Origin: Coprothermobacter platensis DSM 11748
Lineage (GTDB): Bacteria > Coprothermobacterota > Coprothermobacteria > Coprothermobacterales > Coprothermobacteraceae
Length of the DNA stretch: 64,000 nucleotides
Reading direction: 5' to 3'
NCBI RefSeq assembly: GCF_000378005.1
Contig: NZ_KB899040.1
Location: forward strand, 1,069,145-1,133,144
Shown: piece after piece, positions 1-64,000 of the stretch
Position numbering within the stretch: position 1 is the stretch's first letter
Layout: each line of letters starts with the position of its first letter
Program-made: the position numbers and the translations under genes
The notes under the pieces: generated by a model
The model's database searches: none
Told to the model about the DNA's origin: nothing
Seen by the model: the letters and a program-made list of their open reading frames with translations, nothing else

Positions 1-190
1 AATTAGCCACAGCATGAGCAAATTCCAGGGCATTCTCGTAAAAACGAAGTTTGGCATTGAAAACTGCGACAATGTTCGAACTCTGATTATTTCTCAGGAT
101 AAGCTGATCCATGAAACTTCTATAAAGGTTAGGACTGCTGGTCCTACTCAACGTAACTTTAAGCCGCTGGCGTCTCCACCAACTAATCAT
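1..190 (-). CDS. hypothetical protein, N-terminal part, runs off the window
   Basis: An open minus-strand frame begins with ATG at 190-188 and stays open to base 1 (63 codons). The start overlaps the stop of the upstream gene by 8 nt (ATG and TAG interleaved), the kind of tight junction seen elsewhere on this strand, which supports translational coupling. The peptide begins MISWWRRQRLK and includes a polar stretch rich in Asn, Arg and Phe. I do not recognise a family from this fragment, and the C-terminus lies outside the window. Confidence 0.55.
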   Translation of the reverse strand, partial: MISWWRRQRLKVTLSRTSSPNLYRSFMDQLILRNNQSSNIVAVFNAKLRFYENALEFAHAVAN

Positions 191-686
191 CCTGGTTTAC
201 ACCTTCCAGCAAATAACGTTCATATTTTAGGTAAAGATCAGGGTTCATCATCTTCAATAACATGTATTTTGAGCGTGTTTCGTATATGGCATTCATGGAG
301 ATTGAAAGTTTATCTTCCAACGGTTGGATAATGCCCGTTCTATCAGGGCTCATATCGACAGGCACAACACCAACAATAAAACTGCCTTCTTCATGCTGAA
401 AAACCTCTATGGCAGCAAGCTGGTTCTCTTGAATCCCAATCCATGTTCTGTTAAATAAATCGAAGCTGTTTTCATTCCATGGTCCAAAGCAAACGATGAG
501 ATTCTTCCCCATATAACGTGCATACCTGTAGACAGATAAATCTTGAGCATATTTATAACCCAAGGCAAAACCCCATGGTTCTTCTCTGATTTCGTCTTCA
601 GGTTCTACAATAAATGTTTCTTTCTCGTCTAGTTCAATAGACAATTGCTCCCCATCAAACAGCGCACATATTGATCCCATCACCAT
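183..686 (-). CDS. hypothetical protein, 167 aa
   Basis: An acidic soluble protein with no membrane segment and no motif I can place. It has an aromatic centre (residues about 35-75) and a charged C-terminus ending VNQDD. No good ribosome site marks the start; ATG at 686, GTG at 683 or ATG at 680 are all possible. It lies 75 nt downstream of the NagA-like gene on the same strand and overlaps the partial gene at the window edge by 8 nt, so it probably belongs to one transcript with both. Function unknown. Confidence 0.6.
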   Translation of the reverse strand: MVMGSICALFDGEQLSIELDEKETFIVEPEDEIREEPWGFALGYKYAQDLSVYRYARYMGKNLIVCFGPWNENSFDLFNRTWIGIQENQLAAIEVFQHEEGSFIVGVVPVDMSPDRTGIIQPLEDKLSISMNAIYETRSKYMLLKMMNPDLYLKYERYLLEGVNQDD

Positions 687-761
687 GGATTCATTTTATC
701 CCATTAATGCCCAGGTTCCAAAATCTCATGCTGGACGAATGTAATAAAGAATAAACGTTTT

Positions 762-1694
762 TCAATATTCGTCAGAAACTGTACAAAGTGGTAGGTCTAC
801 ATCCAGCCCCATATTTTCCAAAGGCGAACGACTAGCAGTCAACCAAAGTTCCTCCAACGGCATATTAAGCCATCTCGACAAGTTTATGATGCCGTCTTTC
901 AAGTTGGTTGCACTGCCTATGAGTGTTCCATCATCGTAAGCAGCACCTTTTTCCACCTTCAGCAGTCTTCCATCGATTTCATAGACGCCATCCTCCATGC
1001 CCATGCCTTCTGTTCCATTAGAAACAAAGATAACCCGGGAGAGCGATTTTGCCTTTATTGTCATACCAACCGTTGCCGGATGAACATGCACACCATCAAT
1101 GATTAACTCTACATAGGCGTCAGAGTACAAAGCTGTTCCGATGGGTCCCGGTTCTCTATGGTGAAAGAACTTCATGGAATTATAAAGATGGGTTATCCTA
1201 TTGGCACCGATGCCAATGGCCCTTTGCATCTGTTCGTAAGTAGCTCCCGTGTGCCCTAAGCTCACTGTCGCTCCGTTTTTTACCAAATAATCTATCACTT
1301 CAAAAGCATTTGGAGCTTCTGGTGCTATCGTAACGATGAGAGGAAGTCCTTTTGCCACCTGAAGCAATTTCTCTGCTTTTTGCAGCGTAGGTTTTATTAT
1401 GTACTCCACAGGTTGGGAACCATGAAAATCTGGGTTCAAGAAAGGGCCCTCAACATGTATACCTAAGATTTTTGCTTCAGCACTGGATTGCTTTTTCGAT
1501 GCGATTACGACATTGTTTATGGTCTCCAAAATTGCATCCCACGAAACGGTTCGCGTAGTAGGGAACCAACCGTAAATGCCGCTTAAAGCTAAATACTCAC
1601 CTATCTCTTTTATAGCATCAACGCCATCCATGACGGACTTTCCTACAGCGCCGTGGATATGACTATCCACCAGACCTGGAAGTCTACGTATCAT
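762..1694 (-). CDS. nagA: NagA-like amidohydrolase with substituted catalytic Asp
   Basis: Belongs to the amidohydrolase superfamily and most resembles N-acetylglucosamine-6-phosphate deacetylase, which yields glucosamine-6-phosphate in amino-sugar recycling. Visible family features are the HIH pair (H12, H14), the metal Glu in HVEGPFL (E82), H148 in LGHTG and H169 in THLYNSM. At 310 aa it is shorter than usual (about 380), because the N-terminal beta-sandwich strand segment is absent and the protein starts almost at the first metal motif. Where NagA has the catalytic Asp (S/T-D-A), this protein reads VSNGTEG with Asn226, confirmed in the codon AAT. It may be an inactive or altered-specificity relative. 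The start ATG follows GCAGGAGG with good spacing. Confidence 0.8.
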   Translation of the reverse strand: MIRRLPGLVDSHIHGAVGKSVMDGVDAIKEIGEYLALSGIYGWFPTTRTVSWDAILETINNVVIASKKQSSAEAKILGIHVEGPFLNPDFHGSQPVEYIIKPTLQKAEKLLQVAKGLPLIVTIAPEAPNAFEVIDYLVKNGATVSLGHTGATYEQMQRAIGIGANRITHLYNSMKFFHHREPGPIGTALYSDAYVELIIDGVHVHPATVGMTIKAKSLSRVIFVSNGTEGMGMEDGVYEIDGRLLKVEKGAAYDDGTLIGSATNLKDGIINLSRWLNMPLEELWLTASRSPLENMGLDVDLPLCTVSDEY

Positions 1695-1747
1695 TTTCGC
1701 CTCCTGCAGCGCAAGTTTAAATTAACGTTAATAGCATTACCTTAATA

Positions 1748-2125
1748 TTATAAGCTATTATTATCCTCCGTACTGTTTTTCCCATATGCGCTGTTATTGT
1801 TATCTTGGGCATTAGAATCAGATTTTACTGTTTTTAGAAGATCTTTTGTGATATCTAACTGTTCTTGCAATCCTTGTTTTTCTTCTTGAAGCTTCTTTAT
1901 TTCATCCCGCAGACCTTTTATAGTTCTTCCTCTGCTATTGAAACTCGGCAGCACAAGAAGGATGCCAAGAATGACACCCAAGAGCATAGACACAACCAAA
2001 ATCAGTGCCGATGAGCCCTGAAAACTCCAAAATAGAAAATTGATTTTCATAGACACGGTGTTTTGCATGCCGAATACCACGGCCGCGACAGCAATAACCA
2101 GTATGGAAAGGATAGTACCTGCCAT
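1748..2125 (-). CDS. LapA-domain (DUF1049) membrane protein
   Basis: A 125-residue inner-membrane protein. Two hydrophobic segments (about residues 1-20 and 38-60) flank a short polar linker, followed by a coiled-coil rich in Lys/Glu/Gln (about 66-98) and an Asn/Ser-rich tail. This is the LapA/YciS layout, linked in other bacteria to envelope or lipopolysaccharide assembly; the role here is not evident. I place the start at ATG 2125, overlapping the stop of the DUF3783 gene as TAATG, rather than at the longer upstream extension, which would run through the neighbour in another frame. The pair is translationally coupled. Confidence 0.8.
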   Translation of the reverse strand: MAGTILSILVIAVAAVVFGMQNTVSMKINFLFWSFQGSSALILVVSMLLGVILGILLVLPSFNSRGRTIKGLRDEIKKLQEEKQGLQEQLDITKDLLKTVKSDSNAQDNNNSAYGKNSTEDNNSL

Positions 2126-2334
2126 TAGCTGTTCCCCCTCTGTTTTTTCATAAACTCGTGCTCTTTTACTACTTCTTCCATCAAATCGCCGACTTTCCAC
2201 TGCATGTTTGTCGGCGTTGTCACAGCAAATACGAACTCTTTTTCTGGTAACGCGGCTCTACATGCTTTCATCACTTTAGACAACTCTTCATCACTAAAGC
2301 CATGAAGAAGCACAAACCGTTGTTCTTCATTCAT
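2125..2334 (-). CDS. DUF3783 domain protein, 69 aa
   Basis: A small soluble protein matching the DUF3783 pattern: an N-terminal VLLHGFSDEEL, a central AVTTPTNMQWKVGDL and a terminal EHEFMKKQ. Family function is unknown; the compact alpha/beta size is typical. It begins with ATG preceded by GGAGGCAAACGC and its stop overlaps the ATG of the LapA-domain gene (TAATG), so the two are almost certainly co-translated. Confidence 0.8.
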   Translation of the reverse strand: MNEEQRFVLLHGFSDEELSKVMKACRAALPEKEFVFAVTTPTNMQWKVGDLMEEVVKEHEFMKKQRGNS

Positions 2335-2368
2335 GAACGCGTTTGCCTCCTCTCAATGATATGAACAG

Positions 2369-3313
2369 TCATTGTTTAACGCTTTTTGCAAATGCTTCTG
2401 CTGTTATTCTTAAACCTTCTTCCAACGTTGTTTTCGGTTGCCAACCGAGCACCTCCCGAGCCTTTGAAAAATCAAGGCAACTACGTTGCAGTTCGCCAGG
2501 TATTGCCGGACCATGCACTTCTGGAAAATCTTTTCCCACAAAACGGCGTAGCAAATTGAATATATCCATAACGCTGCTTTCTTTAGATGTACCAATATTG
2601 AATATTCCAGTAACGTCATTCTGAGCTGCCCTAACATTGGCATCCACTACATCTTCTACAAATACAAAATCTCTTGTTTGTATTCCATCACCGTTAATTA
2701 CAGGAGTTTCCCCAGAGAGCATTTTTTCCAAGAAAATCGCTACAACACCAGCTTCTCCTTTGGTACTCTGGCCAGGGCCATAAACATTACTGTAACGAAG
2801 CGCTACATAAGGTAGTCCGTGAACCACATGGTAATAGTACAAATACTTTTCTACAGAGAATTTTGCGACTCCATAAGGTGATAACGGATTAGGTATTACC
2901 GTCTCTGGCGTGGGTAGTGTATCAACATCACCGTAGATTGCGCCACCAGTAGAAGAAAAGACAAACTTCACTTTGCTTATGTCCTCTGCACTTTCCACAA
3001 GACCCTGTATAACATTTATACTACCCAGAACATTGATAGAAGCATCTTCCATAGGTTGCTGCAAGCTCTTCCTTAGATTGATCTGAGCGGCCATATGGAA
3101 TACCAAATCTGGCTTAAAATCCTTTATGAATTGTTTCGCTTCTAAACTTCTTATATCCAGAGCAATAAGTTTCGCATTCGGATTTACCTTGGCGGCATCT
3201 CCTGTAGATAAATCATCCAATACAACGACCTCATCTCCTTCAGAAACCAATCTGTTCACCAAGTGACTTCCTATGAATCCTGCACCACCTGTTACGATAA
3301 CGCGTTTAGCCAA
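2369..3313 (-). CDS. NAD-dependent epimerase, UDP-glucose 4-epimerase type
   Basis: Extended short-chain dehydrogenase of the nucleotide-sugar epimerase group, 314 aa. The Rossmann signature GGAGFIGS sits at residues 9-16, the SST stretch at 120-122 supplies the active-site Ser/Thr, and YGVAK gives the catalytic Tyr147 and Lys151. It probably interconverts UDP-glucose and UDP-galactose (or the N-acetyl forms) for surface polysaccharide. Start is TTG at 3313 with GGGAGG nine bases upstream. Substrate cannot be read from sequence alone. Confidence 0.85.
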   Translation of the reverse strand: MAKRVIVTGGAGFIGSHLVNRLVSEGDEVVVLDDLSTGDAAKVNPNAKLIALDIRSLEAKQFIKDFKPDLVFHMAAQINLRKSLQQPMEDASINVLGSINVIQGLVESAEDISKVKFVFSSTGGAIYGDVDTLPTPETVIPNPLSPYGVAKFSVEKYLYYYHVVHGLPYVALRYSNVYGPGQSTKGEAGVVAIFLEKMLSGETPVINGDGIQTRDFVFVEDVVDANVRAAQNDVTGIFNIGTSKESSVMDIFNLLRRFVGKDFPEVHGPAIPGELQRSCLDFSKAREVLGWQPKTTLEEGLRITAEAFAKSVKQ

Positions 3314-3420
3314 TTTGCTATACCTCCCAAACCGTTTTCTCTTTTATTATTCTTATACCGAGATACCATGTAAAGTATAAGCTACGATTCTTTTCGAACT
3401 ACAATATCCATTAAATATAC

Positions 3421-4050
3421 TTATCTATGCTTAAAAAGTTCCGCAATTTCGCTGTCTTTAGGTTGGGTAAAATCGGTATAAAACTCACCCACTCCCATGA
3501 AATCTTCCGGCACGAGCAAAGCATAGACCTTATCTACTTCTTGCTTGAATTCTGGTAAGCGGTCCATTGAAATAACAGGCACTGCAACCACCACAGCTTT
3601 TGTACCTTGCGCTTTTACAAATCTGATCGCAGCATGCATAGTGGCACCTGTAGCGATACCATCATCTGTTAGTATGATGGTGTTGTGAGCAATGTTTCCA
3701 TAAGAGCTACTCCCTCTGATCTGGCTAAGTTGATTCACAAGTTCATCGAGCTTTTCATGCCTCGTCTGATCGATATATGACTCTGCTACATTAAAATTGT
3801 CTTTTATAACCTCATCCACATAAAATGATCCATCAGGTGCTACAGCCCCCACAGCCAGTTCAGGGTCAAACGGAACACCTATTTTCTTTATGCCCAGCAC
3901 ATCCCAAGGCAAATTAAGTTCCTGCGCCAATGTATGAGCCATGATGGCACCGGCATGCAGGATGCCCATTATTACAGTGTCATTGATGCCCTTATAATCT
4001 AAAAGCGATGCAGAAAGTTTGTGGGCTGCATCTTCAAATGACTCAAACAA
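3421..4050 (-). CDS. phosphoribosyltransferase family protein
   Basis: A type I PRTase-fold protein of about 209 aa. The PRPP-binding loop reads ILTDDGIATGAT, about residue 126-137 from the chosen start, with the hydrophobic strand and two acidic residues expected for Mg-PRPP binding. An N-terminal LHAGAIMAH loop and the KKIGVPFDPELAVGAV segment resemble stand-alone PRTases predicted to act on nucleobases, in the group of large 'predicted phosphoribosyltransferase' proteins. I prefer the TTG at 4050, spaced correctly from AGGGGGTG; GTG at 4059 lies inside that ribosome site. Exact base substrate unknown. Confidence 0.78.
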   Translation of the reverse strand: MFESFEDAAHKLSASLLDYKGINDTVIMGILHAGAIMAHTLAQELNLPWDVLGIKKIGVPFDPELAVGAVAPDGSFYVDEVIKDNFNVAESYIDQTRHEKLDELVNQLSQIRGSSSYGNIAHNTIILTDDGIATGATMHAAIRFVKAQGTKAVVVAVPVISMDRLPEFKQEVDKVYALLVPEDFMGVGEFYTDFTQPKDSEIAELFKHR

Positions 4051-4173
4051 ACATATCACCCCCTATTACAATAATATTCTAACTAAAAGTGCAAGACATG
4101 AAGAAACAGAAAGTCATATTCATGAAGGCTGAGAAAAATGCGGTTCAAGGATAAAAAAGGAGGTTCGTCGTAC

Positions 4174-4410
4174 ATGAACGGCATAGCAAGAGCGCTGATC
4201 GTTGCAGGTTTATCCTTGCTTATTTTAGGTCTTTTACTTTGGGTATTTTCTTCCACACGTTTGAGGCTTATCCCCTTTGGCAGACTTCCTGGTGACATTT
4301 ACATAAAGCGCGGAAATTTTGTTTTTTATGCTCCTATCGTGAGCTTCTTAATACTTAGTCTTCTGCTCACGCTTTTTGTCAATATTATCGTCAGGATCTT
4401 TTTCCATTGA
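4174..4410 (+). CDS. DUF2905 two-helix membrane protein
   Basis: A 78-residue protein with two transmembrane helices (about 5-25 and 52-72) separated by the motif IPFGRLPGDIYIKRGN, which is diagnostic of DUF2905. Start ATG 4174 is fixed by an AGGAGG ribosome site (about 4161-4166); the frame is open further upstream but lacks a site there. It is the only plus-strand gene in the first 10.8 kb. Its 3' end overlaps the convergent DedA gene by 63 nt. Function unknown in the family. Confidence 0.82.
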   Translation: MNGIARALIVAGLSLLILGLLLWVFSSTRLRLIPFGRLPGDIYIKRGNFVFYAPIVSFLILSLLLTLFVNIIVRIFFH

Positions 4411-5004
4411 AACAGTCCTATTTCTATACCAATGCCATAAACGCATAATCACTGTCAAACTTATGAAAGCGAGACCCCATCCTATTATGATGGCCCAAAG
4501 CCAGTTGCCGCTGGAACTTGCACCCAGCAAGGTCAATAGCAGCTTAGAACCCTGCCAGTTTGCCCAAAGAACTGCGTAGTTCCAGCTTATTGCACCTATG
4601 GACGAAAACAGTGTATACCGCAGGAGATCCATACCAAAACTGCCAGAAAGCAGTATGGTAGGGGTTCTTATCGGACCAAACCAACGTGATATAACCACAG
4701 CCCAAGCGCCATACTTTTTCGTAAACTTTTGCAAGCTATCGATGTCATCTTGGTCCATACGGAGAAATTTAAGTTTGAGAACAAAATCTGGACCAAGTTT
4801 TTTCCCCAAGAGATATCCGATTACGTTACCTAAAAGGTTTGATAAACCAGCTAATATACCCGCTATGAAAAACGATGTCTGCCCTTTCATAATCAAATAA
4901 GAAACCCATAAAAAAGCAGGTTCGAACGGGACGCCTGGCATACCAGTTCCTTCTACAACAAGCAATAAATCTAAAACGAGATTTGCTAAGAACGCTTGGC
5001 TCAT
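4348..5004 (-). CDS. DedA family membrane protein
   Basis: A DedA/SNARE-associated (VTT) domain protein of 218 aa. It shows the N-terminal re-entrant region with EGTGMPGVPFEPAFL, the GYLLGKKLG helix, and the hallmark SRWFGPIRTPTILLSG segment, with hydrophobic helices to the C-terminus and a charged cytoplasmic tail. DedA proteins move lipids such as undecaprenyl phosphate or phospholipids across the membrane. ATG 5004 lies 7 nt after the phosphatidylserine decarboxylase stop, making it the last gene of a PIG-L/ligase/Psd/DedA operon; a lipid flippase role there would be logical (inference). Confidence 0.87.
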   Translation of the reverse strand: MSQAFLANLVLDLLLVVEGTGMPGVPFEPAFLWVSYLIMKGQTSFFIAGILAGLSNLLGNVIGYLLGKKLGPDFVLKLKFLRMDQDDIDSLQKFTKKYGAWAVVISRWFGPIRTPTILLSGSFGMDLLRYTLFSSIGAISWNYAVLWANWQGSKLLLTLLGASSSGNWLWAIIIGWGLAFISLTVIMRLWHWYRNRTVSMEKDPDDNIDKKREQKTKY

Positions 5005-5011
5005 TGTCTAC

Positions 5012-5710
5012 TCACCAATTTGCTAAGATTGTCTCGGCACCTACGACATGCTGACCCACTGTCACATGCCATGACAGGTCTTTTTTCGGTATGAACAAAT
5101 CAACCTGAGAGCCTCTCTTTATGAACGAAATCTTCTGCCCTTTTTTCACGTTATCTCCTTCTCTCACAAAAGTCTCAATTTTATTGACGAATTTATCCGC
5201 TATCTCCACCATGGCAATTGTACCCAATTCGCTATTTACGACCACAGTTGAGCGTTCATTTTCAAAATGCCATTTCTTGCTGAATAAATCCACCCACCGC
5301 CTTAACCACGTAATTTTTACATATTCCCACAAATCTACCATGGGCAAATTCGTTTTTGCCTGATAGTGGTAGATACTGTCAATATGTCCATCAACCGGAG
5401 CATAGTTAAAATGAACGTCCAACGGAGACATGTATATACCTATAAGCCAACCATCACTATCCCCCTTGTACATCTTAGTAATCTCAGGGATGCTAATCGC
5501 TTCACCAAGCTTGTTGCTTACCACCTTACCGTCTTTAACAGGTTTAATATAAACAACTTGCCCATCAGCAGGTGCAATGATTATATTGTCTCCTTCCGGA
5601 GCCTTACGTTTTGGATCCCTAAAAAACCAAACATTTCTAAAATACCAATAGCTGCCTAAACCGGCAGCACCAACCATTAACATTGAAATCAAGACATTTT
5701 TTCTTACCAT
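5012..5710 (-). CDS. psd: phosphatidylserine decarboxylase
   Basis: Pyruvoyl-dependent decarboxylase that makes phosphatidylethanolamine from phosphatidylserine (or the archaetidyl analogue). From ATG 5710 it has 232 aa: a single N-terminal membrane segment (about 5-22), APADGQV (about 46-52) with the conserved Asp, the SPLDVHFNYAPVDG block with the catalytic His near residue 100, and the self-cleavage site in KRGSQVDLFIP (Gly200-Ser201), where Ser becomes the pyruvoyl group. The length fits the short bacterial class. The start overlaps the upstream stop by 7 nt and follows AAAGGT. A longer reading into the neighbour gene is open but unsupported. Confidence 0.88.
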   Translation of the reverse strand: MVRKNVLISMLMVGAAGLGSYWYFRNVWFFRDPKRKAPEGDNIIIAPADGQVVYIKPVKDGKVVSNKLGEAISIPEITKMYKGDSDGWLIGIYMSPLDVHFNYAPVDGHIDSIYHYQAKTNLPMVDLWEYVKITWLRRWVDLFSKKWHFENERSTVVVNSELGTIAMVEIADKFVNKIETFVREGDNVKKGQKISFIKRGSQVDLFIPKKDLSWHVTVGQHVVGAETILANW

Positions 5711-6681
5711 TCTTTTAGTACCTTTCTTATATTGTAAGGTGCTTTCGGTAAATAATAGAAAACAAAACCACATAATGCCTTAACTGGGTTAAATGAGAAG
5801 TGTTTTTTCTTCCCTAATTCCAATTTCCCACCACGATACCCATTATCCAGAATATTATATGTATTCTCCAGGCCATAATCTTCATATATGTTACGGACTA
5901 TGTCTGCCGGCGACGTAGAAAAACATGTTTCAGGAATATCAATTAATTGGGAAAGCTCTTCATACAAATGCTTAATTGGTTCCACATATCCATAGCGTGC
6001 GACAACCGTTCTTAGCTCATTATATCGCTGATAATCTCCATCGAACCTATGGCTATCTGCAGCAACAACACTCAGCGCATAAACCAGTTTTTCTATGCGT
6101 TCTAAATCCCATGTAGAATCAAAAAGCCGCATTTCTAAAGTACCCAACCGCTTAGAAATTATCACATCTTGGAAACGATAATACTTGTCATCTCTAAGTG
6201 GACCAATGGCAAATCCTTCTGCCCATCGAAACGACTTCCCGTACGGTTTGTTATTTGCCAGTGGAGCATTCGCAGTAAGTAGTGCAAGTAAGGGAAGAAA
6301 ATGTATGATGTTATCGTAAGAATGCTCAAAATCATCAAATCCGCTCATGTGGATGTGAAGTCCAGCGATGTTTCGCGGTGCCCATTGATCAATGAGACTC
6401 CCCATGGCCACTATATAACCAGACGTTGCATTAGCTAAGTCACGCCTCCGTAACGAAAGATCGTCTATTAATTCCAAGGGAGTATCGCATATTCTCGTGG
6501 AAATTTCCACGCTGCTCATCAACCCCAACCGTAAATCCTGACCTCTATTGAAATTTGTAGCACTATGTGAGTAATAAAAGCTCGGATTGCTCCACAATAG
6601 TTTGCTCATATAATAAAGCGACTGGACATTGGGATGAACAGGCTCTAAGACAAAAACTTCTTCTTCAAGACCAAATCTCAT
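5704..6681 (-). CDS. GCS2-type carboxylate-amine ligase
   Basis: Glutamate-cysteine ligase family 2 fold, about 325 aa, ATP-dependent formation of an amide between a carboxylate and an amine. Signature elements are the N-terminal GLEEEVFVLE acidic metal and ATP motif, VEISTRIC, AGLHIHMSG, and the RLGTLEMRLFDSTWD block. I choose ATG 6681, which has TGAGGA seven bases upstream; TTG 6705 would overlap the PIG-L gene and has no site. The stop overlaps the psd start. The true substrates are unknown; its place between a sugar deacetylase and a phospholipid decarboxylase suggests aminoacylation of a thiol or lipid head group (inference). Confidence 0.78.
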   Translation of the reverse strand: MRFGLEEEVFVLEPVHPNVQSLYYMSKLLWSNPSFYYSHSATNFNRGQDLRLGLMSSVEISTRICDTPLELIDDLSLRRRDLANATSGYIVAMGSLIDQWAPRNIAGLHIHMSGFDDFEHSYDNIIHFLPLLALLTANAPLANNKPYGKSFRWAEGFAIGPLRDDKYYRFQDVIISKRLGTLEMRLFDSTWDLERIEKLVYALSVVAADSHRFDGDYQRYNELRTVVARYGYVEPIKHLYEELSQLIDIPETCFSTSPADIVRNIYEDYGLENTYNILDNGYRGGKLELGKKKHFSFNPVKALCGFVFYYLPKAPYNIRKVLKEW

Positions 6682-6691
6682 ACGGCATTCC

Positions 6692-8137
6692 TCATAGTTC
6701 AACAAAGCGCCATGGCAACGTGCTCATTGAAAGGCCTTCATAGAAGGCCTTTACAGAAACTGATAGTAAAGAAATTCCGTTGATATCGGAAATTTTAACA
6801 CCCAGCATATTGTTCAGTTGTAATGCCTCAGTACCATGTGTATCCTCGGCATAAAGAATCTCTGGGCCAGCTCCTGTAACTCTTACTTTCATGTTTGATG
6901 AATGTACTGATCCTTTGGCGTCGAAACATATCATATTTACAACAAAAACGGTTCCTTCTTTGGGCTTACCTGCGGTGGTTATACACAGAAAAAGTGAATG
7001 TTCGCTGCTACCAGCGTAGAGCTTTTCGATGTAAGCGCCTCCATTAATCATGCGAAGCTCACTATTACCTTGGGGCGCATAAGCTACAGGGCTTTCCTTG
7101 ACGGTTTCTATTAAAAAACCGTTCAAGTTTACAGTAGCGCTCAGCTTTGTAGCTTCCGGCACAGATAATAAATTGAATAGTTCGTTTGGCCTTTCAAAAT
7201 TCTGTAAAAACTGAGGCATTACTGTTTCTTGTGTATGATAATAAGAAATTGCTTTTGCTTTGTCATTCTTGGCCTCTTGAGAAAGCGATAAAGAGTACCA
7301 CTTGTAACCTTGAACCAAGAAATACTTGGGCGGATTTACCGTTTTATCTAAAGGTCTTACGATAGGCATAGTTTGCCAATATCCTGAATGTATGACATAG
7401 GTAAACACTTTTGGTTCAAAATTGACCATCTTTTGCTGAGCAGTGAGTAGCGATAAGATAAGAAAGTTCGATGAGCCATAATGGTCGGAATTAACATCTG
7501 AACTATCCGTAACTATTATGCTTGTAGGTTGGTATTGCTCAAGAATGTCTACCATCTCTTTTTGAAGCTGATAGGCAGTAAAAGGTGCACCTTCTTGATA
7601 AGAATTCGCGTATGGGACAGCATCTTTCAACGTACAAATGGAATGCCGTGCCACACTTGACCAACCGTTTTGCCATAAATCTGCTATTCCTTTGTCTGGA
7701 AAGCCCAGGAAAATAACATCATTGTTTTTTATACCGAGTTCGTTGAGTGCATTTAGCGTTTCGCGCTGTCTATCTTCCCCATATTGTATGTACGTATAAG
7801 GCCTAGGTTTAATCTGATATTGATAAGCTTCCACGCCGCGCGTAAAGCAATCTCCGTTCGTAACCAAAACAACCTTAACCTGTTTACCTTCCTTAACAGC
7901 CATATGTATCAAGCCACCAGCACCCAAGCTTTCATCATCCGGGTGAGGAGCCACTACGAGCAGCTTCTCGCCTATTTCTGAAAGATGCAATGCCGAAATA
8001 GATGCTTGCAGACCATTCCCATTTTTTAATAGCAGAAAGGGAAACTTAATGCCGTGGAACGATGACGCCAGTAATATCAGTATTAAACATACACTTACCA
8101 CTGCTCTGGGGAGGATGCGCTTTAGGTAAGTTTTCAT
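6692..8137 (-). CDS. membrane-anchored PIG-L (LmbE-type) deacetylase
   Basis: Zinc-dependent N-acetyl-sugar deacetylase family. A signal anchor (about residues 10-26) is followed by the zinc motif APHPDDES at 63-70 and the second metal motif DVNSDH near 214-219, so the enzyme probably faces the outside. At 481 aa it is about twice the bare PIG-L length; the C-terminal ~200 residues form a beta-rich region with no motif I recognise. Relatives deacetylate GlcNAc on inositol lipids, mycothiol or bacillithiol precursors. First gene of the operon with the GCS2-type ligase, psd and DedA. An extended -10 box ends 6 nt before the ATG and there is no ribosome site, so the message may be leaderless. 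Confidence 0.82.
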   Translation of the reverse strand: MKTYLKRILPRAVVSVCLILILLASSFHGIKFPFLLLKNGNGLQASISALHLSEIGEKLLVVAPHPDDESLGAGGLIHMAVKEGKQVKVVLVTNGDCFTRGVEAYQYQIKPRPYTYIQYGEDRQRETLNALNELGIKNNDVIFLGFPDKGIADLWQNGWSSVARHSICTLKDAVPYANSYQEGAPFTAYQLQKEMVDILEQYQPTSIIVTDSSDVNSDHYGSSNFLILSLLTAQQKMVNFEPKVFTYVIHSGYWQTMPIVRPLDKTVNPPKYFLVQGYKWYSLSLSQEAKNDKAKAISYYHTQETVMPQFLQNFERPNELFNLLSVPEATKLSATVNLNGFLIETVKESPVAYAPQGNSELRMINGGAYIEKLYAGSSEHSLFLCITTAGKPKEGTVFVVNMICFDAKGSVHSSNMKVRVTGAGPEILYAEDTHGTEALQLNNMLGVKISDINGISLLSVSVKAFYEGLSMSTLPWRFVEL

Positions 8138-8143
8138 GAAAGC

Positions 8144-8152
8144 ATTATAACA
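8144..8152 (-). promoter_or_regulatory. extended -10 promoter for the PIG-L operon, probably leaderless
   Basis: On the minus strand TGTTATAAT (extended -10) lies exactly 6 nt before the ATG of the PIG-L gene, so transcription should begin at or next to the start codon. No Shine-Dalgarno sequence is present. No convincing -35 is visible, as is common for extended -10 promoters. Confidence 0.55.
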
Positions 8153-8170
8153 GCAGACGATATGGCGTCT

Positions 8171-8992
8171 TTAAAGCAAGGCATTCCATAGCAGAAAGGA
8201 CAAAGGGTAGATTAACGTACTGATCACGACTGCTTTCGAAAGGAATGCTGTATCTAAACCCATTTGCTCTCCGTAAATTATGGACACTACCATAGTAGGC
8301 ATGCTACTCTGGACGACCATAACATCTCTGTCTAACAAAGGCAAATTCAAAAGTGAAGAAACTGCCATAGCCAAAAGAGGCAGCACGAGAAATTTGAGAA
8401 ATAGTGCCGGCAAAACTCTAACATCCCAATCCATCTGTAAAACATAACCTGTATAGATCATTGCCAATGGAGACGTGACGCTTGCAAGCATGCTAATTGC
8501 ATCACTCATCGGCACAGGAATAGCCATGTTATGCAGGAGCAGACCCAAGAATGCCCCTACCAGAGGCGGGCTGAATATACTCTTTATTCCCTTTTGCATC
8601 CACAACAGGATAATCATTACGGTATTTGTCTGGTCAAAGATAACACCGCGTGATAATCCATCAAGCCCAAATAAACCTTCTACGATAGGATACCCAATAA
8701 AAGCCGTATTACCAGCCCACCCTGCAAACACAACATCTTTTAACCTGCCATTAGACAACCTAAACAAAACATAACCGAGCACGTGTAACAAAACCACGCC
8801 ACATATGATGAGCAGAAATGAGCTTTTTAACGCACTGCCATGCATCGCTTTAAATGCCATACAGGGCAAACAAACATTGAACACAAGCTTGCGAATGGCA
8901 TCGGCATCAGTTTTTAGAAGAAAACCTGACACTTTAAAAACGTAGCCTAAAATCAGCAAACACAAGAATGTGATAATGGAACTCATAAACAC
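8171..8992 (-). CDS. AEC family (auxin efflux carrier-like) permease
   Basis: A hydrophobic protein of about 273 aa with roughly ten transmembrane helices. The N-terminal half carries FNVCLPCMAFKAM, the AEC-type Pro/Asn crossing region, and the C-terminal half repeats the topology with QSSMPTMVVSIIYGEQMG. Bacterial members export or import organic acids such as malate or malonate; the substrate is unknown. The frame opens with GTG 8992 and contains ATG 8986; neither has a clear ribosome site. It is 33 nt downstream of the region holding the PIG-L promoter, and lies between that operon and the DUF2207 gene. Confidence 0.82.
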   Translation of the reverse strand: MFMSSIITFLCLLILGYVFKVSGFLLKTDADAIRKLVFNVCLPCMAFKAMHGSALKSSFLLIICGVVLLHVLGYVLFRLSNGRLKDVVFAGWAGNTAFIGYPIVEGLFGLDGLSRGVIFDQTNTVMIILLWMQKGIKSIFSPPLVGAFLGLLLHNMAIPVPMSDAISMLASVTSPLAMIYTGYVLQMDWDVRVLPALFLKFLVLPLLAMAVSSLLNLPLLDRDVMVVQSSMPTMVVSIIYGEQMGLDTAFLSKAVVISTLIYPLSFLLWNALL

Positions 8993-9022
8993 ATTTTACT
9001 ATTGAGCGAACATTACGCTTTG

Positions 9023-10822
9023 TTAACCAGCACCTACGGAACTGCCACCAGCGCCTCCACCTATGCCACCGCCCGCGCCGAATCCTCCTATACCCGAAGT
9101 ATTCTGCTTGCTTATAGCAACTTCAGCAGATGTGGGAATGGAAGAGATATTGTTTATCAAGAATGGCCTCGCATAAACGGCTGATACCACTGGTGTTGCA
9201 GGAGGCGTTGGATACAACATGCCTATGTTCTCAATGACTTTTTTTGCTACTCCCAAAGAGGTCCCATATACTAAGTAATCATCCCATATGGCAATTCCTT
9301 GTGGTGGATTTTTGGAAAGTAATGTGAAGTCAGTTAGATATCTCCTAAGAGCCAACCATTTTCGGACATAAAGTAGCCCTTCTTCTGACCAATGGGAAAA
9401 GACTTCGCTTTTCATGAACAACACAATTATCCCCATTACAGCACTTATACCCATACCAAAAAATAGGACTGTTTGTGCATCCATCAAAGGATAACTTATT
9501 TCCGAGGAATCAAAGGATATTATGACGGGTAAAATTAAACCACCCACGATAGCGACCAATTTAGCAATGAAGTTTCCAGTAGAACTTAAATAATGCCTCT
9601 CCACAGCTTTCTTTCTTGTCCTTTCTTGCCATAATGTAAACAAGTTCCAAAATTCTGAAGCTTTATTCTTATCTTTGAAAACATCGCCAAGTTTGCCAAA
9701 GTCAATAATGCCATCATTATCAATTAAATGTAATGCATCACTAAGCTCAGGCCTTTGGGGGTCAGGTTTGATAACTTTCAACACCGGAACATCTTTCTCA
9801 CCTTCTTTAAACGCCAGGTATCCTTTCTTAACCATATCAAGAATAGCCGCAGAGAAACCGTTATGATCTGGCTTTGAACAAGACCGCATAACAATGGCAT
9901 TTACTACTTCAGGCATATCTTCACTTGGGAAATCCCTCTCATAAGGAGCACTATAGTTTATCTTTCGTTCCCTACCAAAAAGGGTATAAATCACAAAGAA
10001 AAGAACCAAAAGAACTATAGGATAAACAACGCCCATAGTTTTTGCCCCCATATAAGCTTTTGTGTAATTCTGCTCTATCGACTCGATATCAGCCAAGCTT
10101 AGGCTGTTGTTCTTGTATGTCGTGCCAATGTATTGCAATCCCGGAAAAACAAAACGCCCTTCTACATAGGTTTTCGGTGGTACATCACGAAAAACAGAGT
10201 TAAAAACGAATCCTCCTTCCGGAGTAGTGGATGTCCGCGTTTCAGACTTCAGACCTAAAGGATGGTTATAGATTATAGGCTTGCCATATGATTTGGGGAA
10301 TGTTACTTGAACTTCAAGCTTATTTGTCTTTACTGTTGTATCTGATCCTATATACTTGATGAAAAGTTGTGAAAAATCCATGCATTCCATAACGATATCT
10401 TTTAAGTGGTAAGAAAACACAACTGTTACCACTTGACCATCTTTTGGCACACTCAGAGGGTTATTACCATTAGAAAACCAAAGTTCTACATAAAGGCCAT
10501 TGGTGATATTGCCATAATTAAGCACAGGATTCGTGTTTGGCCCTTCAAGCACTTTGTACTGAAAGTTTTGCAAAGTCACGCCTTCAGGATAACTTACTTG
10601 CCAAGAAACAAACCTGAATGGGTCTTTGAGAAGCCAAGTAACAGTCTCTCTTACTTCCGCTGACCCATCTTCATTCACAACAACATTGAAATTACGTTCT
10701 GGCAGTTCAAAAGATACGTTAGCGTATGTTTTAAAAGGACAACCGACAAATGATGCAAAAACAGTAACAAAAACCACAACACTTGTGATAATGGCTCTTA
10801 ATTTTCTACTCTTTTTCATCAT
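9023..10822 (-). CDS. DUF2207 membrane protein with Gly-rich tail
   Basis: A 599-aa exported membrane protein. A signal sequence (about residues 1-34) precedes a beta-rich extracellular DUF2207 domain (about 35-240), a transmembrane helix near 268-290, a cytoplasmic segment rich in charged residues, two further helices (about 412-470) and a terminal Gly/Ala/Ser-rich low-complexity tail (last about 20 residues). This is the standard DUF2207 architecture; its function is unknown, with loose links to the cell surface. Preceded by an extended -10-like TATAAT exactly 6 nt before ATG 10822, the same spacing as the PIG-L gene. Confidence 0.85.
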   Translation of the reverse strand: MMKKSRKLRAIITSVVVFVTVFASFVGCPFKTYANVSFELPERNFNVVVNEDGSAEVRETVTWLLKDPFRFVSWQVSYPEGVTLQNFQYKVLEGPNTNPVLNYGNITNGLYVELWFSNGNNPLSVPKDGQVVTVVFSYHLKDIVMECMDFSQLFIKYIGSDTTVKTNKLEVQVTFPKSYGKPIIYNHPLGLKSETRTSTTPEGGFVFNSVFRDVPPKTYVEGRFVFPGLQYIGTTYKNNSLSLADIESIEQNYTKAYMGAKTMGVVYPIVLLVLFFVIYTLFGRERKINYSAPYERDFPSEDMPEVVNAIVMRSCSKPDHNGFSAAILDMVKKGYLAFKEGEKDVPVLKVIKPDPQRPELSDALHLIDNDGIIDFGKLGDVFKDKNKASEFWNLFTLWQERTRKKAVERHYLSSTGNFIAKLVAIVGGLILPVIISFDSSEISYPLMDAQTVLFFGMGISAVMGIIVLFMKSEVFSHWSEEGLLYVRKWLALRRYLTDFTLLSKNPPQGIAIWDDYLVYGTSLGVAKKVIENIGMLYPTPPATPVVSAVYARPFLINNISSIPTSAEVAISKQNTSGIGGFGAGGGIGGGAGGSSVGAG

Positions 10823-10828
10823 GCCTTT

Positions 10829-10834
10829 ATTATA
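10829..10834 (-). promoter_or_regulatory. -10 box six bases before the DUF2207 start
   Basis: TATAAT on the minus strand followed by AAAGGC and ATG. A transcript starting 6-7 nt downstream of the box would be leaderless. The AAAGG in between is too close to the ATG to act as a normal ribosome site. No strong -35 at 17 nt. Confidence 0.5.
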
Positions 10835-10925
10835 GAGTTTATGTTCACATTTTCATACAACAAATAATGTTAGGAGATAAAACCGTTTTTCTTTTCACTG
10901 TGATGATAAAATCAAAAAAACGGCT

Positions 10926-11789
10926 ATGAGCAAAATCGGAGAAATTGTATTAAAAACTGTCAATAAAGTCTTTCCACTCCCTATCCACCCATTCAATTTA
11001 CAGAATAATGGCGTAAAAACATATGCTGAATGGGAATTTGAAAAAGGTTTAGATACACTAAAGTACTTTCTCGATTTTACAGACCTGGAAACACTTTTTA
11101 AAGATAAAACTGTTTTGGATATAGGTTGTGGAGCAGCAGGGAAAACCGTGTTTTATGCTACCCAAGGGGTAAAAAACATTTACGGTGTGGATCGTGTGGA
11201 ACATTATAAAATGCAAGCGGAACATTTAGCTGCAGAAAAAAGTGTCTCTGATAAATTTCGCTTTGTGGTTGCTGATGCAACGTCATTGCCTTTCCAATCT
11301 AGCATGTTTGACACGATTATTATGAATGATTTTATGGAACATGCATCGAGGCCAGAAGCGGTACTCAGTGAATGCTATCGAGTGCTAAAAGAAGGGGGAA
11401 GATTGTATGTTAACTCGCCCCCTTACAACCATCCCTATGGTGCTCACTTGAGTGATGTGATAGGTGTTCCATGGGTTCACGTGTTTTTCAGCGATCAAAC
11501 ACTTATAAACGTATATAAAGATTTAGTAAAGGATCTTCCGGACGCACAAGACCGGATAAACTTGAGATTTTCCACAGATAATCATGGCAAACCTTACATT
11601 TCCTATATAAACAAGATGACCATTAAAAAATTCAACGCATGGATTCGCGAATCACCTTTTAATGTCATCTACTACAAAGAGGTCCCTTTGCGCAATAGCC
11701 TGTCATTTTTGGCCAACTTTTCTTGGACAAAAGAATATTTTGTAAAAATGCTTGTTGCCGTACTCGAAAAACCAAAAACTAATTCTTAA
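10926..11789 (+). CDS. class I SAM-dependent methyltransferase
   Basis: Methyltransferase_11 type enzyme, 287 aa. The SAM-binding motif I reads VLDIGCGAAG (63-72), followed by the acidic end of strand 2 (YGVDRVE), VVADATSLPF for motif III and FMEHASRPEAVLSECYRVLKEGG for the post-motif helix and strand. Substrate is unknown. Short AT-rich leader without a clear ribosome site; it is transcribed divergently from the DUF2207 gene and lies upstream of the glucan phosphorylase with a 133-nt gap. Confidence 0.85.
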   Translation: MSKIGEIVLKTVNKVFPLPIHPFNLQNNGVKTYAEWEFEKGLDTLKYFLDFTDLETLFKDKTVLDIGCGAAGKTVFYATQGVKNIYGVDRVEHYKMQAEHLAAEKSVSDKFRFVVADATSLPFQSSMFDTIIMNDFMEHASRPEAVLSECYRVLKEGGRLYVNSPPYNHPYGAHLSDVIGVPWVHVFFSDQTLINVYKDLVKDLPDAQDRINLRFSTDNHGKPYISYINKMTIKKFNAWIRESPFNVIYYKEVPLRNSLSFLANFSWTKEYFVKMLVAVLEKPKTNS

Positions 11790-11922
11790 CGGTATTAAGT
11801 AAAATTAATGTTATGTACAAATGGTTGACTTAATATCAGGTGTAAGATTTACTTAATAAATTATTGTTCATTTTTTGCTATGAGATGAAAACTTGCATAT
11901 GGACATGAGGAGGTAACTCGTA

Positions 11923-14418
11923 GTGATGACGACCAAAGAAACTATTGAGAAAAAGTTGCCGGAAAATCTTAAAGATCTGGCTGCTATAGCATACAACTTC
12001 TGGCACACGTGGTCACGTTCAGCGATGAAACTCTGGAGCAAAGTAGATCCTCAGCTATGGAAAACTTACCAGAATCCAGTGAAGTTATTGATGGAAGTTC
12101 CTGCAGATCGACTTGATGAACTTTCTAAAGATGAGGATTTTCTCTCACTTTATGAGCTAATTACAGAGCGATTCCATACTTATATGAAAGAAACAAATAC
12201 ATGGTTCAATGCAAATTATCCCAATTGGGATACAAAATTTGTTTATATGTGCATGGAGTATGGCATTAGCGAAGCGCTCCCTATATATTCTGGCGGTCTT
12301 GGCATTTTAGCTGGAGACCACCTAAAATCTGCCAGTGATCTGGGTATTCCGTTGTTAGCTGTAGGTTTACTTTACAAACATGGCTATTTTGTACAAGAAG
12401 TGGGAGCAGATTTAACCCAAAAGGAGTTGTTCCCACAATACAGTCCGGAAGATTTGCCCATAACCCCTCTTTTGAACGCTGAAGGAGAGCAAGTAAAAGT
12501 AGACATACCTCTGGATGACACTATCATCGTTGCAAAAGTTTTTGAAGCCGATGTGGGACGCGTCAAGCTGTTTCTATTGGACCCAGATACACCAGAAACT
12601 CCTGAGCAATACCGCCTTATATGTGATTACTTATATAACCCAGGCATGGATATTCGTGTGGCACAAGAGATACTTCTTGGTGTAGGAGGAATAAGACTCC
12701 TTAAAACGCTGGGCATTGATCCAGGATTGGTTCATTTAAACGAAGGACATCCGGCCTTTGCCGCCTTTGAACGCATAAAGGATTACATGCAAAAGGGCTT
12801 GTCTTTTGAAGAAGCGCTGGAAGTAGTCAAAGAAAGTACAGTATTTACGACACATACACCTGTCCCGGCAGGACACGACAAATTTCCTTTAGACTTTCTC
12901 TATTCTCGATTTAGAAAGTTCTTTGAGGGGTTGCCCGCAGATGCATTTCTTTCTTTGGGTAAGGAAAATGATAATTCTGGTGAGCTGAACATGACTGTTT
13001 TAGCTATCCGCACATCAGCTTATGTAAATGGTGTGAGCCAGCTCCATTCCCGTGTATCCAAACAGATGTTCAGGAATTTATGGAAAGGTTATACGTTGGA
13101 AGAGATACCCATAGATGGCATAACAAATGGCGTGCACACTCTTACTTGGGTTTGCTCGGAGTTTTCGCGCATTTACGATAGAGCATTAAGTCGCGTGTGG
13201 AGAGAACATACAGACTTAGAAGGTATGTGGTATGGTGTGGAGCGCGTTTCCGATTCAGACCTGTGGGAAGCTCACCTCAAAGCTAAACGGAACTTTATCG
13301 CACTTATGAAAGAGAAAATTCAGCAGAGAAATGAACGCTTGGGTATAAATGACCCCATACCTGAAATCGACGAAAACAGTCTTATTATCGGATTCGGACG
13401 CCGTTTTGCTACCTATAAAAGAGCAGTGCTTCTATTCCAAGATATAGAACGTCTCAAAAAACTACTCAACATGGAAGGCAAACCTGTGTACTTAGTTTTC
13501 GCAGGTAAGGCTCACCCAAATGATGGTCCGGGAAAAGAATTCTTGAGCCAAGTTCTACATATGAGTAAAGAACCTGGGCTTCTTGGTAAAGTATTTTTCT
13601 TGGAAAACTATGATATTTCTTTGGCAAGAGCCTTAGTATCTGGTGTGGATGTTTGGTTAAATACCCCCCGTAGACCACAGGAAGCCAGTGGCACCAGTGG
13701 AATGAAAGCTGCGGTAAATGGTGTCTTGAATTTAAGCGTATATGATGGTTGGTGGGTTGAAGGTTACAACGGTAGAAACGGTTGGGTTATTGGTGATGAA
13801 TCCTTGGAAACTGAATCAGAGATTGATGACAAACGTGACGCTGAAAGTTTGTACGACATTTTAGAAATGCAAGTAATACCCACATACTATGAGAACCACA
13901 AAAAGTGGTTAGCCATGATGCTGGAGAGCATAAAGAGTATTATTCCACGGTTCAGCACGCACCGTATGGTAAAGGAATACATGGAAAAGACATACGTAAA
14001 AGCGTTCATAAACGCTGAAAGACTTTCCAAAAATGATTTCGAAAATGCCAAACACGACGTTGCATGGGAGCACAATCTCATAGAAGCATGGCCTAACGTG
14101 AATGTGGAAAATGTTTCCATGGATGGAAACACAGGCATCCATGTCACATTGAACCTCGGATCGCTTACCCCAGAGGATGTTAAAGTAGAACTCTTCTTGG
14201 GAAGAGAAGGCTCCGAACTGGAAAAGGTACGAACAGTGGAACTACGCAAGTACATTCAAGATACAGGTAATCCAAACCGGTATACCTTCGTTTATAATGA
14301 TGGATTCCTGCGATACTGGGGTAACGCTTGTTGGAAATACTCCATACGGGTATTGCCAGCTACGTTAGACACAGACATCATGCAGCACATAGGGATAATA
14401 TGGTACAACATTCAATAG
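11923..14418 (+). CDS. glgP: alpha-glucan phosphorylase (Thermotoga/archaeal type)
   Basis: Glycosyltransferase family 35 enzyme that releases glucose-1-phosphate from glycogen or maltodextrin. The 831-aa protein starts with the DUF3417 region typical of the short prokaryotic class (residues about 15-110). The catalytic core has SGGLGILAGDHLKSASDLG, the KGYTLEEIPIDGITNGVHTLTW region, FGRRFATYKRA and the PLP-lysine motif EASGTSGMKAAVNG. GTG 11923 is favoured over ATG 11926 because GAGGAGG lies nine bases upstream. It probably feeds storage-glucan carbon into glycolysis. An end-to-end hairpin shared with ptsI terminates it. Confidence 0.93.
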   Translation: MMTTKETIEKKLPENLKDLAAIAYNFWHTWSRSAMKLWSKVDPQLWKTYQNPVKLLMEVPADRLDELSKDEDFLSLYELITERFHTYMKETNTWFNANYPNWDTKFVYMCMEYGISEALPIYSGGLGILAGDHLKSASDLGIPLLAVGLLYKHGYFVQEVGADLTQKELFPQYSPEDLPITPLLNAEGEQVKVDIPLDDTIIVAKVFEADVGRVKLFLLDPDTPETPEQYRLICDYLYNPGMDIRVAQEILLGVGGIRLLKTLGIDPGLVHLNEGHPAFAAFERIKDYMQKGLSFEEALEVVKESTVFTTHTPVPAGHDKFPLDFLYSRFRKFFEGLPADAFLSLGKENDNSGELNMTVLAIRTSAYVNGVSQLHSRVSKQMFRNLWKGYTLEEIPIDGITNGVHTLTWVCSEFSRIYDRALSRVWREHTDLEGMWYGVERVSDSDLWEAHLKAKRNFIALMKEKIQQRNERLGINDPIPEIDENSLIIGFGRRFATYKRAVLLFQDIERLKKLLNMEGKPVYLVFAGKAHPNDGPGKEFLSQVLHMSKEPGLLGKVFFLENYDISLARALVSGVDVWLNTPRRPQEASGTSGMKAAVNGVLNLSVYDGWWVEGYNGRNGWVIGDESLETESEIDDKRDAESLYDILEMQVIPTYYENHKKWLAMMLESIKSIIPRFSTHRMVKEYMEKTYVKAFINAERLSKNDFENAKHDVAWEHNLIEAWPNVNVENVSMDGNTGIHVTLNLGSLTPEDVKVELFLGREGSELEKVRTVELRKYIQDTGNPNRYTFVYNDGFLRYWGNACWKYSIRVLPATLDTDIMQHIGIIWYNIQ

Positions 14419-14452
14419 AATGTATATAAACTAAAGGTATAAAGAGGTAAAA

Positions 14453-14487
14453 AAGAAGCAGCCAGGCTTAAAGCCTGGCTGCTTCTT
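14453..14487. terminator. bidirectional terminator overlapping the end of ptsI
   Basis: A 17-bp perfect inverted repeat (AAGAAGCAGCCAGGCTT and its complement) around one central base. On the minus strand it is followed by a run of six T, a good intrinsic terminator for ptsI; on the plus strand a weaker T-rich stretch follows, serving glgP. The last six codons and stop of ptsI are inside the stem. Confidence 0.85.
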
Positions 14488-16126
14488 TAGCTACTTTTTG
14501 AGATTGCTCTTTTTGAGAAGAAATGACAACTTTCTTCACTCTGGGAATGCTCGAAGAGGTCATACTGAACACCCTCAAACCCAGTCCCAAAAGTATTTCC
14601 GTTGCTTTATCGTCTCCTGCCAATTCGCCGCACATGGCCACTTCTTTCCCCGTGCTCTCTCCAACTTCTATGACTCGCTTAATGAGTCTCAAGACACCGG
14701 GATGTAGTGGGTTGTAATAATCTCTGACTTTCTGATTATCTCTATCCACGGCCAATGTATACTGCGTTAGATCGTTAGTTCCAATACTGAAAAAGTCCAC
14801 TTCCGGAGCCAGCAAATCCGCAGCGACTGCCGCAGAAGGAATCTCAACCATGATACCTACACTGATGTGTTCGTCAAATGGGACATTTTCTTTCTTAAGC
14901 TCTTCCTGAGCTTCTTTAAGAACCTTCTTTGCCTCAATGACTTCTTCCACGGAGCTAATCATGGGGAACATGATAGCGGCGTTGCCGTAAGCACTGGCCC
15001 TGAGTATGGCTCTGAGCTGTGTTTTAAAAACATCCTTACGGTCTAAGCAGTATCTGATTGCGCGCCATCCTAAAAACGGATTATTTTCTCTTTCTAGTCC
15101 CAGGTACGGCAAGTCTTTGTCTCCGCCGACGTCCAATGTACGAATCGTAACAGTCTTGCCTTTCATTCCCTCCAAAGCTTTTCTATAAGCTTCAAACTGC
15201 TCGTCCTCTGTGGGCAAGCTACTACGATCCATGAAAAGGAACTCCGTGCGGAACAGACCTACACCTTCAGCGCCAAATTTAAGCGCGGTCTCGACGTCTT
15301 CCGGTCTACCGATATTGGCTTCTAACTTGACTTTTGTACCATCCTTAGTTATAGCAGGAACTGTTATCAATTCAGAGAGTTCTTCTTGCTCGTGCTTCCA
15401 CCCAGAAAGTTTTTTCTCATATGCTTCAAGAACGTGCTTTTCTGGGCTAATTTCAACAATCCCTTCGCTCCCATCAACAACGAGTTTGTCACCATTTTTA
15501 ATATTCTGCGTAGCCGTCTTTGTTCCAACTACTGCAGGAATTTGGAAGGATCTTGCCATAATAGCTACATGAGATGTGGGTCCACCTTCATCGGTAACCA
15601 ACCCCACTACATGGTCTCTATCGATTTGCGCCGTATCGGAAGGTGCCAAATCCCGTGCAACTAAAATAGTACCTTCTGGCAAGTCAGATAAATCGACGAG
15701 CGTACCCGTTAGATTCCTTATTATACGCTCTGCCACATCCTTTAAATCAGCGGCGCGCGCTTTTATATACTCGTCAGTCATTTTTTCGAAGGTCTCAATG
15801 TATTCTTGAGCTACGGACCAGACAGCAAATTCTGCATTAAGCTTTTCTTCTTGGATGGATTGTTTTACTTTTCCCAAAAACTCTGGGTCATCCAACATCA
15901 TCAAATGCGCTTCCATAATGTCAGCCACATCTTTATGGCTGTTCTTTAGCGCCCTTTCTTTTAGCAAGGTTACCTGCTTTTTACTTTCTTCCAGTGCATC
16001 AGATAATCTATTTAGCTCTTCCTCTGCATTCTTGAATGCGAACCGAGGAATGTTTAAATCCTTGTTCAGCACAGAAGCAGTACCTATGCCGATGCCTGGA
16101 GCGCCTGGTATACCTTTTATGTTCAT
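14468..16126 (-). CDS. ptsI: PTS enzyme I, phosphoenolpyruvate-protein phosphotransferase
   Basis: Transfers phosphate from PEP to HPr. The 552-aa protein shows the N-terminal phospho-His domain with active His186 in GGPTSHVAIM, and the C-terminal PEP-binding barrel with GVGLFRTEFLFMDR, FSIGTNDLTQYTLAVDR and AMCGELAGD carrying the catalytic Cys. Slightly shorter than the usual 570 aa at the tail. It begins 2 nt after the HPr stop with GGGGAG as ribosome site. No sugar-specific enzyme II gene is in this window, so the phosphate target lies elsewhere or the system is regulatory (inference). Confidence 0.95.
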   Translation of the reverse strand: MNIKGIPGAPGIGIGTASVLNKDLNIPRFAFKNAEEELNRLSDALEESKKQVTLLKERALKNSHKDVADIMEAHLMMLDDPEFLGKVKQSIQEEKLNAEFAVWSVAQEYIETFEKMTDEYIKARAADLKDVAERIIRNLTGTLVDLSDLPEGTILVARDLAPSDTAQIDRDHVVGLVTDEGGPTSHVAIMARSFQIPAVVGTKTATQNIKNGDKLVVDGSEGIVEISPEKHVLEAYEKKLSGWKHEQEELSELITVPAITKDGTKVKLEANIGRPEDVETALKFGAEGVGLFRTEFLFMDRSSLPTEDEQFEAYRKALEGMKGKTVTIRTLDVGGDKDLPYLGLERENNPFLGWRAIRYCLDRKDVFKTQLRAILRASAYGNAAIMFPMISSVEEVIEAKKVLKEAQEELKKENVPFDEHISVGIMVEIPSAAVAADLLAPEVDFFSIGTNDLTQYTLAVDRDNQKVRDYYNPLHPGVLRLIKRVIEVGESTGKEVAMCGELAGDDKATEILLGLGLRVFSMTSSSIPRVKKVVISSQKEQSQKVAKEAARL

Positions 16127-16128
16127 AT

Positions 16129-16407
16129 CTACTTCTCCCCGAAATTATCTTTAACTAAATCGAGAAGCGCTTGCATTGCAGCTTTTGCATCTTCACCTTC
16201 CACAGTAATCTTTATCCTACTGCCCTGGTCTGCACCCAAAGAGAGCACTCCCATAATACTTTTAGCGCTGGCCGTTCTTCCATCTTTCTCCAGGGTGATG
16301 TTGCTCTTAAACTTCGCCGCCGTTTGCACCAACAGAGATGCAGGTCTTGCGTGTAATCCCGTAGGATTTGTAAGTGTTACTTCAGTTTCCACATGTTCCG
16401 TTCCCAT
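16129..16407 (-). CDS. ptsH: phosphocarrier protein HPr
   Basis: HPr-fold phosphocarrier of about 92 aa. The phospho-accepting His is H19 from ATG 16407 in NPTGLHARPAS, and the regulatory Ser site is present in SAKSIMGVLSLG (S50), implying HPr kinase-type regulation as in Firmicutes. Start is uncertain: a GTG at 16422 sits directly against the AAGGAAGGA ribosome site, while ATG 16407 is about 14 nt from it. Directly upstream of ptsI with a 2-nt gap. The end of the first hemerythrin gene lies just upstream, on the same strand. Confidence 0.92.
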   Translation of the reverse strand: MGTEHVETEVTLTNPTGLHARPASLLVQTAAKFKSNITLEKDGRTASAKSIMGVLSLGADQGSRIKITVEGEDAKAAMQALLDLVKDNFGEK

Positions 16408-16432
16408 TCTAATTACTGACACTCCTTCCTTA

Positions 16433-16843
16433 CTATGCCAATCCAGCTTGCTTCACATATGGAGCGTACTGCGTATCGGTCTTTGTCACATGGTTTATAA
16501 GCCAGTCTACAAGTACCTTGTTTAACTTAACGGTAACGGTAACGCCGACGCCTTTATTATCTATTTCATCGTGAAACGCCTTGATCTGGCCTTTAAACCA
16601 CTCATGTTTCTTTATGTGCTCTTCTAAATCGGGGTACTTGGCTTGCGCCATTAGGTTTTGTTCAGCGTTGAAATGGTACACAGTGTAGTCATTTAGGAAA
16701 TTAAGCACCTGAAGAACTTCATTCTTATTACCCTTCTGAATTTCATCAAAGAGTTTGTTTATGCGAGCGAATAGTTCTTTGTGCTGATCATCAACCATTT
16801 TTATGCCCACTGAGTATTCATCCTTCCAAACGATGGCTGCCAT
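16433..16843 (-). CDS. bacteriohemerythrin (copy 1)
   Basis: Single-domain O2-binding di-iron protein, 136 aa. All seven iron ligands of the family are present: H21, H57, E61, H76, H80, H118 and D123, in the motifs DQHKELF, YHFNAEQ, HIKKHEWF and NHVTKTD. It probably carries or scavenges oxygen, helping an anaerobe to tolerate air. It is a tandem paralogue of the next gene upstream, with all ligands at identical positions. Good GAGAGGTG ribosome site. Confidence 0.93.
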   Translation of the reverse strand: MAAIVWKDEYSVGIKMVDDQHKELFARINKLFDEIQKGNKNEVLQVLNFLNDYTVYHFNAEQNLMAQAKYPDLEEHIKKHEWFKGQIKAFHDEIDNKGVGVTVTVKLNKVLVDWLINHVTKTDTQYAPYVKQAGLA

Positions 16844-16930
16844 GCAGTTTCACCTCTCCATACACAGTATATGGTTTACCATTTCTTAACACATATGATA
16901 CGACAAAACGTAATGACTTTTTCACGATTT

Positions 16931-17338
16931 TTAGGAGACCACTTGTTTTACAAAGGGAGCAAACTTTATATCCGTCTTCGTTACATGGTTTATAAGCCAG
17001 TCAACCAACAACTTATTTAGCTTGAGTGTAGTTGTTACTCCCACACCATCTTTGGATATGGAATCTCTCAAATCGCTAACTTCGTGTTTAAACCATTCAT
17101 GTTCTTTTCTATGGTTTTCAAGTTCAGGATAATTAGCCTTAGCCATGAGCTGCTCTTCTGCATCAAAATGGTAAACAACATAGCTGCTTAAAAAATCCAT
17201 TGTTGTTAATATGGTTTTTGTATTGCCCTGCGAGACATCATCAAATAGTTTATTAACGCGGTTGAAAAGTTCTTTATGCTGATCATCTATAACTTTTATT
17301 CCTACCGAGTATTCGTCTTTCCAAACCACTACAGGCAT
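16931..17338 (-). CDS. bacteriohemerythrin (copy 2)
   Basis: Di-iron O2-binding protein of 135 aa with the same ligand set as its neighbour (H21, H57, E61, H76, H80, H118, D123). The two copies share the N-terminal WKDEYSVGIK and C-terminal LLVDWLINHVTKTD almost unchanged but differ in the mid-helices, so the duplication is not very recent. First gene of the pair on this strand; a 16-bp palindrome lies just upstream and may regulate it. Ribosome site GAGGTG. Confidence 0.93.
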   Translation of the reverse strand: MPVVVWKDEYSVGIKVIDDQHKELFNRVNKLFDDVSQGNTKTILTTMDFLSSYVVYHFDAEEQLMAKANYPELENHRKEHEWFKHEVSDLRDSISKDGVGVTTTLKLNKLLVDWLINHVTKTDIKFAPFVKQVVS

Positions 17339-17390
17339 TCTTGTATCACCTCATCTGCAAAGGAATAGTGTTCCATTATGTCAATTGAGC

Positions 17391-17406
17391 ATACAATTAA
17401 TTGTAT
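17391..17406. promoter_or_regulatory. 16-bp perfect palindrome upstream of the hemerythrin genes
   Basis: ATACAATTAATTGTAT is its own reverse complement. It sits about 50 nt upstream of the hemerythrin copy 2 start, next to a minus-strand TTGACA (17379-17384) that could be a -35 element, although no good -10 follows at 17 nt. An operator for a dimeric regulator is the simplest reading; it could also be the loop-less base of a terminator for the amidohydrolase gene. Confidence 0.4.
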
Positions 17407-17439
17407 AATGCCTGTAGAAAAATTGGTGCGTTTTCTGTA

Positions 17440-18609
17440 TTATGATTTAAAGTTTACCGATGGAAAACTTTCCGCAAAAGCAATGTGGGCAGCTGCCATC
17501 ATCCATAGTATATCCTCATCGACGTTGAAGTATGGACTGTGATTAGGTGCCGTTATGCCTTTCTCAGGGTTATTTGTATTAAAAAAGAAAAATGTTCCCG
17601 GGACTCTTTCTAAGAAATACGCCATGTCTTCTCCTCCCATACTTGCTTTCTGTGTAAACACTACGCTGCTTTCGCCTAAATTAGCCTTTAGAACAGTGCC
17701 CATTAAGTCCGTCAGTTTATCATCATTTATCATGGGGATATAACCAAAATGATAAGTTACATCTGCATCTACATTGTAAGTCTTTGCTAAGAAATCAGCA
17801 ATTTCTTTTATTCTAATTGAAAAGTGTTCCCTATCTTCGTCGCTAACTGTTCTCACAGTACCAGTAATTTCCACACTTTTTGGTATGATATTGTTTGCTG
17901 TCCCACCGTGTATGGAACCTATGGATATCACACTTGGGTTGTTCGGATCGCTTTCTCTTCCTTTTAAAACTTGTGTAGCAATGACGAAATTTGCCGCTGC
18001 CATAAAGGGATCCCTACCATTTTGCGGTTGAGAACCATGGGTCCCCTTTCCACTGAACACTATCTTAAAATCATCGGTAGCGGCGGAAGCAGGCCCTTTC
18101 TTAAGCATGAACGTTCCCGTTGGGCCGCCCTCTAAAATGGTACCTACATGCCCTCCTATAGCAGCATCCACCCCTATCAATGCTCCATTTTCAATCATGT
18201 TTACCGCACCGAAATATCCTTCTTCGCCTGGTTGGAAAAGAAACCTTATCTTGCAATTCAAGTCATGTTGAGTAAAGTATTTCGCTACACCGAGCAATAC
18301 AGCAGTGTGAACGTCATGCCCGCAAGCATGCATGGCCCCCGAATGTGTTGAAGCAAAACTCAAACCAGTAAGTTCTTGTATGGGCAAGGCATCCATGTCG
18401 GCTCTGATAGCTAAGCATCTTTCTCCATGTCCCATATCACACGTAATGCCGTATCCACATGGTTCAGGATGCAGTTTCATAGCTGTAAGCACGTTACTGA
18501 CATAGTTTCTCGTTTCTGGTAAATCTAAACCCACTTCAGGAATGCGGTGCAAAGCCCTTCTAAACTCCACGATATCTTCATTCAAATGTCTAATGTTTTC
18601 CATATCCAT
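17440..18609 (-). CDS. M20 family amidohydrolase (N-acyl-amino-acid or hippurate type)
   Basis: Zinc peptidase-type amidohydrolase of 389 aa, probably cytoplasmic. The metal-binding signature HACGHDVH (94-101, with Cys96, His98 and Asp99) and the catalytic FQPGEEG (E129, E130) are intact, with the lid domain in the middle (about 180-295) and the IGGHVGT and GGEDMAYF motifs around it. Members cleave N-acyl amino acids or indole/aryl conjugates; the substrate is not visible. Consistent with a peptide-fermenting life style. ATG 18609 follows AAAGGAGG. Divergent from the metallo-beta-lactamase-fold gene. Confidence 0.9.
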   Translation of the reverse strand: MDMENIRHLNEDIVEFRRALHRIPEVGLDLPETRNYVSNVLTAMKLHPEPCGYGITCDMGHGERCLAIRADMDALPIQELTGLSFASTHSGAMHACGHDVHTAVLLGVAKYFTQHDLNCKIRFLFQPGEEGYFGAVNMIENGALIGVDAAIGGHVGTILEGGPTGTFMLKKGPASAATDDFKIVFSGKGTHGSQPQNGRDPFMAAANFVIATQVLKGRESDPNNPSVISIGSIHGGTANNIIPKSVEITGTVRTVSDEDREHFSIRIKEIADFLAKTYNVDADVTYHFGYIPMINDDKLTDLMGTVLKANLGESSVVFTQKASMGGEDMAYFLERVPGTFFFFNTNNPEKGITAPNHSPYFNVDEDILWMMAAAHIAFAESFPSVNFKS

Positions 18610-18680
18610 AGTCTACAAAACCTCCTTTTGTCCCCGCCGAGCACATTAGTTAATATAATAAGAGCAAAGAGGTGAAAAAC

Positions 18681-19223
18681 ATGGAAATAACAAGAGTAAC
18701 AGTGACAGATTTAAAGAGCAATTGCTATATAGTCAAAGCCAACGATGAGATTGCCGTCATAGATCCAGGCGGAGATGTGGAGAAAATACTGCAAAAGTTG
18801 GATCAAATAGGTGGAACAGTAAAATGCATCATAGCCACACATTATCACTTTGACCACACAGGTGCTGTCAAACCACTTGTAGAACATTTCCATGTGCCGT
18901 TTTTAATTCATGAAAATGACGTTCCTTTTTTAGATAACCTGACCGCCGACCTGGCGTTAGCAGAGGGCGACGACGTTTCCATTGGCGATGAAGCCCTGCA
19001 AGTTCTTCATACTCCAGGACATTCGTCTGGTAGTATTTGTTTGCTCGGTGATGGTTTCATATTCACTGGTGACACGTTGTTTCAATTTTCTTATGGTAGA
19101 ACAGATTTTCCTGGAGGTGATGAAGACCAAATGCAGTCTTCCCTCAGACGACTTCATGAAATATTGAGCCCCGGCATGATTGTTTATCCCGGACATGGCT
19201 TGCCCTTTACTGTGAAAGCATGA
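18681..19223 (+). CDS. metallo-beta-lactamase-fold hydrolase (glyoxalase II-like)
   Basis: A 180-aa MBL-fold protein. THYHFDH (H54, H56, D58, H59) provides the binuclear metal motif, then HTPGHSSGSI, FTGDTLF and the C-terminal PGHG. Length and motifs fit the short glyoxalase II/persulfide dioxygenase-like subgroup, but the substrate-binding C-terminal domain of true glyoxalase II is missing. I start at ATG 18681, seven bases after AGAGGTG, rather than the GTG inside the ribosome site at 18672. A TATAAT box at 18654-18659 is a plausible promoter. The RNase J-like gene follows 7 nt later. Confidence 0.88.
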   Translation: MEITRVTVTDLKSNCYIVKANDEIAVIDPGGDVEKILQKLDQIGGTVKCIIATHYHFDHTGAVKPLVEHFHVPFLIHENDVPFLDNLTADLALAEGDDVSIGDEALQVLHTPGHSSGSICLLGDGFIFTGDTLFQFSYGRTDFPGGDEDQMQSSLRRLHEILSPGMIVYPGHGLPFTVKA

Positions 19224-19230
19224 CGCGGCC

Positions 19231-20790
19231 ATGGTTACCATTTACCTTTGGGATGGCGTAGGATGCATCGGCGGAAATAAAATATTGATTGAAGATACGA
19301 CTAAAGAGCGATCGCTTTTGCTCGACTTTGGTAAAAATTTCGGAGAAGAAAACAAGTTCTTTGATGAATTCTTAAAACCGCGTGACCGTTTCGGTGTTTA
19401 TGACTTACTGCGGATGGGTCTTTTGCCTCCGTTCGTTCATCTTTATAGAAAGGATTTAATTCCACCAGATTTCGATTTTTCCATGGAAGTACCTAAAATA
19501 AAACCCGTAGGAGGCCTGCTTATAACGCACGCCCACTTAGACCACATCGGTTATATACCGTACTTAAGTGAAGACTTGCCCATGGTTGCGTCCACTGTGT
19601 CTGCAGCGCTAATGAAGTCTTTGCAGGACACAAATAGGCAGCTTTATTCCGAGCTAGTAGCAGTGGCTGGCAAAGAAACTACAGAGAACGGTGTCATAAA
19701 ATCATCCTCAACAGCATCATTAAGAGCTCGTCCCTTTTTGTTGATGCAATCTCCACAAGACAGAGATGCTTTCACCGAACACGTATGGAGCACATGTTTT
19801 ACTAAAAAGTCCTATATGGCTTCTGCACCGTGGTACGGCTCAGACACATGTTCTGTTGCTGAATTCAATGTACGCTCTTGGCCTGTGGACCATTCTATTC
19901 CAGGTGCCATGGCTTATGCTGTTGAAACATCGGCTGGTTGGGTTGTGTACACAGGGGATTTGAGACTCCACGGCACAAAAGGAGCGCTTACCCGTGCCTT
20001 TTTCAAAGAAGCCGCAGCCCTCAACCCTGTTGCACTCATAACGGAAGGAACCCACCCAGAGGAGATTAACCCTGTCACTGAACAGCAAGTTGAAGAACGC
20101 TCTCTAAACACCGTAAAAAATAACGCTGGTCTGACCATCGCAGATTTTGGAGCCAGAAACGTGGAACGATTGCTTTCTTTTCTGCGCATAGCAAAAGAAA
20201 CCAACAAGTACCTTGTTTTAACACCAAAAGACTTCCTCTTACTGGAGTATTTAAATTATGCAACTGAAGATGTGCCTCATCCTCTGGATGAACCCTGTGT
20301 ATTAGTTTATATAAGCCCGAAAAGCAGAAATGACGGATGGGAAACCCATGTGATTTCTTTGCTTAGTCCTGAAAAGATGGTAAATAGCAAGCAAATCCAT
20401 GCAAGGCCAGAAGATTATATTCTATGCTTTTCGTACTACGATTTTGCTAACTTACTTGACATCGATGTGCATAATGGATGCTACATATATTCATCAAGCG
20501 AACCTTTTAATGAAGAAATGGCTCTTGACCATGAAAAAATAAAAAATTGGATAAACCTGTTTGGCTTTGAAATTTATGGAAGGTTGGGCCAAGTGGCGGA
20601 AGCTTTTGATAACCGTGACCCATTCCATGCCAGTGGGCACATTGACGCGAATGGCCTTAAGGAAATGATAGAAACCATCAAACCAAAATACCTCATACCC
20701 ATACACACAGAAAAGCCCCAGTTTTTTGAACAATTCAAAGGGATGGTAACACTGATTAATCCCAAAAGATATGATCCGATAGTATTGTAA
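19231..20790 (+). CDS. RNase J-like metallo-beta-lactamase-fold protein
   Basis: A 519-aa MBL protein with beta-CASP features. It has the HxHxDH motif HAHLDH (100-105), VYTGDLRLHG, a long insert of the beta-CASP type and a C-terminal HASGHIDANG followed by KYLIPIHTEKPQFF, the motif C region of RNase J and related ribonucleases. The N-terminus is unusual: about 90 residues precede the metal motif. It may process or degrade RNA, but it diverges from standard RNase J and could be another hydrolase of the class. It starts at ATG 19231, 7 nt after the preceding stop, so the two are co-transcribed. Ribosome site weak. Confidence 0.8.
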   Translation: MVTIYLWDGVGCIGGNKILIEDTTKERSLLLDFGKNFGEENKFFDEFLKPRDRFGVYDLLRMGLLPPFVHLYRKDLIPPDFDFSMEVPKIKPVGGLLITHAHLDHIGYIPYLSEDLPMVASTVSAALMKSLQDTNRQLYSELVAVAGKETTENGVIKSSSTASLRARPFLLMQSPQDRDAFTEHVWSTCFTKKSYMASAPWYGSDTCSVAEFNVRSWPVDHSIPGAMAYAVETSAGWVVYTGDLRLHGTKGALTRAFFKEAAALNPVALITEGTHPEEINPVTEQQVEERSLNTVKNNAGLTIADFGARNVERLLSFLRIAKETNKYLVLTPKDFLLLEYLNYATEDVPHPLDEPCVLVYISPKSRNDGWETHVISLLSPEKMVNSKQIHARPEDYILCFSYYDFANLLDIDVHNGCYIYSSSEPFNEEMALDHEKIKNWINLFGFEIYGRLGQVAEAFDNRDPFHASGHIDANGLKEMIETIKPKYLIPIHTEKPQFFEQFKGMVTLINPKRYDPIVL

Positions 20791-20873
20791 TGTTTGTTGT
20801 ATTTTAGTCCTTCTTAAGAGTAGAATAACACTATGAAAATTACATGTGGTTTTTATTGTCCAGAAGGTAAACA

Positions 20874-22172
20874 ATGAACTTTGATAGGGAACGCATTATC
20901 GCGCTTATAGAACCTGTATCCTCCCTGTCCGAAGTCGTGGATTTAGCGAGTCCGTCTCTTACTTCTCACCAAGAACAAGTTGCTTATATATCTATGAAAA
21001 TTGCAGAAGAGATGGGACTATCCAGCCAAGAACAATGTCAAATAGCACTCGCTGGAGAACTTCATGATATCGGTTTCCTTTCATTGGAAGACCGCTTAAA
21101 ATTCTCCGAAAAAACATTTGAAATACAGAACACGTATAACCATGAAACGATTGGTTATGCCTTACTTAGAAAGTTCAAACCGCTGGAATACCCTGCAACA
21201 ATGATCCGCTTTCATCATTTACCGTGGGACAACGGTAAAGGTGCTTCTTATAACAATATGCCTGTTCCTTTGGGCAGCCATATACTGCACTTGGCAGATA
21301 GAATTGCTGTTTCCATAGACAAGAGAAAGGAAATCCTCGGTCAGGTGGACTCAATCGTAAAACAAATTCTTGACCACAATGAAACACTGTTTAACCCAAG
21401 TGTTGTAAAAGCATTCATTTCTTTGTCCAACCGAGAATACTTCTGGTTGGATGCGTCTTCAAATTATTGCGGACGCATTGTAAAAGAGAAACTGGAACCG
21501 TTGAACTTATGGCTGAGCATGAAAGATCTGCTTCTACTGGCAGAATTGTTTGCTCAGATCATCGACTTTAGAAGTCCATTTACAGCACACCACTCCAGCG
21601 GAGTGGCAGCCACTGCTGGTGCTTTAGCCCGTTTGGCTGGGTTTTCTGCTGTGGAATGCCAGCTTATGCAGGTGGCAGGATATCTTCACGACATAGGAAA
21701 GTTGGCAGTACCCGGAGACATATTGGAAAAACCCGGCGATTTGGATGACACAGAAAAACGCATTATGAAAAGCCACGTTTATTATACCTATAGAACGCTC
21801 CAAGACATCAGCGGCTTTGAAACCATAAATACGTGGGCTTCTTTACATCATGAGCGATTGGACGGCACGGGTTACCCATTTCATCTGACCGCTGTAGATC
21901 TTCCCCTCGGTTCACGCATAATGGCGGTAGCAGATGTGTTCACCGCAATAATGGAAGATCGCCCTTACAGAAAAGGGCTGGAATCAGAAGTTGCTCTTGA
22001 AATTTTGGATAATATGAGAAAATCTGCTCTCGATCCACACGTGGTTTCCATACTATTTTCAAACCTGGAAGAAGTGAATACCATACGCTTTACCGCCCAA
22101 ACAATGGCGGAAGATCGCTACTTGTCTTTTCGTAGAGAAATTGACACTTCTGATACATCCACTCATCGTTAA
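20874..22172 (+). CDS. tandem HD / HD-GYP domain protein
   Basis: Two HD phosphohydrolase domains in 432 aa. The N-terminal one has HD at 64-65 in ELHDIGFLS and an RFHHLPW element but lacks GYP. The C-terminal one is a full HD-GYP: YLHDIGKLAVPGDIL (HD 272-273) and HHERLDGTGYP (325-335), with MAVADVFTAIMEDRPYRKG after it. HD-GYP proteins hydrolyse cyclic di-GMP or the mixed dinucleotide. Here no receiver or sensor domain is attached, so input is unknown. ATG 20874 follows AGAAGGTAAAC. Confidence 0.9.
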   Translation: MNFDRERIIALIEPVSSLSEVVDLASPSLTSHQEQVAYISMKIAEEMGLSSQEQCQIALAGELHDIGFLSLEDRLKFSEKTFEIQNTYNHETIGYALLRKFKPLEYPATMIRFHHLPWDNGKGASYNNMPVPLGSHILHLADRIAVSIDKRKEILGQVDSIVKQILDHNETLFNPSVVKAFISLSNREYFWLDASSNYCGRIVKEKLEPLNLWLSMKDLLLLAELFAQIIDFRSPFTAHHSSGVAATAGALARLAGFSAVECQLMQVAGYLHDIGKLAVPGDILEKPGDLDDTEKRIMKSHVYYTYRTLQDISGFETINTWASLHHERLDGTGYPFHLTAVDLPLGSRIMAVADVFTAIMEDRPYRKGLESEVALEILDNMRKSALDPHVVSILFSNLEEVNTIRFTAQTMAEDRYLSFRREIDTSDTSTHR

Positions 22173-22246
22173 GAAAACATTTCATATCAAAAACATTTAT
22201 TATTAATATTGAACATGAAACACATACCAAGAAGGGGGTAAGAGAC

Positions 22247-22726
22247 ATGTTCAAGCTAAATCCTGAGAAAGAGCAAGAAATTGTTATCGAAGCAGCCAAC
22301 AGAATGTGTGTGGCCGCAAGAACGGCTCCTAAGGCGAACGGAAAAGACTTTATCGTAACAGCCATCGTAAGTGGTCCTGAGCTAAAGCCTTTACAAGATG
22401 AAATGACACGATATGGAGAAGAAAACCACTTTCAGTACTTCCAACGCGATGCGGAGAACATAGATGGGAAAGTGGTTGTTCTTATCGGATCAAAGTTGAA
22501 AAATCCCGACGAGAGTATTGACAGCTACACGACATCTGCTATAGACCTTGGAATAGCTATAGGTTCGGCCGTTTCGGTAGCCAGCGCCATGAAAGTAGAC
22601 AATAGAGTCATGTTTTCCATAGGCAAAGCAGCCTTAAACATCGGTTTGCTTGGAGATGACGTCAAGCTCGCTTATGGAATTCCTCTAAGTGTGAGTGGAA
22701 AGAATCCTTTCTTTGACAGGAGGTAA
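22247..22726 (+). CDS. DUF2148 (ferredoxin-like) domain protein
   Basis: A 159-aa protein of the DUF2148 type, with the N-terminal AANRMCVAARTAPKANG and a C-terminal segment LGDDVKLAYGIPLSVSGKNPFFDR that is characteristic of the family. Only one Cys is present (Cys in RMCVAART), so it is unlikely to hold an FeS cluster by itself. It is followed after 6 nt by a class V aminotransferase and the two are probably one transcript. Function unknown. Ribosome site GAAGGGGG. Confidence 0.85.
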   Translation: MFKLNPEKEQEIVIEAANRMCVAARTAPKANGKDFIVTAIVSGPELKPLQDEMTRYGEENHFQYFQRDAENIDGKVVVLIGSKLKNPDESIDSYTTSAIDLGIAIGSAVSVASAMKVDNRVMFSIGKAALNIGLLGDDVKLAYGIPLSVSGKNPFFDRR

Positions 22727-22732
22727 ACTCTC

Positions 22733-23863
22733 ATGAAAGAACTTTTACTCATCCCCGGGCCGACGCCCGTTAGTGAAGAAGTCTTGAGTGCTCTTAGAAA
22801 AGACACCATGGCCCACACAGATGACCGTTTTGCAAAAATTATGTCCGACGCTTTGCAAAAAACAAAAATTTTGTTTGGTGCTGAAAGCGGCTTTCCCTTT
22901 ATCATTGCCGGTTCAGGAACATTAGGAATGGAAATGGCTCTCACAAACATTTTAAATGAAGGGGAAAACCTGCTTGTTATCTCCCATGGGTTTTTCGGCG
23001 ACCGCTTTGTAGATTTAGGTCATGCTCTAAATATAAACACAGACGTTTTAAAAACAGACGCAGGCTCCTGCGTTCCATTGGAAACCATTAAAAACACCTT
23101 GCAATCAAAACACTTCCATGCAGTGACCATCACACATGTGGATACGTCCACAGGTACATTAGCAGACGTAGAGAACATAGCGCGCCTTATTCACGAAGTG
23201 AGCCCTGACACACTCATTGTTGTGGATGGAGTTTGTGCTACAGGTGGCGTGCCAGAAGCCTTTGACGATTGGGGTTTAGATGTTATCTTCACAGGCTCTC
23301 AGAAAGCGTTAGCGGTGCCACCGGGTCTCACCCTGCTCGCATTTTCGCAGCGTGCTATTGAAAAGAGAAAGTCCATGACAAAAACGCGCACGTACTATGG
23401 GGATATCCTCCGGTGGATGCCCGTCATGGCTGATCCGCATAAGTACTTTGCTACGCCAGCCGTGAACATGGTGTATGCTTTAGATGCCAGCCTGAACATA
23501 ATCCTGAATTATGGGCTTGAAGCTTATTACAAGAAGCACCAGGATTTGGCAAAGAAGGTCAGAGGAGCGATGGAAACGCTAAATTTCGAGCTGGTAAGTA
23601 AAAATCCTGCCCCTACACTATCTGTTTTCCTTTTCCCACAGGGAGTGGACGACGCAACTTTTAGAAGCAAGCTTGCAGTTAAGGGAGTAATCGTCGCAGG
23701 TGCCTTAGCTGAACTTCAGGGCAAAGCGTTCAGAATGGGTCATATGGGAAGCGTAACGGAAGATGAACTATTTATAGCCATAAAGAAAATCTTAGAAGTT
23801 TGCGAAGAAATGGGTATAAGAGTCGATAAAGGAAAAGCGCTTGACACCTTCTTAGAGAGCTGA
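22733..23863 (+). CDS. class V aminotransferase (serine-glyoxylate / alanine-glyoxylate type)
   Basis: PLP-dependent fold type I enzyme of 376 aa. It opens with LLIPGPTPVSEEVLSA, typical of the SPT/AGT and purine-catabolism ureidoglycine group, and has SGTLGMEMALTN for the cofactor phosphate, VDGVCATGGVPEAFDDW, and the Schiff-base lysine K191 in GSQKALAVPPG. Probable reaction: transamination of glyoxylate or pyruvate with serine or alanine. Context with DUF2148 gives no further clue. GAGGTAAACTC is the ribosome site. Confidence 0.9.
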   Translation: MKELLLIPGPTPVSEEVLSALRKDTMAHTDDRFAKIMSDALQKTKILFGAESGFPFIIAGSGTLGMEMALTNILNEGENLLVISHGFFGDRFVDLGHALNINTDVLKTDAGSCVPLETIKNTLQSKHFHAVTITHVDTSTGTLADVENIARLIHEVSPDTLIVVDGVCATGGVPEAFDDWGLDVIFTGSQKALAVPPGLTLLAFSQRAIEKRKSMTKTRTYYGDILRWMPVMADPHKYFATPAVNMVYALDASLNIILNYGLEAYYKKHQDLAKKVRGAMETLNFELVSKNPAPTLSVFLFPQGVDDATFRSKLAVKGVIVAGALAELQGKAFRMGHMGSVTEDELFIAIKKILEVCEEMGIRVDKGKALDTFLES

Positions 23864-23869
23864 GCTTTC

Positions 23870-24315
23870 GCCTGAAGGGGGCAAAAAAAACAGACGAAAG
23901 GGACTCGCAAACAAAGATATACAAGCCACCTTTTTCTTTCTGGCCATACATCATCCATGTAGGTGCTGCCACCTTGTTGCTGTTGGCTTTTTCTTTATGG
24001 TCAGTCGTGGAATTGTTTTTAGCATCGCTTATTTGTTAATTGTGCCCCTCTCGGCTGCACTGCTTTTTCTGATAGCGATTTATGCAACAATGTACTACGC
24101 CCTCACAAAAGACCATATTCAATTGACATGCGGCCCCTTCAAAAAAAGCTTGCGATATCAGGACATTAGCATTTAATGACGTATTAATCATAGAAACCCG
24201 CGACGGGAAAAAATACGGCATTACTCCCGAAGACGAAGATAACTTTCCCAAAAGCCTAAGCCAAAAACGTGCTGAGCATACAGAAACAAGTTCAGAATCT
24301 GCTTCCAAAGGTTAA
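23870..24315 (+). pseudogene. decayed bacterial PH-domain (bPH_4-like) protein
   Basis: Three consecutive plus-strand frames encode one recognisable protein broken by two frameshifts. Segment 1 (to about 24035) ends in WPYIIHVGAATLLLL and the start of a second helix; segment 2 (about 24030-24175) continues YLLIVPLSAALLFLIA, then YALTKDHIQLTCGPFKKS; segment 3 (about 24170-24315) gives VLIIETRDGKKYGITPEDED and a tail. Two membrane helices followed by a TTYYEI-like strand and ISP-like motif match the bPH_4 family. No ATG, GTG or TTG start lies near the beginning, so the gene looks dead unless sequencing errors explain it. Confidence 0.6.
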
Positions 24316-24346
24316 ATCTTTTCATAAAAAAGATTGGGCAAATAAT

Positions 24347-24381
24347 AAAAAAGGGACCAGAGCAGCTCTGGTCCCTTTTTT
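24347..24381. terminator. bidirectional intrinsic terminator
   Basis: An 11-bp stem, GGGACCAGAGC with its complement, flanked by A-run and T-run, between the plus-strand operon and the minus-strand Ca2+-ATPase. Works in either orientation. Confidence 0.85.
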
Positions 24382-24402
24382 ATTACTGCTTTCTGTTACT
24401 TT

Positions 24403-26952
24403 TTACATTCCCAGTTCATTCTTTCTAAATACCTTCGCAACTTCGGAAATGGCAAACGGCATCAAGGACAAAAGGATTATGTAGCCGAACTCTGAAGTTG
24501 TTGGCGGTATATTACCAAACACAGAAGCCAGAGGCGGAATATAAACCGTGATTGCCATCAGAGCTATACCCGCCAATGTTGAATAAGCCAAGAACCTGTT
24601 GGAGAATAAACCCATCTTGAACACATACCCTTCGAAAGAGCGCGCCGAGAATGCTCTTATCAGTTCAGAAAGAATAAGAACCATATAGGCGATCGTACGC
24701 GCCTCGTTTACATCCCCTACGCGATGAAGTCCTATGATGAATCCTATTAATGTTGCTGCTGTGATAGCTATACTCTGAACAGCGATTATGCCATAATGGT
24801 ATCTTGTCAGAATAGGCTCCTTGTTACCCCTGGGTTTAACACGCATGATGAACTGTTCTCCAGGTTCCATCCCCAATGCCAATGCCGGAAAACTATCGGT
24901 AACCAAGTTCAACCACAACAACTGTAGCGGTACTAATGGCGTGGGATATCCCAGTAGAAGTGCCAAGAACATAACTAGCACTTCACCCACATTGCACGAG
25001 AGCAAATACACAATGAACTTTCTCATGTTCTCATAAATGGTACGACCTTCAAAAACAGCATCTACCAAAGTAGCAAAATTGTCGTCCATGAGGACCATGT
25101 CACTGGCTTCTTTCGCCACTTCTGTACCAGATTTTCCCATACTCACACCGATGTCAGCTTTCTTAAGTGCAGGTGCATCGTTGACGCCATCTCCGGTCAT
25201 AGCTACTACCTCATGTTTTTTCTGAAGTGCTTCCACTATTCTTAACTTATCAAGTGGATTTATTCTGGCAAATACGCTAACATTATCCACAGTTTGAGCA
25301 AGCTGGTCATCGCTCATGGATTCCAAATCTGCAGAAGTTACCACATCACCTTCAGGGAAATCAAGTTCTCGAGCAATGGCATAAGCAGTCACAGGATGAT
25401 CACCTGTTATCATTATGGGTCTTATACCAGCGCCTCTGCATAAATCAACTGCTTCTTTAACTTCAGGCCTTAATGGGTCTTTCATGGCTACAAACCCAAG
25501 GAATGTAAGCCCGTTCTCTATTTCTTTGTCATTAGTGGGAACAGGTGGTTCAATCATTCTTTGAGCAAATGCGAGTAAACGCAAACCCTGAGCAGCTAAA
25601 TCTTCTGAATGCCTAAGTATTTCTCTCTTCCGTTCCATAGAAAGATCTTTTTCCTGCCCATTCACAAGTTCTTTTGTGCACAAGGAAAGTATGACCTCAA
25701 TGGCACCTTTGGACACAATTAGTAATTTATCGCCGAATTGGTGAACAGTTGTCATGCGTTTTGTTTCAGACGTGAATGGTATTTCATACACCCTGGGGAA
25801 CTTTTCACGCATGTTTTTCACAAAATCTTCATCGAGAAAATCTATCAAAGCAATTTCTGTTGGGTCGCCTGTGGTGTGAGTGGCATCGTTGCAAAGAACC
25901 ATGCTACGTACGAGCTCATCTTTTAATGAATCTTTATCAACTTCCCCTTCTTTCAAATAATTGTCTTCAAACCATGCTCCAACGAGGGTCATTTTGTTTT
26001 GAGTTAGCGTACCCGTTTTATCTGTGCATATGTGGGTTACAGCACCCAGTGTCTCGACAGCAGGTAGGTTTCTAACCACTGCGTTCCGCTTTGCCATTTC
26101 TGCTACACCCAAAGCCAAAACAATGGTCACTACAGCAGGCAAACCTTCAGGAATGGCTGCAACAGCTAAGCTTATGCTGGTTAATATCATGTCCTTAACA
26201 GGGATACCTCTGAGCGTCCCCATGATGAACACAATTACGCACACACCAAGGAATAGAACACCCAAAATTTTCCCTAAGGTGTCAAGCTGACGCTCCAGTG
26301 GAGTCTTCTCTTTTTTTACTTCTCTTATCTTTGTAGCTATCTTACCCAACTGAGTGTCCTGCCCAATAGCTGTGACAAGAACCTTTGCTCTTCCCTTGGT
26401 GACCGCAGTTCCCATGAACACCATGTTCTTATCAATGGGTTCACTATCACCTTCTATAGCGTCTTTCTTTACAGAAACAGATTCTCCCGTGAGGGTGGAT
26501 TCATCTAAATAGAGAGAACGTTCCTCCAATATGACACCGTCGCAACTTACTTTATCGCCTGCCTCTAACAACACTAAATCGCCTACTGTGACGTCTTCAG
26601 AGTTTATGACTTGCGTCTGCCCATTACGGATAACTTTCGTGGTTGGGTTAGCTAACTTTTTTACTGCTTCCAAAGCGGCTTCTGCTCTACGTTGCTGACT
26701 CACACCGAGCACAGCGTTAAGTATGACTATTGCAACGATGGCTAATGTGTCTATTAGCTCTCCGAAAAAAGCAGATATCACTGCGGCAAAGATAAGGATA
26801 ATTACCAGAAAGCTCTTAAACTGGTCTAAGAATTCTTGCAGAAGTGTTTCCTTCTTCGCCTCCGGGAGTTTGTTTGGCCCATACTTGCGTTTAGCCTCTT
26901 CAACCTCAGTCGTACTTAACCCATGATCCAGAAAACCCTCTTTAATACGCAT
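24403..26952 (-). CDS. P-type Ca2+-transporting ATPase
   Basis: P2A-type cation pump, about 849 aa, inner membrane. All P-type marks are there: the actuator loop TLTGES, PEGLP in helix M4 (the SERCA/PMR1-type Ca2+ site, about 268-272), the phosphorylated Asp311 in DKTGTLT, TGDHPVTA, TGDGVNDAP, and an M5-M10 block. Substrate Ca2+ is the best guess, Mn2+ possible. ATG 26952 sits eight bases after GGAGGT; the TTG just before it is too close. A strong terminator lies downstream. No regulator is adjacent. Confidence 0.92.
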   Translation of the reverse strand: MRIKEGFLDHGLSTTEVEEAKRKYGPNKLPEAKKETLLQEFLDQFKSFLVIILIFAAVISAFFGELIDTLAIVAIVILNAVLGVSQQRRAEAALEAVKKLANPTTKVIRNGQTQVINSEDVTVGDLVLLEAGDKVSCDGVILEERSLYLDESTLTGESVSVKKDAIEGDSEPIDKNMVFMGTAVTKGRAKVLVTAIGQDTQLGKIATKIREVKKEKTPLERQLDTLGKILGVLFLGVCVIVFIMGTLRGIPVKDMILTSISLAVAAIPEGLPAVVTIVLALGVAEMAKRNAVVRNLPAVETLGAVTHICTDKTGTLTQNKMTLVGAWFEDNYLKEGEVDKDSLKDELVRSMVLCNDATHTTGDPTEIALIDFLDEDFVKNMREKFPRVYEIPFTSETKRMTTVHQFGDKLLIVSKGAIEVILSLCTKELVNGQEKDLSMERKREILRHSEDLAAQGLRLLAFAQRMIEPPVPTNDKEIENGLTFLGFVAMKDPLRPEVKEAVDLCRGAGIRPIMITGDHPVTAYAIARELDFPEGDVVTSADLESMSDDQLAQTVDNVSVFARINPLDKLRIVEALQKKHEVVAMTGDGVNDAPALKKADIGVSMGKSGTEVAKEASDMVLMDDNFATLVDAVFEGRTIYENMRKFIVYLLSCNVGEVLVMFLALLLGYPTPLVPLQLLWLNLVTDSFPALALGMEPGEQFIMRVKPRGNKEPILTRYHYGIIAVQSIAITAATLIGFIIGLHRVGDVNEARTIAYMVLILSELIRAFSARSFEGYVFKMGLFSNRFLAYSTLAGIALMAITVYIPPLASVFGNIPPTTSEFGYIILLSLMPFAISEVAKVFRKNELGM

Positions 26953-27141
26953 CAACGTTTACCTCCTCCTCAAATTGGATTGATAGCAAAAGATAGTCTT
27001 GGTACGTCTTTGAACCATTTATTGTTTTCAACCGAAACCCTCAAATAAAATCTTATCAAATGCATGTACTTTTACAGACACCAAACGTTAATGCCAAACT
27101 AATTTAGTCTAAAGGCTTGTTTGCTTCACGAGTTTTTACAC

Positions 27142-27175
27142 ATAAATAGGCGAGCCATATGACCCGCCTATTTAT
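27142..27175. terminator. hairpin downstream of pcp
   Basis: An 11-bp stem (ATAAATAGGCG and complement) with a 12-nt loop lies 14 nt after the pcp stop on the minus strand. The terminal A/T pairs and following T-rich bases suit an intrinsic terminator. Confidence 0.65.
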
Positions 27176-27188
27176 ACAAAAGATGTTA

Positions 27189-27809
27189 TTAACTGAGAAA
27201 CGTGGATGTTTGCTCTATGGCTATCTCTAAACCTCTAATTATAGTTTCCAATGACATGCTGGGTCGAGCAGGTTTTGCACCCGCAGCTTGTTCCAGTATG
27301 AACGGTATGTGGATGAAACAGTTAGGAACATTAGGACGATTGTTCCTCAGATAATGCGATACGCCATAGAAAACTTCATTGCAGCAGTAAGTACCTGCGG
27401 TGTAAGACACAGAAGCAGGAATCATCCTTTCTACCAAAGCATCTGCAATTTTTTCTACGGGTAACGAGGAGAAATAAGCAGCAGGGCCATCTTCTACAAC
27501 AGGAGCATACCTAATTTGATTGCCCTCGTTATCTGGTATACGGTAGTCTTTTACATTTATGGCAACCTTTTCCACGCTTAGCTCTACTCTGCCGCCAGCT
27601 TGTCCGACATTAATAACAGCGACAGGATCATACTTTTCAATAAGTTTTACCGCTTCTTCAATGCACTTTACCGTAACAACGGGAAGTACGCCTGTAACCA
27701 CATCCAAATTCCCAATATGCTCACCTTGCAACCGATTAACAGCGAGCTGAGCAGGGTTTACTTTCTCACCACCGAAGGGCTCAAATCCTGTTAATAGAAT
27801 GTTTGCCAA
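27189..27809 (-). CDS. pcp: pyrrolidone-carboxylate (pyroglutamyl) peptidase
   Basis: C15 cysteine peptidase that removes N-terminal pyroglutamate from peptides, about 206 aa. LLTGFEPFGG at the N-terminus, the catalytic Glu in GGRVELSVE (E76), Cys143 in GTYCCNEVFY and His167 in FIHIPF form the triad. The Cys is preceded by a second Cys (CCN), and Glu replaces the usual His after CN. TTG 27809 follows GGAGGTGATTAAA and lines the protein up with the family start; the frame extends upstream into the ribosome site. It lies in a three-gene operon with DUF979 and DUF969, a known arrangement in Firmicutes. Confidence 0.9.
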   Translation of the reverse strand: MANILLTGFEPFGGEKVNPAQLAVNRLQGEHIGNLDVVTGVLPVVTVKCIEEAVKLIEKYDPVAVINVGQAGGRVELSVEKVAINVKDYRIPDNEGNQIRYAPVVEDGPAAYFSSLPVEKIADALVERMIPASVSYTAGTYCCNEVFYGVSHYLRNNRPNVPNCFIHIPFILEQAAGAKPARPSMSLETIIRGLEIAIEQTSTFLS

Positions 27810-27830
27810 TTTAATCACCTCCAAGTTTGA

Positions 27831-28757
27831 CTAAAACAGTATGAGATAACCAAAAATCAAAATGGTTACCCACATTATGATCGCTACAGGAGCTTGCTTT
27901 TTAATGACGCCGAAATTGTCTTTCATACCAAGTAATGCCACAGGCACAATATTGAAATTTGCAGCCATAGGACTTATAAGCGTACCACAGTAACCGGCAA
28001 GCATCCCTAAAACCCCTAATATGGCAGGATTAGCACCATGCATTTGAATGACCAAAGGTATGCCAATCCCAGTGGTTATGACAGCAAAAGCAGCAAATGC
28101 ATTGCCCATTATTATGGTAAACAACGCCATGCCAGCGAAGTACGCTATTAACGTACCTAATGCGAACTGTGTGGGAACCACAGCAGATATAAGCGATGCA
28201 ACGACAGCTCCAACCCCCGCAGCATTAAATACCGCACCTAAGGCAGCCAAGAGCTGAGGGAGCGTGGCAGCAGTGCCCACTGCATCTGTCAATCTTCTGC
28301 CTTCTTGCATAGTATTGGTGAAACCTTCTCTAAACATTACCATAGCCACTAATATGGCAACTATGGATGCTATGCCTAAACCTATTAGAGCACCTAACTT
28401 CGTAAACTGTGCTACGGCAAATGTAACAATAGGAATAATCAAAATAGGTATAAACAAGCTGTTCCCCCACTTATCTCGCTCGCGATTTCTTATTTCCACG
28501 TCAGGTTCTCTATTTGACCCCACCTTAACCCCTCTTAAGCCTGAAATCAATGCCATAATAACAATGAATACCCCGACGACAATATTGGAAAGGTGGATAA
28601 TCGGAGCCATAAATGTTAGACCGAACAAAACCCAGAATAGTGCTGTCGTAAAGCGCGCTTTATTACCTTTATCCAATAATGTGTACACAGAAATAGCAAG
28701 TAACAGCAAGCCTGTTATGAAGTAGATGATTTCCAGCATATCTGTTGTATTAAGCAT
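27831..28757 (-). CDS. DUF979 family transporter-like membrane protein
   Basis: A very hydrophobic protein, 308 aa with about nine transmembrane helices; the segment IVNGLRGVKVGSNREPDVE is a hydrophilic loop. Family DUF979 is normally encoded beside DUF969 and pcp, and the pair is thought to form an uptake system, perhaps for pyroglutamyl peptides or 5-oxoproline (inference from co-occurrence only). ATG 28757 overlaps the restored stop of the DUF969 gene by 8 nt. It ends 21 nt before pcp starts. Confidence 0.87.
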   Translation of the reverse strand: MLNTTDMLEIIYFITGLLLLAISVYTLLDKGNKARFTTALFWVLFGLTFMAPIIHLSNIVVGVFIVIMALISGLRGVKVGSNREPDVEIRNRERDKWGNSLFIPILIIPIVTFAVAQFTKLGALIGLGIASIVAILVAMVMFREGFTNTMQEGRRLTDAVGTAATLPQLLAALGAVFNAAGVGAVVASLISAVVPTQFALGTLIAYFAGMALFTIIMGNAFAAFAVITTGIGIPLVIQMHGANPAILGVLGMLAGYCGTLISPMAANFNIVPVALLGMKDNFGVIKKQAPVAIIMWVTILIFGYLILF

Positions 28758-28801
28758 TGGTAGTCACCTGCCTCTCAGAAAAATACTTCCTTATTCTTCT
28801 G

Positions 28802-29428
28802 TCAAGCATGGCGTACTGAATGGCACCATATACCAATAGGTATTGCGTATTTTGACATGGTCAGCAGATCTACAGAAATGCCAGCTTCTTTAAACACACC
28901 TTGAATCAGCAAAAGTCCGCTTGCTGCAACAAATATGTTTTGACCATAGAAATTACCATAGTTTTCTGAAGAAGCCGAATACCCCATGAGGTCTTCATAT
29001 AAATCCTCAGGAATTTCTTGTACTCCATATTTCGATTGCACAGCGCCAGTAACCATGGGAGCCACCAATGGCCTCACAAACTGAGCATGCCCACCTAAGC
29101 GCAAACCTAAAGCCCCTATCAGGATTCTAATACCCAAGTAAAGAGAAAGAATTCTGCCAGCCGTAGCCGCTTTTATGGAGCTTATGAGCTTCGCAGCTTG
29201 TTCCCTAAGACCATGCTTTTCTGCTAAAGCGATAGCGGGTAATGTTAGAACGAACAACGACATAGACCGATTGTCCACAAATGCTTTTCCCATAACATCA
29301 AGAATCTGGATGAAGTTCATTCCAGACAGCAAGCCTGTCACAATGCCTGCCACCAAAACGATGAGAAGTGCATCAACCTTGAAAATGAAACCCACAACAA
29401 CAATCAGAATACCAATCAGTTTAATCAC
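28802..29428 (-). CDS. DUF969 family membrane protein, C-terminus frameshifted
   Basis: About six transmembrane helices in 208 aa, with GLRLGGHAQFVRPLVAPM and YSASSENYGNFYGQN as the recognised DUF969 signatures. The C-terminal end reads GIWCHSVRHA before a stop, which is unlike the family. One missing base near 28845 would instead continue as GAIQYAMLDRRIRKYF and reach a stop at 28750-28752 overlapping the DUF979 start as ATGCTTAA. Either a sequencing error or a recent mutation. GTG 29428 with AGGGGTG upstream. Confidence 0.8.
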   Translation of the reverse strand: MIKLIGILIVVVGFIFKVDALLIVLVAGIVTGLLSGMNFIQILDVMGKAFVDNRSMSLFVLTLPAIALAEKHGLREQAAKLISSIKAATAGRILSLYLGIRILIGALGLRLGGHAQFVRPLVAPMVTGAVQSKYGVQEIPEDLYEDLMGYSASSENYGNFYGQNIFVAASGLLLIQGVFKEAGISVDLLTMSKYAIPIGIWCHSVRHA

Positions 29429-29558
29429 CGGTCATCACCCCTTCATAAAATGATAGGACGCATATATGTACAAGATGTTGTATAACTTAACTTTACACCA
29501 ACCTCCTAAATCTATTTTGCATGAAATATTTTAGCCATGTAATATTTTTCCATAAATA

Positions 29559-29587
29559 TTGACTTGTTAATTTTTATAGCTTAAAAT
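29559..29587 (+). promoter_or_regulatory. sigma70-type promoter for the redox operon
   Basis: TTGACT (29559-29564) and TAAAAT (29582-29587) with a 17-bp spacer, upstream of the GTG at 29622. The spacing and hexamers are close to consensus, and the region before it is AT-rich with dyad-like AATATT stretches that might bind a regulator. Confidence 0.6.
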
Positions 29588-29621
29588 CTAAATTGTCTTT
29601 GAGGAAAGGAGGTTTTCTCAA

Positions 29622-31595
29622 GTGGAAGAAAATGTTAACCAGAAAAACATGAACACTCCAGCCTTTAGAATGTTGTTTTCACCCATCAAAATCAGAAACG
29701 TTGAAATCAAGAATAGAGTTGTGTTTCTACCACATTTGCCACTTTATGCCGATCAATACTTTGCGCCCACTGACAGAACTATGTACTATTACACAGAAAG
29801 AGCTAAAGGTGGTGCAGGACTCATTGTAGTTCCAAGTGTTATCACACATCCATCAGGATTGTTTCCAGGCACACATGCAGGATATATGGAAAGCAATGTA
29901 CCCAAATTCAAAAAAATTGTTGATGAAGTTCATAATGATGGAGCAAAGATTTTCGTACAGTTTTCGCACATGGGCAACCAAACAAAAAGTGTGGAAACAT
30001 TTAGGCCATTGTGGGCTCCTTCTGATGTTCCTGATTTAACAGTAGGTGAAGTACCAAAACCTTTGACCATCGATGAAATACATGAGCTCATCGAATCTTT
30101 CGTGTTTAGTGCACAGCTCATGTTGCAGGCAGGTTTTGACGGAGTCGAACTTAAAGTCGCTCACGACGGCATTTTAGGTCAGTTTGTCTCCCTACTGAAA
30201 AATCAGAGGAATGACCAGTATGGTGGTTCTTTGGAAAACCATGGCCGCGTAGTCGTGGAAATATTGGAACAGATAAGACAAAAAATAGGCGATATACCTC
30301 TGGGTGTTCGCTTGAACATTAATCGCTATATGCCTGGTGATTATGGTGTTGATGAAGCAGTAGAATATGCAAAAATGTTCGCTCGGGTAGCAGACTATAT
30401 AAGCACAGATACAGGTACTTGGGAGAGCATTGATATGCTTGTTCCATCCATGAACGTACCGCAAGGCTTTTTACTGCCTGACGTCGCGCGGATCAAGCAA
30501 GCCATACCCGATAAAGTCGTAATTGGAAATGGTCGAATCGTATGGCCTTCTATGGCAGAAGACGCTCTTGAAAATGGTTATTTAGATATGGTCGGTATGG
30601 CAAGAGCTCAAATTGCTGATCCTTACTGGGCTAAGAAGGCTCAAGAGGGCCGTGACGACGAAATCAGAGGTTGTCTTGGATGCAACCAGAAATGCATGGG
30701 AAGGCTATTGCTCAATCTTCCCATAAGCTGTGTGCAGAACCCCACATCTGGACATGAAGAGGAATATGGCGAAGATATCCTTTATAAAAAGACGGAAACA
30801 CCGAAGAAAATTGTTGTAATCGGCGGCGGGCCTGCTGGCATGAAAGCCGCAGAAATCTTTGCTCGTCGCGGTAACGATGTCGTGCTTTTCGAAAAAGACA
30901 ACATTTTGGGTGGTAGAGTGCGCTGGGAAAGTGCTCTGCCTGGTCGCAGAGGAATGTCCGGGGTTAGTAGGTACCTAACTACGATGCTCTCACGTCTGCA
31001 AAACGTCCAAATCAGAATGCAAGAAGAGGCAACAGTGGAAAAAGTGTTGGCGGAAAATCCTGACATCGTTATTGTAGCCAGTGGCTCTTCCATAGTTACT
31101 TCAAGACCAGAATTCTTTAGTACCATGGATGTCGTTAGTGGAAAAGTAAACCCAAACAGCGTCCTTGTGTTGGATAACGACTCCACAACAGAAGGAGCAG
31201 CCGTAGTTGAAATGTTTTTAAAACAAGGGGCCCAAGTTCATTGGGTCACTCCCTCTTTCTTCAACGGTCAAAATATTACAGCGCCCATATTACTCGACGA
31301 TTTTAAACGCTTAGCCGGTAATAGTAACCTTGAGACCCATCCGATGGAAGTAATTACAGAATTCAATGGCGACAAAGCGACATTGGTGAACATCTACATG
31401 GGAACGCAAGAGACATTAACAGATATTGACGCTGTTGTAGAAATCGGCGTAAAGAAAGCGAACAACGAACTTTACTATGCGTTACAAGGTAAAGTTCCAC
31501 AACTGTTCATCATTGGTGATGCGGCAGCCCCACGTGATGTGGCCTGCGCATTAGAAGATGCAGTGGGCTTGTCTAAGCTCGTTGAAGGTGCTTAA
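29622..31595 (+). CDS. NADH:flavin oxidoreductase, 2,4-dienoyl-CoA reductase-like, FeS and FAD
   Basis: Three-part enzyme of the FadH/TMADH/enoate-reductase class, 657 aa. An OYE-like FMN barrel (about 1-330) with KNRVVFLPH at the start, a 4Fe-4S cluster motif around residue 350 (CLGCNQKC, then a Cys in ISCVQNP), and a C-terminal FAD/NAD(P) domain with VIGGGPAGMKAAEIFARRG near 400. It probably reduces an activated double bond using NADH. GTG start 29622, nine bases after AAAGGAGG. It is the first gene of a redox operon; the glutaredoxin-like gene follows at 26 nt. Confidence 0.88.
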   Translation: MEENVNQKNMNTPAFRMLFSPIKIRNVEIKNRVVFLPHLPLYADQYFAPTDRTMYYYTERAKGGAGLIVVPSVITHPSGLFPGTHAGYMESNVPKFKKIVDEVHNDGAKIFVQFSHMGNQTKSVETFRPLWAPSDVPDLTVGEVPKPLTIDEIHELIESFVFSAQLMLQAGFDGVELKVAHDGILGQFVSLLKNQRNDQYGGSLENHGRVVVEILEQIRQKIGDIPLGVRLNINRYMPGDYGVDEAVEYAKMFARVADYISTDTGTWESIDMLVPSMNVPQGFLLPDVARIKQAIPDKVVIGNGRIVWPSMAEDALENGYLDMVGMARAQIADPYWAKKAQEGRDDEIRGCLGCNQKCMGRLLLNLPISCVQNPTSGHEEEYGEDILYKKTETPKKIVVIGGGPAGMKAAEIFARRGNDVVLFEKDNILGGRVRWESALPGRRGMSGVSRYLTTMLSRLQNVQIRMQEEATVEKVLAENPDIVIVASGSSIVTSRPEFFSTMDVVSGKVNPNSVLVLDNDSTTEGAAVVEMFLKQGAQVHWVTPSFFNGQNITAPILLDDFKRLAGNSNLETHPMEVITEFNGDKATLVNIYMGTQETLTDIDAVVEIGVKKANNELYYALQGKVPQLFIIGDAAAPRDVACALEDAVGLSKLVEGA

Positions 31596-31621
31596 CGTCA
31601 TGTTCTATAAGGAGGCTTTTT

Positions 31622-31912
31622 ATGGACATTAAAGAGGTAGAAGGAAAAGATATAGGCAATATCATGCTTTATGCTTTAAGTACATGCCCTTGGTGCAAGA
31701 AGACAAAAGCATTGCTCAATGGCATGGGCGTGAAATACAGTTACGTTGACGTAGATCTACTGCCTGAAGATGAAGAAATGGCTGTAGAAGAAGAGCTATC
31801 TCACTGGACAGATGATATGGCATTCCCTACGCTAATCATAAACGGACAGAAAGTTATTGTAGGCTTTAGAGAACAGGAGATACGTAGAACGTTGGAGTCG
31901 CTTGGGGCATGA
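31622..31912 (+). CDS. glutaredoxin / thioredoxin-like protein with CPWC
   Basis: A 96-aa thioredoxin-fold protein with active site CPWC (C22, C25), YVDVDLLPEDEE and AFPTLIINGQKVIVGF, the cis-Pro region TxxPT. It resembles NrdH or short bacterial glutaredoxins. Its stop overlaps the ATG of the ferredoxin:thioredoxin reductase chain by 4 nt (ATGA), so the product is a logical substrate of that enzyme. Strong AAGGAGG ribosome site. Confidence 0.9.
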   Translation: MDIKEVEGKDIGNIMLYALSTCPWCKKTKALLNGMGVKYSYVDVDLLPEDEEMAVEEELSHWTDDMAFPTLIINGQKVIVGFREQEIRRTLESLGA

Positions 31913-32399
31913 GCGGTTACACAAAAGAAGATGTAGTGCAATACTACAATAAGTTAAAAACGCAGGCCGAAAAGTCCGGATACTTGCTCAATCCAGATTT
32001 AGATTTCAAATGGGCATAGCGGAATCGCTTTTGATAAACGAACAGCGCTATGGTTACCCCCTTTGTCCATGCAGACTTTCAGGGGGAAGCCGCGAAGCAG
32101 ATCTTGACATTATTTGTCCATGTGATTATCGAGATCCTGATTTAGCAGATTACGGTCGCTGTTACTGTGCTCTGTATGTATCACCCACAGTAACGGAAGA
32201 ACAACTTGACGGCCCCATTCCAGAAAGACGCCCATCAAAAGAAAAGCGGCAAGCACCTAAAAAAGAAAATGTGGAGAACGATATTGTCATCTGGCGTTGT
32301 AAAGTTTGCGGTTACCTTTGCGCAAGACCACAACCACCAGAGGTCTGTCCCATATGTGGTGCAAGTAAAGATAGATTTGAACGATTCAATCCAAAATAG
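31909..32399 (+). CDS. ferredoxin:thioredoxin reductase catalytic chain fused to rubredoxin, frameshifted
   Basis: FTR catalytic chain delivers electrons from ferredoxin through a 4Fe-4S cluster to a disulfide. Frame 1 from ATG 31909 encodes 36 residues ([23 protein letters not shown]) then hits TAG 32017. Frame 2 from ATG 32010 continues with [14 protein letters not shown], then the three CxC sets LCPCRL, ICPCDY and RCYCAL, and a C-terminal rubredoxin domain with CKVCGY and [14 protein letters not shown]. Joined with one inserted base the parts match a full FTRc. The classical variable chain is absent. It may be a pseudogene, a sequencing error, or two coupled peptides. No slippery heptamer is present. 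Confidence 0.8.
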
Positions 32400-32429
32400 G
32401 GTATGTATTTGAAAGGAGGTGACAGAGAA

Positions 32430-32591
32430 ATGCAGAAGTACAAATGCAGCGTATGTGGGTATGTTTACGACCCCGCAGTAGGTGATGCTAGCGCAGGTGT
32501 AAAGCCAGGCACGGCGTTTGCAGACCTTCCAGCTGATTGGGTATGCCCCGTATGTGGTTCATCAAAAGATAAGTTTGCTCCGATGAATTAA
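32430..32591 (+). CDS. rubredoxin
   Basis: A 53-aa classical rubredoxin: C6 and C9 in [10 protein letters not shown] and C39 and C42 in [11 protein letters not shown], with the full loop between. One-electron carrier in anaerobes, often to superoxide reductase, NADH oxidases or rubrerythrin. It is spaced 30 nt after the FTRc-rubredoxin gene and ends the operon. ATG 32430 follows AAAGGAGGTGA; the upstream extension is the ribosome site itself. Confidence 0.95.
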
Positions 32592-32612
32592 GGTCTTTTC
32601 TACCCGTTACGC

Positions 32613-32652
32613 GAGGAAGGTTCATCCAAAATTGATGAACCTTCCTCTTTTT
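32613..32652 (+). terminator. intrinsic terminator of the redox operon
   Basis: A 14-bp stem (GAGGAAGGTTCATC and its complement) with a 7-nt loop, followed by TTTTT, 22 nt after the rubredoxin stop. Confidence 0.9.
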
Positions 32653-32771
32653 ATAGACCGCGTTGTTCTTGTCTCCTCTTTCTTTACGTTTAGTTAAATT
32701 CAATTTCATTTTTTGGTAATATATAACAAGGGTGGTGTAGAAACTTCCCTTTTCAAAGGAGGTAATAGACA

Positions 32772-34403
32772 ATGAGCGATGCTGGTTTTCACATTCCAGT
32801 ACCAAAAAATGAAGAAGTACTTTCTTATGCACCGGGAACACCTGAAAGAAAACAAGTTAAAGCAGAGCTAGAGCGCCAAAGCAACACTACAATAGAAATT
32901 CCTCTCATTATTGGTGGTAAAGAAGTCTATACCGGTCGCACAGGAAAAATTGTCATGCCCCACGACCATGGTCACGTACTTGCCACTTATCATAAAGCTG
33001 GCCCTGAAGAAACGAAAATGGCCATAGATGCAGCCCTGAAGGCAAAAAATGATTGGGCTAACATGCCATGGGTAGATAGAGCATCCATATTTCTTAAAGC
33101 TGCGGAATTACTCAGCAAGAAGTATAGACATTTGATAAATGCAGCAACCATGCTTGGACAAGGGAAAAACGTATATCAAGCAGAAATTGATGCAGCCTGC
33201 GAGAGCATCGATTATTTAAGATACAATCCTTATTTTGCTTCCTTAATCAATCAGTGGGAACCCGTGTCCGTAGGCGACAGTTTCAACAGAATGGAATACA
33301 GACCACTGGAAGGCTTCGTTTTTGCTGTTTCGCCATTTAATTTCACTGCCATAGCAATGAACTTGGCCACCGCTCCTGCTCTAATGGGGAACGTAATCGT
33401 CTGGAAACCCGCTTCAACCGCAGTGCTATCCAATTACTACGTTATGAAACTTCTACAAGAAGCTGGCGTTCCCGATGGCGTGATTAACTTCCTGCCCGGT
33501 TCTGGACCTGATATCAGCGACACAGTTTTCAGCCATCCATATTTTGCTGGTCTTCATTTCACCGGTTCCACTGCTACCTTTGACAGCTTCTGGCAAACAG
33601 TGGCACAGCACATGGGATCATATAAGACATATCCACGTTTGGTAGGAGAAACAGGCGGTAAAGATTTCGTTATAGCGCATCCCTCTGCTGATGCAGATGC
33701 TCTAATTACGGCTCTTATTCGTGGTGCCTTTGAGTATCAAGGTCAAAAATGCTCTGCCGCTTCCAGGGCTTACATAGCAAAATCTGTTTGGGACAAGATA
33801 AAGGCAAAACTGGTGGAACAAACAGAATCTATCCTCATGGGAGATGTCAGAGACTTTAGAAATTTCGTCAATGCAGTCATTGATGAGCCTTCCTTCGACA
33901 AGATTATGGGCTATATTGAAAAAGCGAAGAACTCCAATGTAGCCCAAATAATTGCAGGCGGTCAAGGAGACAAGAGCAAAGGCTATTTTGTAAGACCAAC
34001 CATTATTGAAACGCAGGACCCACACTTTGTAACCATGCAAGAAGAAATTTTTGGTCCCGTGCTAACGGTATATGTCTATGAAGATAGCGATTACGAAAAC
34101 GTGTTACAACTTTGCAATGAGACGTCTCCTTATGGTTTAACAGGAAGCATTTTTGCTAACGATCGAATGGCTGTGGAACAGGCTTATGAAACTTTACGCT
34201 TCGCAGCCGGAAATTTCTACATAAACGACAAACCCACAGGTGCCGTCGTCGGTCAACAACCTTTTGGTGGTGCTCGTCGTTCGGGTACCAACGACAAAGC
34301 CGGTTCACCTTTCAACCTGATGCGTTGGATTTCACCGAGGACTATAAAGGAAAATCTGATACCACCTACAAATTGGACATACCCATTCTTGCAAGAAGAA
34401 TAG
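32772..34403 (+). CDS. 1-pyrroline-5-carboxylate (glutamate semialdehyde) dehydrogenase
   Basis: NAD(P)-dependent aldehyde dehydrogenase of 543 aa, the length and sequence style of stand-alone P5CDH: an N-terminal NEEVLSYAPGTPERKQ region, general-base Glu293 in VGETGGKDF and nucleophilic Cys327 in YQGQKCSAASRAY, and the C-terminal FGGARRSGTNDKAG. It oxidises glutamate-5-semialdehyde from proline, ornithine or arginine to glutamate. No proline dehydrogenase gene is in the window. Ribosome site CAAAGGAGG; a hairpin follows the stop. Confidence 0.92.
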   Translation: MSDAGFHIPVPKNEEVLSYAPGTPERKQVKAELERQSNTTIEIPLIIGGKEVYTGRTGKIVMPHDHGHVLATYHKAGPEETKMAIDAALKAKNDWANMPWVDRASIFLKAAELLSKKYRHLINAATMLGQGKNVYQAEIDAACESIDYLRYNPYFASLINQWEPVSVGDSFNRMEYRPLEGFVFAVSPFNFTAIAMNLATAPALMGNVIVWKPASTAVLSNYYVMKLLQEAGVPDGVINFLPGSGPDISDTVFSHPYFAGLHFTGSTATFDSFWQTVAQHMGSYKTYPRLVGETGGKDFVIAHPSADADALITALIRGAFEYQGQKCSAASRAYIAKSVWDKIKAKLVEQTESILMGDVRDFRNFVNAVIDEPSFDKIMGYIEKAKNSNVAQIIAGGQGDKSKGYFVRPTIIETQDPHFVTMQEEIFGPVLTVYVYEDSDYENVLQLCNETSPYGLTGSIFANDRMAVEQAYETLRFAAGNFYINDKPTGAVVGQQPFGGARRSGTNDKAGSPFNLMRWISPRTIKENLIPPTNWTYPFLQEE

Positions 34404-34409
34404 ACCTTA

Positions 34410-34453
34410 CAGAAAGGGGAGAGACCTTAACTTGGGTATTTCTCCCCTTTCTG
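34410..34453. promoter_or_regulatory. 13-bp inverted repeat enclosing the MFS ribosome site
   Basis: CAGAAAGGGGAGA (34410-34422) and its exact complement (34441-34453) enclose an 18-nt loop that contains the TTG at 34432. The left arm holds the GGGGAG ribosome site. It may terminate the dehydrogenase transcript, although no T-run follows, or mask translation of the MFS gene if the start is TTG. Confidence 0.55.
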
Positions 34454-35862
34454 TGCCCCTTTTAGAGACCGTGTATCATTATTCTGTGTATGCGGAAAAA
34501 CGTTATGCCATTCTTTTTGCCGTTCTTATAGGCAATCTCATTAGTTCTGTAGACGGAAGCATGATTAATGTCCTACTTCCATCCATCAGTAATAACTTTT
34601 CTGTGCCACTATCGACCGTGCAGTGGATTCCCGTCATATACTTACTTGTAGTCAGCGCCACATTACTCCTTTTCGGTAGAATAGGAGACATCCTTGGCTA
34701 CAGGAAGCCTTATTTGTGGGGTTTGGCCATATTCCTTATATCATCTTTACTTGCGGCATTATCACCTAACATAAATGGGCTCATCATTGCAAGAGCTATT
34801 CAAGGCTTGGGAGCATCGATGGTCATGTCTGTTGTCTTAGCCATGATAACAGCTATCTTCCCCTCCAATGAATTGGGAAAAGCTATGGGGTTAACAACAT
34901 TATTCATTTCTGTTGGTTTGGTCATGGGACCATTTTTAGGTGGTTTGCTTACCAGCTTAATAAGTTGGCGCTCAGCATTCTATCTTGACGCTGCCATAGC
35001 ACTCGTTGGAATTTTGTTAGCTTTCCTTTATATTCCTGATTTCAAAGGCATTATTGAAAAGATCGATTATGTGGGCGCATTTTATATCTTTGTTGCTGTT
35101 TCCGGATTGATTTTCTTCATAAGCATGTTTCAACAATTTCGCTTTAATACGCTGAACCTGTTGGTTCTCATCGTTTCGCTAATAGCCTTCTATTTATTTC
35201 TGCGCCAAGAAAGAACGAATTCATCTCCATTAATCAAGATCGAGCTTTTCAAGAGTACGTCCTTTTCAATGGGGCTGCTGGCATCTTCTTTAGCGTTTAT
35301 ATCGCAGTTTTCCCTCACCTTTGCCCTTCCCTTTCATTTGCAGCGGTTACTGAACTGTCCACCCTATCTAATAGGCATTGCCACGGCTATTTTCCCTTTA
35401 GTAAGCATGGTCAGCGGACCCATCAGCGGAACATTAAGTGATCACATGTCCAGTAACATTTTGGCTATCTGCGGCAGTGCTGTTTGCGCCTTAGGCATCC
35501 TGACAATGGCGATTATTCCACAAGACAGTAGTTTCTTGTTAGTGCTTGTTGCATTGGGCATATATGGAATCGGTTCAGGTATCTTCCAATCTCCCAACAC
35601 CAAAGTTGTAATGTCTGCTCTTCCAGAAAATGCTCTCGGTATTGGCTCAGCAGTTCTTACCATGGCAAGGAACATTGGGATGGCGTTAGGCATCGCATTC
35701 GCCAGTTTGCTACTTTACAGAGCCGTTTCCATACCAATTATGAACAAACCGTCGTTAGTGGGAACCGAAGCTTTATCTTTCTTAAAGGGACTCCGTTATG
35801 TTTATGTTTTTAGTGCCGGTTCATCCCTGCTATCTGGACTATTCGCTTTGTTCTCAAAATAG
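34432..35862 (+). CDS. MFS transporter, DHA2 (14-TMS drug exporter) type
   Basis: A 476-aa major-facilitator protein with about fourteen hydrophobic helices. IGNLISSVDGSMINVLLP matches helix 1 of the DHA2 group, motif A-like GRIGDILGYRK follows in the loop after helix 2, and motif C-like GLVMGPFLGGLL appears in helix 5. Members export drugs, dyes or organic compounds using proton motive force. TTG 34432 has GGGGAGAG upstream but lies inside a 13-bp hairpin; GTG 34471 is an alternative start. Confidence 0.88.
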   Translation: MGISPLSVPLLETVYHYSVYAEKRYAILFAVLIGNLISSVDGSMINVLLPSISNNFSVPLSTVQWIPVIYLLVVSATLLLFGRIGDILGYRKPYLWGLAIFLISSLLAALSPNINGLIIARAIQGLGASMVMSVVLAMITAIFPSNELGKAMGLTTLFISVGLVMGPFLGGLLTSLISWRSAFYLDAAIALVGILLAFLYIPDFKGIIEKIDYVGAFYIFVAVSGLIFFISMFQQFRFNTLNLLVLIVSLIAFYLFLRQERTNSSPLIKIELFKSTSFSMGLLASSLAFISQFSLTFALPFHLQRLLNCPPYLIGIATAIFPLVSMVSGPISGTLSDHMSSNILAICGSAVCALGILTMAIIPQDSSFLLVLVALGIYGIGSGIFQSPNTKVVMSALPENALGIGSAVLTMARNIGMALGIAFASLLLYRAVSIPIMNKPSLVGTEALSFLKGLRYVYVFSAGSSLLSGLFALFSK

Positions 35863-35969
35863 TGTAAAAAGAGTATAAATAGGCGCTTCATTACCGATAA
35901 AAAGTCTCTGCACTGGGTATAAAATTAACAAGCACGTGTTTAAGCTATGGCGTGCAGGAGGTCAGAAAA

Positions 35970-36467
35970 ATGAAATCATCAAGGCTGCCAATTATCATCG
36001 TGATTATTGCGTTACTGGTTGCAACACCGTTTCTGAGTAAGATAGCAGGGGCCAACACAAACAAGATTCAATACAAGAACACCGATTTTGGTTTTACTTT
36101 TTCTTTGCCAAAAACGTGGGAAGGATACCAAGTAGTAATGCAAGAATGGCAAGGTTATCGTACGGATAAGGTTTCTAATGGTCAGCCCGATGAGAAAGGG
36201 CCTATCATCGTTTTACGCAACCCGAAATGGACAGCCAGCAGCCCTTATCAAGACATACCTATCATGGTGTTTACACATGCACAGTGGAACAATGTCAATA
36301 GCGAATTGCTTTCCGTGAGCGCGGCACCAATGCCACCTACAGAGCTCGGAGAAAACTCAAAATACGTTTTTGCACTTCCGCCAAGATATAACTATGCTTA
36401 CCCCAATGGTTGGGAAGAAGTAGATCAAATTATTAACACAAAACCGCTAAAAGCATTCGAACCTTAA
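35970..36467 (+). CDS. hypothetical exported protein, 165 aa
   Basis: A single hydrophobic segment near the N-terminus (residues about 6-25) suggests a signal peptide or anchor, followed by a soluble domain. The mature part contains YKNTDFGFTFSLPKTWEGY, similar to a short conserved opening of small periplasmic proteins, and a terminal NGWEEVDQIINTKPL. ATG 35970 sits behind GCAGGAGGTCAG. I do not recognise the family. It may be transcribed with the next gene or alone; no terminator is seen between them except the dyad at 36489-36535. Confidence 0.7.
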   Translation: MKSSRLPIIIVIIALLVATPFLSKIAGANTNKIQYKNTDFGFTFSLPKTWEGYQVVMQEWQGYRTDKVSNGQPDEKGPIIVLRNPKWTASSPYQDIPIMVFTHAQWNNVNSELLSVSAAPMPPTELGENSKYVFALPPRYNYAYPNGWEEVDQIINTKPLKAFEP

Positions 36468-36488
36468 ACATACTTTTATCACCTTTTC

Positions 36489-36535
36489 TCTCACACCTCC
36501 TGATTTATAATTAGCACTAAGCAGGAGGTGTGAGA
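36489..36535. promoter_or_regulatory. 14-bp perfect inverted repeat containing ribosome site of the stalk protein gene
   Basis: TCTCACACCTCCTG (36489-36502) and CAGGAGGTGTGAGA (36522-36535) are exact complements with a 19-nt loop, and the right arm ends one base before the ATG at 36536. The right arm is the ribosome site. The loop contains TATAAT (36506-36511). If read through from upstream, a hairpin would hide the ribosome site; if transcription starts from that box, the left arm is not transcribed and the repeat could be an operator. Confidence 0.65.
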
Positions 36536-38899
36536 ATGTTTAAGAAAGCTTTTGTTTGTTTAATGGTGTTTTGCTTGTTGCTCTTTCCTATAGTTAGAGC
36601 AGACGAATCAGATGTTCCCACTGATCCAACGGAACCAACAGAAACCGATGAACAGAGATTGCCAGAAATCAATATAAATCCCCTTTTGACTTTCCCTAAT
36701 GGGGCAACCATAAGGTTTTATGTGGACCAAAGTTGCAGAGGTACCCACATTATTGGAGATTTCGACGGTGATTATGAATCAATGAAAACATCTTACGAAG
36801 ATGGGGCACTCACTTCAACTATAGAAAAAGGCGGAAGATATTTTGTTGATTGTCTTGACCAAACACCTCCCATGTTAACGCAGGACGATCCGAGCTACCT
36901 ATATATTTATGATGTTGATGGTATAGGAAAAATCAGTTATTCTGATGATAGAACTCAGGTGAATGAAGACTCGTTTTCCATTCTAATAGATGGCAAACCA
37001 GCAACTTTGCATACCAAAACAAAGGATTTCATTACTTTCGACTTACCAGCCAATGTGAAAGACGGCAGCGTAGGTACCTTAACCTTTTCCGATAATGCTG
37101 GAAACCAGTTTACCGTTTCTAAACCAATAAAATTAATCCCCAGAACCGCTTATAGTTTTAGCATAGTGGACAGTGATTTTAATAACGTAGCCATTCACGT
37201 ACAGTTCAATAACCCCAATATTGCCCATATTACGAATGCTGAAATTACTACGCAAGTGTCGGCTCCAAAACGTGAGCCTCAATTCAACACATATCAATGC
37301 CAAATAGACACGTCAAATAACATGATACACTGCCCTTTTTATATGCCAAGAAAAATAGGCAGTGCTGTTGAAAACATAGATAGTTTTGATATCACGGTCG
37401 ATTACGACAATGAGCCCGTACCGTTTAATGAGGACACAATCTCTTTGTTTTCGTACGTGCCCCATATAATTGAACCCACTTTAGAAACAGCCACTGTCTA
37501 TCTGAGTCAAGATGCTGAAAACATAGTTATAAAGTGGAAAGGGTGCGACGCACCTAAGTTCGATGGAAATTCAAAGAATTATGTGGGACATATTACGCAG
37601 TACATAGTTAGTGTAGAAAGTGAAACCGACATGCAAAAAACCTATGTCCAAGACAATGATAACTTTAATATTTTCTTGCAGCAGCCTTCGTACGTAGATG
37701 AACAAGAACACATATTACAATACAAATTGCCTGATACATCCATACCTGCTCTCTATAAGGTCTCCTTAGAAGTAATCACTGACTCAGATATAACCAGTAT
37801 GGTTGATGTTGGTAGCATTGCTATATCTCCGAAAACACCGACGAAGCTTACGGCCAGTTCACCTTACGTCATAACAGGAGTTTTATTGGGAGACGACAAC
37901 AGCCTCACAGACTTGAATGGCCCTGTTTCTTTTATGACTCCAGAAGCATTTTTGAATTATGCTTACTACACAGCGGTGTCCACTCAGACAGGTCCATCCA
38001 TATCTTATGGCCCGCGTGAAGACAAACCAATTTTTACTGCAACAGTGTCAGCAAACATACCAAATGTTCCAACTGCCACTGCAGAAGTTCTGTATGGAGA
38101 GACATTTGCATGGCAGGTGTCTCCCACTGTTGGAGATTGGACACTGTCTGATATCTTAGTAAATGGGATTTCAACAAAACAAGCAGACCCCATAGCCTTT
38201 GAGAACGCTCTATCGACTGGTCAGCTGTCCATCGATAATGTTTACTTTGATATGGATGTGAAGTTGATTTATGACAAACCAGTCAAAAACGCAAAGATTT
38301 CCATCTCCTTATCCAAAGGAGGATCTTTATCTCCTAAAGTAAATACAGCTACTGTGGGAAGTACATTACATTTCACAGTAACGCCCAGTGTCAATTATGA
38401 AGTGGGACAAATAACAGTAAATAACACAAATATCGGTTCAGTAAGGAGTTTTGATGTGGCAGTGAAAGGCGATACAACAATATCTGTTGTCTTCCAGCGA
38501 ACAGCCACCGTACTCGTATTAAAAATCGGTAACTCCACCATGAGCGTTAATGATGATACCAACATAAAGCTTGATTCTCCCCCTATTATAAAAAACAGCC
38601 GAACGCTGCTTCCTATAAGAGCGGTAGCCGAAGCATTGGGTGCACGTGTAGCATGGGATGAAAGTACGAAAAAAGTAACCATAACATCATCCTCCATAAA
38701 AATAGAAATGTGGATAGGAAAGAACACTGCAAACGTGAATGGAAAACAGGTACCCATAGACAGCCAAAATCCGACAGTAAAACCTGAAATTATTAACGGT
38801 AGGACCATGCTGCCCGTAAGATTTGTAGCAGAAGCACTTGGCGCAAACGTGATATGGGATAACTCAGCGCAGACAATCACAATAACAAAAGAGCGATAA
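36536..38899 (+). CDS. secreted protein with two copper-amine-oxidase-N (stalk) repeats
   Basis: A 787-aa protein: signal peptide (about 1-22), then an acidic Asp/Thr/Glu-rich linker, a long beta-rich region with repeated strand patterns (about 30-590), an InlB-like repeat (about 585-655, KGGSLSPKVNTATVGSTL and IGSVRSFDVAVKGDTTISVVF), and from about residue 660 a C-terminal stalk region whose two halves carry KNSRTLLPIRAV and NGRTMLPVRFVAEALG. Such stalk domains end many secreted proteins in this window. ATG 36536 is chosen for its GGAGGTG; an upstream GTG would lie in that site. No enzymatic domain is recognised, so an adhesive or cell-wall role is likely. Confidence 0.82.
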   Translation: MFKKAFVCLMVFCLLLFPIVRADESDVPTDPTEPTETDEQRLPEININPLLTFPNGATIRFYVDQSCRGTHIIGDFDGDYESMKTSYEDGALTSTIEKGGRYFVDCLDQTPPMLTQDDPSYLYIYDVDGIGKISYSDDRTQVNEDSFSILIDGKPATLHTKTKDFITFDLPANVKDGSVGTLTFSDNAGNQFTVSKPIKLIPRTAYSFSIVDSDFNNVAIHVQFNNPNIAHITNAEITTQVSAPKREPQFNTYQCQIDTSNNMIHCPFYMPRKIGSAVENIDSFDITVDYDNEPVPFNEDTISLFSYVPHIIEPTLETATVYLSQDAENIVIKWKGCDAPKFDGNSKNYVGHITQYIVSVESETDMQKTYVQDNDNFNIFLQQPSYVDEQEHILQYKLPDTSIPALYKVSLEVITDSDITSMVDVGSIAISPKTPTKLTASSPYVITGVLLGDDNSLTDLNGPVSFMTPEAFLNYAYYTAVSTQTGPSISYGPREDKPIFTATVSANIPNVPTATAEVLYGETFAWQVSPTVGDWTLSDILVNGISTKQADPIAFENALSTGQLSIDNVYFDMDVKLIYDKPVKNAKISISLSKGGSLSPKVNTATVGSTLHFTVTPSVNYEVGQITVNNTNIGSVRSFDVAVKGDTTISVVFQRTATVLVLKIGNSTMSVNDDTNIKLDSPPIIKNSRTLLPIRAVAEALGARVAWDESTKKVTITSSSIKIEMWIGKNTANVNGKQVPIDSQNPTVKPEIINGRTMLPVRFVAEALGANVIWDNSAQTITITKER

Positions 38900-38944
38900 C
38901 ATCTCAGTCTAGCGTTCTTTTCTATTGTTGCCTTGTTTCATCTT

Positions 38945-38994
38945 ACGAGGAAAGCTGCGTTAATAAAGGAAACAAGCAGCTTTCCTCGTTTTTT
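38945..38994 (+). terminator. intrinsic terminator after the stalk protein
   Basis: Stem of 14 bp (ACGAGGAAAGCTGC and complement) followed by TTTTTT. Confidence 0.9.
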
Positions 38995-39130
38995 ATTAAG
39001 CCAGCAGTTGGTTCTACGTAGTCTTTACGTTATTCAACATAAGGGCATCACTCAATCCAGCATTAAAATCCTTGGTTTCCATTTAAGCCCTTACTTTCGC
39101 TCCTACTTCAACCATTGGCAACGTTTCATA

Positions 39131-39139
39131 TGTTATAAT
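39131..39139 (+). promoter_or_regulatory. extended -10 promoter of hcp
   Basis: TGTTATAAT, an extended -10 box, lies 31 nt before the hcp ATG; transcription should start near 39147, giving a short leader with the AAGGAGG ribosome site. No consensus -35 is seen. Confidence 0.5.
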
Positions 39140-39170
39140 TTAGTAATCGAAAAAAGGAGGATCACCATAT

Positions 39171-40811
39171 ATGGATATGTTCTGTTACCAGTGTCAAGAA
39201 ACCACGCAGGGGAAAGGCTGCACGAAAATAGGCGTTTGCGGAAAAATCGCCGAAGTAGCTAATCTGCAAGACTTACTCATCTTTACCTTGGAAGGTATAG
39301 CAAAGCTAAATCTTCAAGCGCGAAAAATAGGTATAAACCAAGAAGAAGCAGACCGCTTCATCGTGGAGGGACTATTCTCTACTGTGACCAACGTTAACTT
39401 TGACAAATCATTCTTTATTGAGAAAATAAAACAAGCTGTGGCATTACGTGATCAAATCAAAGACAATCTGGAAAAAGCAGGCACCAATCTAGACAAAAAC
39501 GACAAAGCCATCAACTGGGCTTACCAAAGCGACGCTGATATAGAAGCACTGGCTCCACAAGTAGGCATACTTGCCACCCGTGATGATGATATAAGATCTT
39601 TGCGCTCCTTGGTTTTGTATGGTCTAAAAGGTATGTCAGCCTACGACTACCACGCGTACCAGTTGGGCTATAAAGACGACTCCATATTTGAGTTCATGGA
39701 ACAAGCACTATCCAAACTTTTAGACGATACATTGACTGCGGATGACTATGTAACACTTGTATTAGAAACAGGCAAATGGGGCGTTAACACTATGGCGCTC
39801 TTGGACAAAGCCAACACCAGTACCTACGGCAACCCAGAAATAACCCATGTCAGTATCGGTGTTCGCAACAACCCTGCCATCCTCATAAGTGGACACGACC
39901 TAAAAGACTTGGAACAACTTCTGGAACAAACGGCAGGCAGTGGTGTAGATGTATACACACACGGAGAAATGCTTCCTGCACAGTATTATCCATTTTTCAA
40001 GAAATATCCTCATTTTGCAGGGAATTATGGAAACGCTTGGTGGATGCAGGATAAAGAATTTGCATCATTCAACGGTCCCATTCTTATGACGACGAACTGT
40101 CTTATTCCTCCAAAGGAGAGCTACAAAGACCGCGTATATGCAACGGGCGTAGTAGGTTTCCCCGGTATTAAATACATACATGAAGGGCCAGATGGTAAGA
40201 AGGATTTCACAGAGATCATCGAACACGCAAAGAAGTGTGAACCACCTACGCAAATAGAAAGTGGCGAGATTGTAGGTGGATTCGCTCATAACCAGGTTTT
40301 GCAGCTTGCAGATCAAATTGTCGATGCCGTAAAGAGCGGTGCCATAAAACGTTTCATCGTGATGGCTGGTTGTGACGGGCGCATGAAGAGTCGAGAATAC
40401 TACACAGAGTTTGCAAGGGCCCTCCCCAAAGACACAGTCATTTTAACTGCCGGATGTGCAAAGTATCGCTACAACAAACTGAACCTAGGAGACATTAACG
40501 GCATTCCACGTGTACTTGATGCCGGTCAGTGTAATGATTCCTATTCACTGGCTGTAATCGCTTTGGCTCTTAAAGATGCCTTCGGGCTTGATGATATCAA
40601 CGATTTACCCATTTCTTATAACATTGCTTGGTATGAGCAGAAAGCAGTTTTGGTGTTGCTGGCACTCCTCTCTTTGGGTGTAAAGAACATTCACCTCGGA
40701 CCTACGTTACCAGCCTTTCTCTCTCCAAATGTTGCAAAAGTTCTTGTCGATAAATTCGGTATAGCAAGCATCACAGATGTCGAAGACGACATGCAAATTT
40801 TATTAGGGTAA
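39171..40811 (+). CDS. hcp: hydroxylamine reductase / hybrid-cluster protein
   Basis: Hybrid-cluster (prismane) protein, 546 aa. The N-terminal cluster ligands are C5, C8, C17 and C23 in MFCYQCQET and GCTKIGVCG, the spacing typical of anaerobic class members; the hybrid-cluster region has [12 protein letters not shown] and AGCAKYRYN. It reduces hydroxylamine or nitric oxide and protects anaerobes from nitrosative or oxidative stress. An ATG at 39171 follows AAAGGAGG. No adjacent Hcr reductase is present. Confidence 0.94.
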
Positions 40812-40831
40812 CAATTAAAAGTCTTTAACTT

Positions 40832-40870
40832 AGGGTGGAGTTGCAAACACACCATGCTACGCCACCCTTT
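40832..40870 (+). terminator. weak hairpin downstream of hcp
   Basis: AGGGTGG and CCACCCT form a 7-bp stem separated by 23 nt, then a short T-run. A weak candidate for termination between hcp and the aldehyde oxidoreductase gene. Confidence 0.4.
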
Positions 40871-40976
40871 ATGGTAAAAAAATCTTACGCACTTCTTTTT
40901 GTGTAAATCCATAGGCGTACTCATAAAAGTGTTATATTTTAATAAGAATTTAAACTAAGCGGTGAGGTGGGTACTT

Positions 40977-42863
40977 ATGGAAGGTGTGTTCGGGAGAGTG
41001 TTAGAGATAAATTTGTCTTCAAACGAGATTCAAACTAAACAAATAGATGAAACAATCATGAACAATTACCTTGGAGGCCTTGGATTAGCTACACGCCTCC
41101 TTTTTGATAACGTAAAACCTCAAGTTGATCCTCTTTCAGAAGAAAACGTTCTCATCATAGCCCCTGGGTTGCTGGTTGGAAGCGGTCTCCCCACCGCTTC
41201 AAAGACCACACTCACATTCAAATCGCCACTGACTAATGGTTTTGGCAGAAGCGTGGCTGGAGCATATTTAGGCGTTGAATTGAAAAAGGCTGGTTATGAT
41301 GCTCTCATAATAAAAGGGAAAAGCGCAGTGCCTGTTTATATTTTCATAGACGACGATCATGTAGAAATCAGAGACGCATCCTTTTTGTGGGGCAAAGACA
41401 CCTTGGAAGCTCAAGCCATGTTAAAAAAAGAACTTGGCAACGTAAGGACTGGTGCTATTGGCTACGCTGGTGAAAAATGTTCTAAAATTGCCGGAGTAGA
41501 TTTTGAAGAAAGGCAAGCAGCTCGAGGCGGCGGTGGCGCTGTAATGGGAAGCAAGATGCTCAAAGCCATAGCTGTCAGAGGAAGCAAAAAACTACCTTAT
41601 GATGATCCGGAAACATTAAAAAACTCCATAAGAAAATGGACTAAAAAAATCGTAGGAAGCCCGGTAGCAGACCTCGACATGAAATATGGCTCAGGAGAAT
41701 TCTATGAATGGGTAAACAAAATCATGGGTGTTTTCCCTGTAGATAATTGGCAACAAAGCTACTTTGAAGAGAGTTTCAACGCCCATCCGGAGGATAAATC
41801 GCATCTTGATCCTTACTACTGGTCACCCTTGTACACAGAAAAGTTACACCCCTGTCCAAATTGCAACAAACCTTGCGGCCGATATCTCTCTTTTACCGAA
41901 GGCAAATACGCTCCCCTCAAAGTTGAAGGAGTGGAATACGAGCTTCTCTATTCTTTAGGTGGTGCCCTTGGCATAGAAGACATAGAGGTCACAGCCAAAC
42001 TCAACGACATTTGTGATAGAGCTGGACTGGATGCTATATCAGCAGGCGTCACCCTTGCCTGGGCTATGGAAGCTTACGAAAAAGGCCTTCTAACAAAGGA
42101 AGATACTGATGGAATAGACCTTACCTTTGGTAACGGTGATGCGGCTGTGGAAGCGATGCAACGTTTAGCTAATAAAGAAGGAAATTTGGGAGAATTACTG
42201 TTTAATGGAGATAAGGAAGCATCACGCAAACTTGGTAAAGGCTCTGAGAAGTTTGCGCTGGAAATTAAAGGCATGGAACCGCCAGCTTATGATGTCAGAG
42301 GATTAAAAGGTATGGCCTTGGCACTTGCGGTTTCCGTCAGAGGCGCCTGCCACCTCACGGGTGGCATTTATGCCGCAGAACTAACGAGCTCTTTCTGGGA
42401 GCTCACAAACATTGATAGACTCTCTTCCGAATGGAAAGGGTATGAAGTGAAAACAGGTGAAGACTTCATGACTGTTTACGATACATTAGGCCTGTGCAAG
42501 TTTTCCCGGAGTTTATTCTGGTTAGAAGACGACGTTTCAGATGCCATAGAATCGATCACCGGCAGGCACTTCAACATTGAAGAACTTATGGCTTTAGGTG
42601 AAAGAATCTATAATCTGCAAAGACTTTTTAACGTCAGAGAAGGATTTACCAGAAAAGATGACTATTTACCATATCGCATCACCCACGAACCCATAGCGAA
42701 TGGCGTTAGCAAAGGATCTTACGTTTCGGAAGAAGAGTTTCAAGATATGCTTGACCAGTACTACATGACAAGAGGATGGTCCAAAGAAGGCGTACCGACA
42801 AAGATGCACTTGAAGAGACTGGGCCTTTCCAATGAAGCAGAAGACATGGGCGCACCCGTGTAA
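40977..42863 (+). CDS. aldehyde:ferredoxin oxidoreductase family protein
   Basis: Tungsto-bispterin oxidoreductase of 628 aa that oxidises aldehydes with ferredoxin as acceptor. The 4Fe-4S ligands are C293, C296, C300 (CPNCNKPC) and C507 (GLCKFSR), like the canonical spacing; the pterin-binding residues appear in GGLGLATRLL, EKCSKIAGVDF and KVEGVEYELLYSLGGALG. In amino-acid fermenters the enzyme handles aldehydes from decarboxylated 2-keto acids. The start at ATG 40977 follows GGTGAGGTGG; an upstream GTG would be inside that site. Confidence 0.92.
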   Translation: MEGVFGRVLEINLSSNEIQTKQIDETIMNNYLGGLGLATRLLFDNVKPQVDPLSEENVLIIAPGLLVGSGLPTASKTTLTFKSPLTNGFGRSVAGAYLGVELKKAGYDALIIKGKSAVPVYIFIDDDHVEIRDASFLWGKDTLEAQAMLKKELGNVRTGAIGYAGEKCSKIAGVDFEERQAARGGGGAVMGSKMLKAIAVRGSKKLPYDDPETLKNSIRKWTKKIVGSPVADLDMKYGSGEFYEWVNKIMGVFPVDNWQQSYFEESFNAHPEDKSHLDPYYWSPLYTEKLHPCPNCNKPCGRYLSFTEGKYAPLKVEGVEYELLYSLGGALGIEDIEVTAKLNDICDRAGLDAISAGVTLAWAMEAYEKGLLTKEDTDGIDLTFGNGDAAVEAMQRLANKEGNLGELLFNGDKEASRKLGKGSEKFALEIKGMEPPAYDVRGLKGMALALAVSVRGACHLTGGIYAAELTSSFWELTNIDRLSSEWKGYEVKTGEDFMTVYDTLGLCKFSRSLFWLEDDVSDAIESITGRHFNIEELMALGERIYNLQRLFNVREGFTRKDDYLPYRITHEPIANGVSKGSYVSEEEFQDMLDQYYMTRGWSKEGVPTKMHLKRLGLSNEAEDMGAPV

Positions 42864-42897
42864 AACCGTGTTGGCTTTACTGCGGATTATTAGCATT

Positions 42898-42995
42898 TCT
42901 TGATAACATACCTACACTGGATTGAAACGTTGGCCCAATAAGGGGACAAATCTAAGAGGTATTGGTTTTTTACCTTACCTATAAGGGATTGAAAC
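42898..42995 (+). CRISPR. relic CRISPR: two repeats and one 36-nt spacer, no cas genes
   Basis: The second repeat (42965-42995, 31 nt) starts GTTTTTTACCTT and ends ATAAGGGATTGAAAC, which matches the common I-B/III-type repeat form that begins GTTTTTA and ends AATTGAAAC. The first repeat (42898-42928) is degenerate, agreeing at 22 of 31 positions and sharing the TACCTA core and GGATTGAAAC end. The spacer is 42929-42964 (36 nt, normal length). No cas gene or leader is visible. It looks like an old, shrunken array. Confidence 0.65.
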
Positions 42996-43103
42996 CTATG
43001 CTGCTATTGCAATAACTTTGCCGGTGGCGGCTTTTTACACTTGCCCATGATAGGCAAAGAGTATGCAGAGTTGTCTTGGTATAATTGAACAGGTTGGCAA
43101 CCA

Positions 43104-44141
43104 ATGAAAAGGTTCAAGGAATTCGACATACTGAAAGGCATTGCTATTACGGCGGTAGTACTCATACACGTTACAAGCCATGGTACCTATACATTCGATC
43201 CTACCTCGTATTTATATTTTATTTATCTTCTTGCTAACAGGCTCTCGCAGTTTGCTGTGCCCGCATTTATTTTCGCAAGCTGTGTTCTGCTTTCATATAT
43301 TTATAGGAATGATTTTAGAACTATTACTTTTGCAAAGCTGAAAACCTTTTATACTAAGCGCTTCATCCGGATAATACCGCCCTATGTGATATGGACACTA
43401 ATATATCTCATTGTAAGAAATATAGAATCAAACGGTTCCATTGCAATCACACTGGAAAACTACTCAAACTTCCTTCTACGAGGTGACGGGTATTACCACT
43501 TGTATTTCGTTGTGGTTATATTGCAGGTATATATATTCTTGCCCTATTTAGTTCATGTCATATCACACGTTAATGTGAATTTTCAACATATTCTCTTGCT
43601 TTCCACTGTCTTACAAATACTCTGCTATTATACATACAGCTTTTACCTTATAAAATATTTTCCCCGAAATACACGCGTCATTATTTGGTACATAGCACTT
43701 ATACTGATAGGCGTCTGGATAGGCACAAACTATGAAACGTACTCCAAGAAAGAAAAGAATGTTAGAGTATTCCTTCCTGTAGCCATTATTTCTGGTGTGT
43801 TATATACCTACCTATATCATCTTTCAAATATGGGCCAGCACGTTTCATCGGGAATGTCTACATCTGTCTGGTACATATATGTATCCTCCATGTCTTTGCT
43901 ACTTCTGTACATATCTAAAAAAGTCAACACCAGACTATTTGAAAAAGCAGGGCAGCTGTCTTTCGGAATATATCTCATGCATCCGTTATTTTTGTTTATG
44001 ATGGATCGTTTATACGATGCAGGGAACATCATACTTTACAACATTTACGTTTTATTAGAATTCTTCGTTATTCTTACTTTGTCCTATGTAATAACCAGAT
44101 GGCTTGAAACTACCTCATGGGGCAAATACCTTTTAGGTTAA
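43104..44141 (+). CDS. acyltransferase 3 family membrane protein
   Basis: A 345-aa protein with about ten transmembrane helices of the acyltransferase-3 type. The N-terminal RFKEFDILKGIAI carries the conserved R/K-D-I-L-K motif, with HVTSH (about 22-26) holding the family His. Such proteins move acyl groups onto sugars of the envelope. A TATAAT at 43080-43085 lies 19 nt before the ATG, and no clear ribosome site is visible. Downstream are 150 nt without a gene. Confidence 0.85.
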   Translation: MKRFKEFDILKGIAITAVVLIHVTSHGTYTFDPTSYLYFIYLLANRLSQFAVPAFIFASCVLLSYIYRNDFRTITFAKLKTFYTKRFIRIIPPYVIWTLIYLIVRNIESNGSIAITLENYSNFLLRGDGYYHLYFVVVILQVYIFLPYLVHVISHVNVNFQHILLLSTVLQILCYYTYSFYLIKYFPRNTRVIIWYIALILIGVWIGTNYETYSKKEKNVRVFLPVAIISGVLYTYLYHLSNMGQHVSSGMSTSVWYIYVSSMSLLLLYISKKVNTRLFEKAGQLSFGIYLMHPLFLFMMDRLYDAGNIILYNIYVLLEFFVILTLSYVITRWLETTSWGKYLLG

Positions 44142-44294
44142 ACACCCAAGGCTTACCGCTTCTCATATTGTCAACAACGGAGACTCTATGCCATTATTTG
44201 CTGAATTGTTGTTAACCTGCTATACATTCTTTTGTGCTACAAGCCACATGCACAATATCGGCAGTCACATATACAGCAATTACCAATTATATTC

Positions 44295-46457
44295 TTATGT
44301 TTGCAAGGTTAAAGTTTGGCTATTGAATGCAACAATAACCGTACTAACCGACATAAGAAGGGCTCCTAAAGCCGGACTTATGAGAATGCCGGCGCTGTAA
44401 AGCACACCTGCCGCCAGCGGGATAGTAACAATATTGTAACCAGCGGCCCACCAGAGGTTTTGCACCATTTTTGAATAGGTCTTTTTAGAAAGTTCTATGG
44501 CAAGAGCAACATCAGATGGGTTATTCTTCACAAGCACAATATCTGCACTTTCTATGGCCACGTCACTGCCTGCTCCAACAGCGATTCCAATATCAGCCGT
44601 GGCTAAGGCCGGAGCATCATTCACTCCATCGCCAACCATGGCAACTCTGTAACCATTTGACTTAATCTGTTTTATCTTTTCAACTTTTTCTCCAGGCAAA
44701 ACTTCAGCAAAATAATCATCTATGCCAAGCTCATTTGCAACTTCCTTTGCTACCTGCTTAGAATCTCCAGTAAGCATAAACACCTTTATGTTCATCGCCT
44801 TTAACTGCTTTACTGCTTCATACGATTCAGACCGTATACTATCGTTTAATAATATTCCACCAATCACTTTACCGTCAGATACAGTAAAGATTACCGTTTT
44901 GCCACTATTTGCCATGTTCTTTAGCTGCTCGTCTTCAAGTTTTATATCCAGTTCATTAAGTAAACTCATCCCTCCAACATAAACCTTTTTATCGTCTACC
45001 TGCGCCATGGCACCTTTGCCAGGCATTGCCATAAAACCTTCAACACTGGCAATGCTTACACCACGTTCTTGAGCATAAGCAACAACAGCCTTTGCAATAC
45101 TATGTTCGGAAAGCATTTCAACTGAACTTGTCATTCTCAAAAAATCATCCTCTGATATATTTGTTACAACTTTATTGACAATGAGTTTGCCTTCGGTTAA
45201 AGTGCCTGTCTTATCAAAGACAACTGCTCGGACGTCTTTCAATTCTTCAAATGCCTGCCTGCTCCTAATAAGAATACCTTTGCTTGCACCAATGGATGTT
45301 GACTTAGCTATTACCAGTGGTATCGCTAGCCCTAGAGCATGGGGGCACGCTATGACAAGAACACTTACTGCACGTTCCAGAGCGAATCCCCAGTTCATAA
45401 GAATGGCCCATATAAACAATGACAAAATGGCAGCACCCATGGCTATATAGAAAAGCAAACCTGCAGATCTATCTGCCAAATCTTGAGTTTTAGATCGACT
45501 TTGTTGCGCCTGCCTTACCATGTTCAGCATTTGCGAAAGATAAGTATCGTCTCCCGTTTTTTCTACTCGAATTGTTAAAGCTCCTTCTTCATTTATTGAA
45601 CCTCCTATAACTTCATCGTCTTTTGTTTTACTGACGGGCTTTGACTCGCCTGTCAGTAATGACTCATCCACCGAACTTTCACCCTGAGCTACTATTCCAT
45701 CAGCCGGAACCTTCTCTCCTGGCCTTACTAGCACCAAGTTACCTTTCTGAAGATGAGAAATAGGAATGTCCTCAACATTACCACTCTGGTCGACTAAATG
45801 AGCAACACTCGGCATAATCTTTGCCAATTCTTCCAGAGCGCGAGATGCACCCATGACACTACTCGCTTCAATCCAGTGGCCTAAGAGCATAATAACCACT
45901 AAAGAGGCAAGCTCCCAGAAAAAGTTACTTCCCTGTATGAAAAACAAACTTGCCGTAGAGTAAACAAAAGCAACAGTAATTGCCGTAGCAATAAGTGTCA
46001 TCATGCCTGGTTGCTTTTCTTTAAGCTCCATGTAAGCTCCGGTTAAAAACGGCCAGCCACCATAAAAATAAATGACTGCTGAAAGCCCAAAGGCAATATA
46101 ATCCTGGTAAGGAATCTGAAGAGAAAACCCAAGCCAATCTTGAAACATGTTAGAAAGTAAAAGGATTGGTAAAGCCAGAATCAGACAAACCCAGAACCGC
46201 TGCCGAAAAGCCTGCACATTATGCATGTGCGCGTGATTCATTCCACCGTGTTCACTATGCATCATTTCGTGGCCTGTATGGTTTGTCATGTCCATGGTAT
46301 GGTCCTGCATAGGCATTTCTTGATCCATGTGGTCCATGTGGTCCGTGTGATCGCCGTCATAGTTATGTTTCATTTCCATATTCGTATCATGCCTGCTATC
46401 TCCATGTGAACCAACAATATTATTTCGTTCACCATTTTCTCGCTTCTTCTCGTCCAT
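44295..46457 (-). CDS. copB: CopB-type copper/silver P1B ATPase
   Basis: P1B-3 heavy-metal pump, about 720 aa. Its first 75 residues are rich in His, Met and Asp (HMDHMDQEM, HTMDMTNH, HGGMNHAHMH), a metal-capture tail typical of CopB. The metal-site motif is CPH (VIACPHALGLA), not CPC, phosphorylation DKTGTLTEGK, then GDGVNDAPALATADIG. Probable Cu+ or Cu2+/Ag+ export. ATG 46457 follows GGAGGTC; the upstream reading is unsupported. No copper regulator is adjacent. Confidence 0.93.
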   Translation of the reverse strand: MDEKKRENGERNNIVGSHGDSRHDTNMEMKHNYDGDHTDHMDHMDQEMPMQDHTMDMTNHTGHEMMHSEHGGMNHAHMHNVQAFRQRFWVCLILALPILLLSNMFQDWLGFSLQIPYQDYIAFGLSAVIYFYGGWPFLTGAYMELKEKQPGMMTLIATAITVAFVYSTASLFFIQGSNFFWELASLVVIMLLGHWIEASSVMGASRALEELAKIMPSVAHLVDQSGNVEDIPISHLQKGNLVLVRPGEKVPADGIVAQGESSVDESLLTGESKPVSKTKDDEVIGGSINEEGALTIRVEKTGDDTYLSQMLNMVRQAQQSRSKTQDLADRSAGLLFYIAMGAAILSLFIWAILMNWGFALERAVSVLVIACPHALGLAIPLVIAKSTSIGASKGILIRSRQAFEELKDVRAVVFDKTGTLTEGKLIVNKVVTNISEDDFLRMTSSVEMLSEHSIAKAVVAYAQERGVSIASVEGFMAMPGKGAMAQVDDKKVYVGGMSLLNELDIKLEDEQLKNMANSGKTVIFTVSDGKVIGGILLNDSIRSESYEAVKQLKAMNIKVFMLTGDSKQVAKEVANELGIDDYFAEVLPGEKVEKIKQIKSNGYRVAMVGDGVNDAPALATADIGIAVGAGSDVAIESADIVLVKNNPSDVALAIELSKKTYSKMVQNLWWAAGYNIVTIPLAAGVLYSAGILISPALGALLMSVSTVIVAFNSQTLTLQT

Positions 46458-46537
46458 ATGACCTCCTCTAACTATCCCCAAAGCGTTTATTTTATATAGC
46501 TCAATTTATTATAGGCGAAACAAGTGCCACGTTTGGT

Positions 46538-47200
46538 TCATTTCTTCAGAGCAATCGTAACACCATCACCCAACGGAAGAATCACGCTTTCTAACTCCTT
46601 GCTACCAGCAAACATGTGGTTAAACTCATCTATCGGCTGCACTAAATGATGCCACTCAGGGTCAAGTTCTAAGACAGGAAATAAGGTATCATCAGCCACA
46701 AGAAGGCCTCCACTTCTTAACAGGCGCACGCATGGCTGAAATAACTTTGGATACAGAGATTTGTCCACATCCAGAAATATAAAATCAAACGTTCTCGTTA
46801 GCTGAGGGACAATAACTTCTGCATCGCCGATTAGTTGCTTTACTATGTCAGTCACACCTATTTTAGAAAAGTTATTTCTAGCTTTGGCAGCGGTCTCACT
46901 GTCCAGTTCGACAGTAGTGACTGCACCACCGTATGTTCTCGTAGCAAGAGCTAAGAATATTGTGGAAAAACCGATACTGGTTCCAATTTCGAGAATGCTC
47001 TCCGCATGAATCATATCTACCAGTAGTTGCAGCAGCGAAGCTACATTATTGCTTATAGAAGGAAAAGGCTGAGAAGTCTTATCCAACGTTGGCAGCTTGT
47101 TTCTGAATTCCTTAGTTTCCTCATCGTACACATCAGAAATGTATCGATTTATCTGTTCATCGTTCAGGGATACCTCCCCTATTTCCCACAGCTTCCACAA
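46538..47200 (-). CDS. O-methyltransferase (caffeoyl-CoA type)
   Basis: SAM-dependent methyltransferase_3 family, 220 aa. Motif I ILEIGTSIGFST, TVELDSETA as the acidic strand 2 end, FDFIFLDVDK with the Asp that binds metal, and VADDTLFPV are visible. In bacteria such enzymes methylate small catechol-like molecules or unknown targets. Start is unclear: TTG 47200 has no ribosome site, while GGGGAGG is positioned for CTG at 47167, leaving about 209 aa. Divergent from cobQ. Confidence 0.87.
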   Translation of the reverse strand: MWKLWEIGEVSLNDEQINRYISDVYDEETKEFRNKLPTLDKTSQPFPSISNNVASLLQLLVDMIHAESILEIGTSIGFSTIFLALATRTYGGAVTTVELDSETAAKARNNFSKIGVTDIVKQLIGDAEVIVPQLTRTFDFIFLDVDKSLYPKLFQPCVRLLRSGGLLVADDTLFPVLELDPEWHHLVQPIDEFNHMFAGSKELESVILPLGDGVTIALKK

Positions 47201-47318
47201 GTAGAAACTTAATCTTTAGACAGATTTTCCGATGCTCCATCACAAAGAGCGTTTACCATCTTTCTACATTCTAAGATAAAATCATTGATGAAGTCTAATT
47301 AAGGAGATAAATACAAAA

Positions 47319-48782
47319 GTGCAGGGTTGTTTAATGCTCCAAGGAACAGGCTCTGGTGTTGGTAAAAGTGTTTTAACAGCAGCGCTGCTTAGAATTATGA
47401 AACACGATGGGTTCAAGGTTGCACCGTTTAAGGCCCAAAACATGGCGCTTAACTCTTTTGTAACCAAAGATGGTTTGGAAATGGGCCGAGCTCAGGCTAT
47501 GCAAGCAGAGGCGGCAGGCATAGAGCCCGATGTAAGAATGAACCCTATTCTTTTGAAACCCACTTCTGATACAGGTTCTCAGGTTATCGTAATGGGCAAA
47601 CCGCTACAGAATATGTGCGCGGTTGATTATGAAAACTATAAACCGCACTTCCAAAGGATCATACTGGAAGCATTTAATAAACTGAAAAAAGATTATGACT
47701 TCGTAATTCTGGAAGGCGCAGGAAGCCCAGCAGAGATTAATCTCATGGAACACGATATCGTTAATATGGGCATGGCACGACTCATAGACTGCCCTGTTTT
47801 GCTTGTTGGCGATATAGATAAAGGAGGAGTCTTTGCTTCATTAGTTGGCACTTTAACGCTGCTCCCTAAGGATAAAGACAGAATAAAGGGCTTTATAATC
47901 AATAAATTTCGCGGAGATATCAGTATCCTTCAGCCAGGTTTAGATATGCTAAAAGAGATTACTGGTCTTCCAACTTTAGGTGTAATTCCATATTTTCATC
48001 TAAAGCTTGATGAAGAAGATACTCCATCAGAACACAGTATTTCTCAGGGTAAAGACATTGACATTGCCGTCATATTCCTTCCCCACATTTCTAACTTTAC
48101 AGATTTTGATCCATTAACTTACTATCCAGGTGTGAATCTTCGGTATGTTAAGAGCGCAGAAGAGATAGGTAATCCAGATATCATCATTTTCCCTGGCTCA
48201 AAGAATACCATAGGCGACCTAGAAACAATAAGAAAAGCAGGCATAGTAGATAAAGTCGTTGACTTTTATCACAGAGGTGGCTATGTGATAGGAGTATGTG
48301 GTGGCTATCAGATAATGGGGAAGAAGATTTTTGATCCATTGAGCGCTGAAGCAGGTGGAGAAAGTGATGGGTTAGGCATTTTTGATATGGAGACCACATT
48401 TGAAAATGAGAAGCTGACGGTGAACGCTGAAGATGTGATAACAAAAGACGAAGGCTTGTTAAAAGGGCTTTCTAATGTTTTGGTAAAAGGTTACGAAATC
48501 CATATGGGGAGAACAAACGGAAATAAAAACGATATTGCATCTAAAAAAGAATTAATAGCATTAGATGCTTCAGGAAGAGCGTTAGGAACATACTTACATG
48601 GCATTTTTGAAAATACGCAATTTACAACATGCTTGCTGAACAACATAAGGCAAACAAAAGGCTTGCCTCCTATGAACGTGGACATCGATTACAAGCAAAA
48701 GAAAGAAGAACAATATGACGCATTGGCAGACATCGTACGAAAAAACCTGAATATGGAGTTTATATATAACTTGATGAAATAG
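47319..48782 (+). CDS. cobQ: cobyric acid synthase CobQ
   Basis: Amidates the b, d, e and g side chains of adenosylcobyrinate a,c-diamide using glutamine and ATP. The synthetase domain shows the P-loop-like GTGSGVGKS (9-17) and KAQNMALNSFVT; the C-terminal GATase domain has Cys327 (GVCGGYQIMG) and His395 (YEIHMGRT). It is 487 aa, usual length. GTG 47319 lies 12 nt from AAGGAG. It stands alone in this window, so only late assembly or salvage of cobamide can be inferred here. No cobalamin riboswitch fits the 118-nt upstream gap. Confidence 0.95.
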   Translation: MQGCLMLQGTGSGVGKSVLTAALLRIMKHDGFKVAPFKAQNMALNSFVTKDGLEMGRAQAMQAEAAGIEPDVRMNPILLKPTSDTGSQVIVMGKPLQNMCAVDYENYKPHFQRIILEAFNKLKKDYDFVILEGAGSPAEINLMEHDIVNMGMARLIDCPVLLVGDIDKGGVFASLVGTLTLLPKDKDRIKGFIINKFRGDISILQPGLDMLKEITGLPTLGVIPYFHLKLDEEDTPSEHSISQGKDIDIAVIFLPHISNFTDFDPLTYYPGVNLRYVKSAEEIGNPDIIIFPGSKNTIGDLETIRKAGIVDKVVDFYHRGGYVIGVCGGYQIMGKKIFDPLSAEAGGESDGLGIFDMETTFENEKLTVNAEDVITKDEGLLKGLSNVLVKGYEIHMGRTNGNKNDIASKKELIALDASGRALGTYLHGIFENTQFTTCLLNNIRQTKGLPPMNVDIDYKQKKEEQYDALADIVRKNLNMEFIYNLMK

Positions 48783-48801
48783 CGAGCACGTACTTTTAAG
48801 G

Positions 48802-48939
48802 TCAACTGCCGCCATTTGACTTATTTACAGAATACTTCGCTAAACCACAAACGAATGAGATTATCAGAACATTAAAAAGTAGACAAAAACCTATAATAGA
48901 AAGTAATTCCATAAAGGTAAGCATCCATAGCAAAAACAT
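48802..48939 (-). CDS. small one- or two-helix membrane peptide, 45 aa
   Basis: Minus-strand ORF from ATG 48939 (AAGGGGG ribosome site eight bases upstream) to TGA 48802: an N-terminal hydrophobic run with Trp and Met (about 1-32) and a short basic tail ending NKSNGGS. Size and composition fit a membrane micropeptide. It sits convergent between cobQ and the next minus-strand gene. No homologue recognised. Confidence 0.5.
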   Translation of the reverse strand: MFLLWMLTFMELLSIIGFCLLFNVLIISFVCGLAKYSVNKSNGGS

Positions 48940-49033
48940 CTTGGATACCCCCTTTTAGTTTGTCAGCAAAACTTATCGCATGCTCGTCACTGCCATTTGT
49001 TACTTTATGCATCCATCGTTGGGAATGTTTTCC

Positions 49034-51034
49034 TTACTGGTTCGTATATTCACTTTTGTCTTTTCTTGCCATAAGTAAGGCAATAGCTATAAGCAGTGCA
49101 GCAACCACAGCAGCCATAACCACAACCAACGTGCTTTCAGGGGTTTTTGGTTCTGTGCTTTGCTTTTCCTGTAAATTGAATGTAATGGCGCTGTTTTTAG
49201 GAACATTGTCAAAATATGACTTATTAGTGTACAGATAGGTTAGCATGTTTTTGCCAAAAGCTTCATCAAAAATAGTTCCTTTAAACTGTTGCTCGGATGT
49301 AACTATCTGGTTTATTTCCCTCATCAAGTTGGCTAAACCTATTTCCATAGTAGGAGTAAGTGAAATAGAAGATTTAATAGCACTCAGTTTTCCACCATTC
49401 ATAGTTAAATTGTTCAATATATCAGAGAAATATGGATAAAGTAGATTCACCGTGTGCGAATCATCTGGTATGCCGAAAGCCTCACGCTGTTTTTGAATGA
49501 GTGCATTCTTAACGCCACTAAACTCCGTAGGCGTGAGATTCTTTCTAAAAGATAACGTAAGATTATAGCCATAAGGGGGCGTTTTTTCTAAAGAGCCATT
49601 TATTTGATAGTCTTTCTGGTTACTCTGAACATCATCTCCACTGAAATCTGTTAAGCCAAGGCCCATGTCGTATGGGACATCAAAATGAATTACGACCGTA
49701 TGATCTTGCACCATAACCGATGGGACAAAACACTCCGTGAATGCCGGAGATACATACTTGGCTATACCTTTCCCCATAGCATAAGCCATAGCAATATTCA
49801 CAACAGGGGAAACTGTAGTGTATGCTTCCTTGTCAAAGTACTTTCCTGCAATAGTAAGGAGCTGATTAAAATCAGCAAGTGCTTGATAAGGTCGATTTTG
49901 TTTCAAATCCGTTACCACAACGTATTCCAAGAAATAACCAAGAACTTTACCCTCGGTGGTACTTTTTATGGAAGAAACATTTTCCTGCATGGTAGTCATA
50001 GAATCTGGCGGCAAATTAATGTAATTGCTATCTAATTTCAATATCGCATCGAGCCCTTCCACGAAAGAACCAGGAGAACGATAGTGCGCATCGTAAATTT
50101 CTTTCAGAGTAATGTACTCGCCGCTGTTTTTGTCTTGCAAACTTATAGCTTTGTTTAGAACATTATTTACATAGTCCATAAAGGCAGACGTACTGTACCA
50201 ATTTACAAAATCATCGAAGGAAGCTAATGGATTCTCGGGGAAGAGAGCCATGGCATAGTCAAACCAATCTTTGGCATTGCTTGTTGCTTCTGCTTTCAGC
50301 CTAAACGGGTTTACCTTTTCATACATGTAATAAGGAAGGAATTCCACCTCTATGTTCTGCAGAGGTTCATAGTTGGTGAGGTGGTAAACAACTTCGTTTC
50401 CATCAACCTTATATCCTCCTGGCGTAATACTTAACACGTTTGGAGAGGCCGGTTCATAAGGAAACTTAAACGTCATGTCAAGCGTGCCTATGGGACCTTT
50501 CCAGTAAGAGCCCGTATTTAGTACATACAAAAAATAACCCCCAGCCGCCATACTTTCGTAACTAACTTCCACGTTTTTCGTTTCATGCTTGTCAAAGGTC
50601 ATGTTGAAATAAATCAGCGGGGCGTATTCACTTCCCTCTCCGGATGCCACAAAACTTGGCGTTATTTCTTTACCGTTTATTTTTACCTTCACTTTTAGCG
50701 ATTCCAGTGAAATGGTCGTATCAAAACCAGGCTTGGTAGCCAAGCTGAAAGGAAAACCAACCTTTAGAGAAACCTTGTCACCGGTATTTACAAAGGTAAA
50801 CTGAGCGTCCACATCGACCGCAGTGTTCACAGGATTATTTCCCTTATTGAATGTAATTACAAGGTTTTCTTTGGAAAGTTCAATACTGTTTTCTTGATAT
50901 GGTTTAATATTGACACCCCCTATGAAAAACGGTGCAGTGTCTGCATGTGTCACCTTTATTGGAATTGTCACACTTACCAAACACAACATTAGGATAAAGC
51001 AGAGCCCTTTTCCCAGATTATGTTCTATTCTCAA
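49034..51034 (-). CDS. exported membrane-anchored protein, 666 aa
   Basis: A secreted protein with N-terminal signal sequence (about 10-33), a long extracellular beta-rich region and a C-terminal transmembrane helix (about 635-657, VVVMAAVVAALLIAIALL) followed by a short basic tail. The early part (about 45-160) resembles DUF-type surface proteins with alternating strand patterns. The start TTG 51034 has GGGAGGTG upstream; the open extension reaches further. Gene order places it just downstream of the BlaR1-like gene, so the two might be co-regulated. I do not recognise a family. Confidence 0.7.
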   Translation of the reverse strand: MRIEHNLGKGLCFILMLCLVSVTIPIKVTHADTAPFFIGGVNIKPYQENSIELSKENLVITFNKGNNPVNTAVDVDAQFTFVNTGDKVSLKVGFPFSLATKPGFDTTISLESLKVKVKINGKEITPSFVASGEGSEYAPLIYFNMTFDKHETKNVEVSYESMAAGGYFLYVLNTGSYWKGPIGTLDMTFKFPYEPASPNVLSITPGGYKVDGNEVVYHLTNYEPLQNIEVEFLPYYMYEKVNPFRLKAEATSNAKDWFDYAMALFPENPLASFDDFVNWYSTSAFMDYVNNVLNKAISLQDKNSGEYITLKEIYDAHYRSPGSFVEGLDAILKLDSNYINLPPDSMTTMQENVSSIKSTTEGKVLGYFLEYVVVTDLKQNRPYQALADFNQLLTIAGKYFDKEAYTTVSPVVNIAMAYAMGKGIAKYVSPAFTECFVPSVMVQDHTVVIHFDVPYDMGLGLTDFSGDDVQSNQKDYQINGSLEKTPPYGYNLTLSFRKNLTPTEFSGVKNALIQKQREAFGIPDDSHTVNLLYPYFSDILNNLTMNGGKLSAIKSSISLTPTMEIGLANLMREINQIVTSEQQFKGTIFDEAFGKNMLTYLYTNKSYFDNVPKNSAITFNLQEKQSTEPKTPESTLVVVMAAVVAALLIAIALLMARKDKSEYTNQ

Positions 51035-51136
51035 CAGAACACACCTCCCCATTCGTAACCATGCACAATATGGTCATATTATCTATAAGACGCAGATTGC
51101 AAGCGAAATGTCTCACCCAAAAATTGTTGTTATGGT

Positions 51137-53569
51137 TTATTTTGCCTTTTCTATGGCTTCTTTCATAGCATTCTGCCCGTTTTTATACTGAGTCTCATCA
51201 GAATTAAACATGGGGTTGGGAAGAGAATAGAACCTTCCCTCATTCTCACTAAATAACTTTACTGTGTCCTCATCTACATTCCTGTTTTTGTCCAACTGTG
51301 CCGTTATTTTGTAGGTTGCATAAGAAGTTGGTTCCGGTTTGCCAATATATCCACTAAGTTCTGACTTCCAATCATCAATCAAACCATTTGCAGCCTTAAG
51401 CTGAGAAGCAGTAAGGGTGGGCTTAACAGTATCAAGATAGTCCAGCATGCCTTTCACAAACGGCATGTCTTCAACTTTTTCTGCTTTTAATGTAGCCGTG
51501 ATCTCAGCATTAAAAATGGCACTAACGGTATTGCCATCCTCTGTAAAAGCTCCATCTCTTTCATCTAAAGACAGCTTTATAGTTATGTCTTTGTAATAAT
51601 CGGAGTAATTGTCTAACAACGTTCCATATAGCATATTGTAAAGTTGCGCAAGAACAACGTTGTCCACGTTTAATGTATTTTCCAGTTGTTCTTTGAACTT
51701 CTCCGAAGCTGTTGCATCGTATTCAAAGATGTTCTCTTGGCCACTCCAGTCGTAAACTTCAGCCGAAACGGCAGTTACTTTCCCATTGTCATCGCGCTCT
51801 GCATTGTAATAATAGAGAGCAAAGTTCTTATTATTATTTTCCTCAGACATCTGCAAAAACACATTAGCCTCATGCTTAGTGGATGTGCCTTTATCAAAGA
51901 ATTTATTTTCTATTGTTCCATCGCTGTTTTTGAATTTTGCCAGCAGAAGCTTGTTTCCAGAAACGAAACACGCAGTATAGTACTCTGTGTAAGCTCCACC
52001 AGTACCCATATCAACTAGTGCTACTCCTTGTCCTGTTGCAGTTCCCAATGGCAAAAACTCGGAAACCACTGGCTCGCTTTCAGACCCGGCGCTAGGAAAA
52101 GCGGTACGCAATGTTTTCGTAAGCTCTATTGTGTCATATAAAGCATAGCTGTTACTGTAAGCCTCGTCTATTAAAAACTTCTGAGTCGCTGGATCTTTTT
52201 TTACAATGAATAGTGCTGGTACCTTATCATCTATCTCAAGCTTACCCACACCTCCACTTGAAACCCACAGTATGTAACCTTTGACTTTCACCGTCTGCTC
52301 ATCTAACTTATCCATAGAGATGATCTCAATTTGGTCAGGCCATGGGCTTGAAGTAACTCGCCCCAACGCTTCTGACGGATCAAATTCCCACTTTGCCAAC
52401 AGATTGTCAGTTAAGTACGGAGAATAGTACTGTTTAATCTCGCTAATAACTTGGTCTTCCGGATCGATCAAAACAACTTTTGTGAACGTATCAGCAAAGT
52501 TGTTCAAAAGGGTTGTTATCTCTGTTTTTTCCTCAGCAGTAATCGGTTTAGGCTGATTACTTCCGTAAGTCACAATGCTTCCCACAACGAGTACAGCAAT
52601 AATGACTACACATAGAGCAATAATACCTTTCCTCTTCCCTCTCATGTCAAATATGTTCCCCAGCCTCTCTCTCATTGCCTTCATCCCCCCATAAAAATAT
52701 GTCGATAATACTGTCCCGCTCTCCTTACCTTTGTGTATCGCTGACAGTATCGTCTCTCCATACTGCTTCCTGAATTCTTTATCTTTCCCTTCTACTACCT
52801 CTGAGTCACATGCCATCTCTATGTCTGCATTCAATCTTCCCCTCATTATGTATACCAGCGGGTTGAACCAGTGCACTGCATTCGCACTTATCACCAATAG
52901 CTTGCTCCATATGTCTTTGTGCTTGTAGTGGATCAGCTCATGCTCCATTATGAGAACTATGTCTTCTTCACTGTATTCTGTGCTTGGCATTACTAACATG
53001 GGCTTTATGAACCCTATCATCATTGGACTTTGTACTTTCTTACTCTTTATCAGCTTGATCCGGCTCTTTACTTTCATCTGCTGCTTTATATCTTTCCAAA
53101 TGTTTAATGTGCCTTCGTCACTTACTTCATCTGAGAAACGTAGTACATTTTTCTTAAACACTAAGTATCCTATGATGTAGTAAGCAAGAAAGAGCAGTGT
53201 CCCTATTATCCATATGATAGGAAGCACTTCTGCAAGGGTTACCGTGTGTTCCACAGGTGTGTTTGCCACTTCTGCAATGGGCTCACTATGTATCGGTGTG
53301 ATATCCCTTTGTGAGTTTATGTCAGTGTTGTTTGCTACAGGTACATTTATTTCTATGTTTTGACTTACCGATGGTATGGTTACAGGCGCTTTTTCTACTG
53401 TAGGACTTAAGGGTATGAGCAGCCTTATGCCTATAATCAGCCACACTATGTACCGCCACTTTGGAGTAAAGTTCTTATTCATCAAAGGTAGTAGTAGAAA
53501 CATTGCTCCTATTACAATGGAGGTTGCTATGGATACTTGCACCACATTATGGAACAACCATTCAAGCAT
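51137..53569 (-). CDS. M56 (BlaR1/MecR1-like) membrane metallopeptidase with novel C-terminal domain
   Basis: An 810-aa sensor-peptidase. Transmembrane helices near 12-30, 38-54 and 115-137 surround a cytoplasmic loop carrying HELIH (H210-H214), the zinc-peptidase signature, and a fourth helix sits near 315-335. The extracellular C-terminal half (about 340-810) has none of the penicillin-binding transpeptidase motifs of BlaR1; it looks like two unrelated beta-rich domains, possibly a NTF2-like segment (about 345-465) and a second globular unit (about 625-770). So the signal is likely different from beta-lactams. It begins 3 nt after the blaI-like stop with the ribosome site inside the end of that gene. 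Confidence 0.82.
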   Translation of the reverse strand: MLEWLFHNVVQVSIATSIVIGAMFLLLPLMNKNFTPKWRYIVWLIIGIRLLIPLSPTVEKAPVTIPSVSQNIEINVPVANNTDINSQRDITPIHSEPIAEVANTPVEHTVTLAEVLPIIWIIGTLLFLAYYIIGYLVFKKNVLRFSDEVSDEGTLNIWKDIKQQMKVKSRIKLIKSKKVQSPMMIGFIKPMLVMPSTEYSEEDIVLIMEHELIHYKHKDIWSKLLVISANAVHWFNPLVYIMRGRLNADIEMACDSEVVEGKDKEFRKQYGETILSAIHKGKESGTVLSTYFYGGMKAMRERLGNIFDMRGKRKGIIALCVVIIAVLVVGSIVTYGSNQPKPITAEEKTEITTLLNNFADTFTKVVLIDPEDQVISEIKQYYSPYLTDNLLAKWEFDPSEALGRVTSSPWPDQIEIISMDKLDEQTVKVKGYILWVSSGGVGKLEIDDKVPALFIVKKDPATQKFLIDEAYSNSYALYDTIELTKTLRTAFPSAGSESEPVVSEFLPLGTATGQGVALVDMGTGGAYTEYYTACFVSGNKLLLAKFKNSDGTIENKFFDKGTSTKHEANVFLQMSEENNNKNFALYYYNAERDDNGKVTAVSAEVYDWSGQENIFEYDATASEKFKEQLENTLNVDNVVLAQLYNMLYGTLLDNYSDYYKDITIKLSLDERDGAFTEDGNTVSAIFNAEITATLKAEKVEDMPFVKGMLDYLDTVKPTLTASQLKAANGLIDDWKSELSGYIGKPEPTSYATYKITAQLDKNRNVDEDTVKLFSENEGRFYSLPNPMFNSDETQYKNGQNAMKEAIEKAK

Positions 53570-53572
53570 CCT

Positions 53573-53959
53573 TTATTCCCCCTTCGTTAATTCCTCTATA
53601 TATTCCTTTAACGCTATTAGTTCTTCTTCGCTTACTGAGTTGCTTTCATATAACGCTGTTACAAAACTTGTCAGCGAGTTGTTGTATAACTTCTCCAGTA
53701 TGCTTTTGCTTTCCCTCTCCAAGTATTCCTGCTCAGTTATTGCAGGAGTGTATATGTTTATTTTCCCTTCCCTACGGCATTCTATAAAACCTTTGTTGGT
53801 TAGACGTGCAAGAAACGTAAGTATGGATGTAATCTTCCAATCCCTTTTGCCTTTCAGCTTCTCACTGATGTATGCAGATGTTACTGGTTGATTGGCATCC
53901 CAAATAATCTTCATAATCTCCAGCTCGGAATCAGGCAATCGTTTTATAACCTTTTTCAT
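53573..53959 (-). CDS. BlaI/MecI/CopY family repressor
   Basis: A 128-aa winged-helix repressor of the penicillinase family, with N-terminal RLPDSELEIMKIIWDANQP and wing region GFIECRREGKINIYTP, and a C-terminal helix for dimerisation and protease cleavage. It would repress its own operon until the adjacent M56 peptidase cuts it. A promoter with TTGACA and TAGAAT overlaps a dyad just upstream. No beta-lactamase gene is in the cluster. Confidence 0.9.
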   Translation of the reverse strand: MKKVIKRLPDSELEIMKIIWDANQPVTSAYISEKLKGKRDWKITSILTFLARLTNKGFIECRREGKINIYTPAITEQEYLERESKSILEKLYNNSLTSFVTALYESNSVSEEELIALKEYIEELTKGE

Positions 53960-53992
53960 GTTTCCCCTTCTTTCTACTTATGTCTAATTTAC

Positions 53993-54027
53993 AATATCAT
54001 TCTACAGCAGTAGAAATATTTTGTCAA
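53993..54027 (-). promoter_or_regulatory. BlaI-type operator overlapping the repressor promoter
   Basis: On the minus strand TTGACA (54022-54027) and TAGAAT (53999-54004) are 17 bp apart. The dyad TTCTACTGCTGTAGAA (54000-54015, minus strand) covers the spacer's distal half and the -10, extended by AATATT and AATAT arms. This is how BlaI-like repressors block their own promoters. Confidence 0.7.
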
Positions 54028-54070
54028 TAGATAAATATACAAGTCATTCATAGGAATGGGTATATCTATC

Positions 54071-54089
54071 AAAAAAAAAAAAAAAAAAA
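54071..54089. repeat. homopolymer run of 19 A
   Basis: A 19-base poly-A tract just before an insertion-sequence remnant; likely a slippage hot spot or the scar of an insertion event. Confidence 0.8.
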
Positions 54090-54177
54090 TGCGATGCTAA
54101 TTGTGTAATCAGCAGTCTTAAACTACCTGTGTGATGTTATAAAGCCTGAGCTAATAATATATAAAGCTTCAGGGTAG

Positions 54178-54356
54178 CAGGCATCAGGATTGTATTTGAT
54201 CCTTTGGGTGAAACGCTGAGGCAAGCGCGAAAAGAAATTTCAGAATATCTGGAATTTTTACAACAACGAACGACCTCATCAATCCTTTAGATATTCCACT
54301 GCTACCGAAGTAATTAACAAAAAGGCTCATGATGAGGTTTTAGCCATAAGCCGATA
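54178..54356 (+). mobile_element. remnant of IS3/IS150-like transposase C-terminus, frameshifted
   Basis: In the plus strand one frame reads RQARKEISEYLEF and the next frame (one extra T) continues FYNNERPHQSFRYSTATEVINKKAH, ending at TAA 54354-54356. This is the integrase-core ending (the ERPHQSL-YxTPxEV signature) of IS3/IS481-type transposases. No terminal inverted repeats or full gene remain. It lies between the BlaI-like operon and the ArsR cassette, marking an insertion hot spot. Confidence 0.65.
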
Positions 54357-54502
54357 AGTTCCCAAGCGTGCCTTAAGCACAGAAGTCGCCGCCCACTTTA
54401 CAAGCCCGTTCAAAGGCATAGCTACATCATGGGCCTAAGGTGATGGAACATATACAGGGAAGCAGTGTGTAGAATTCTTTGAAAGACGTATAAATTTAAA
54501 AT

Positions 54503-54868
54503 CTACACTTGTTGTTGAGGTCTGACTTTTTGTAGTATCTTTACAATCTCTTCCGTTCTTAAAACCTTACCGTAAGAGACCACTTTCCCATCAACTACTA
54601 AAGCAGGCGTTGTCATGACGCCATAGGCCGCAATCTGCGAGAAATCCGTTACATGGTCAATGGTAGTATCCATGCCAAGTAGCTTAAGTGCCTCTTTTGT
54701 TGCCGCCTCAAGCTGATTGCATTTTGCGCACCCGCTTCCGAGGATCTTTACGCTCGCGCCCTCGTCTTTAGCATGTTCGGCCTTTGCCATATTTTCTGCA
54801 TCGCAGTTTCCTCCGCTGCAGGATGTTGTTTCTTCCTCTTTCTTTTCGAATGGTAACATGTTTATCAT
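54503..54868 (-). CDS. thioredoxin-like (redox-active disulfide) protein
   Basis: A 121-aa thioredoxin_3 type protein with active-site CAKC (VKILGSGCAKCNQLE), an N-terminal tail with SCSGGNC, and a C-terminal region TTPALVVDGKVVSYG. Such TM0996-like proteins are usually encoded beside a permease and an ArsR regulator, as here. It follows the permease by 8 nt and would act with it. Possibly delivers reducing power for metalloid handling (inference). GC looks higher than in neighbouring genes. Confidence 0.87.
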   Translation of the reverse strand: MINMLPFEKKEEETTSCSGGNCDAENMAKAEHAKDEGASVKILGSGCAKCNQLEAATKEALKLLGMDTTIDHVTDFSQIAAYGVMTTPALVVDGKVVSYGKVLRTEEIVKILQKVRPQQQV

Positions 54869-54876
54869 ACCCCTTT

Positions 54877-55902
54877 CTATATAATAAATCCCTGAATAGC
54901 GTTAAAAAAGTAGCCTACTACAATAATACCAATAGTGCAAATTACGATGAACAACGTCAGCAGTTTCGGCTTGACCGCCTTACGCAGCATAATCATAGAT
55001 GGTATAGATAGCGTGGTGACGGCCATCATGAACGAAAGAACAGTCCCGAGGTTGGCCCCTTTTGATAACAGGGCTTGTGCAATCGGGATGACACCGAATA
55101 TATCGGCATACATCGGAACGCCGACAAGAGTAGCCAATACTACGCCAAACGGATTTTTACTGCCCAGGGCCGCGACCACCCATTCCTCGGGAATCCAGTT
55201 GTGAATAACGGCCCCGATGCCCACGCCGATCAGGATATATGGGAATACCTTTTTAAAGGTGGACAGCATCTGGTCCTTCGCATAAGCCAAGCGCTCCTTG
55301 ATAGTCAGGTTGGGTGATTCTAAGTCTACGCTTCCTGCCGTCATAACAAAGCTTTCCACATGCCTTTCCATGTGCAGCCCTTCAATAATCGTACCGCCAA
55401 TGACAGCGATAATGAGTCCGACGATTACATATATGACGGCTACTTTCGTACCGAAAATGCTCATTAGCAGAAGCAGAGAACCCAAGTCGACCATGGGGGA
55501 AGAGATGAGGAACGAGAACGTTACCCCAACAGGAAGCCCCGCCGATGTAAAACCGATGAACAGTGGAATGGATGAGCAGGAACAAAACGGCGTTACTGTA
55601 CCAAGTAAAGCCGCAACTGAATTAGCCCAGATGCCATGGAACCGACCCAATATCTTCTTACTGCGCTCAGGCGGGAAATAGCTCTGAATATAACTGATAA
55701 AGAAAATCAAAAAGCACAACAATATAGTGATTTTGATAACATCGTAGGCAAAAAACTCGATACTTCCGCCCAAACGGGTGGATGTTTCCAGCCCCATACC
55801 GGAAAGGGCACTTCCTATCAGTTCATCGAGCCATCTCATGCCAAGAATTTGATATTGAATAAAATCCCAAATCCCTTTTAATGTTTGCATCTTGAGAAAC
55901 AT
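54877..55902 (-). CDS. permease (DUF318 / ArsP-like)
   Basis: A membrane protein of 341 aa with about eight to nine transmembrane helices. The segments TPFCSCSSIPLFIGFTSAG and FLISSPMVDLGSLLLL are the COG0701 hallmark containing CSCSS. ArsP relatives export trivalent organoarsenicals; others are of unknown substrate. A half-conserved ArsR-type site lies just upstream. ATG 55902 or ATG 55890 could be the start. Together with arsR and the thioredoxin-like gene it forms a cassette with different composition from the rest, so transfer is likely. Confidence 0.85.
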   Translation of the reverse strand: MFLKMQTLKGIWDFIQYQILGMRWLDELIGSALSGMGLETSTRLGGSIEFFAYDVIKITILLCFLIFFISYIQSYFPPERSKKILGRFHGIWANSVAALLGTVTPFCSCSSIPLFIGFTSAGLPVGVTFSFLISSPMVDLGSLLLLMSIFGTKVAVIYVIVGLIIAVIGGTIIEGLHMERHVESFVMTAGSVDLESPNLTIKERLAYAKDQMLSTFKKVFPYILIGVGIGAVIHNWIPEEWVVAALGSKNPFGVVLATLVGVPMYADIFGVIPIAQALLSKGANLGTVLSFMMAVTTLSIPSMIMLRKAVKPKLLTLFIVICTIGIIVVGYFFNAIQGFII

Positions 55903-55926
55903 CCTACATTCAATTTAGAAAACCTC

Positions 55927-55946
55927 ATATCAAATAATTTTGACGT
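55927..55946. promoter_or_regulatory. second ArsR-type site, upstream of the permease
   Basis: ATATCAAA then four bases then TTTGACGT; same half-site and spacing as the arsR operator, with the right arm partly diverged. Preceded by the same ACCTC as in the arsR site. Confidence 0.55.
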
Positions 55947-55981
55947 CTTCTGCTTCATAAAAGCCATACGGGTGATGGTTT

Positions 55982-56296
55982 CTATTGTTTGCAACATGTA
56001 TTCGCATCTAAACATGCGTTCGGCGTTGTTAGCTCTTTCAGCAGCGCAACTGCGTAAGCACTGCCTTTTTCGCTGATCTTATAGTGCACCCATTTTCCTT
56101 CTTGTCGGCTCTCCACAATACCTGAATCAACTAAAATCTTCATATGATATGAAAGCCCTGACTGTCCCAAGTCTAATTGTTCAAGAAGGACACAGGCACA
56201 TTTCTCACCACTGCGCAAAAGCTCAAGTATTTGTAGACGCTTTTCATCGCAAAATGCTTTAAATATCTTTGCTTGCTCCTTATATTTTGTATCCAA
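55982..56296 (-). CDS. ArsR family metalloregulator
   Basis: A 104-aa winged-helix regulator with LRSGEKCACVLLEQL (the CxC metal-binding signature of ArsR), recognition helix LGQSGLSYHMKILVDSG and wing VESRQEGKWVHYKIS. The protein has further Cys at its end (ANTCCKQ), where metals may also bind. TTG 56296 with GAGGTG. It probably represses itself and the permease through the two dyads. Metalloid inducers such as arsenite are likely (inference). Confidence 0.9.
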   Translation of the reverse strand: MDTKYKEQAKIFKAFCDEKRLQILELLRSGEKCACVLLEQLDLGQSGLSYHMKILVDSGIVESRQEGKWVHYKISEKGSAYAVALLKELTTPNACLDANTCCKQ

Positions 56297-56307
56297 GTAA
56301 TCACCTC

Positions 56308-56327
56308 ATATCAAAAATATTTGATAT
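56308..56327. promoter_or_regulatory. ArsR operator upstream of arsR
   Basis: A perfect dyad ATATCAAA, N4, TTTGATAT, about 12 nt before the TTG of arsR. Shape and sequence match ArsR/SmtB operators. Confidence 0.75.
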
Positions 56328-56476
56328 ATGATCATTGTATGTATAAAATCACATCTTGTCAATAGCCATCACATCGGAACTATTTGCGATGTATATTTTT
56401 CTTAATTAAGAGCAGCAATGATGTACTCAAGTACGCAAAAGCTCATATACCAAATTTGGACAATTGACACAAATTA

Positions 56477-56770
56477 ATGCTTTTAGCAGGATACGTAAAC
56501 AGCCAATTGATTCTTTCCCAAATTGCATCATCTTTTCCCCACTGCAAAAAAGATCTTGAAAAGATTGGCATAAGAAATTGTGGAGTCATAAACCCAGTCA
56601 CGAACTACGATCTTATAGCAGGAGTGACAACATTCAAGTTTATGATATTTCATCAGTCAAACAGGCTCCTAAATAATGACGAGCACTTCTTACTACAAAA
56701 CTTGATCAGAGTTGACAATATGCATGGCCCACAACTAAGTAGACACATAATGAGCTACCCATGTTTTTAA
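56477..56770 (+). CDS. doubtful hypothetical ORF, 97 aa
   Basis: An open frame with two Cys and no ribosome site, located in an otherwise gene-free stretch between arsR and the SDR gene (56328-56926). The translation shows no motif I know. Low confidence that it is a gene; it could be debris from an inserted element. Confidence 0.25.
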   Translation: MLLAGYVNSQLILSQIASSFPHCKKDLEKIGIRNCGVINPVTNYDLIAGVTTFKFMIFHQSNRLLNNDEHFLLQNLIRVDNMHGPQLSRHIMSYPCF

Positions 56771-56838
56771 AGGATGACGCCATTGCAAGGAAAAGCGATT
56801 GTGCGATGTTTCTAAAGTATATGATTAGTTCAAAGCAA

Positions 56839-56888
56839 AAAGGATAAGGCATCACAGCTTTGCTTTAATGATGGATGCCTTATCCTTT
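56839..56888. terminator. hairpin downstream of the SDR gene
   Basis: A 15-bp stem (AAAGGATAAGGCATC and complement) with 20-nt loop, 38 nt beyond the SDR stop in the minus direction. T-rich flank on the minus strand. Confidence 0.75.
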
Positions 56889-56926
56889 AAATTTTCTAAA
56901 TGTAACCTTGTGTTACGCTTTACGGC

Positions 56927-57691
56927 CTAATAAGCAGTCCACCCTCCGTCGACTACCAGCACAGATCCGGTCACCCAAGAAGCTTCATCGGAAGCCAAAT
57001 AAAGAGCAGCATAAGCGATGTCTTCTGGTTTACCAAGCCTTTTTATAAGGTGCCTGTTTATCCATTGTTGAACGACTTCCGGTTGTTCTATGAACGGTTT
57101 AGTAATATCGGCTTCCACCATACCTGGGCATATGACGTTAACCCTTATGTTATGGGGAGCATATTCCACTGCAAGCTGTCTGGAAAAAGAAATTATGGCG
57201 CCCTTTGTTGCACTATGTGCAGCAAAGCTGAGACCCTGCCCGCCCATAAGCGCAAGTATGGAAGAAGTGTTTATGACAGCTCCTCCACCATTTTCAATGA
57301 GAAGTGGTAGTCCGTAATGACAACTCCAATAGACCATGTTCAGCTCGTTGTCCATAGATTTGCTCCACTTTTCCCAGTCTAATTCAAGAAATGACGGAGC
57401 AAATTCTGGATGTGCAGCATTGTTGTAAAGTATGTCCAATTTCCCATAAGTGTCCTTGACGAAATCTATTAACGCCTTAACTTCATTTTCCTTTGATAGG
57501 TCTGTTTTCAAGTATTTGTATTCTCCACCAAACGCTGCTATTTCTTGTGCCGTTTCCTCCAGTAAGTTTTCTCTCCTTCCACAGCCGACAACTTTCGCGC
57601 CCTCTTTAGCAAACAGTACGGCGGCTGCCTTCCCTTGCCCCGTTCCTGTTCCTGTAATCAGTGCAACTTTACCTTCCAATCTTCCTGCCAT
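56927..57691 (-). CDS. short-chain dehydrogenase/reductase with His in place of the catalytic Tyr
   Basis: Classical-type SDR of 254 aa. The cofactor loop TGTGTGQG (13-20) and NNAA (90-93) are present, with Ser143/144 in NTSS. But the YxxxK site reads HSATK: His159 and Lys163, codon CAT, so the catalytic Tyr is gone. The C-terminal RVNVICPGMVEADITKPF is normal. The Ser-to-His spacing is also two residues longer than usual. Loss of activity or a changed reaction is possible. ATG 57691 follows AAGGAGAGTG. Confidence 0.87.
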   Translation of the reverse strand: MAGRLEGKVALITGTGTGQGKAAAVLFAKEGAKVVGCGRRENLLEETAQEIAAFGGEYKYLKTDLSKENEVKALIDFVKDTYGKLDILYNNAAHPEFAPSFLELDWEKWSKSMDNELNMVYWSCHYGLPLLIENGGGAVINTSSILALMGGQGLSFAAHSATKGAIISFSRQLAVEYAPHNIRVNVICPGMVEADITKPFIEQPEVVQQWINRHLIKRLGKPEDIAYAALYLASDEASWVTGSVLVVDGGWTAY

Positions 57692-58028
57692 TCATTTCAC
57701 TCTCCTTCACAAGTTGAAAAGGAGACATCTGCATATTAAGTGCAATTGCATGTCTCTTGCTTGGCATTATACACCTCCACATATTCCAAGCTTATATTAG
57801 GTTTTATGTGGAAATAATTCCAATACTTGGATACTATATTTATACACATTTCACTATACGCATAACTGTTTATCCGTAATGCTGGTTTTTGATATTAGCC
57901 AAGTTTGAGCGAGTGCATAAACTATGTGCATATAAAACTTTTGGATCATATCCTATTGGCACTGCTAAAATTAAGTGGAGCAATCTTGCCTTTCAAGTTT
58001 TTTACATAATCTTATCAGGAGGGAAAAC
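57692..58028. other. intergenic region, no gene seen
   Basis: A 337-bp AT-rich stretch separating the divergent SDR and FNT genes. It contains an imperfect 7-bp GAGACAT/ATGTCTC inverted repeat near 57730-57757 and several TATA-like sequences, but no gene with a ribosome site except the FNT start at 58029. Confidence 0.5.
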
Positions 58029-58865
58029 ATGGACCAAACGAACTTGTTATCGCCGAAAGAAATAGCAGAGAAATGGGTGGAAACAGGCGCTAACAAATGT
58101 CAGCTCCCCATTTCCAAAATGTTTGTACTTGCTGTGCTCGCTGGCGCATATATTGCTTTCGGGGCTCAACTCTTTCTTTTAGTAGGTTCCGATACCACCA
58201 TGGGATTTGGATTTTCAAAGTTTCTCTCTGCCAGCGTATTCACTGTGGGCTTGATGCTCGTTATACTGTGTGGAGCAGAATTGTTCACAGGTAATAACCT
58301 CATTATCATCTCCGTTTTGCAGAAAAGAGCTTCGTGGGGCGATCTTTTAAAGAACTGGTTTGTTGTGTACGCTGGTAATTTTGTTGGAGCTTTAGTTGTC
58401 GCCCTTTTTCTGTTCTTAGCTGGTACTTGGAGCTTAAATGGTAACTTAGTTGGCGCGAATGCTCTTAAGGTAGCAGCATCAAAAACCTCTCTCACATTTG
58501 TTCAGGCGTTTTTCAGAGGCATTTTGTGCAATTGGCTTGTTTGTCTGGCAGTATGGTTAGCTACAGCATCCAAAGATGTGGTAGGCAAGCTTTTCGGCAT
58601 CTACTTTCCTATCATGGCTTTTGTAGCTTCGTCTTTTGAGCACTCTGTGGCAAATATGTTTTTCATACCTTATGGCATTTTATTAAAATCCGTGCCCAGT
58701 GTGATTGCAGCCACTGGAAAAACAGTAAGCAGTTTTTCTAATGTCAACGCGAGCACACTTTTTACTAAAAACCTAATACCTGTAACACTTGGCAACATCG
58801 TAGGTGGAGCCTTTTTTGTTGGATTCATATACTGGTACGTTTACTTGAATAATACAAAGTTATGA
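58029..58865 (+). CDS. formate/nitrite transporter family channel
   Basis: Six-helix FNT channel, 278 aa. Characteristic N-terminal SPKEIAEKWVETGANKC, the GAELFTGNN stretch with the pore region and RGILCNWLVCLAVW in the second half, and GFGFSKFL. It conducts formate, nitrite or hydrosulfide. In a fermenter formate export is plausible. ATG 58029 follows AGGAGGG; a longer frame upstream lacks a ribosome site. A stalk-domain fragment continues directly in the same frame after its TGA. Confidence 0.92.
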   Translation: MDQTNLLSPKEIAEKWVETGANKCQLPISKMFVLAVLAGAYIAFGAQLFLLVGSDTTMGFGFSKFLSASVFTVGLMLVILCGAELFTGNNLIIISVLQKRASWGDLLKNWFVVYAGNFVGALVVALFLFLAGTWSLNGNLVGANALKVAASKTSLTFVQAFFRGILCNWLVCLAVWLATASKDVVGKLFGIYFPIMAFVASSFEHSVANMFFIPYGILLKSVPSVIAATGKTVSSFSNVNASTLFTKNLIPVTLGNIVGGAFFVGFIYWYVYLNNTKL

Positions 58866-59279
58866 TCCGTAGCCGTAAATTTTATACATGCTGCCAACGT
58901 TATAGAACTGCAAGTAGGCAATCCAGTATTCAAAGTAAACGGCAAATCTATGACTTTAGACAGCCCGCCGATAATCAAGAACAGCAGGACTTTGCTGCCT
59001 ATCAGAGCAGTTGTAGAAGCTATGGGAGGCACTGTAGCTTGGTCTGAAGCAAAAAAACAAGTAGCAATAAACTATAAGGACAACTCTATTGTCTTGATAA
59101 TTAACAATAACATAGCGGTTGTAAACGGTGCAGTAAAGCAAATTGATGAAAACAATCCTAATGTAGTGCCTGAGATAATCAATGGACGAACGATGCTACC
59201 TCTAAGGTTTGTAGCTGAATCGCTTGGTTGTCAGGTCAGCTGGGATGACAAGACGAAAACTATAACAATTACCTATTAG
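58866..59279 (+). pseudogene. fragment of a copper-amine-oxidase-N (stalk) domain protein
   Basis: The 138 codons after the FNT stop, in the same frame, encode only the C-terminal stalk region: VIELQVGNPVF, SPPIIKNSRTLLPIRAVVEA and NGRTMLPLRFVAESLG. It aligns from SVAVNF to the end with the C-terminal stalk of the 36536 protein and to the subtilisin at 61337. The N-terminal part is missing and no start with ribosome site is seen (the first ATG is 58950). It is a truncated paralogue, probably left by recombination; expression is doubtful. Confidence 0.7.
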
Positions 59280-59318
59280 CCACGCTTCTATCAGTAAAAA
59301 CAGTCAATGTCCTACTTT

Positions 59319-59353
59319 GGAGGGCAGGAGTCTTTGCTGCCCTTCTGCCCTCC
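59319..59353 (+). terminator. GC-rich hairpin after the stalk fragment
   Basis: GGAGGGCAG and CTGCCCTCC (9-bp stem, with an inner GGGCAG/CTGCCC alternative). Followed by a loose T-rich stretch. Separates the FNT unit from the aldehyde dehydrogenase. Confidence 0.55.
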
Positions 59354-59454
59354 TGCCATCCGTTTACTTTGAATGGTTTTGTTTTTGTAAGTATACTATC
59401 TCCCCAAAAAGTGATAAAATGCGGTCAGTTATAAGTTGTCGGGGGTGAAAAATT

Positions 59455-60945
59455 ATGGAAGTACAAAAAGTGTGGGACGACAGCTACAAAATGCTGATCG
59501 GTGGTAAATTCGTAGATGCCAGCGACGGTAAGACGATTAAGTCCTACTGCCCCGCCGACGGTGAGCTATTGGCTAGTTTTCCAGAAGCGACAAAGGAAGA
59601 TGTGGATACTGCTGTGAAAGCCGCATGGAAAGCATTTGAATCGTGGAAGAATGTCAGCGCAGCAGAACGTCAAGACATCTTAATGAAAATCGCAGATGCA
59701 ATCGATGCAAACAAGCAGAAGCTTGCCATGATTGAAACGATGGACAATGGTAAGCCAATCCGCGAAAGTATGGGAGACATCATGCTTGGTGCTGACCATT
59801 TCCGCTACTTTGCAGGCGTTGTGAGAAGCGAAGAAGACCAAGCATCCATAATCAATGACCCTGGTTCTGGTAATAACCTTAGCATCATCCTTCGCGAGCC
59901 CATAGGCGTAGTTGGACAAATCATACCATGGAACTTCCCATTTCTTATGGCAGCATGGAAGCTTGCACCAGTAATAGCTGCGGGATGCTGTACAGTCATT
60001 AAGCCATCGAACTACACGTCACTTAGCTTATTAGAATTGGCGAAATTAATTGCACCTATTGTTCCTCCGGGTGTAATAAATATTGTCACAGGCAGAGGTT
60101 CCACAACAGGGCAATACTTACTCGATCATCCTGATTTCCGCAAATTAGCGTTTACAGGATCTACAGAAGTAGGCTACAGCGTTTCTGAAGCCGCAACTAA
60201 AAAGCTGATCCCTGCAACGTTGGAATTAGGTGGAAAATCTGCGAACATCTTCTTCTCTGACTGCAATTGGAGAAAAGCTATCGACGGTGCTGAAATGGGA
60301 ATTTTGTATAACCAAGGACAAGTTTGCTGTGCTGGTTCACGCATCTTTGTGCAAGAAGATATTTATGACAAATTTGTGGCAGAACTTGTTGAAGCCTTCA
60401 AAAAGGTAAAAGTGGGGTTGCCGTGGGAACACGATACGCAAATGGGATCTCAAGTGAGTCAAGAGCAGTTGGATAAAATTCTTTCTTATGTTGAGATTGG
60501 AAAAAAGGAAGGAGCCAAAGTAGCTGTAGGCGGAGAAAGGAACACTGAGGGTCCATTGGCAAAAGGCTTCTTTATGAAACCCACTTTATTAATCGATGTT
60601 GATAACAAGATGAGAGTTGCTCAAGAAGAAATCTTTGGGCCAGTTGCATGTGTGATCAAATTCAAGAATGAAGAGGATGCTATTGCCATGGCTAATGACA
60701 CGCAATATGGCTTAGCAGGAGCTGTTTGGACACAAGATATCAATCGTGCTATACGGGTTGCGAGGGGCATTGAAGCCGGTAAAGTATGGGTGAATCAATA
60801 TAATAATCTACCTGCGGGTACTCCATTTGGTGGATACAAGAAATCGGGTATTGGCCGAGAAACCCATAAAATGATCATAGATGAGTACAGCGAGATCAAA
60901 AACATATTCATTAGCCTTGATGAAAATCCCACAGGATTATACTAA
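59455..60945 (+). CDS. aldehyde dehydrogenase (betaine/retinal aldehyde DH-like)
   Basis: NAD(P)-dependent aldehyde dehydrogenase, 496 aa. WNFPFLMAAWKLAPVIAAG, general base Glu257 in LELGGKSAN, nucleophile Cys291 in GQVCCAGSR and EEIFGPV are all standard. Specificity is not evident; oxidation of amino-acid-derived aldehydes is likely in this organism. The ATG follows GGGGGTG. The small selenoprotein candidate starts 28 nt after the stop and probably belongs to the same transcript. Confidence 0.94.
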   Translation: MEVQKVWDDSYKMLIGGKFVDASDGKTIKSYCPADGELLASFPEATKEDVDTAVKAAWKAFESWKNVSAAERQDILMKIADAIDANKQKLAMIETMDNGKPIRESMGDIMLGADHFRYFAGVVRSEEDQASIINDPGSGNNLSIILREPIGVVGQIIPWNFPFLMAAWKLAPVIAAGCCTVIKPSNYTSLSLLELAKLIAPIVPPGVINIVTGRGSTTGQYLLDHPDFRKLAFTGSTEVGYSVSEAATKKLIPATLELGGKSANIFFSDCNWRKAIDGAEMGILYNQGQVCCAGSRIFVQEDIYDKFVAELVEAFKKVKVGLPWEHDTQMGSQVSQEQLDKILSYVEIGKKEGAKVAVGGERNTEGPLAKGFFMKPTLLIDVDNKMRVAQEEIFGPVACVIKFKNEEDAIAMANDTQYGLAGAVWTQDINRAIRVARGIEAGKVWVNQYNNLPAGTPFGGYKKSGIGRETHKMIIDEYSEIKNIFISLDENPTGLY

Positions 60946-60972
60946 AAGCAGCCTATGGAAAGGAGATTGTAC

Positions 60973-61179
60973 ATGGTGATCACATTAGAAACACCGGTGG
61001 AAGACATTGTAAGAATTCCCGGTGCAGTAACCTATCTTACCGAGCAAGGGGTCTCACCTATTGGTTGAGATGGACCATTCCCAGGAACGCTCGGCAGGTT
61101 GCTCGAGATTAAAGGAATAACTGACACAGAAAAGTTTTTAGCACAGCTTAATGATTTTATAAATAAGCAAGGCAAATAG
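60973..61179 (+). CDS. probable small selenoprotein (DUF1858-like) with in-frame UGA
   Basis: ATG 60973 (AAGGAG upstream) to TAG 61177, 68 codons, with an in-frame TGA at 61066-61068 (codon 32). The part before the TGA reads VEDIVRIPGAVTYLTEQGVSPIG and that after reads DGPFPGTLGRLLEIKGI and LAQLNDFINK. Both halves form one domain resembling DUF1858-type proteins, in which the position equivalent to the TGA is usually Cys before a GxPxWGTL-like stretch. A hairpin 21 nt after the TGA (61090-61107) has stem CUCG/CGAG, bulged U, upper stem GCA/UGC and loop GGU. Sec insertion is the likeliest reading; a nonsense mutation is the alternative. Confidence 0.65.
61090..61107 (+). promoter_or_regulatory. 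candidate bacterial SECIS hairpin
   Basis: Left arm CTCGGCA, loop GGT, right arm TGC-T-CGAG with one bulged U: seven pairs. The upper stem and GGU loop match the recognised shape of the E. coli fdhF SECIS, although the bulge here is on the 3' side. The loop begins 28 bases after the UGA, in the usual bacterial range. Confidence 0.55.
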
Positions 61180-61336
61180 TTCTTAACATCTTCAAAATTA
61201 TGGGCAAAAAATGGCTGTGGCTCGTTTCATAGCTCTGGAACGGGCAACAGCCATTTCCATATAGCAGAGTAAAAATACCTCTGTCATGCTACAATGCGGA
61301 GTATAAACAAGGTGGTATCCGGGGAGGGTGAGTTTA

Positions 61337-64000
61337 ATGACAAAAACAATCAAGAGGCTTACGGTAATCTTTCTTACATTGGGACTTCTGTGTCCAATAA
61401 TAATGCCAACACCCTTAAAAGCAAACACATCAAATAAAATACTTTCAACTCTTCCACCAGCAGTTTTGACATCCACGTCCTTTCAAAGTGTGCTGATTAC
61501 CTTGAAAGACGCGCCTGTAATTGAATATGAACACCGTAAAGGGATTTCCCATTTGAATGCAAATACGATCAAAGCTGACCAAAATGCAACTAAATACGAA
61601 ACTAAACTTCTACAAAAACAGGCACAAACGATAGCCGAAATCAAACAACTGGTTCCTGATGCAAAAATAGGTTACAACATCACTTGGACACTGAATGGAT
61701 TTACGCTACAAATAAAAGGTATTGATATAAAACGTATAACTGATATTGCAGAAATAGGCTCTGTTTACTTGATAGAAGAACCAACTTATGACAAGTTAGG
61801 CAACTATATGGGACATTCGCCTATTGTAAAAGCGCAAACACTTACACCTACCTATATAGAGATAAATGATGATTTGTACAAAGAAATACACTTAAACGAT
61901 GTGTGGCAGATGAAGGATGCTGTAGGTGATGAATTAACTGGTAGCGGAATGATTGTAGCACTCATCGATACTGGAGTAGATTACACACATCCAGATTTAG
62001 GAGGATGCTTTGGTCCTACATGCAAGGTCATAGGTGGATATGATTTTGGAGACAATGATAATGACCCCATGGATCAAGTGGGCCATGGAACAGAAGTTGC
62101 AGGCATATTGGCAGCAGATGGTGGTATCAAAGGAGTGGCACCAAAAGCAAAAATTCTGGCTTATAAAGTCATGCCTACACTTACTTCCAGCACTTCTACT
62201 GCTGGCGTGCTTTCAGCAGTAGAGAACATTCTTCCAGCCATCGATAAAGCCGCCAAGGATGGAGCAAATGTAATAAACATATCCATGGTAGAAAGTATTT
62301 CCACAAATGCGGCTTACGGACAAAAAGTAATAGAGAATTTAGACAATTTGGGTGTAACGTTAGTAGCTGCGGCTGGCAACTACGGTTCAGCTCTTTATTG
62401 TTCAGAACCTTTGGCGCCTTCTTTTTGCCAAGCGGGGTTCTCTGCTCCACTCATGACAACATTCACACAGCCGAATGTGATTACAGTGGGCGCGTCTCAC
62501 TCAGATGGTGAATCTACTAATGGTATAGATGATTACTCCTCTATGGGACCATCTGTAGACTTCAGACTAAAACCAGATTTAGTTGCACCAGGATTTGTTT
62601 ACACAACTGCAATGGAAATTGGTTACTATGAACCATCAGGAACATCCTTTGCTGCTCCCATAGTTTCATCCATGGTAGCTCTTTTAAAACAAGGGCATCC
62701 AGACTGGAGTGAACAAGATATAAGAGCTGCATTAATGAACACATCAACTATTTTAAGTAACGAGGATAATAACGAACCAATAACAATGTTGTTGCAAGGT
62801 GCCGGTAGAATAGATGCGTTAGCTTCCATGAAGACACCGCTGCTTATAACGCCCTACTCTATCTCTCTAACGGCAACTAATTTAAAACCAATTAATTTAA
62901 CAATAAGAAACGTAAGTGGAGTGAATCAGAACATAACGGCATCAGTGCAGCTTACACTAGGGAATTTTGCTTTAGGCGCAAATGATGGGCTCACGTTATC
63001 TCTCTCTGCAAGCACAGTTTACTTACCTAAAGATGCCTCTGCCACAATAACACTCACACCATCTGCCGATTTAAATAAATTGGAGAAAGGGCCTCATGAA
63101 GCCATAATCTGGGTAAGCAACGGAACAACGCAGCTTCACGTGCCTGTGCTTATCTGGAATGATCCAAGCGCTTGGTGGTTCCCAGTTACAGAAAGCAGGC
63201 CTTCCAAGTTAGGCGATGTCAAAGCCTTATCATCCACAATTGATTTTAGTAATCCACGACAGCGCACAGCAACGATTGATTTTACCTTAAAAGCAGGTTC
63301 AATGCTGGTAGATACTACCACAACTATACCGTTGGGATACCTTGGTAATCATGTGTACCTTGTGAAGCTCTGCATTCTTGATGAAAACAACTCTACCATT
63401 GCGATAGCGTATTCCAAGGATAAATTACTTATAGGGCACTATGAAGCTTCATGGAACGGGCTCGATAAAGAAGGGCTTCCAGTTAAAAATGGCAGGTATA
63501 AATATGTGCTGGCTGCATCAGACTTGGGCTTTGGTAATATGGAATTTCTCGATGTAAATATCGATACCGCATCGGGTTACATAGAGGTAAAAAACAGTCC
63601 GGAAATCACTCTTCCTACAATAGCGCTTAATATTCCAAACGAAGTTACCGTTACAAAATATGTATTTCAACCAGATCCAACCTTTACACTCGTGGGCAAA
63701 ACTGATGTCGGTAACACGATAGAAATCAACGGCCAAAATGTAGAAGTAGATGATAGTGGCGCATTCACCATAGATATTCCCCTTCTCGTGGGTGATAACG
63801 TCGTAACCATAAATGCCCATAAAACTATGCTTGGCTATATAAAAGTAGACAACACAAAGTATGTAACAATCAATTTGCAACCACTCAATCTTATCGAGCT
63901 TGTGGTGGGCAAGCAGCAGTTCCAAGTAAATGACCAAACAAAAACGCTGGATGCTCCGCCTGTAATTAAAAACAGCCGGACTTTACTTCCCATAAGAGCC
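61337..64000 (+). CDS. subtilisin-like S8 protease with FlgD-like and stalk domains, partial (3' end outside window)
   Basis: An open frame of 888 codons runs to the window edge. A signal peptide (about 1-30) precedes an inhibitor-I9-like propeptide (about 60-150) and the S8 domain: Asp211 in LIDTGVDYTHPDLGG, His250 in GHGTEVAGI, Ser437 in SGTSFAAPIV. After the catalytic domain (to about 490) come beta-rich domains (about 500-700), a FlgD-like segment (about 704-730), another beta domain (about 780-835) and the beginning of a stalk domain (SRTLLPIRA). Such extracellular proteases fit the proteolytic life style. Start ATG 61337 follows GGGGAGGGTG. Confidence 0.93.
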   Translation, partial: MTKTIKRLTVIFLTLGLLCPIIMPTPLKANTSNKILSTLPPAVLTSTSFQSVLITLKDAPVIEYEHRKGISHLNANTIKADQNATKYETKLLQKQAQTIAEIKQLVPDAKIGYNITWTLNGFTLQIKGIDIKRITDIAEIGSVYLIEEPTYDKLGNYMGHSPIVKAQTLTPTYIEINDDLYKEIHLNDVWQMKDAVGDELTGSGMIVALIDTGVDYTHPDLGGCFGPTCKVIGGYDFGDNDNDPMDQVGHGTEVAGILAADGGIKGVAPKAKILAYKVMPTLTSSTSTAGVLSAVENILPAIDKAAKDGANVINISMVESISTNAAYGQKVIENLDNLGVTLVAAAGNYGSALYCSEPLAPSFCQAGFSAPLMTTFTQPNVITVGASHSDGESTNGIDDYSSMGPSVDFRLKPDLVAPGFVYTTAMEIGYYEPSGTSFAAPIVSSMVALLKQGHPDWSEQDIRAALMNTSTILSNEDNNEPITMLLQGAGRIDALASMKTPLLITPYSISLTATNLKPINLTIRNVSGVNQNITASVQLTLGNFALGANDGLTLSLSASTVYLPKDASATITLTPSADLNKLEKGPHEAIIWVSNGTTQLHVPVLIWNDPSAWWFPVTESRPSKLGDVKALSSTIDFSNPRQRTATIDFTLKAGSMLVDTTTTIPLGYLGNHVYLVKLCILDENNSTIAIAYSKDKLLIGHYEASWNGLDKEGLPVKNGRYKYVLAASDLGFGNMEFLDVNIDTASGYIEVKNSPEITLPTIALNIPNEVTVTKYVFQPDPTFTLVGKTDVGNTIEINGQNVEVDDSGAFTIDIPLLVGDNVVTINAHKTMLGYIKVDNTKYVTINLQPLNLIELVVGKQQFQVNDQTKTLDAPPVIKNSRTLLPIRA

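Follow-up and report, generated by a model that had tools for sequence, protein, structure and literature searches.

A candidate cysteine-free selenoprotein of the DUF1858 fold encoded directly behind an aldehyde dehydrogenase gene in Coprothermobacter platensis

Selenoproteins of the DUF1858 superfamily have already been catalogued in a CxxU form (PMC9312934, PMC13188914), and CxxU is the only arrangement given for DUF1858 in a review (PMC13188914). Here we describe a gene of Coprothermobacter platensis DSM 11748, at positions 60973-61179 on the plus strand of a 64,000-nucleotide stretch of contig NZ_KB899040.1 (hereafter the window), whose predicted product does not have the catalogued CxxU motif and reads PIGU instead. 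The literature that we searched, with partial coverage, yielded neither a PxxU, cysteine-free, aldehyde dehydrogenase-paired form nor any report of DUF1858 together with aldehyde dehydrogenase, and we regard the protein as a new aldehyde dehydrogenase-linked variant within the DUF1858 selenoproteins. Our overall explanation, to which we give a probability of roughly 85%, is that this gene of an aldehyde dehydrogenase operon contains a UGA decoded as selenocysteine and specifies a 68-residue protein with the DUF1858 fold, probably a redox partner of the enzyme. Separate variations on the catalogued theme were seen elsewhere in our material: two classic DUF1858-type genes of other genomes, L064 2086 (+) and L066 2174 (+), carry a TGA at the first Cys (GUVGC and GULGC) and are candidates for a UxxC form, and a CxxU DUF1858-like gene in L065 (minus strand) has its TGA in CYGUGG and an unusual insertion after the motif. 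The 'hypothetical protein DG' of deep-Sep (GUxG; PMC13188914), whose source organisms are Desulfosediminicola (PMC12013277), was weighed as a match for the GUDG of the window protein; its family, NF049953, was not among the matches of the NCBIfam scan.

The reading frame runs from an ATG at 60973 to a TAG at 61177-61179 and is interrupted solely by a TGA at 61066-61068, codon 32, all as the initial annotation had described. A Shine-Dalgarno-like AAAGGAG (60959-60965, + strand) lies 7 nt before the ATG. Translated with selenocysteine at the TGA, the product is MVITLETPVEDIVRIPGAVTYLTEQGVSPIGUDGPFPGTLGRLLEIKGITDTEKFLAQLNDFINKQGK, in which the motif is SPIGU, Cys is absent, and only Sec32 offers a chalcogen for a selenenylsulfide bond. 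Downstream, a stem-loop at 61210-61255 (+ strand), which was missing from the list of a simple terminator scan and has no clear T-run, folds at about -33 kcal/mol (z -5.3 in a 98-nt fold) and is the probable end of an operon; with so strong a structure after the small gene, the aldehyde dehydrogenase and the small gene probably constitute a complete short operon. Genes of this type would ordinarily be cut in two or dropped by annotation. Judged from the sequence, the UGA is very probably read as selenocysteine within a 68-residue protein.

When profiles were built from Cys-containing relatives only, with the window protein left out, a six-frame search of the window recovered the N-terminal half with an E value of 2e-10 and, separately, the C-terminal half with an E value of 1e-11. 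The initial protein search had returned Cys relatives in distant genomes; in these, the column of the TGA holds Cys without exception, namely the second Cys of CxxCGEPxWGTL. With a broader profile search and a read-through listing, a much closer relative came to light, L057, with the motif SPFSC; a scan with a two-row alignment of the window protein and L057 added three more relatives, and another three came from searching two sets of genomes. In all seven close relatives (L057, L071, L072, L073, L079, L092 and L093) the TGA column is Cys, encoded by TGC or TGT, within the motif SP[FI]SC[AS]GAFP, and the window protein is 43-46% identical to these SPxxC proteins. Cys thus stands at this position in every relative aligned, the residue that had been anticipated there. 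A scan of genome contigs with the single window protein gave no match, nor did plasmid records, and within the limited sample no second TGA-bearing SPxxC/U member was found in another organism.

The genome is equipped to decode such a codon. Within its 1.42 Mb it encodes all four of the components for which a check had been suggested: selA (616 bits) and selB (384 bits), which are adjacent, selD (390 bits), which has its own in-frame TGA in KASGUGAK, and selC, a tRNA-Sec with the anticodon UCA. GrdA (CSVU) and GrdB (UGTC) of glycine reductase are, like SelD, Sec genes of this genome, each with an in-frame TGA, and selA to selD, GrdA and GrdB all lie on the contig of the window. A combined selenium and glycine reductase region, G000 C1 93899-114571 (L099, L100), contains genes for tRNA-Sec, GrdE, GrdA, GrdB, GrdC, GrdD, SelD, SelA and SelB, together with aminotransferase-like (possibly cysteine desulfurase), YedF/TusA-like and thioredoxin-reductase-like genes.

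Downstream of the UGA, at 61090-61107 (+ strand), the transcript is predicted to form a SECIS-like 7-bp hairpin, CUCGGCA-GGU-UGC(U)CGAG, with a GGU loop 28 nt from the UGA, a bulged U in the 3′ arm, and an energy of -8.9 kcal/mol with the lower stem or -7.3 in its minimal form. The initial annotation had compared it to the SECIS element of fdhF, whose bulged U is on the 5′ side; the GGU loop stands at a distance from the UGA that suits a SECIS element. GGU hairpin tips also occur 18-33 nt past the UGA in SelD, GrdA and GrdB (3/3 other Sec genes examined), and none follows the Cys codon in any of the seven Cys genes. The generic rules for bacterial elements (bSECIS: loop of 3-9 nt, stem of 4-16 bp, MFE ≤ -7.5, G in loop positions 1-2, 16-37 nt from the UGA; PMC13188914) accommodate the hairpin, as they do 12 of 60 shuffled sequences. 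The overall stability of the 66-nt region is not unusual (z -0.41), and since whole-region fold statistics carry no signal, we judged the hairpin by its position and loop. Six of 700 random TGAs in the window (0.9%) and 75 of 1500 synonymous recodings (5%) did as well, chance levels at which the hairpin adds support but does not carry the case. Among the 18 TGA-split ORFs of the window, only this gene has, at a suitable place, a hairpin with GGU that folds at -7 kcal/mol or lower.

Placement of the protein in a family depends on profile and fold comparisons. Searched alone against Pfam and NCBIfam, the window protein has no match, and the SPxxC relatives reach at most 29.1 bits against DUF1858 (PF08984), below the Pfam gathering score of 32.2 bits. 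Profile alignment with hhalign against classic CxxC members of DUF1858 gives probabilities of 98-99%. An AlphaFold2 model (pLDDT 89) places Sec32 in a loop between helices and matches the DUF1858 structure 2k53 with a TM score of 0.72 and a Z of 8.0, values of Z near 8 being modest and flagged by the program itself as near background; 2k53 is also found by sequence profile (E 3e-4). Because hhalign, the sequence profile and the fold agree, we conclude that the protein belongs to the DUF1858 superfamily as a diverged branch that falls outside the Pfam cut-off. The earlier suggestion that both halves form one DUF1858-like domain is therefore sustained as regards the homology of the halves, but not as regards a Pfam match of the protein alone.

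The association with aldehyde dehydrogenase, also put forward at the outset, is conserved. The upstream gene (59455-60945, + strand) encodes an ExaC-like aldehyde dehydrogenase of 496 aa (PF00171, Aldedh, E 4.5e-177), whose best NCBIfam match is NF050026 ExaC at 601.7 bits, under the 900-bit cut-off. Its stop lies 27 bp from the small gene, which is thus situated directly behind it, as described initially. The same type of aldehyde dehydrogenase is found upstream in 6/7 Cys relatives, at gaps of 17-32 bp, with L093 as the one Cys relative that does not adjoin such a gene; these neighbouring enzymes are 66-68% identical to that of the window over their full length, and 71-73% where partial. At least three unrelated lineages carry the pair: one genus accounts for L057 and L071, one order for L073 and L079, and others are labelled Atribacteria and Clostridiales. 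Neither gene is present in eight other genomes of the phylum to which the window belongs, so the two were probably acquired together. The enzyme has the motifs GQVCCAGSR, with the catalytic Cys, and LELGGKS, with its Glu. The pair is flanked by a free-standing ORF for a copper amine oxidase N-terminal-type domain (58950-59279, + strand) and by a gene for a large S8 protease (61328-64000, + strand) with a copper amine oxidase N-terminal-type domain at its visible end. Farther away, at 54503-56296 on the minus strand, genes for an ArsR-like regulator, an ArsP_1 permease and a Thioredoxin_3 protein stand in a row, a set that looks like one for arsenic or organo-metal export.

We propose the following sequence of events. 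The small gene would be transcribed as the second gene of the aldehyde dehydrogenase operon, and the SelB and tRNA-Sec of the genome would decode UGA61066 with the hairpin as guide. Because a second Cys is absent, Sec32 must react with a partner molecule; catalytic Cys residues of aldehyde dehydrogenases are prone to oxidation, and the co-encoded enzyme is the most economical candidate, which points to a role in thiol protection or reactivation. Sec32 may be joined to another molecule through a selenenylsulfide, the likeliest counterpart being the catalytic Cys of the aldehyde dehydrogenase or its oxidised form, such that the catalytic thiol would be kept in, or returned to, the reduced state, and the selenol could then be regenerated by thioredoxin or a small thiol. 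Sec probably replaced Cys in a host whose glycine reduction already relied on selenoproteins. That the protein serves to keep the catalytic thiol reduced is a tentative assignment, with somewhat less than an even chance of being correct.

A nonsense mutation or sequencing error, by which a Cys codon has become, or was misread as, TGA and the true product is either truncated or a Cys protein, would account for the finding of a single Sec member: TGC and TGT are one base from TGA, and with about eight codons one change away from TGA, the Cys codon would be struck by chance about once in eight times. We consider this very unlikely in a genome with the full Sec machinery and other Sec sites, for a gene with an otherwise undamaged frame and a good Shine-Dalgarno sequence, followed by a hairpin that 7/7 Cys genes lack after the Cys codon.

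If selenocysteine is inserted, its chemistry could still be other than thiol protection. The small protein might act as a carrier or catalyst, with Sec32 taking an acyl group from the aldehyde dehydrogenase thioester or forming an adduct with the aldehyde; were the lone Sec32 to exchange with the thioester or thiol of the active site in this way, the pair would amount to a two-component selenium-dependent aldehyde dehydrogenase. A lone Sec with no resolving Cys, the strict pairing with one type of aldehyde dehydrogenase, and the precedent of GrdA, a small Sec protein of the same genome, all accord with this idea, and GrdA carries a carboxymethyl group on its Sec. However, the Glu of known non-acylating aldehyde dehydrogenases activates water, and since the enzyme retains this residue in LELGGKS an acceptor should be unneeded; the relatives, moreover, use plain Cys. 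We regard both the carrier role and the two-component enzyme as quite improbable. Delivery or repair of metal or iron-sulfur centres, with a link to aldehyde dehydrogenase that is only regulatory or metabolic, is unlikely as well, if a little less so. The related ScdA_N/YtfE domain has a proposed role in metal or iron-sulfur delivery or repair, classic DUF1858 members show a weak match to ScdA_N, and E. coli YtfE resembles our model in its N-terminal domain (Z 8.1-8.2), although such values are again close to background. A single ligand residue is poorly suited to cluster binding, and aldehyde dehydrogenases are not known to have an iron-sulfur cluster.

Under the preferred reading, a selenoprotein that is the redox partner of its neighbouring enzyme, the locus adds a distinct small selenoprotein subfamily, SPxxU, with a single Sec and no Cys. 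The pairing of genes names a likely physiological partner, an ExaC-like aldehyde dehydrogenase, for one branch of a functionally unknown superfamily, and the existence of Sec and Cys versions of one pair offers a direct route to testing the thiol function of DUF1858.

Among known systems, the window protein resembles the catalogued DUF1858 CxxU selenoproteins (PF08984; for example WP_012065717.1), with which it shares fold, size and the placement of Sec where CxxC has its second Cys, but the first Cys is replaced by Pro, no Cys is left, and the protein falls below the Pfam model. The structure 2k53 (A3DK08, Clostridium thermocellum) has the same fold over the entire chain at about 20% identity, with a classic CxxC (MHCLGC) in place of PxxU. 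The N-terminal domain of YtfE/ScdA (PF04405) is alike in fold but is part of a larger iron-sulfur repair protein, and the window protein has no significant sequence match to PF04405. The SPxxC relatives behind aldehyde dehydrogenases (L057, L071, L072, L073, L079 and L092) have both motif and neighbour in common with the window protein; they differ in that Cys relatives use a TGC or TGT codon with no GGU hairpin after it, whereas the window gene combines Sec with the hairpin.
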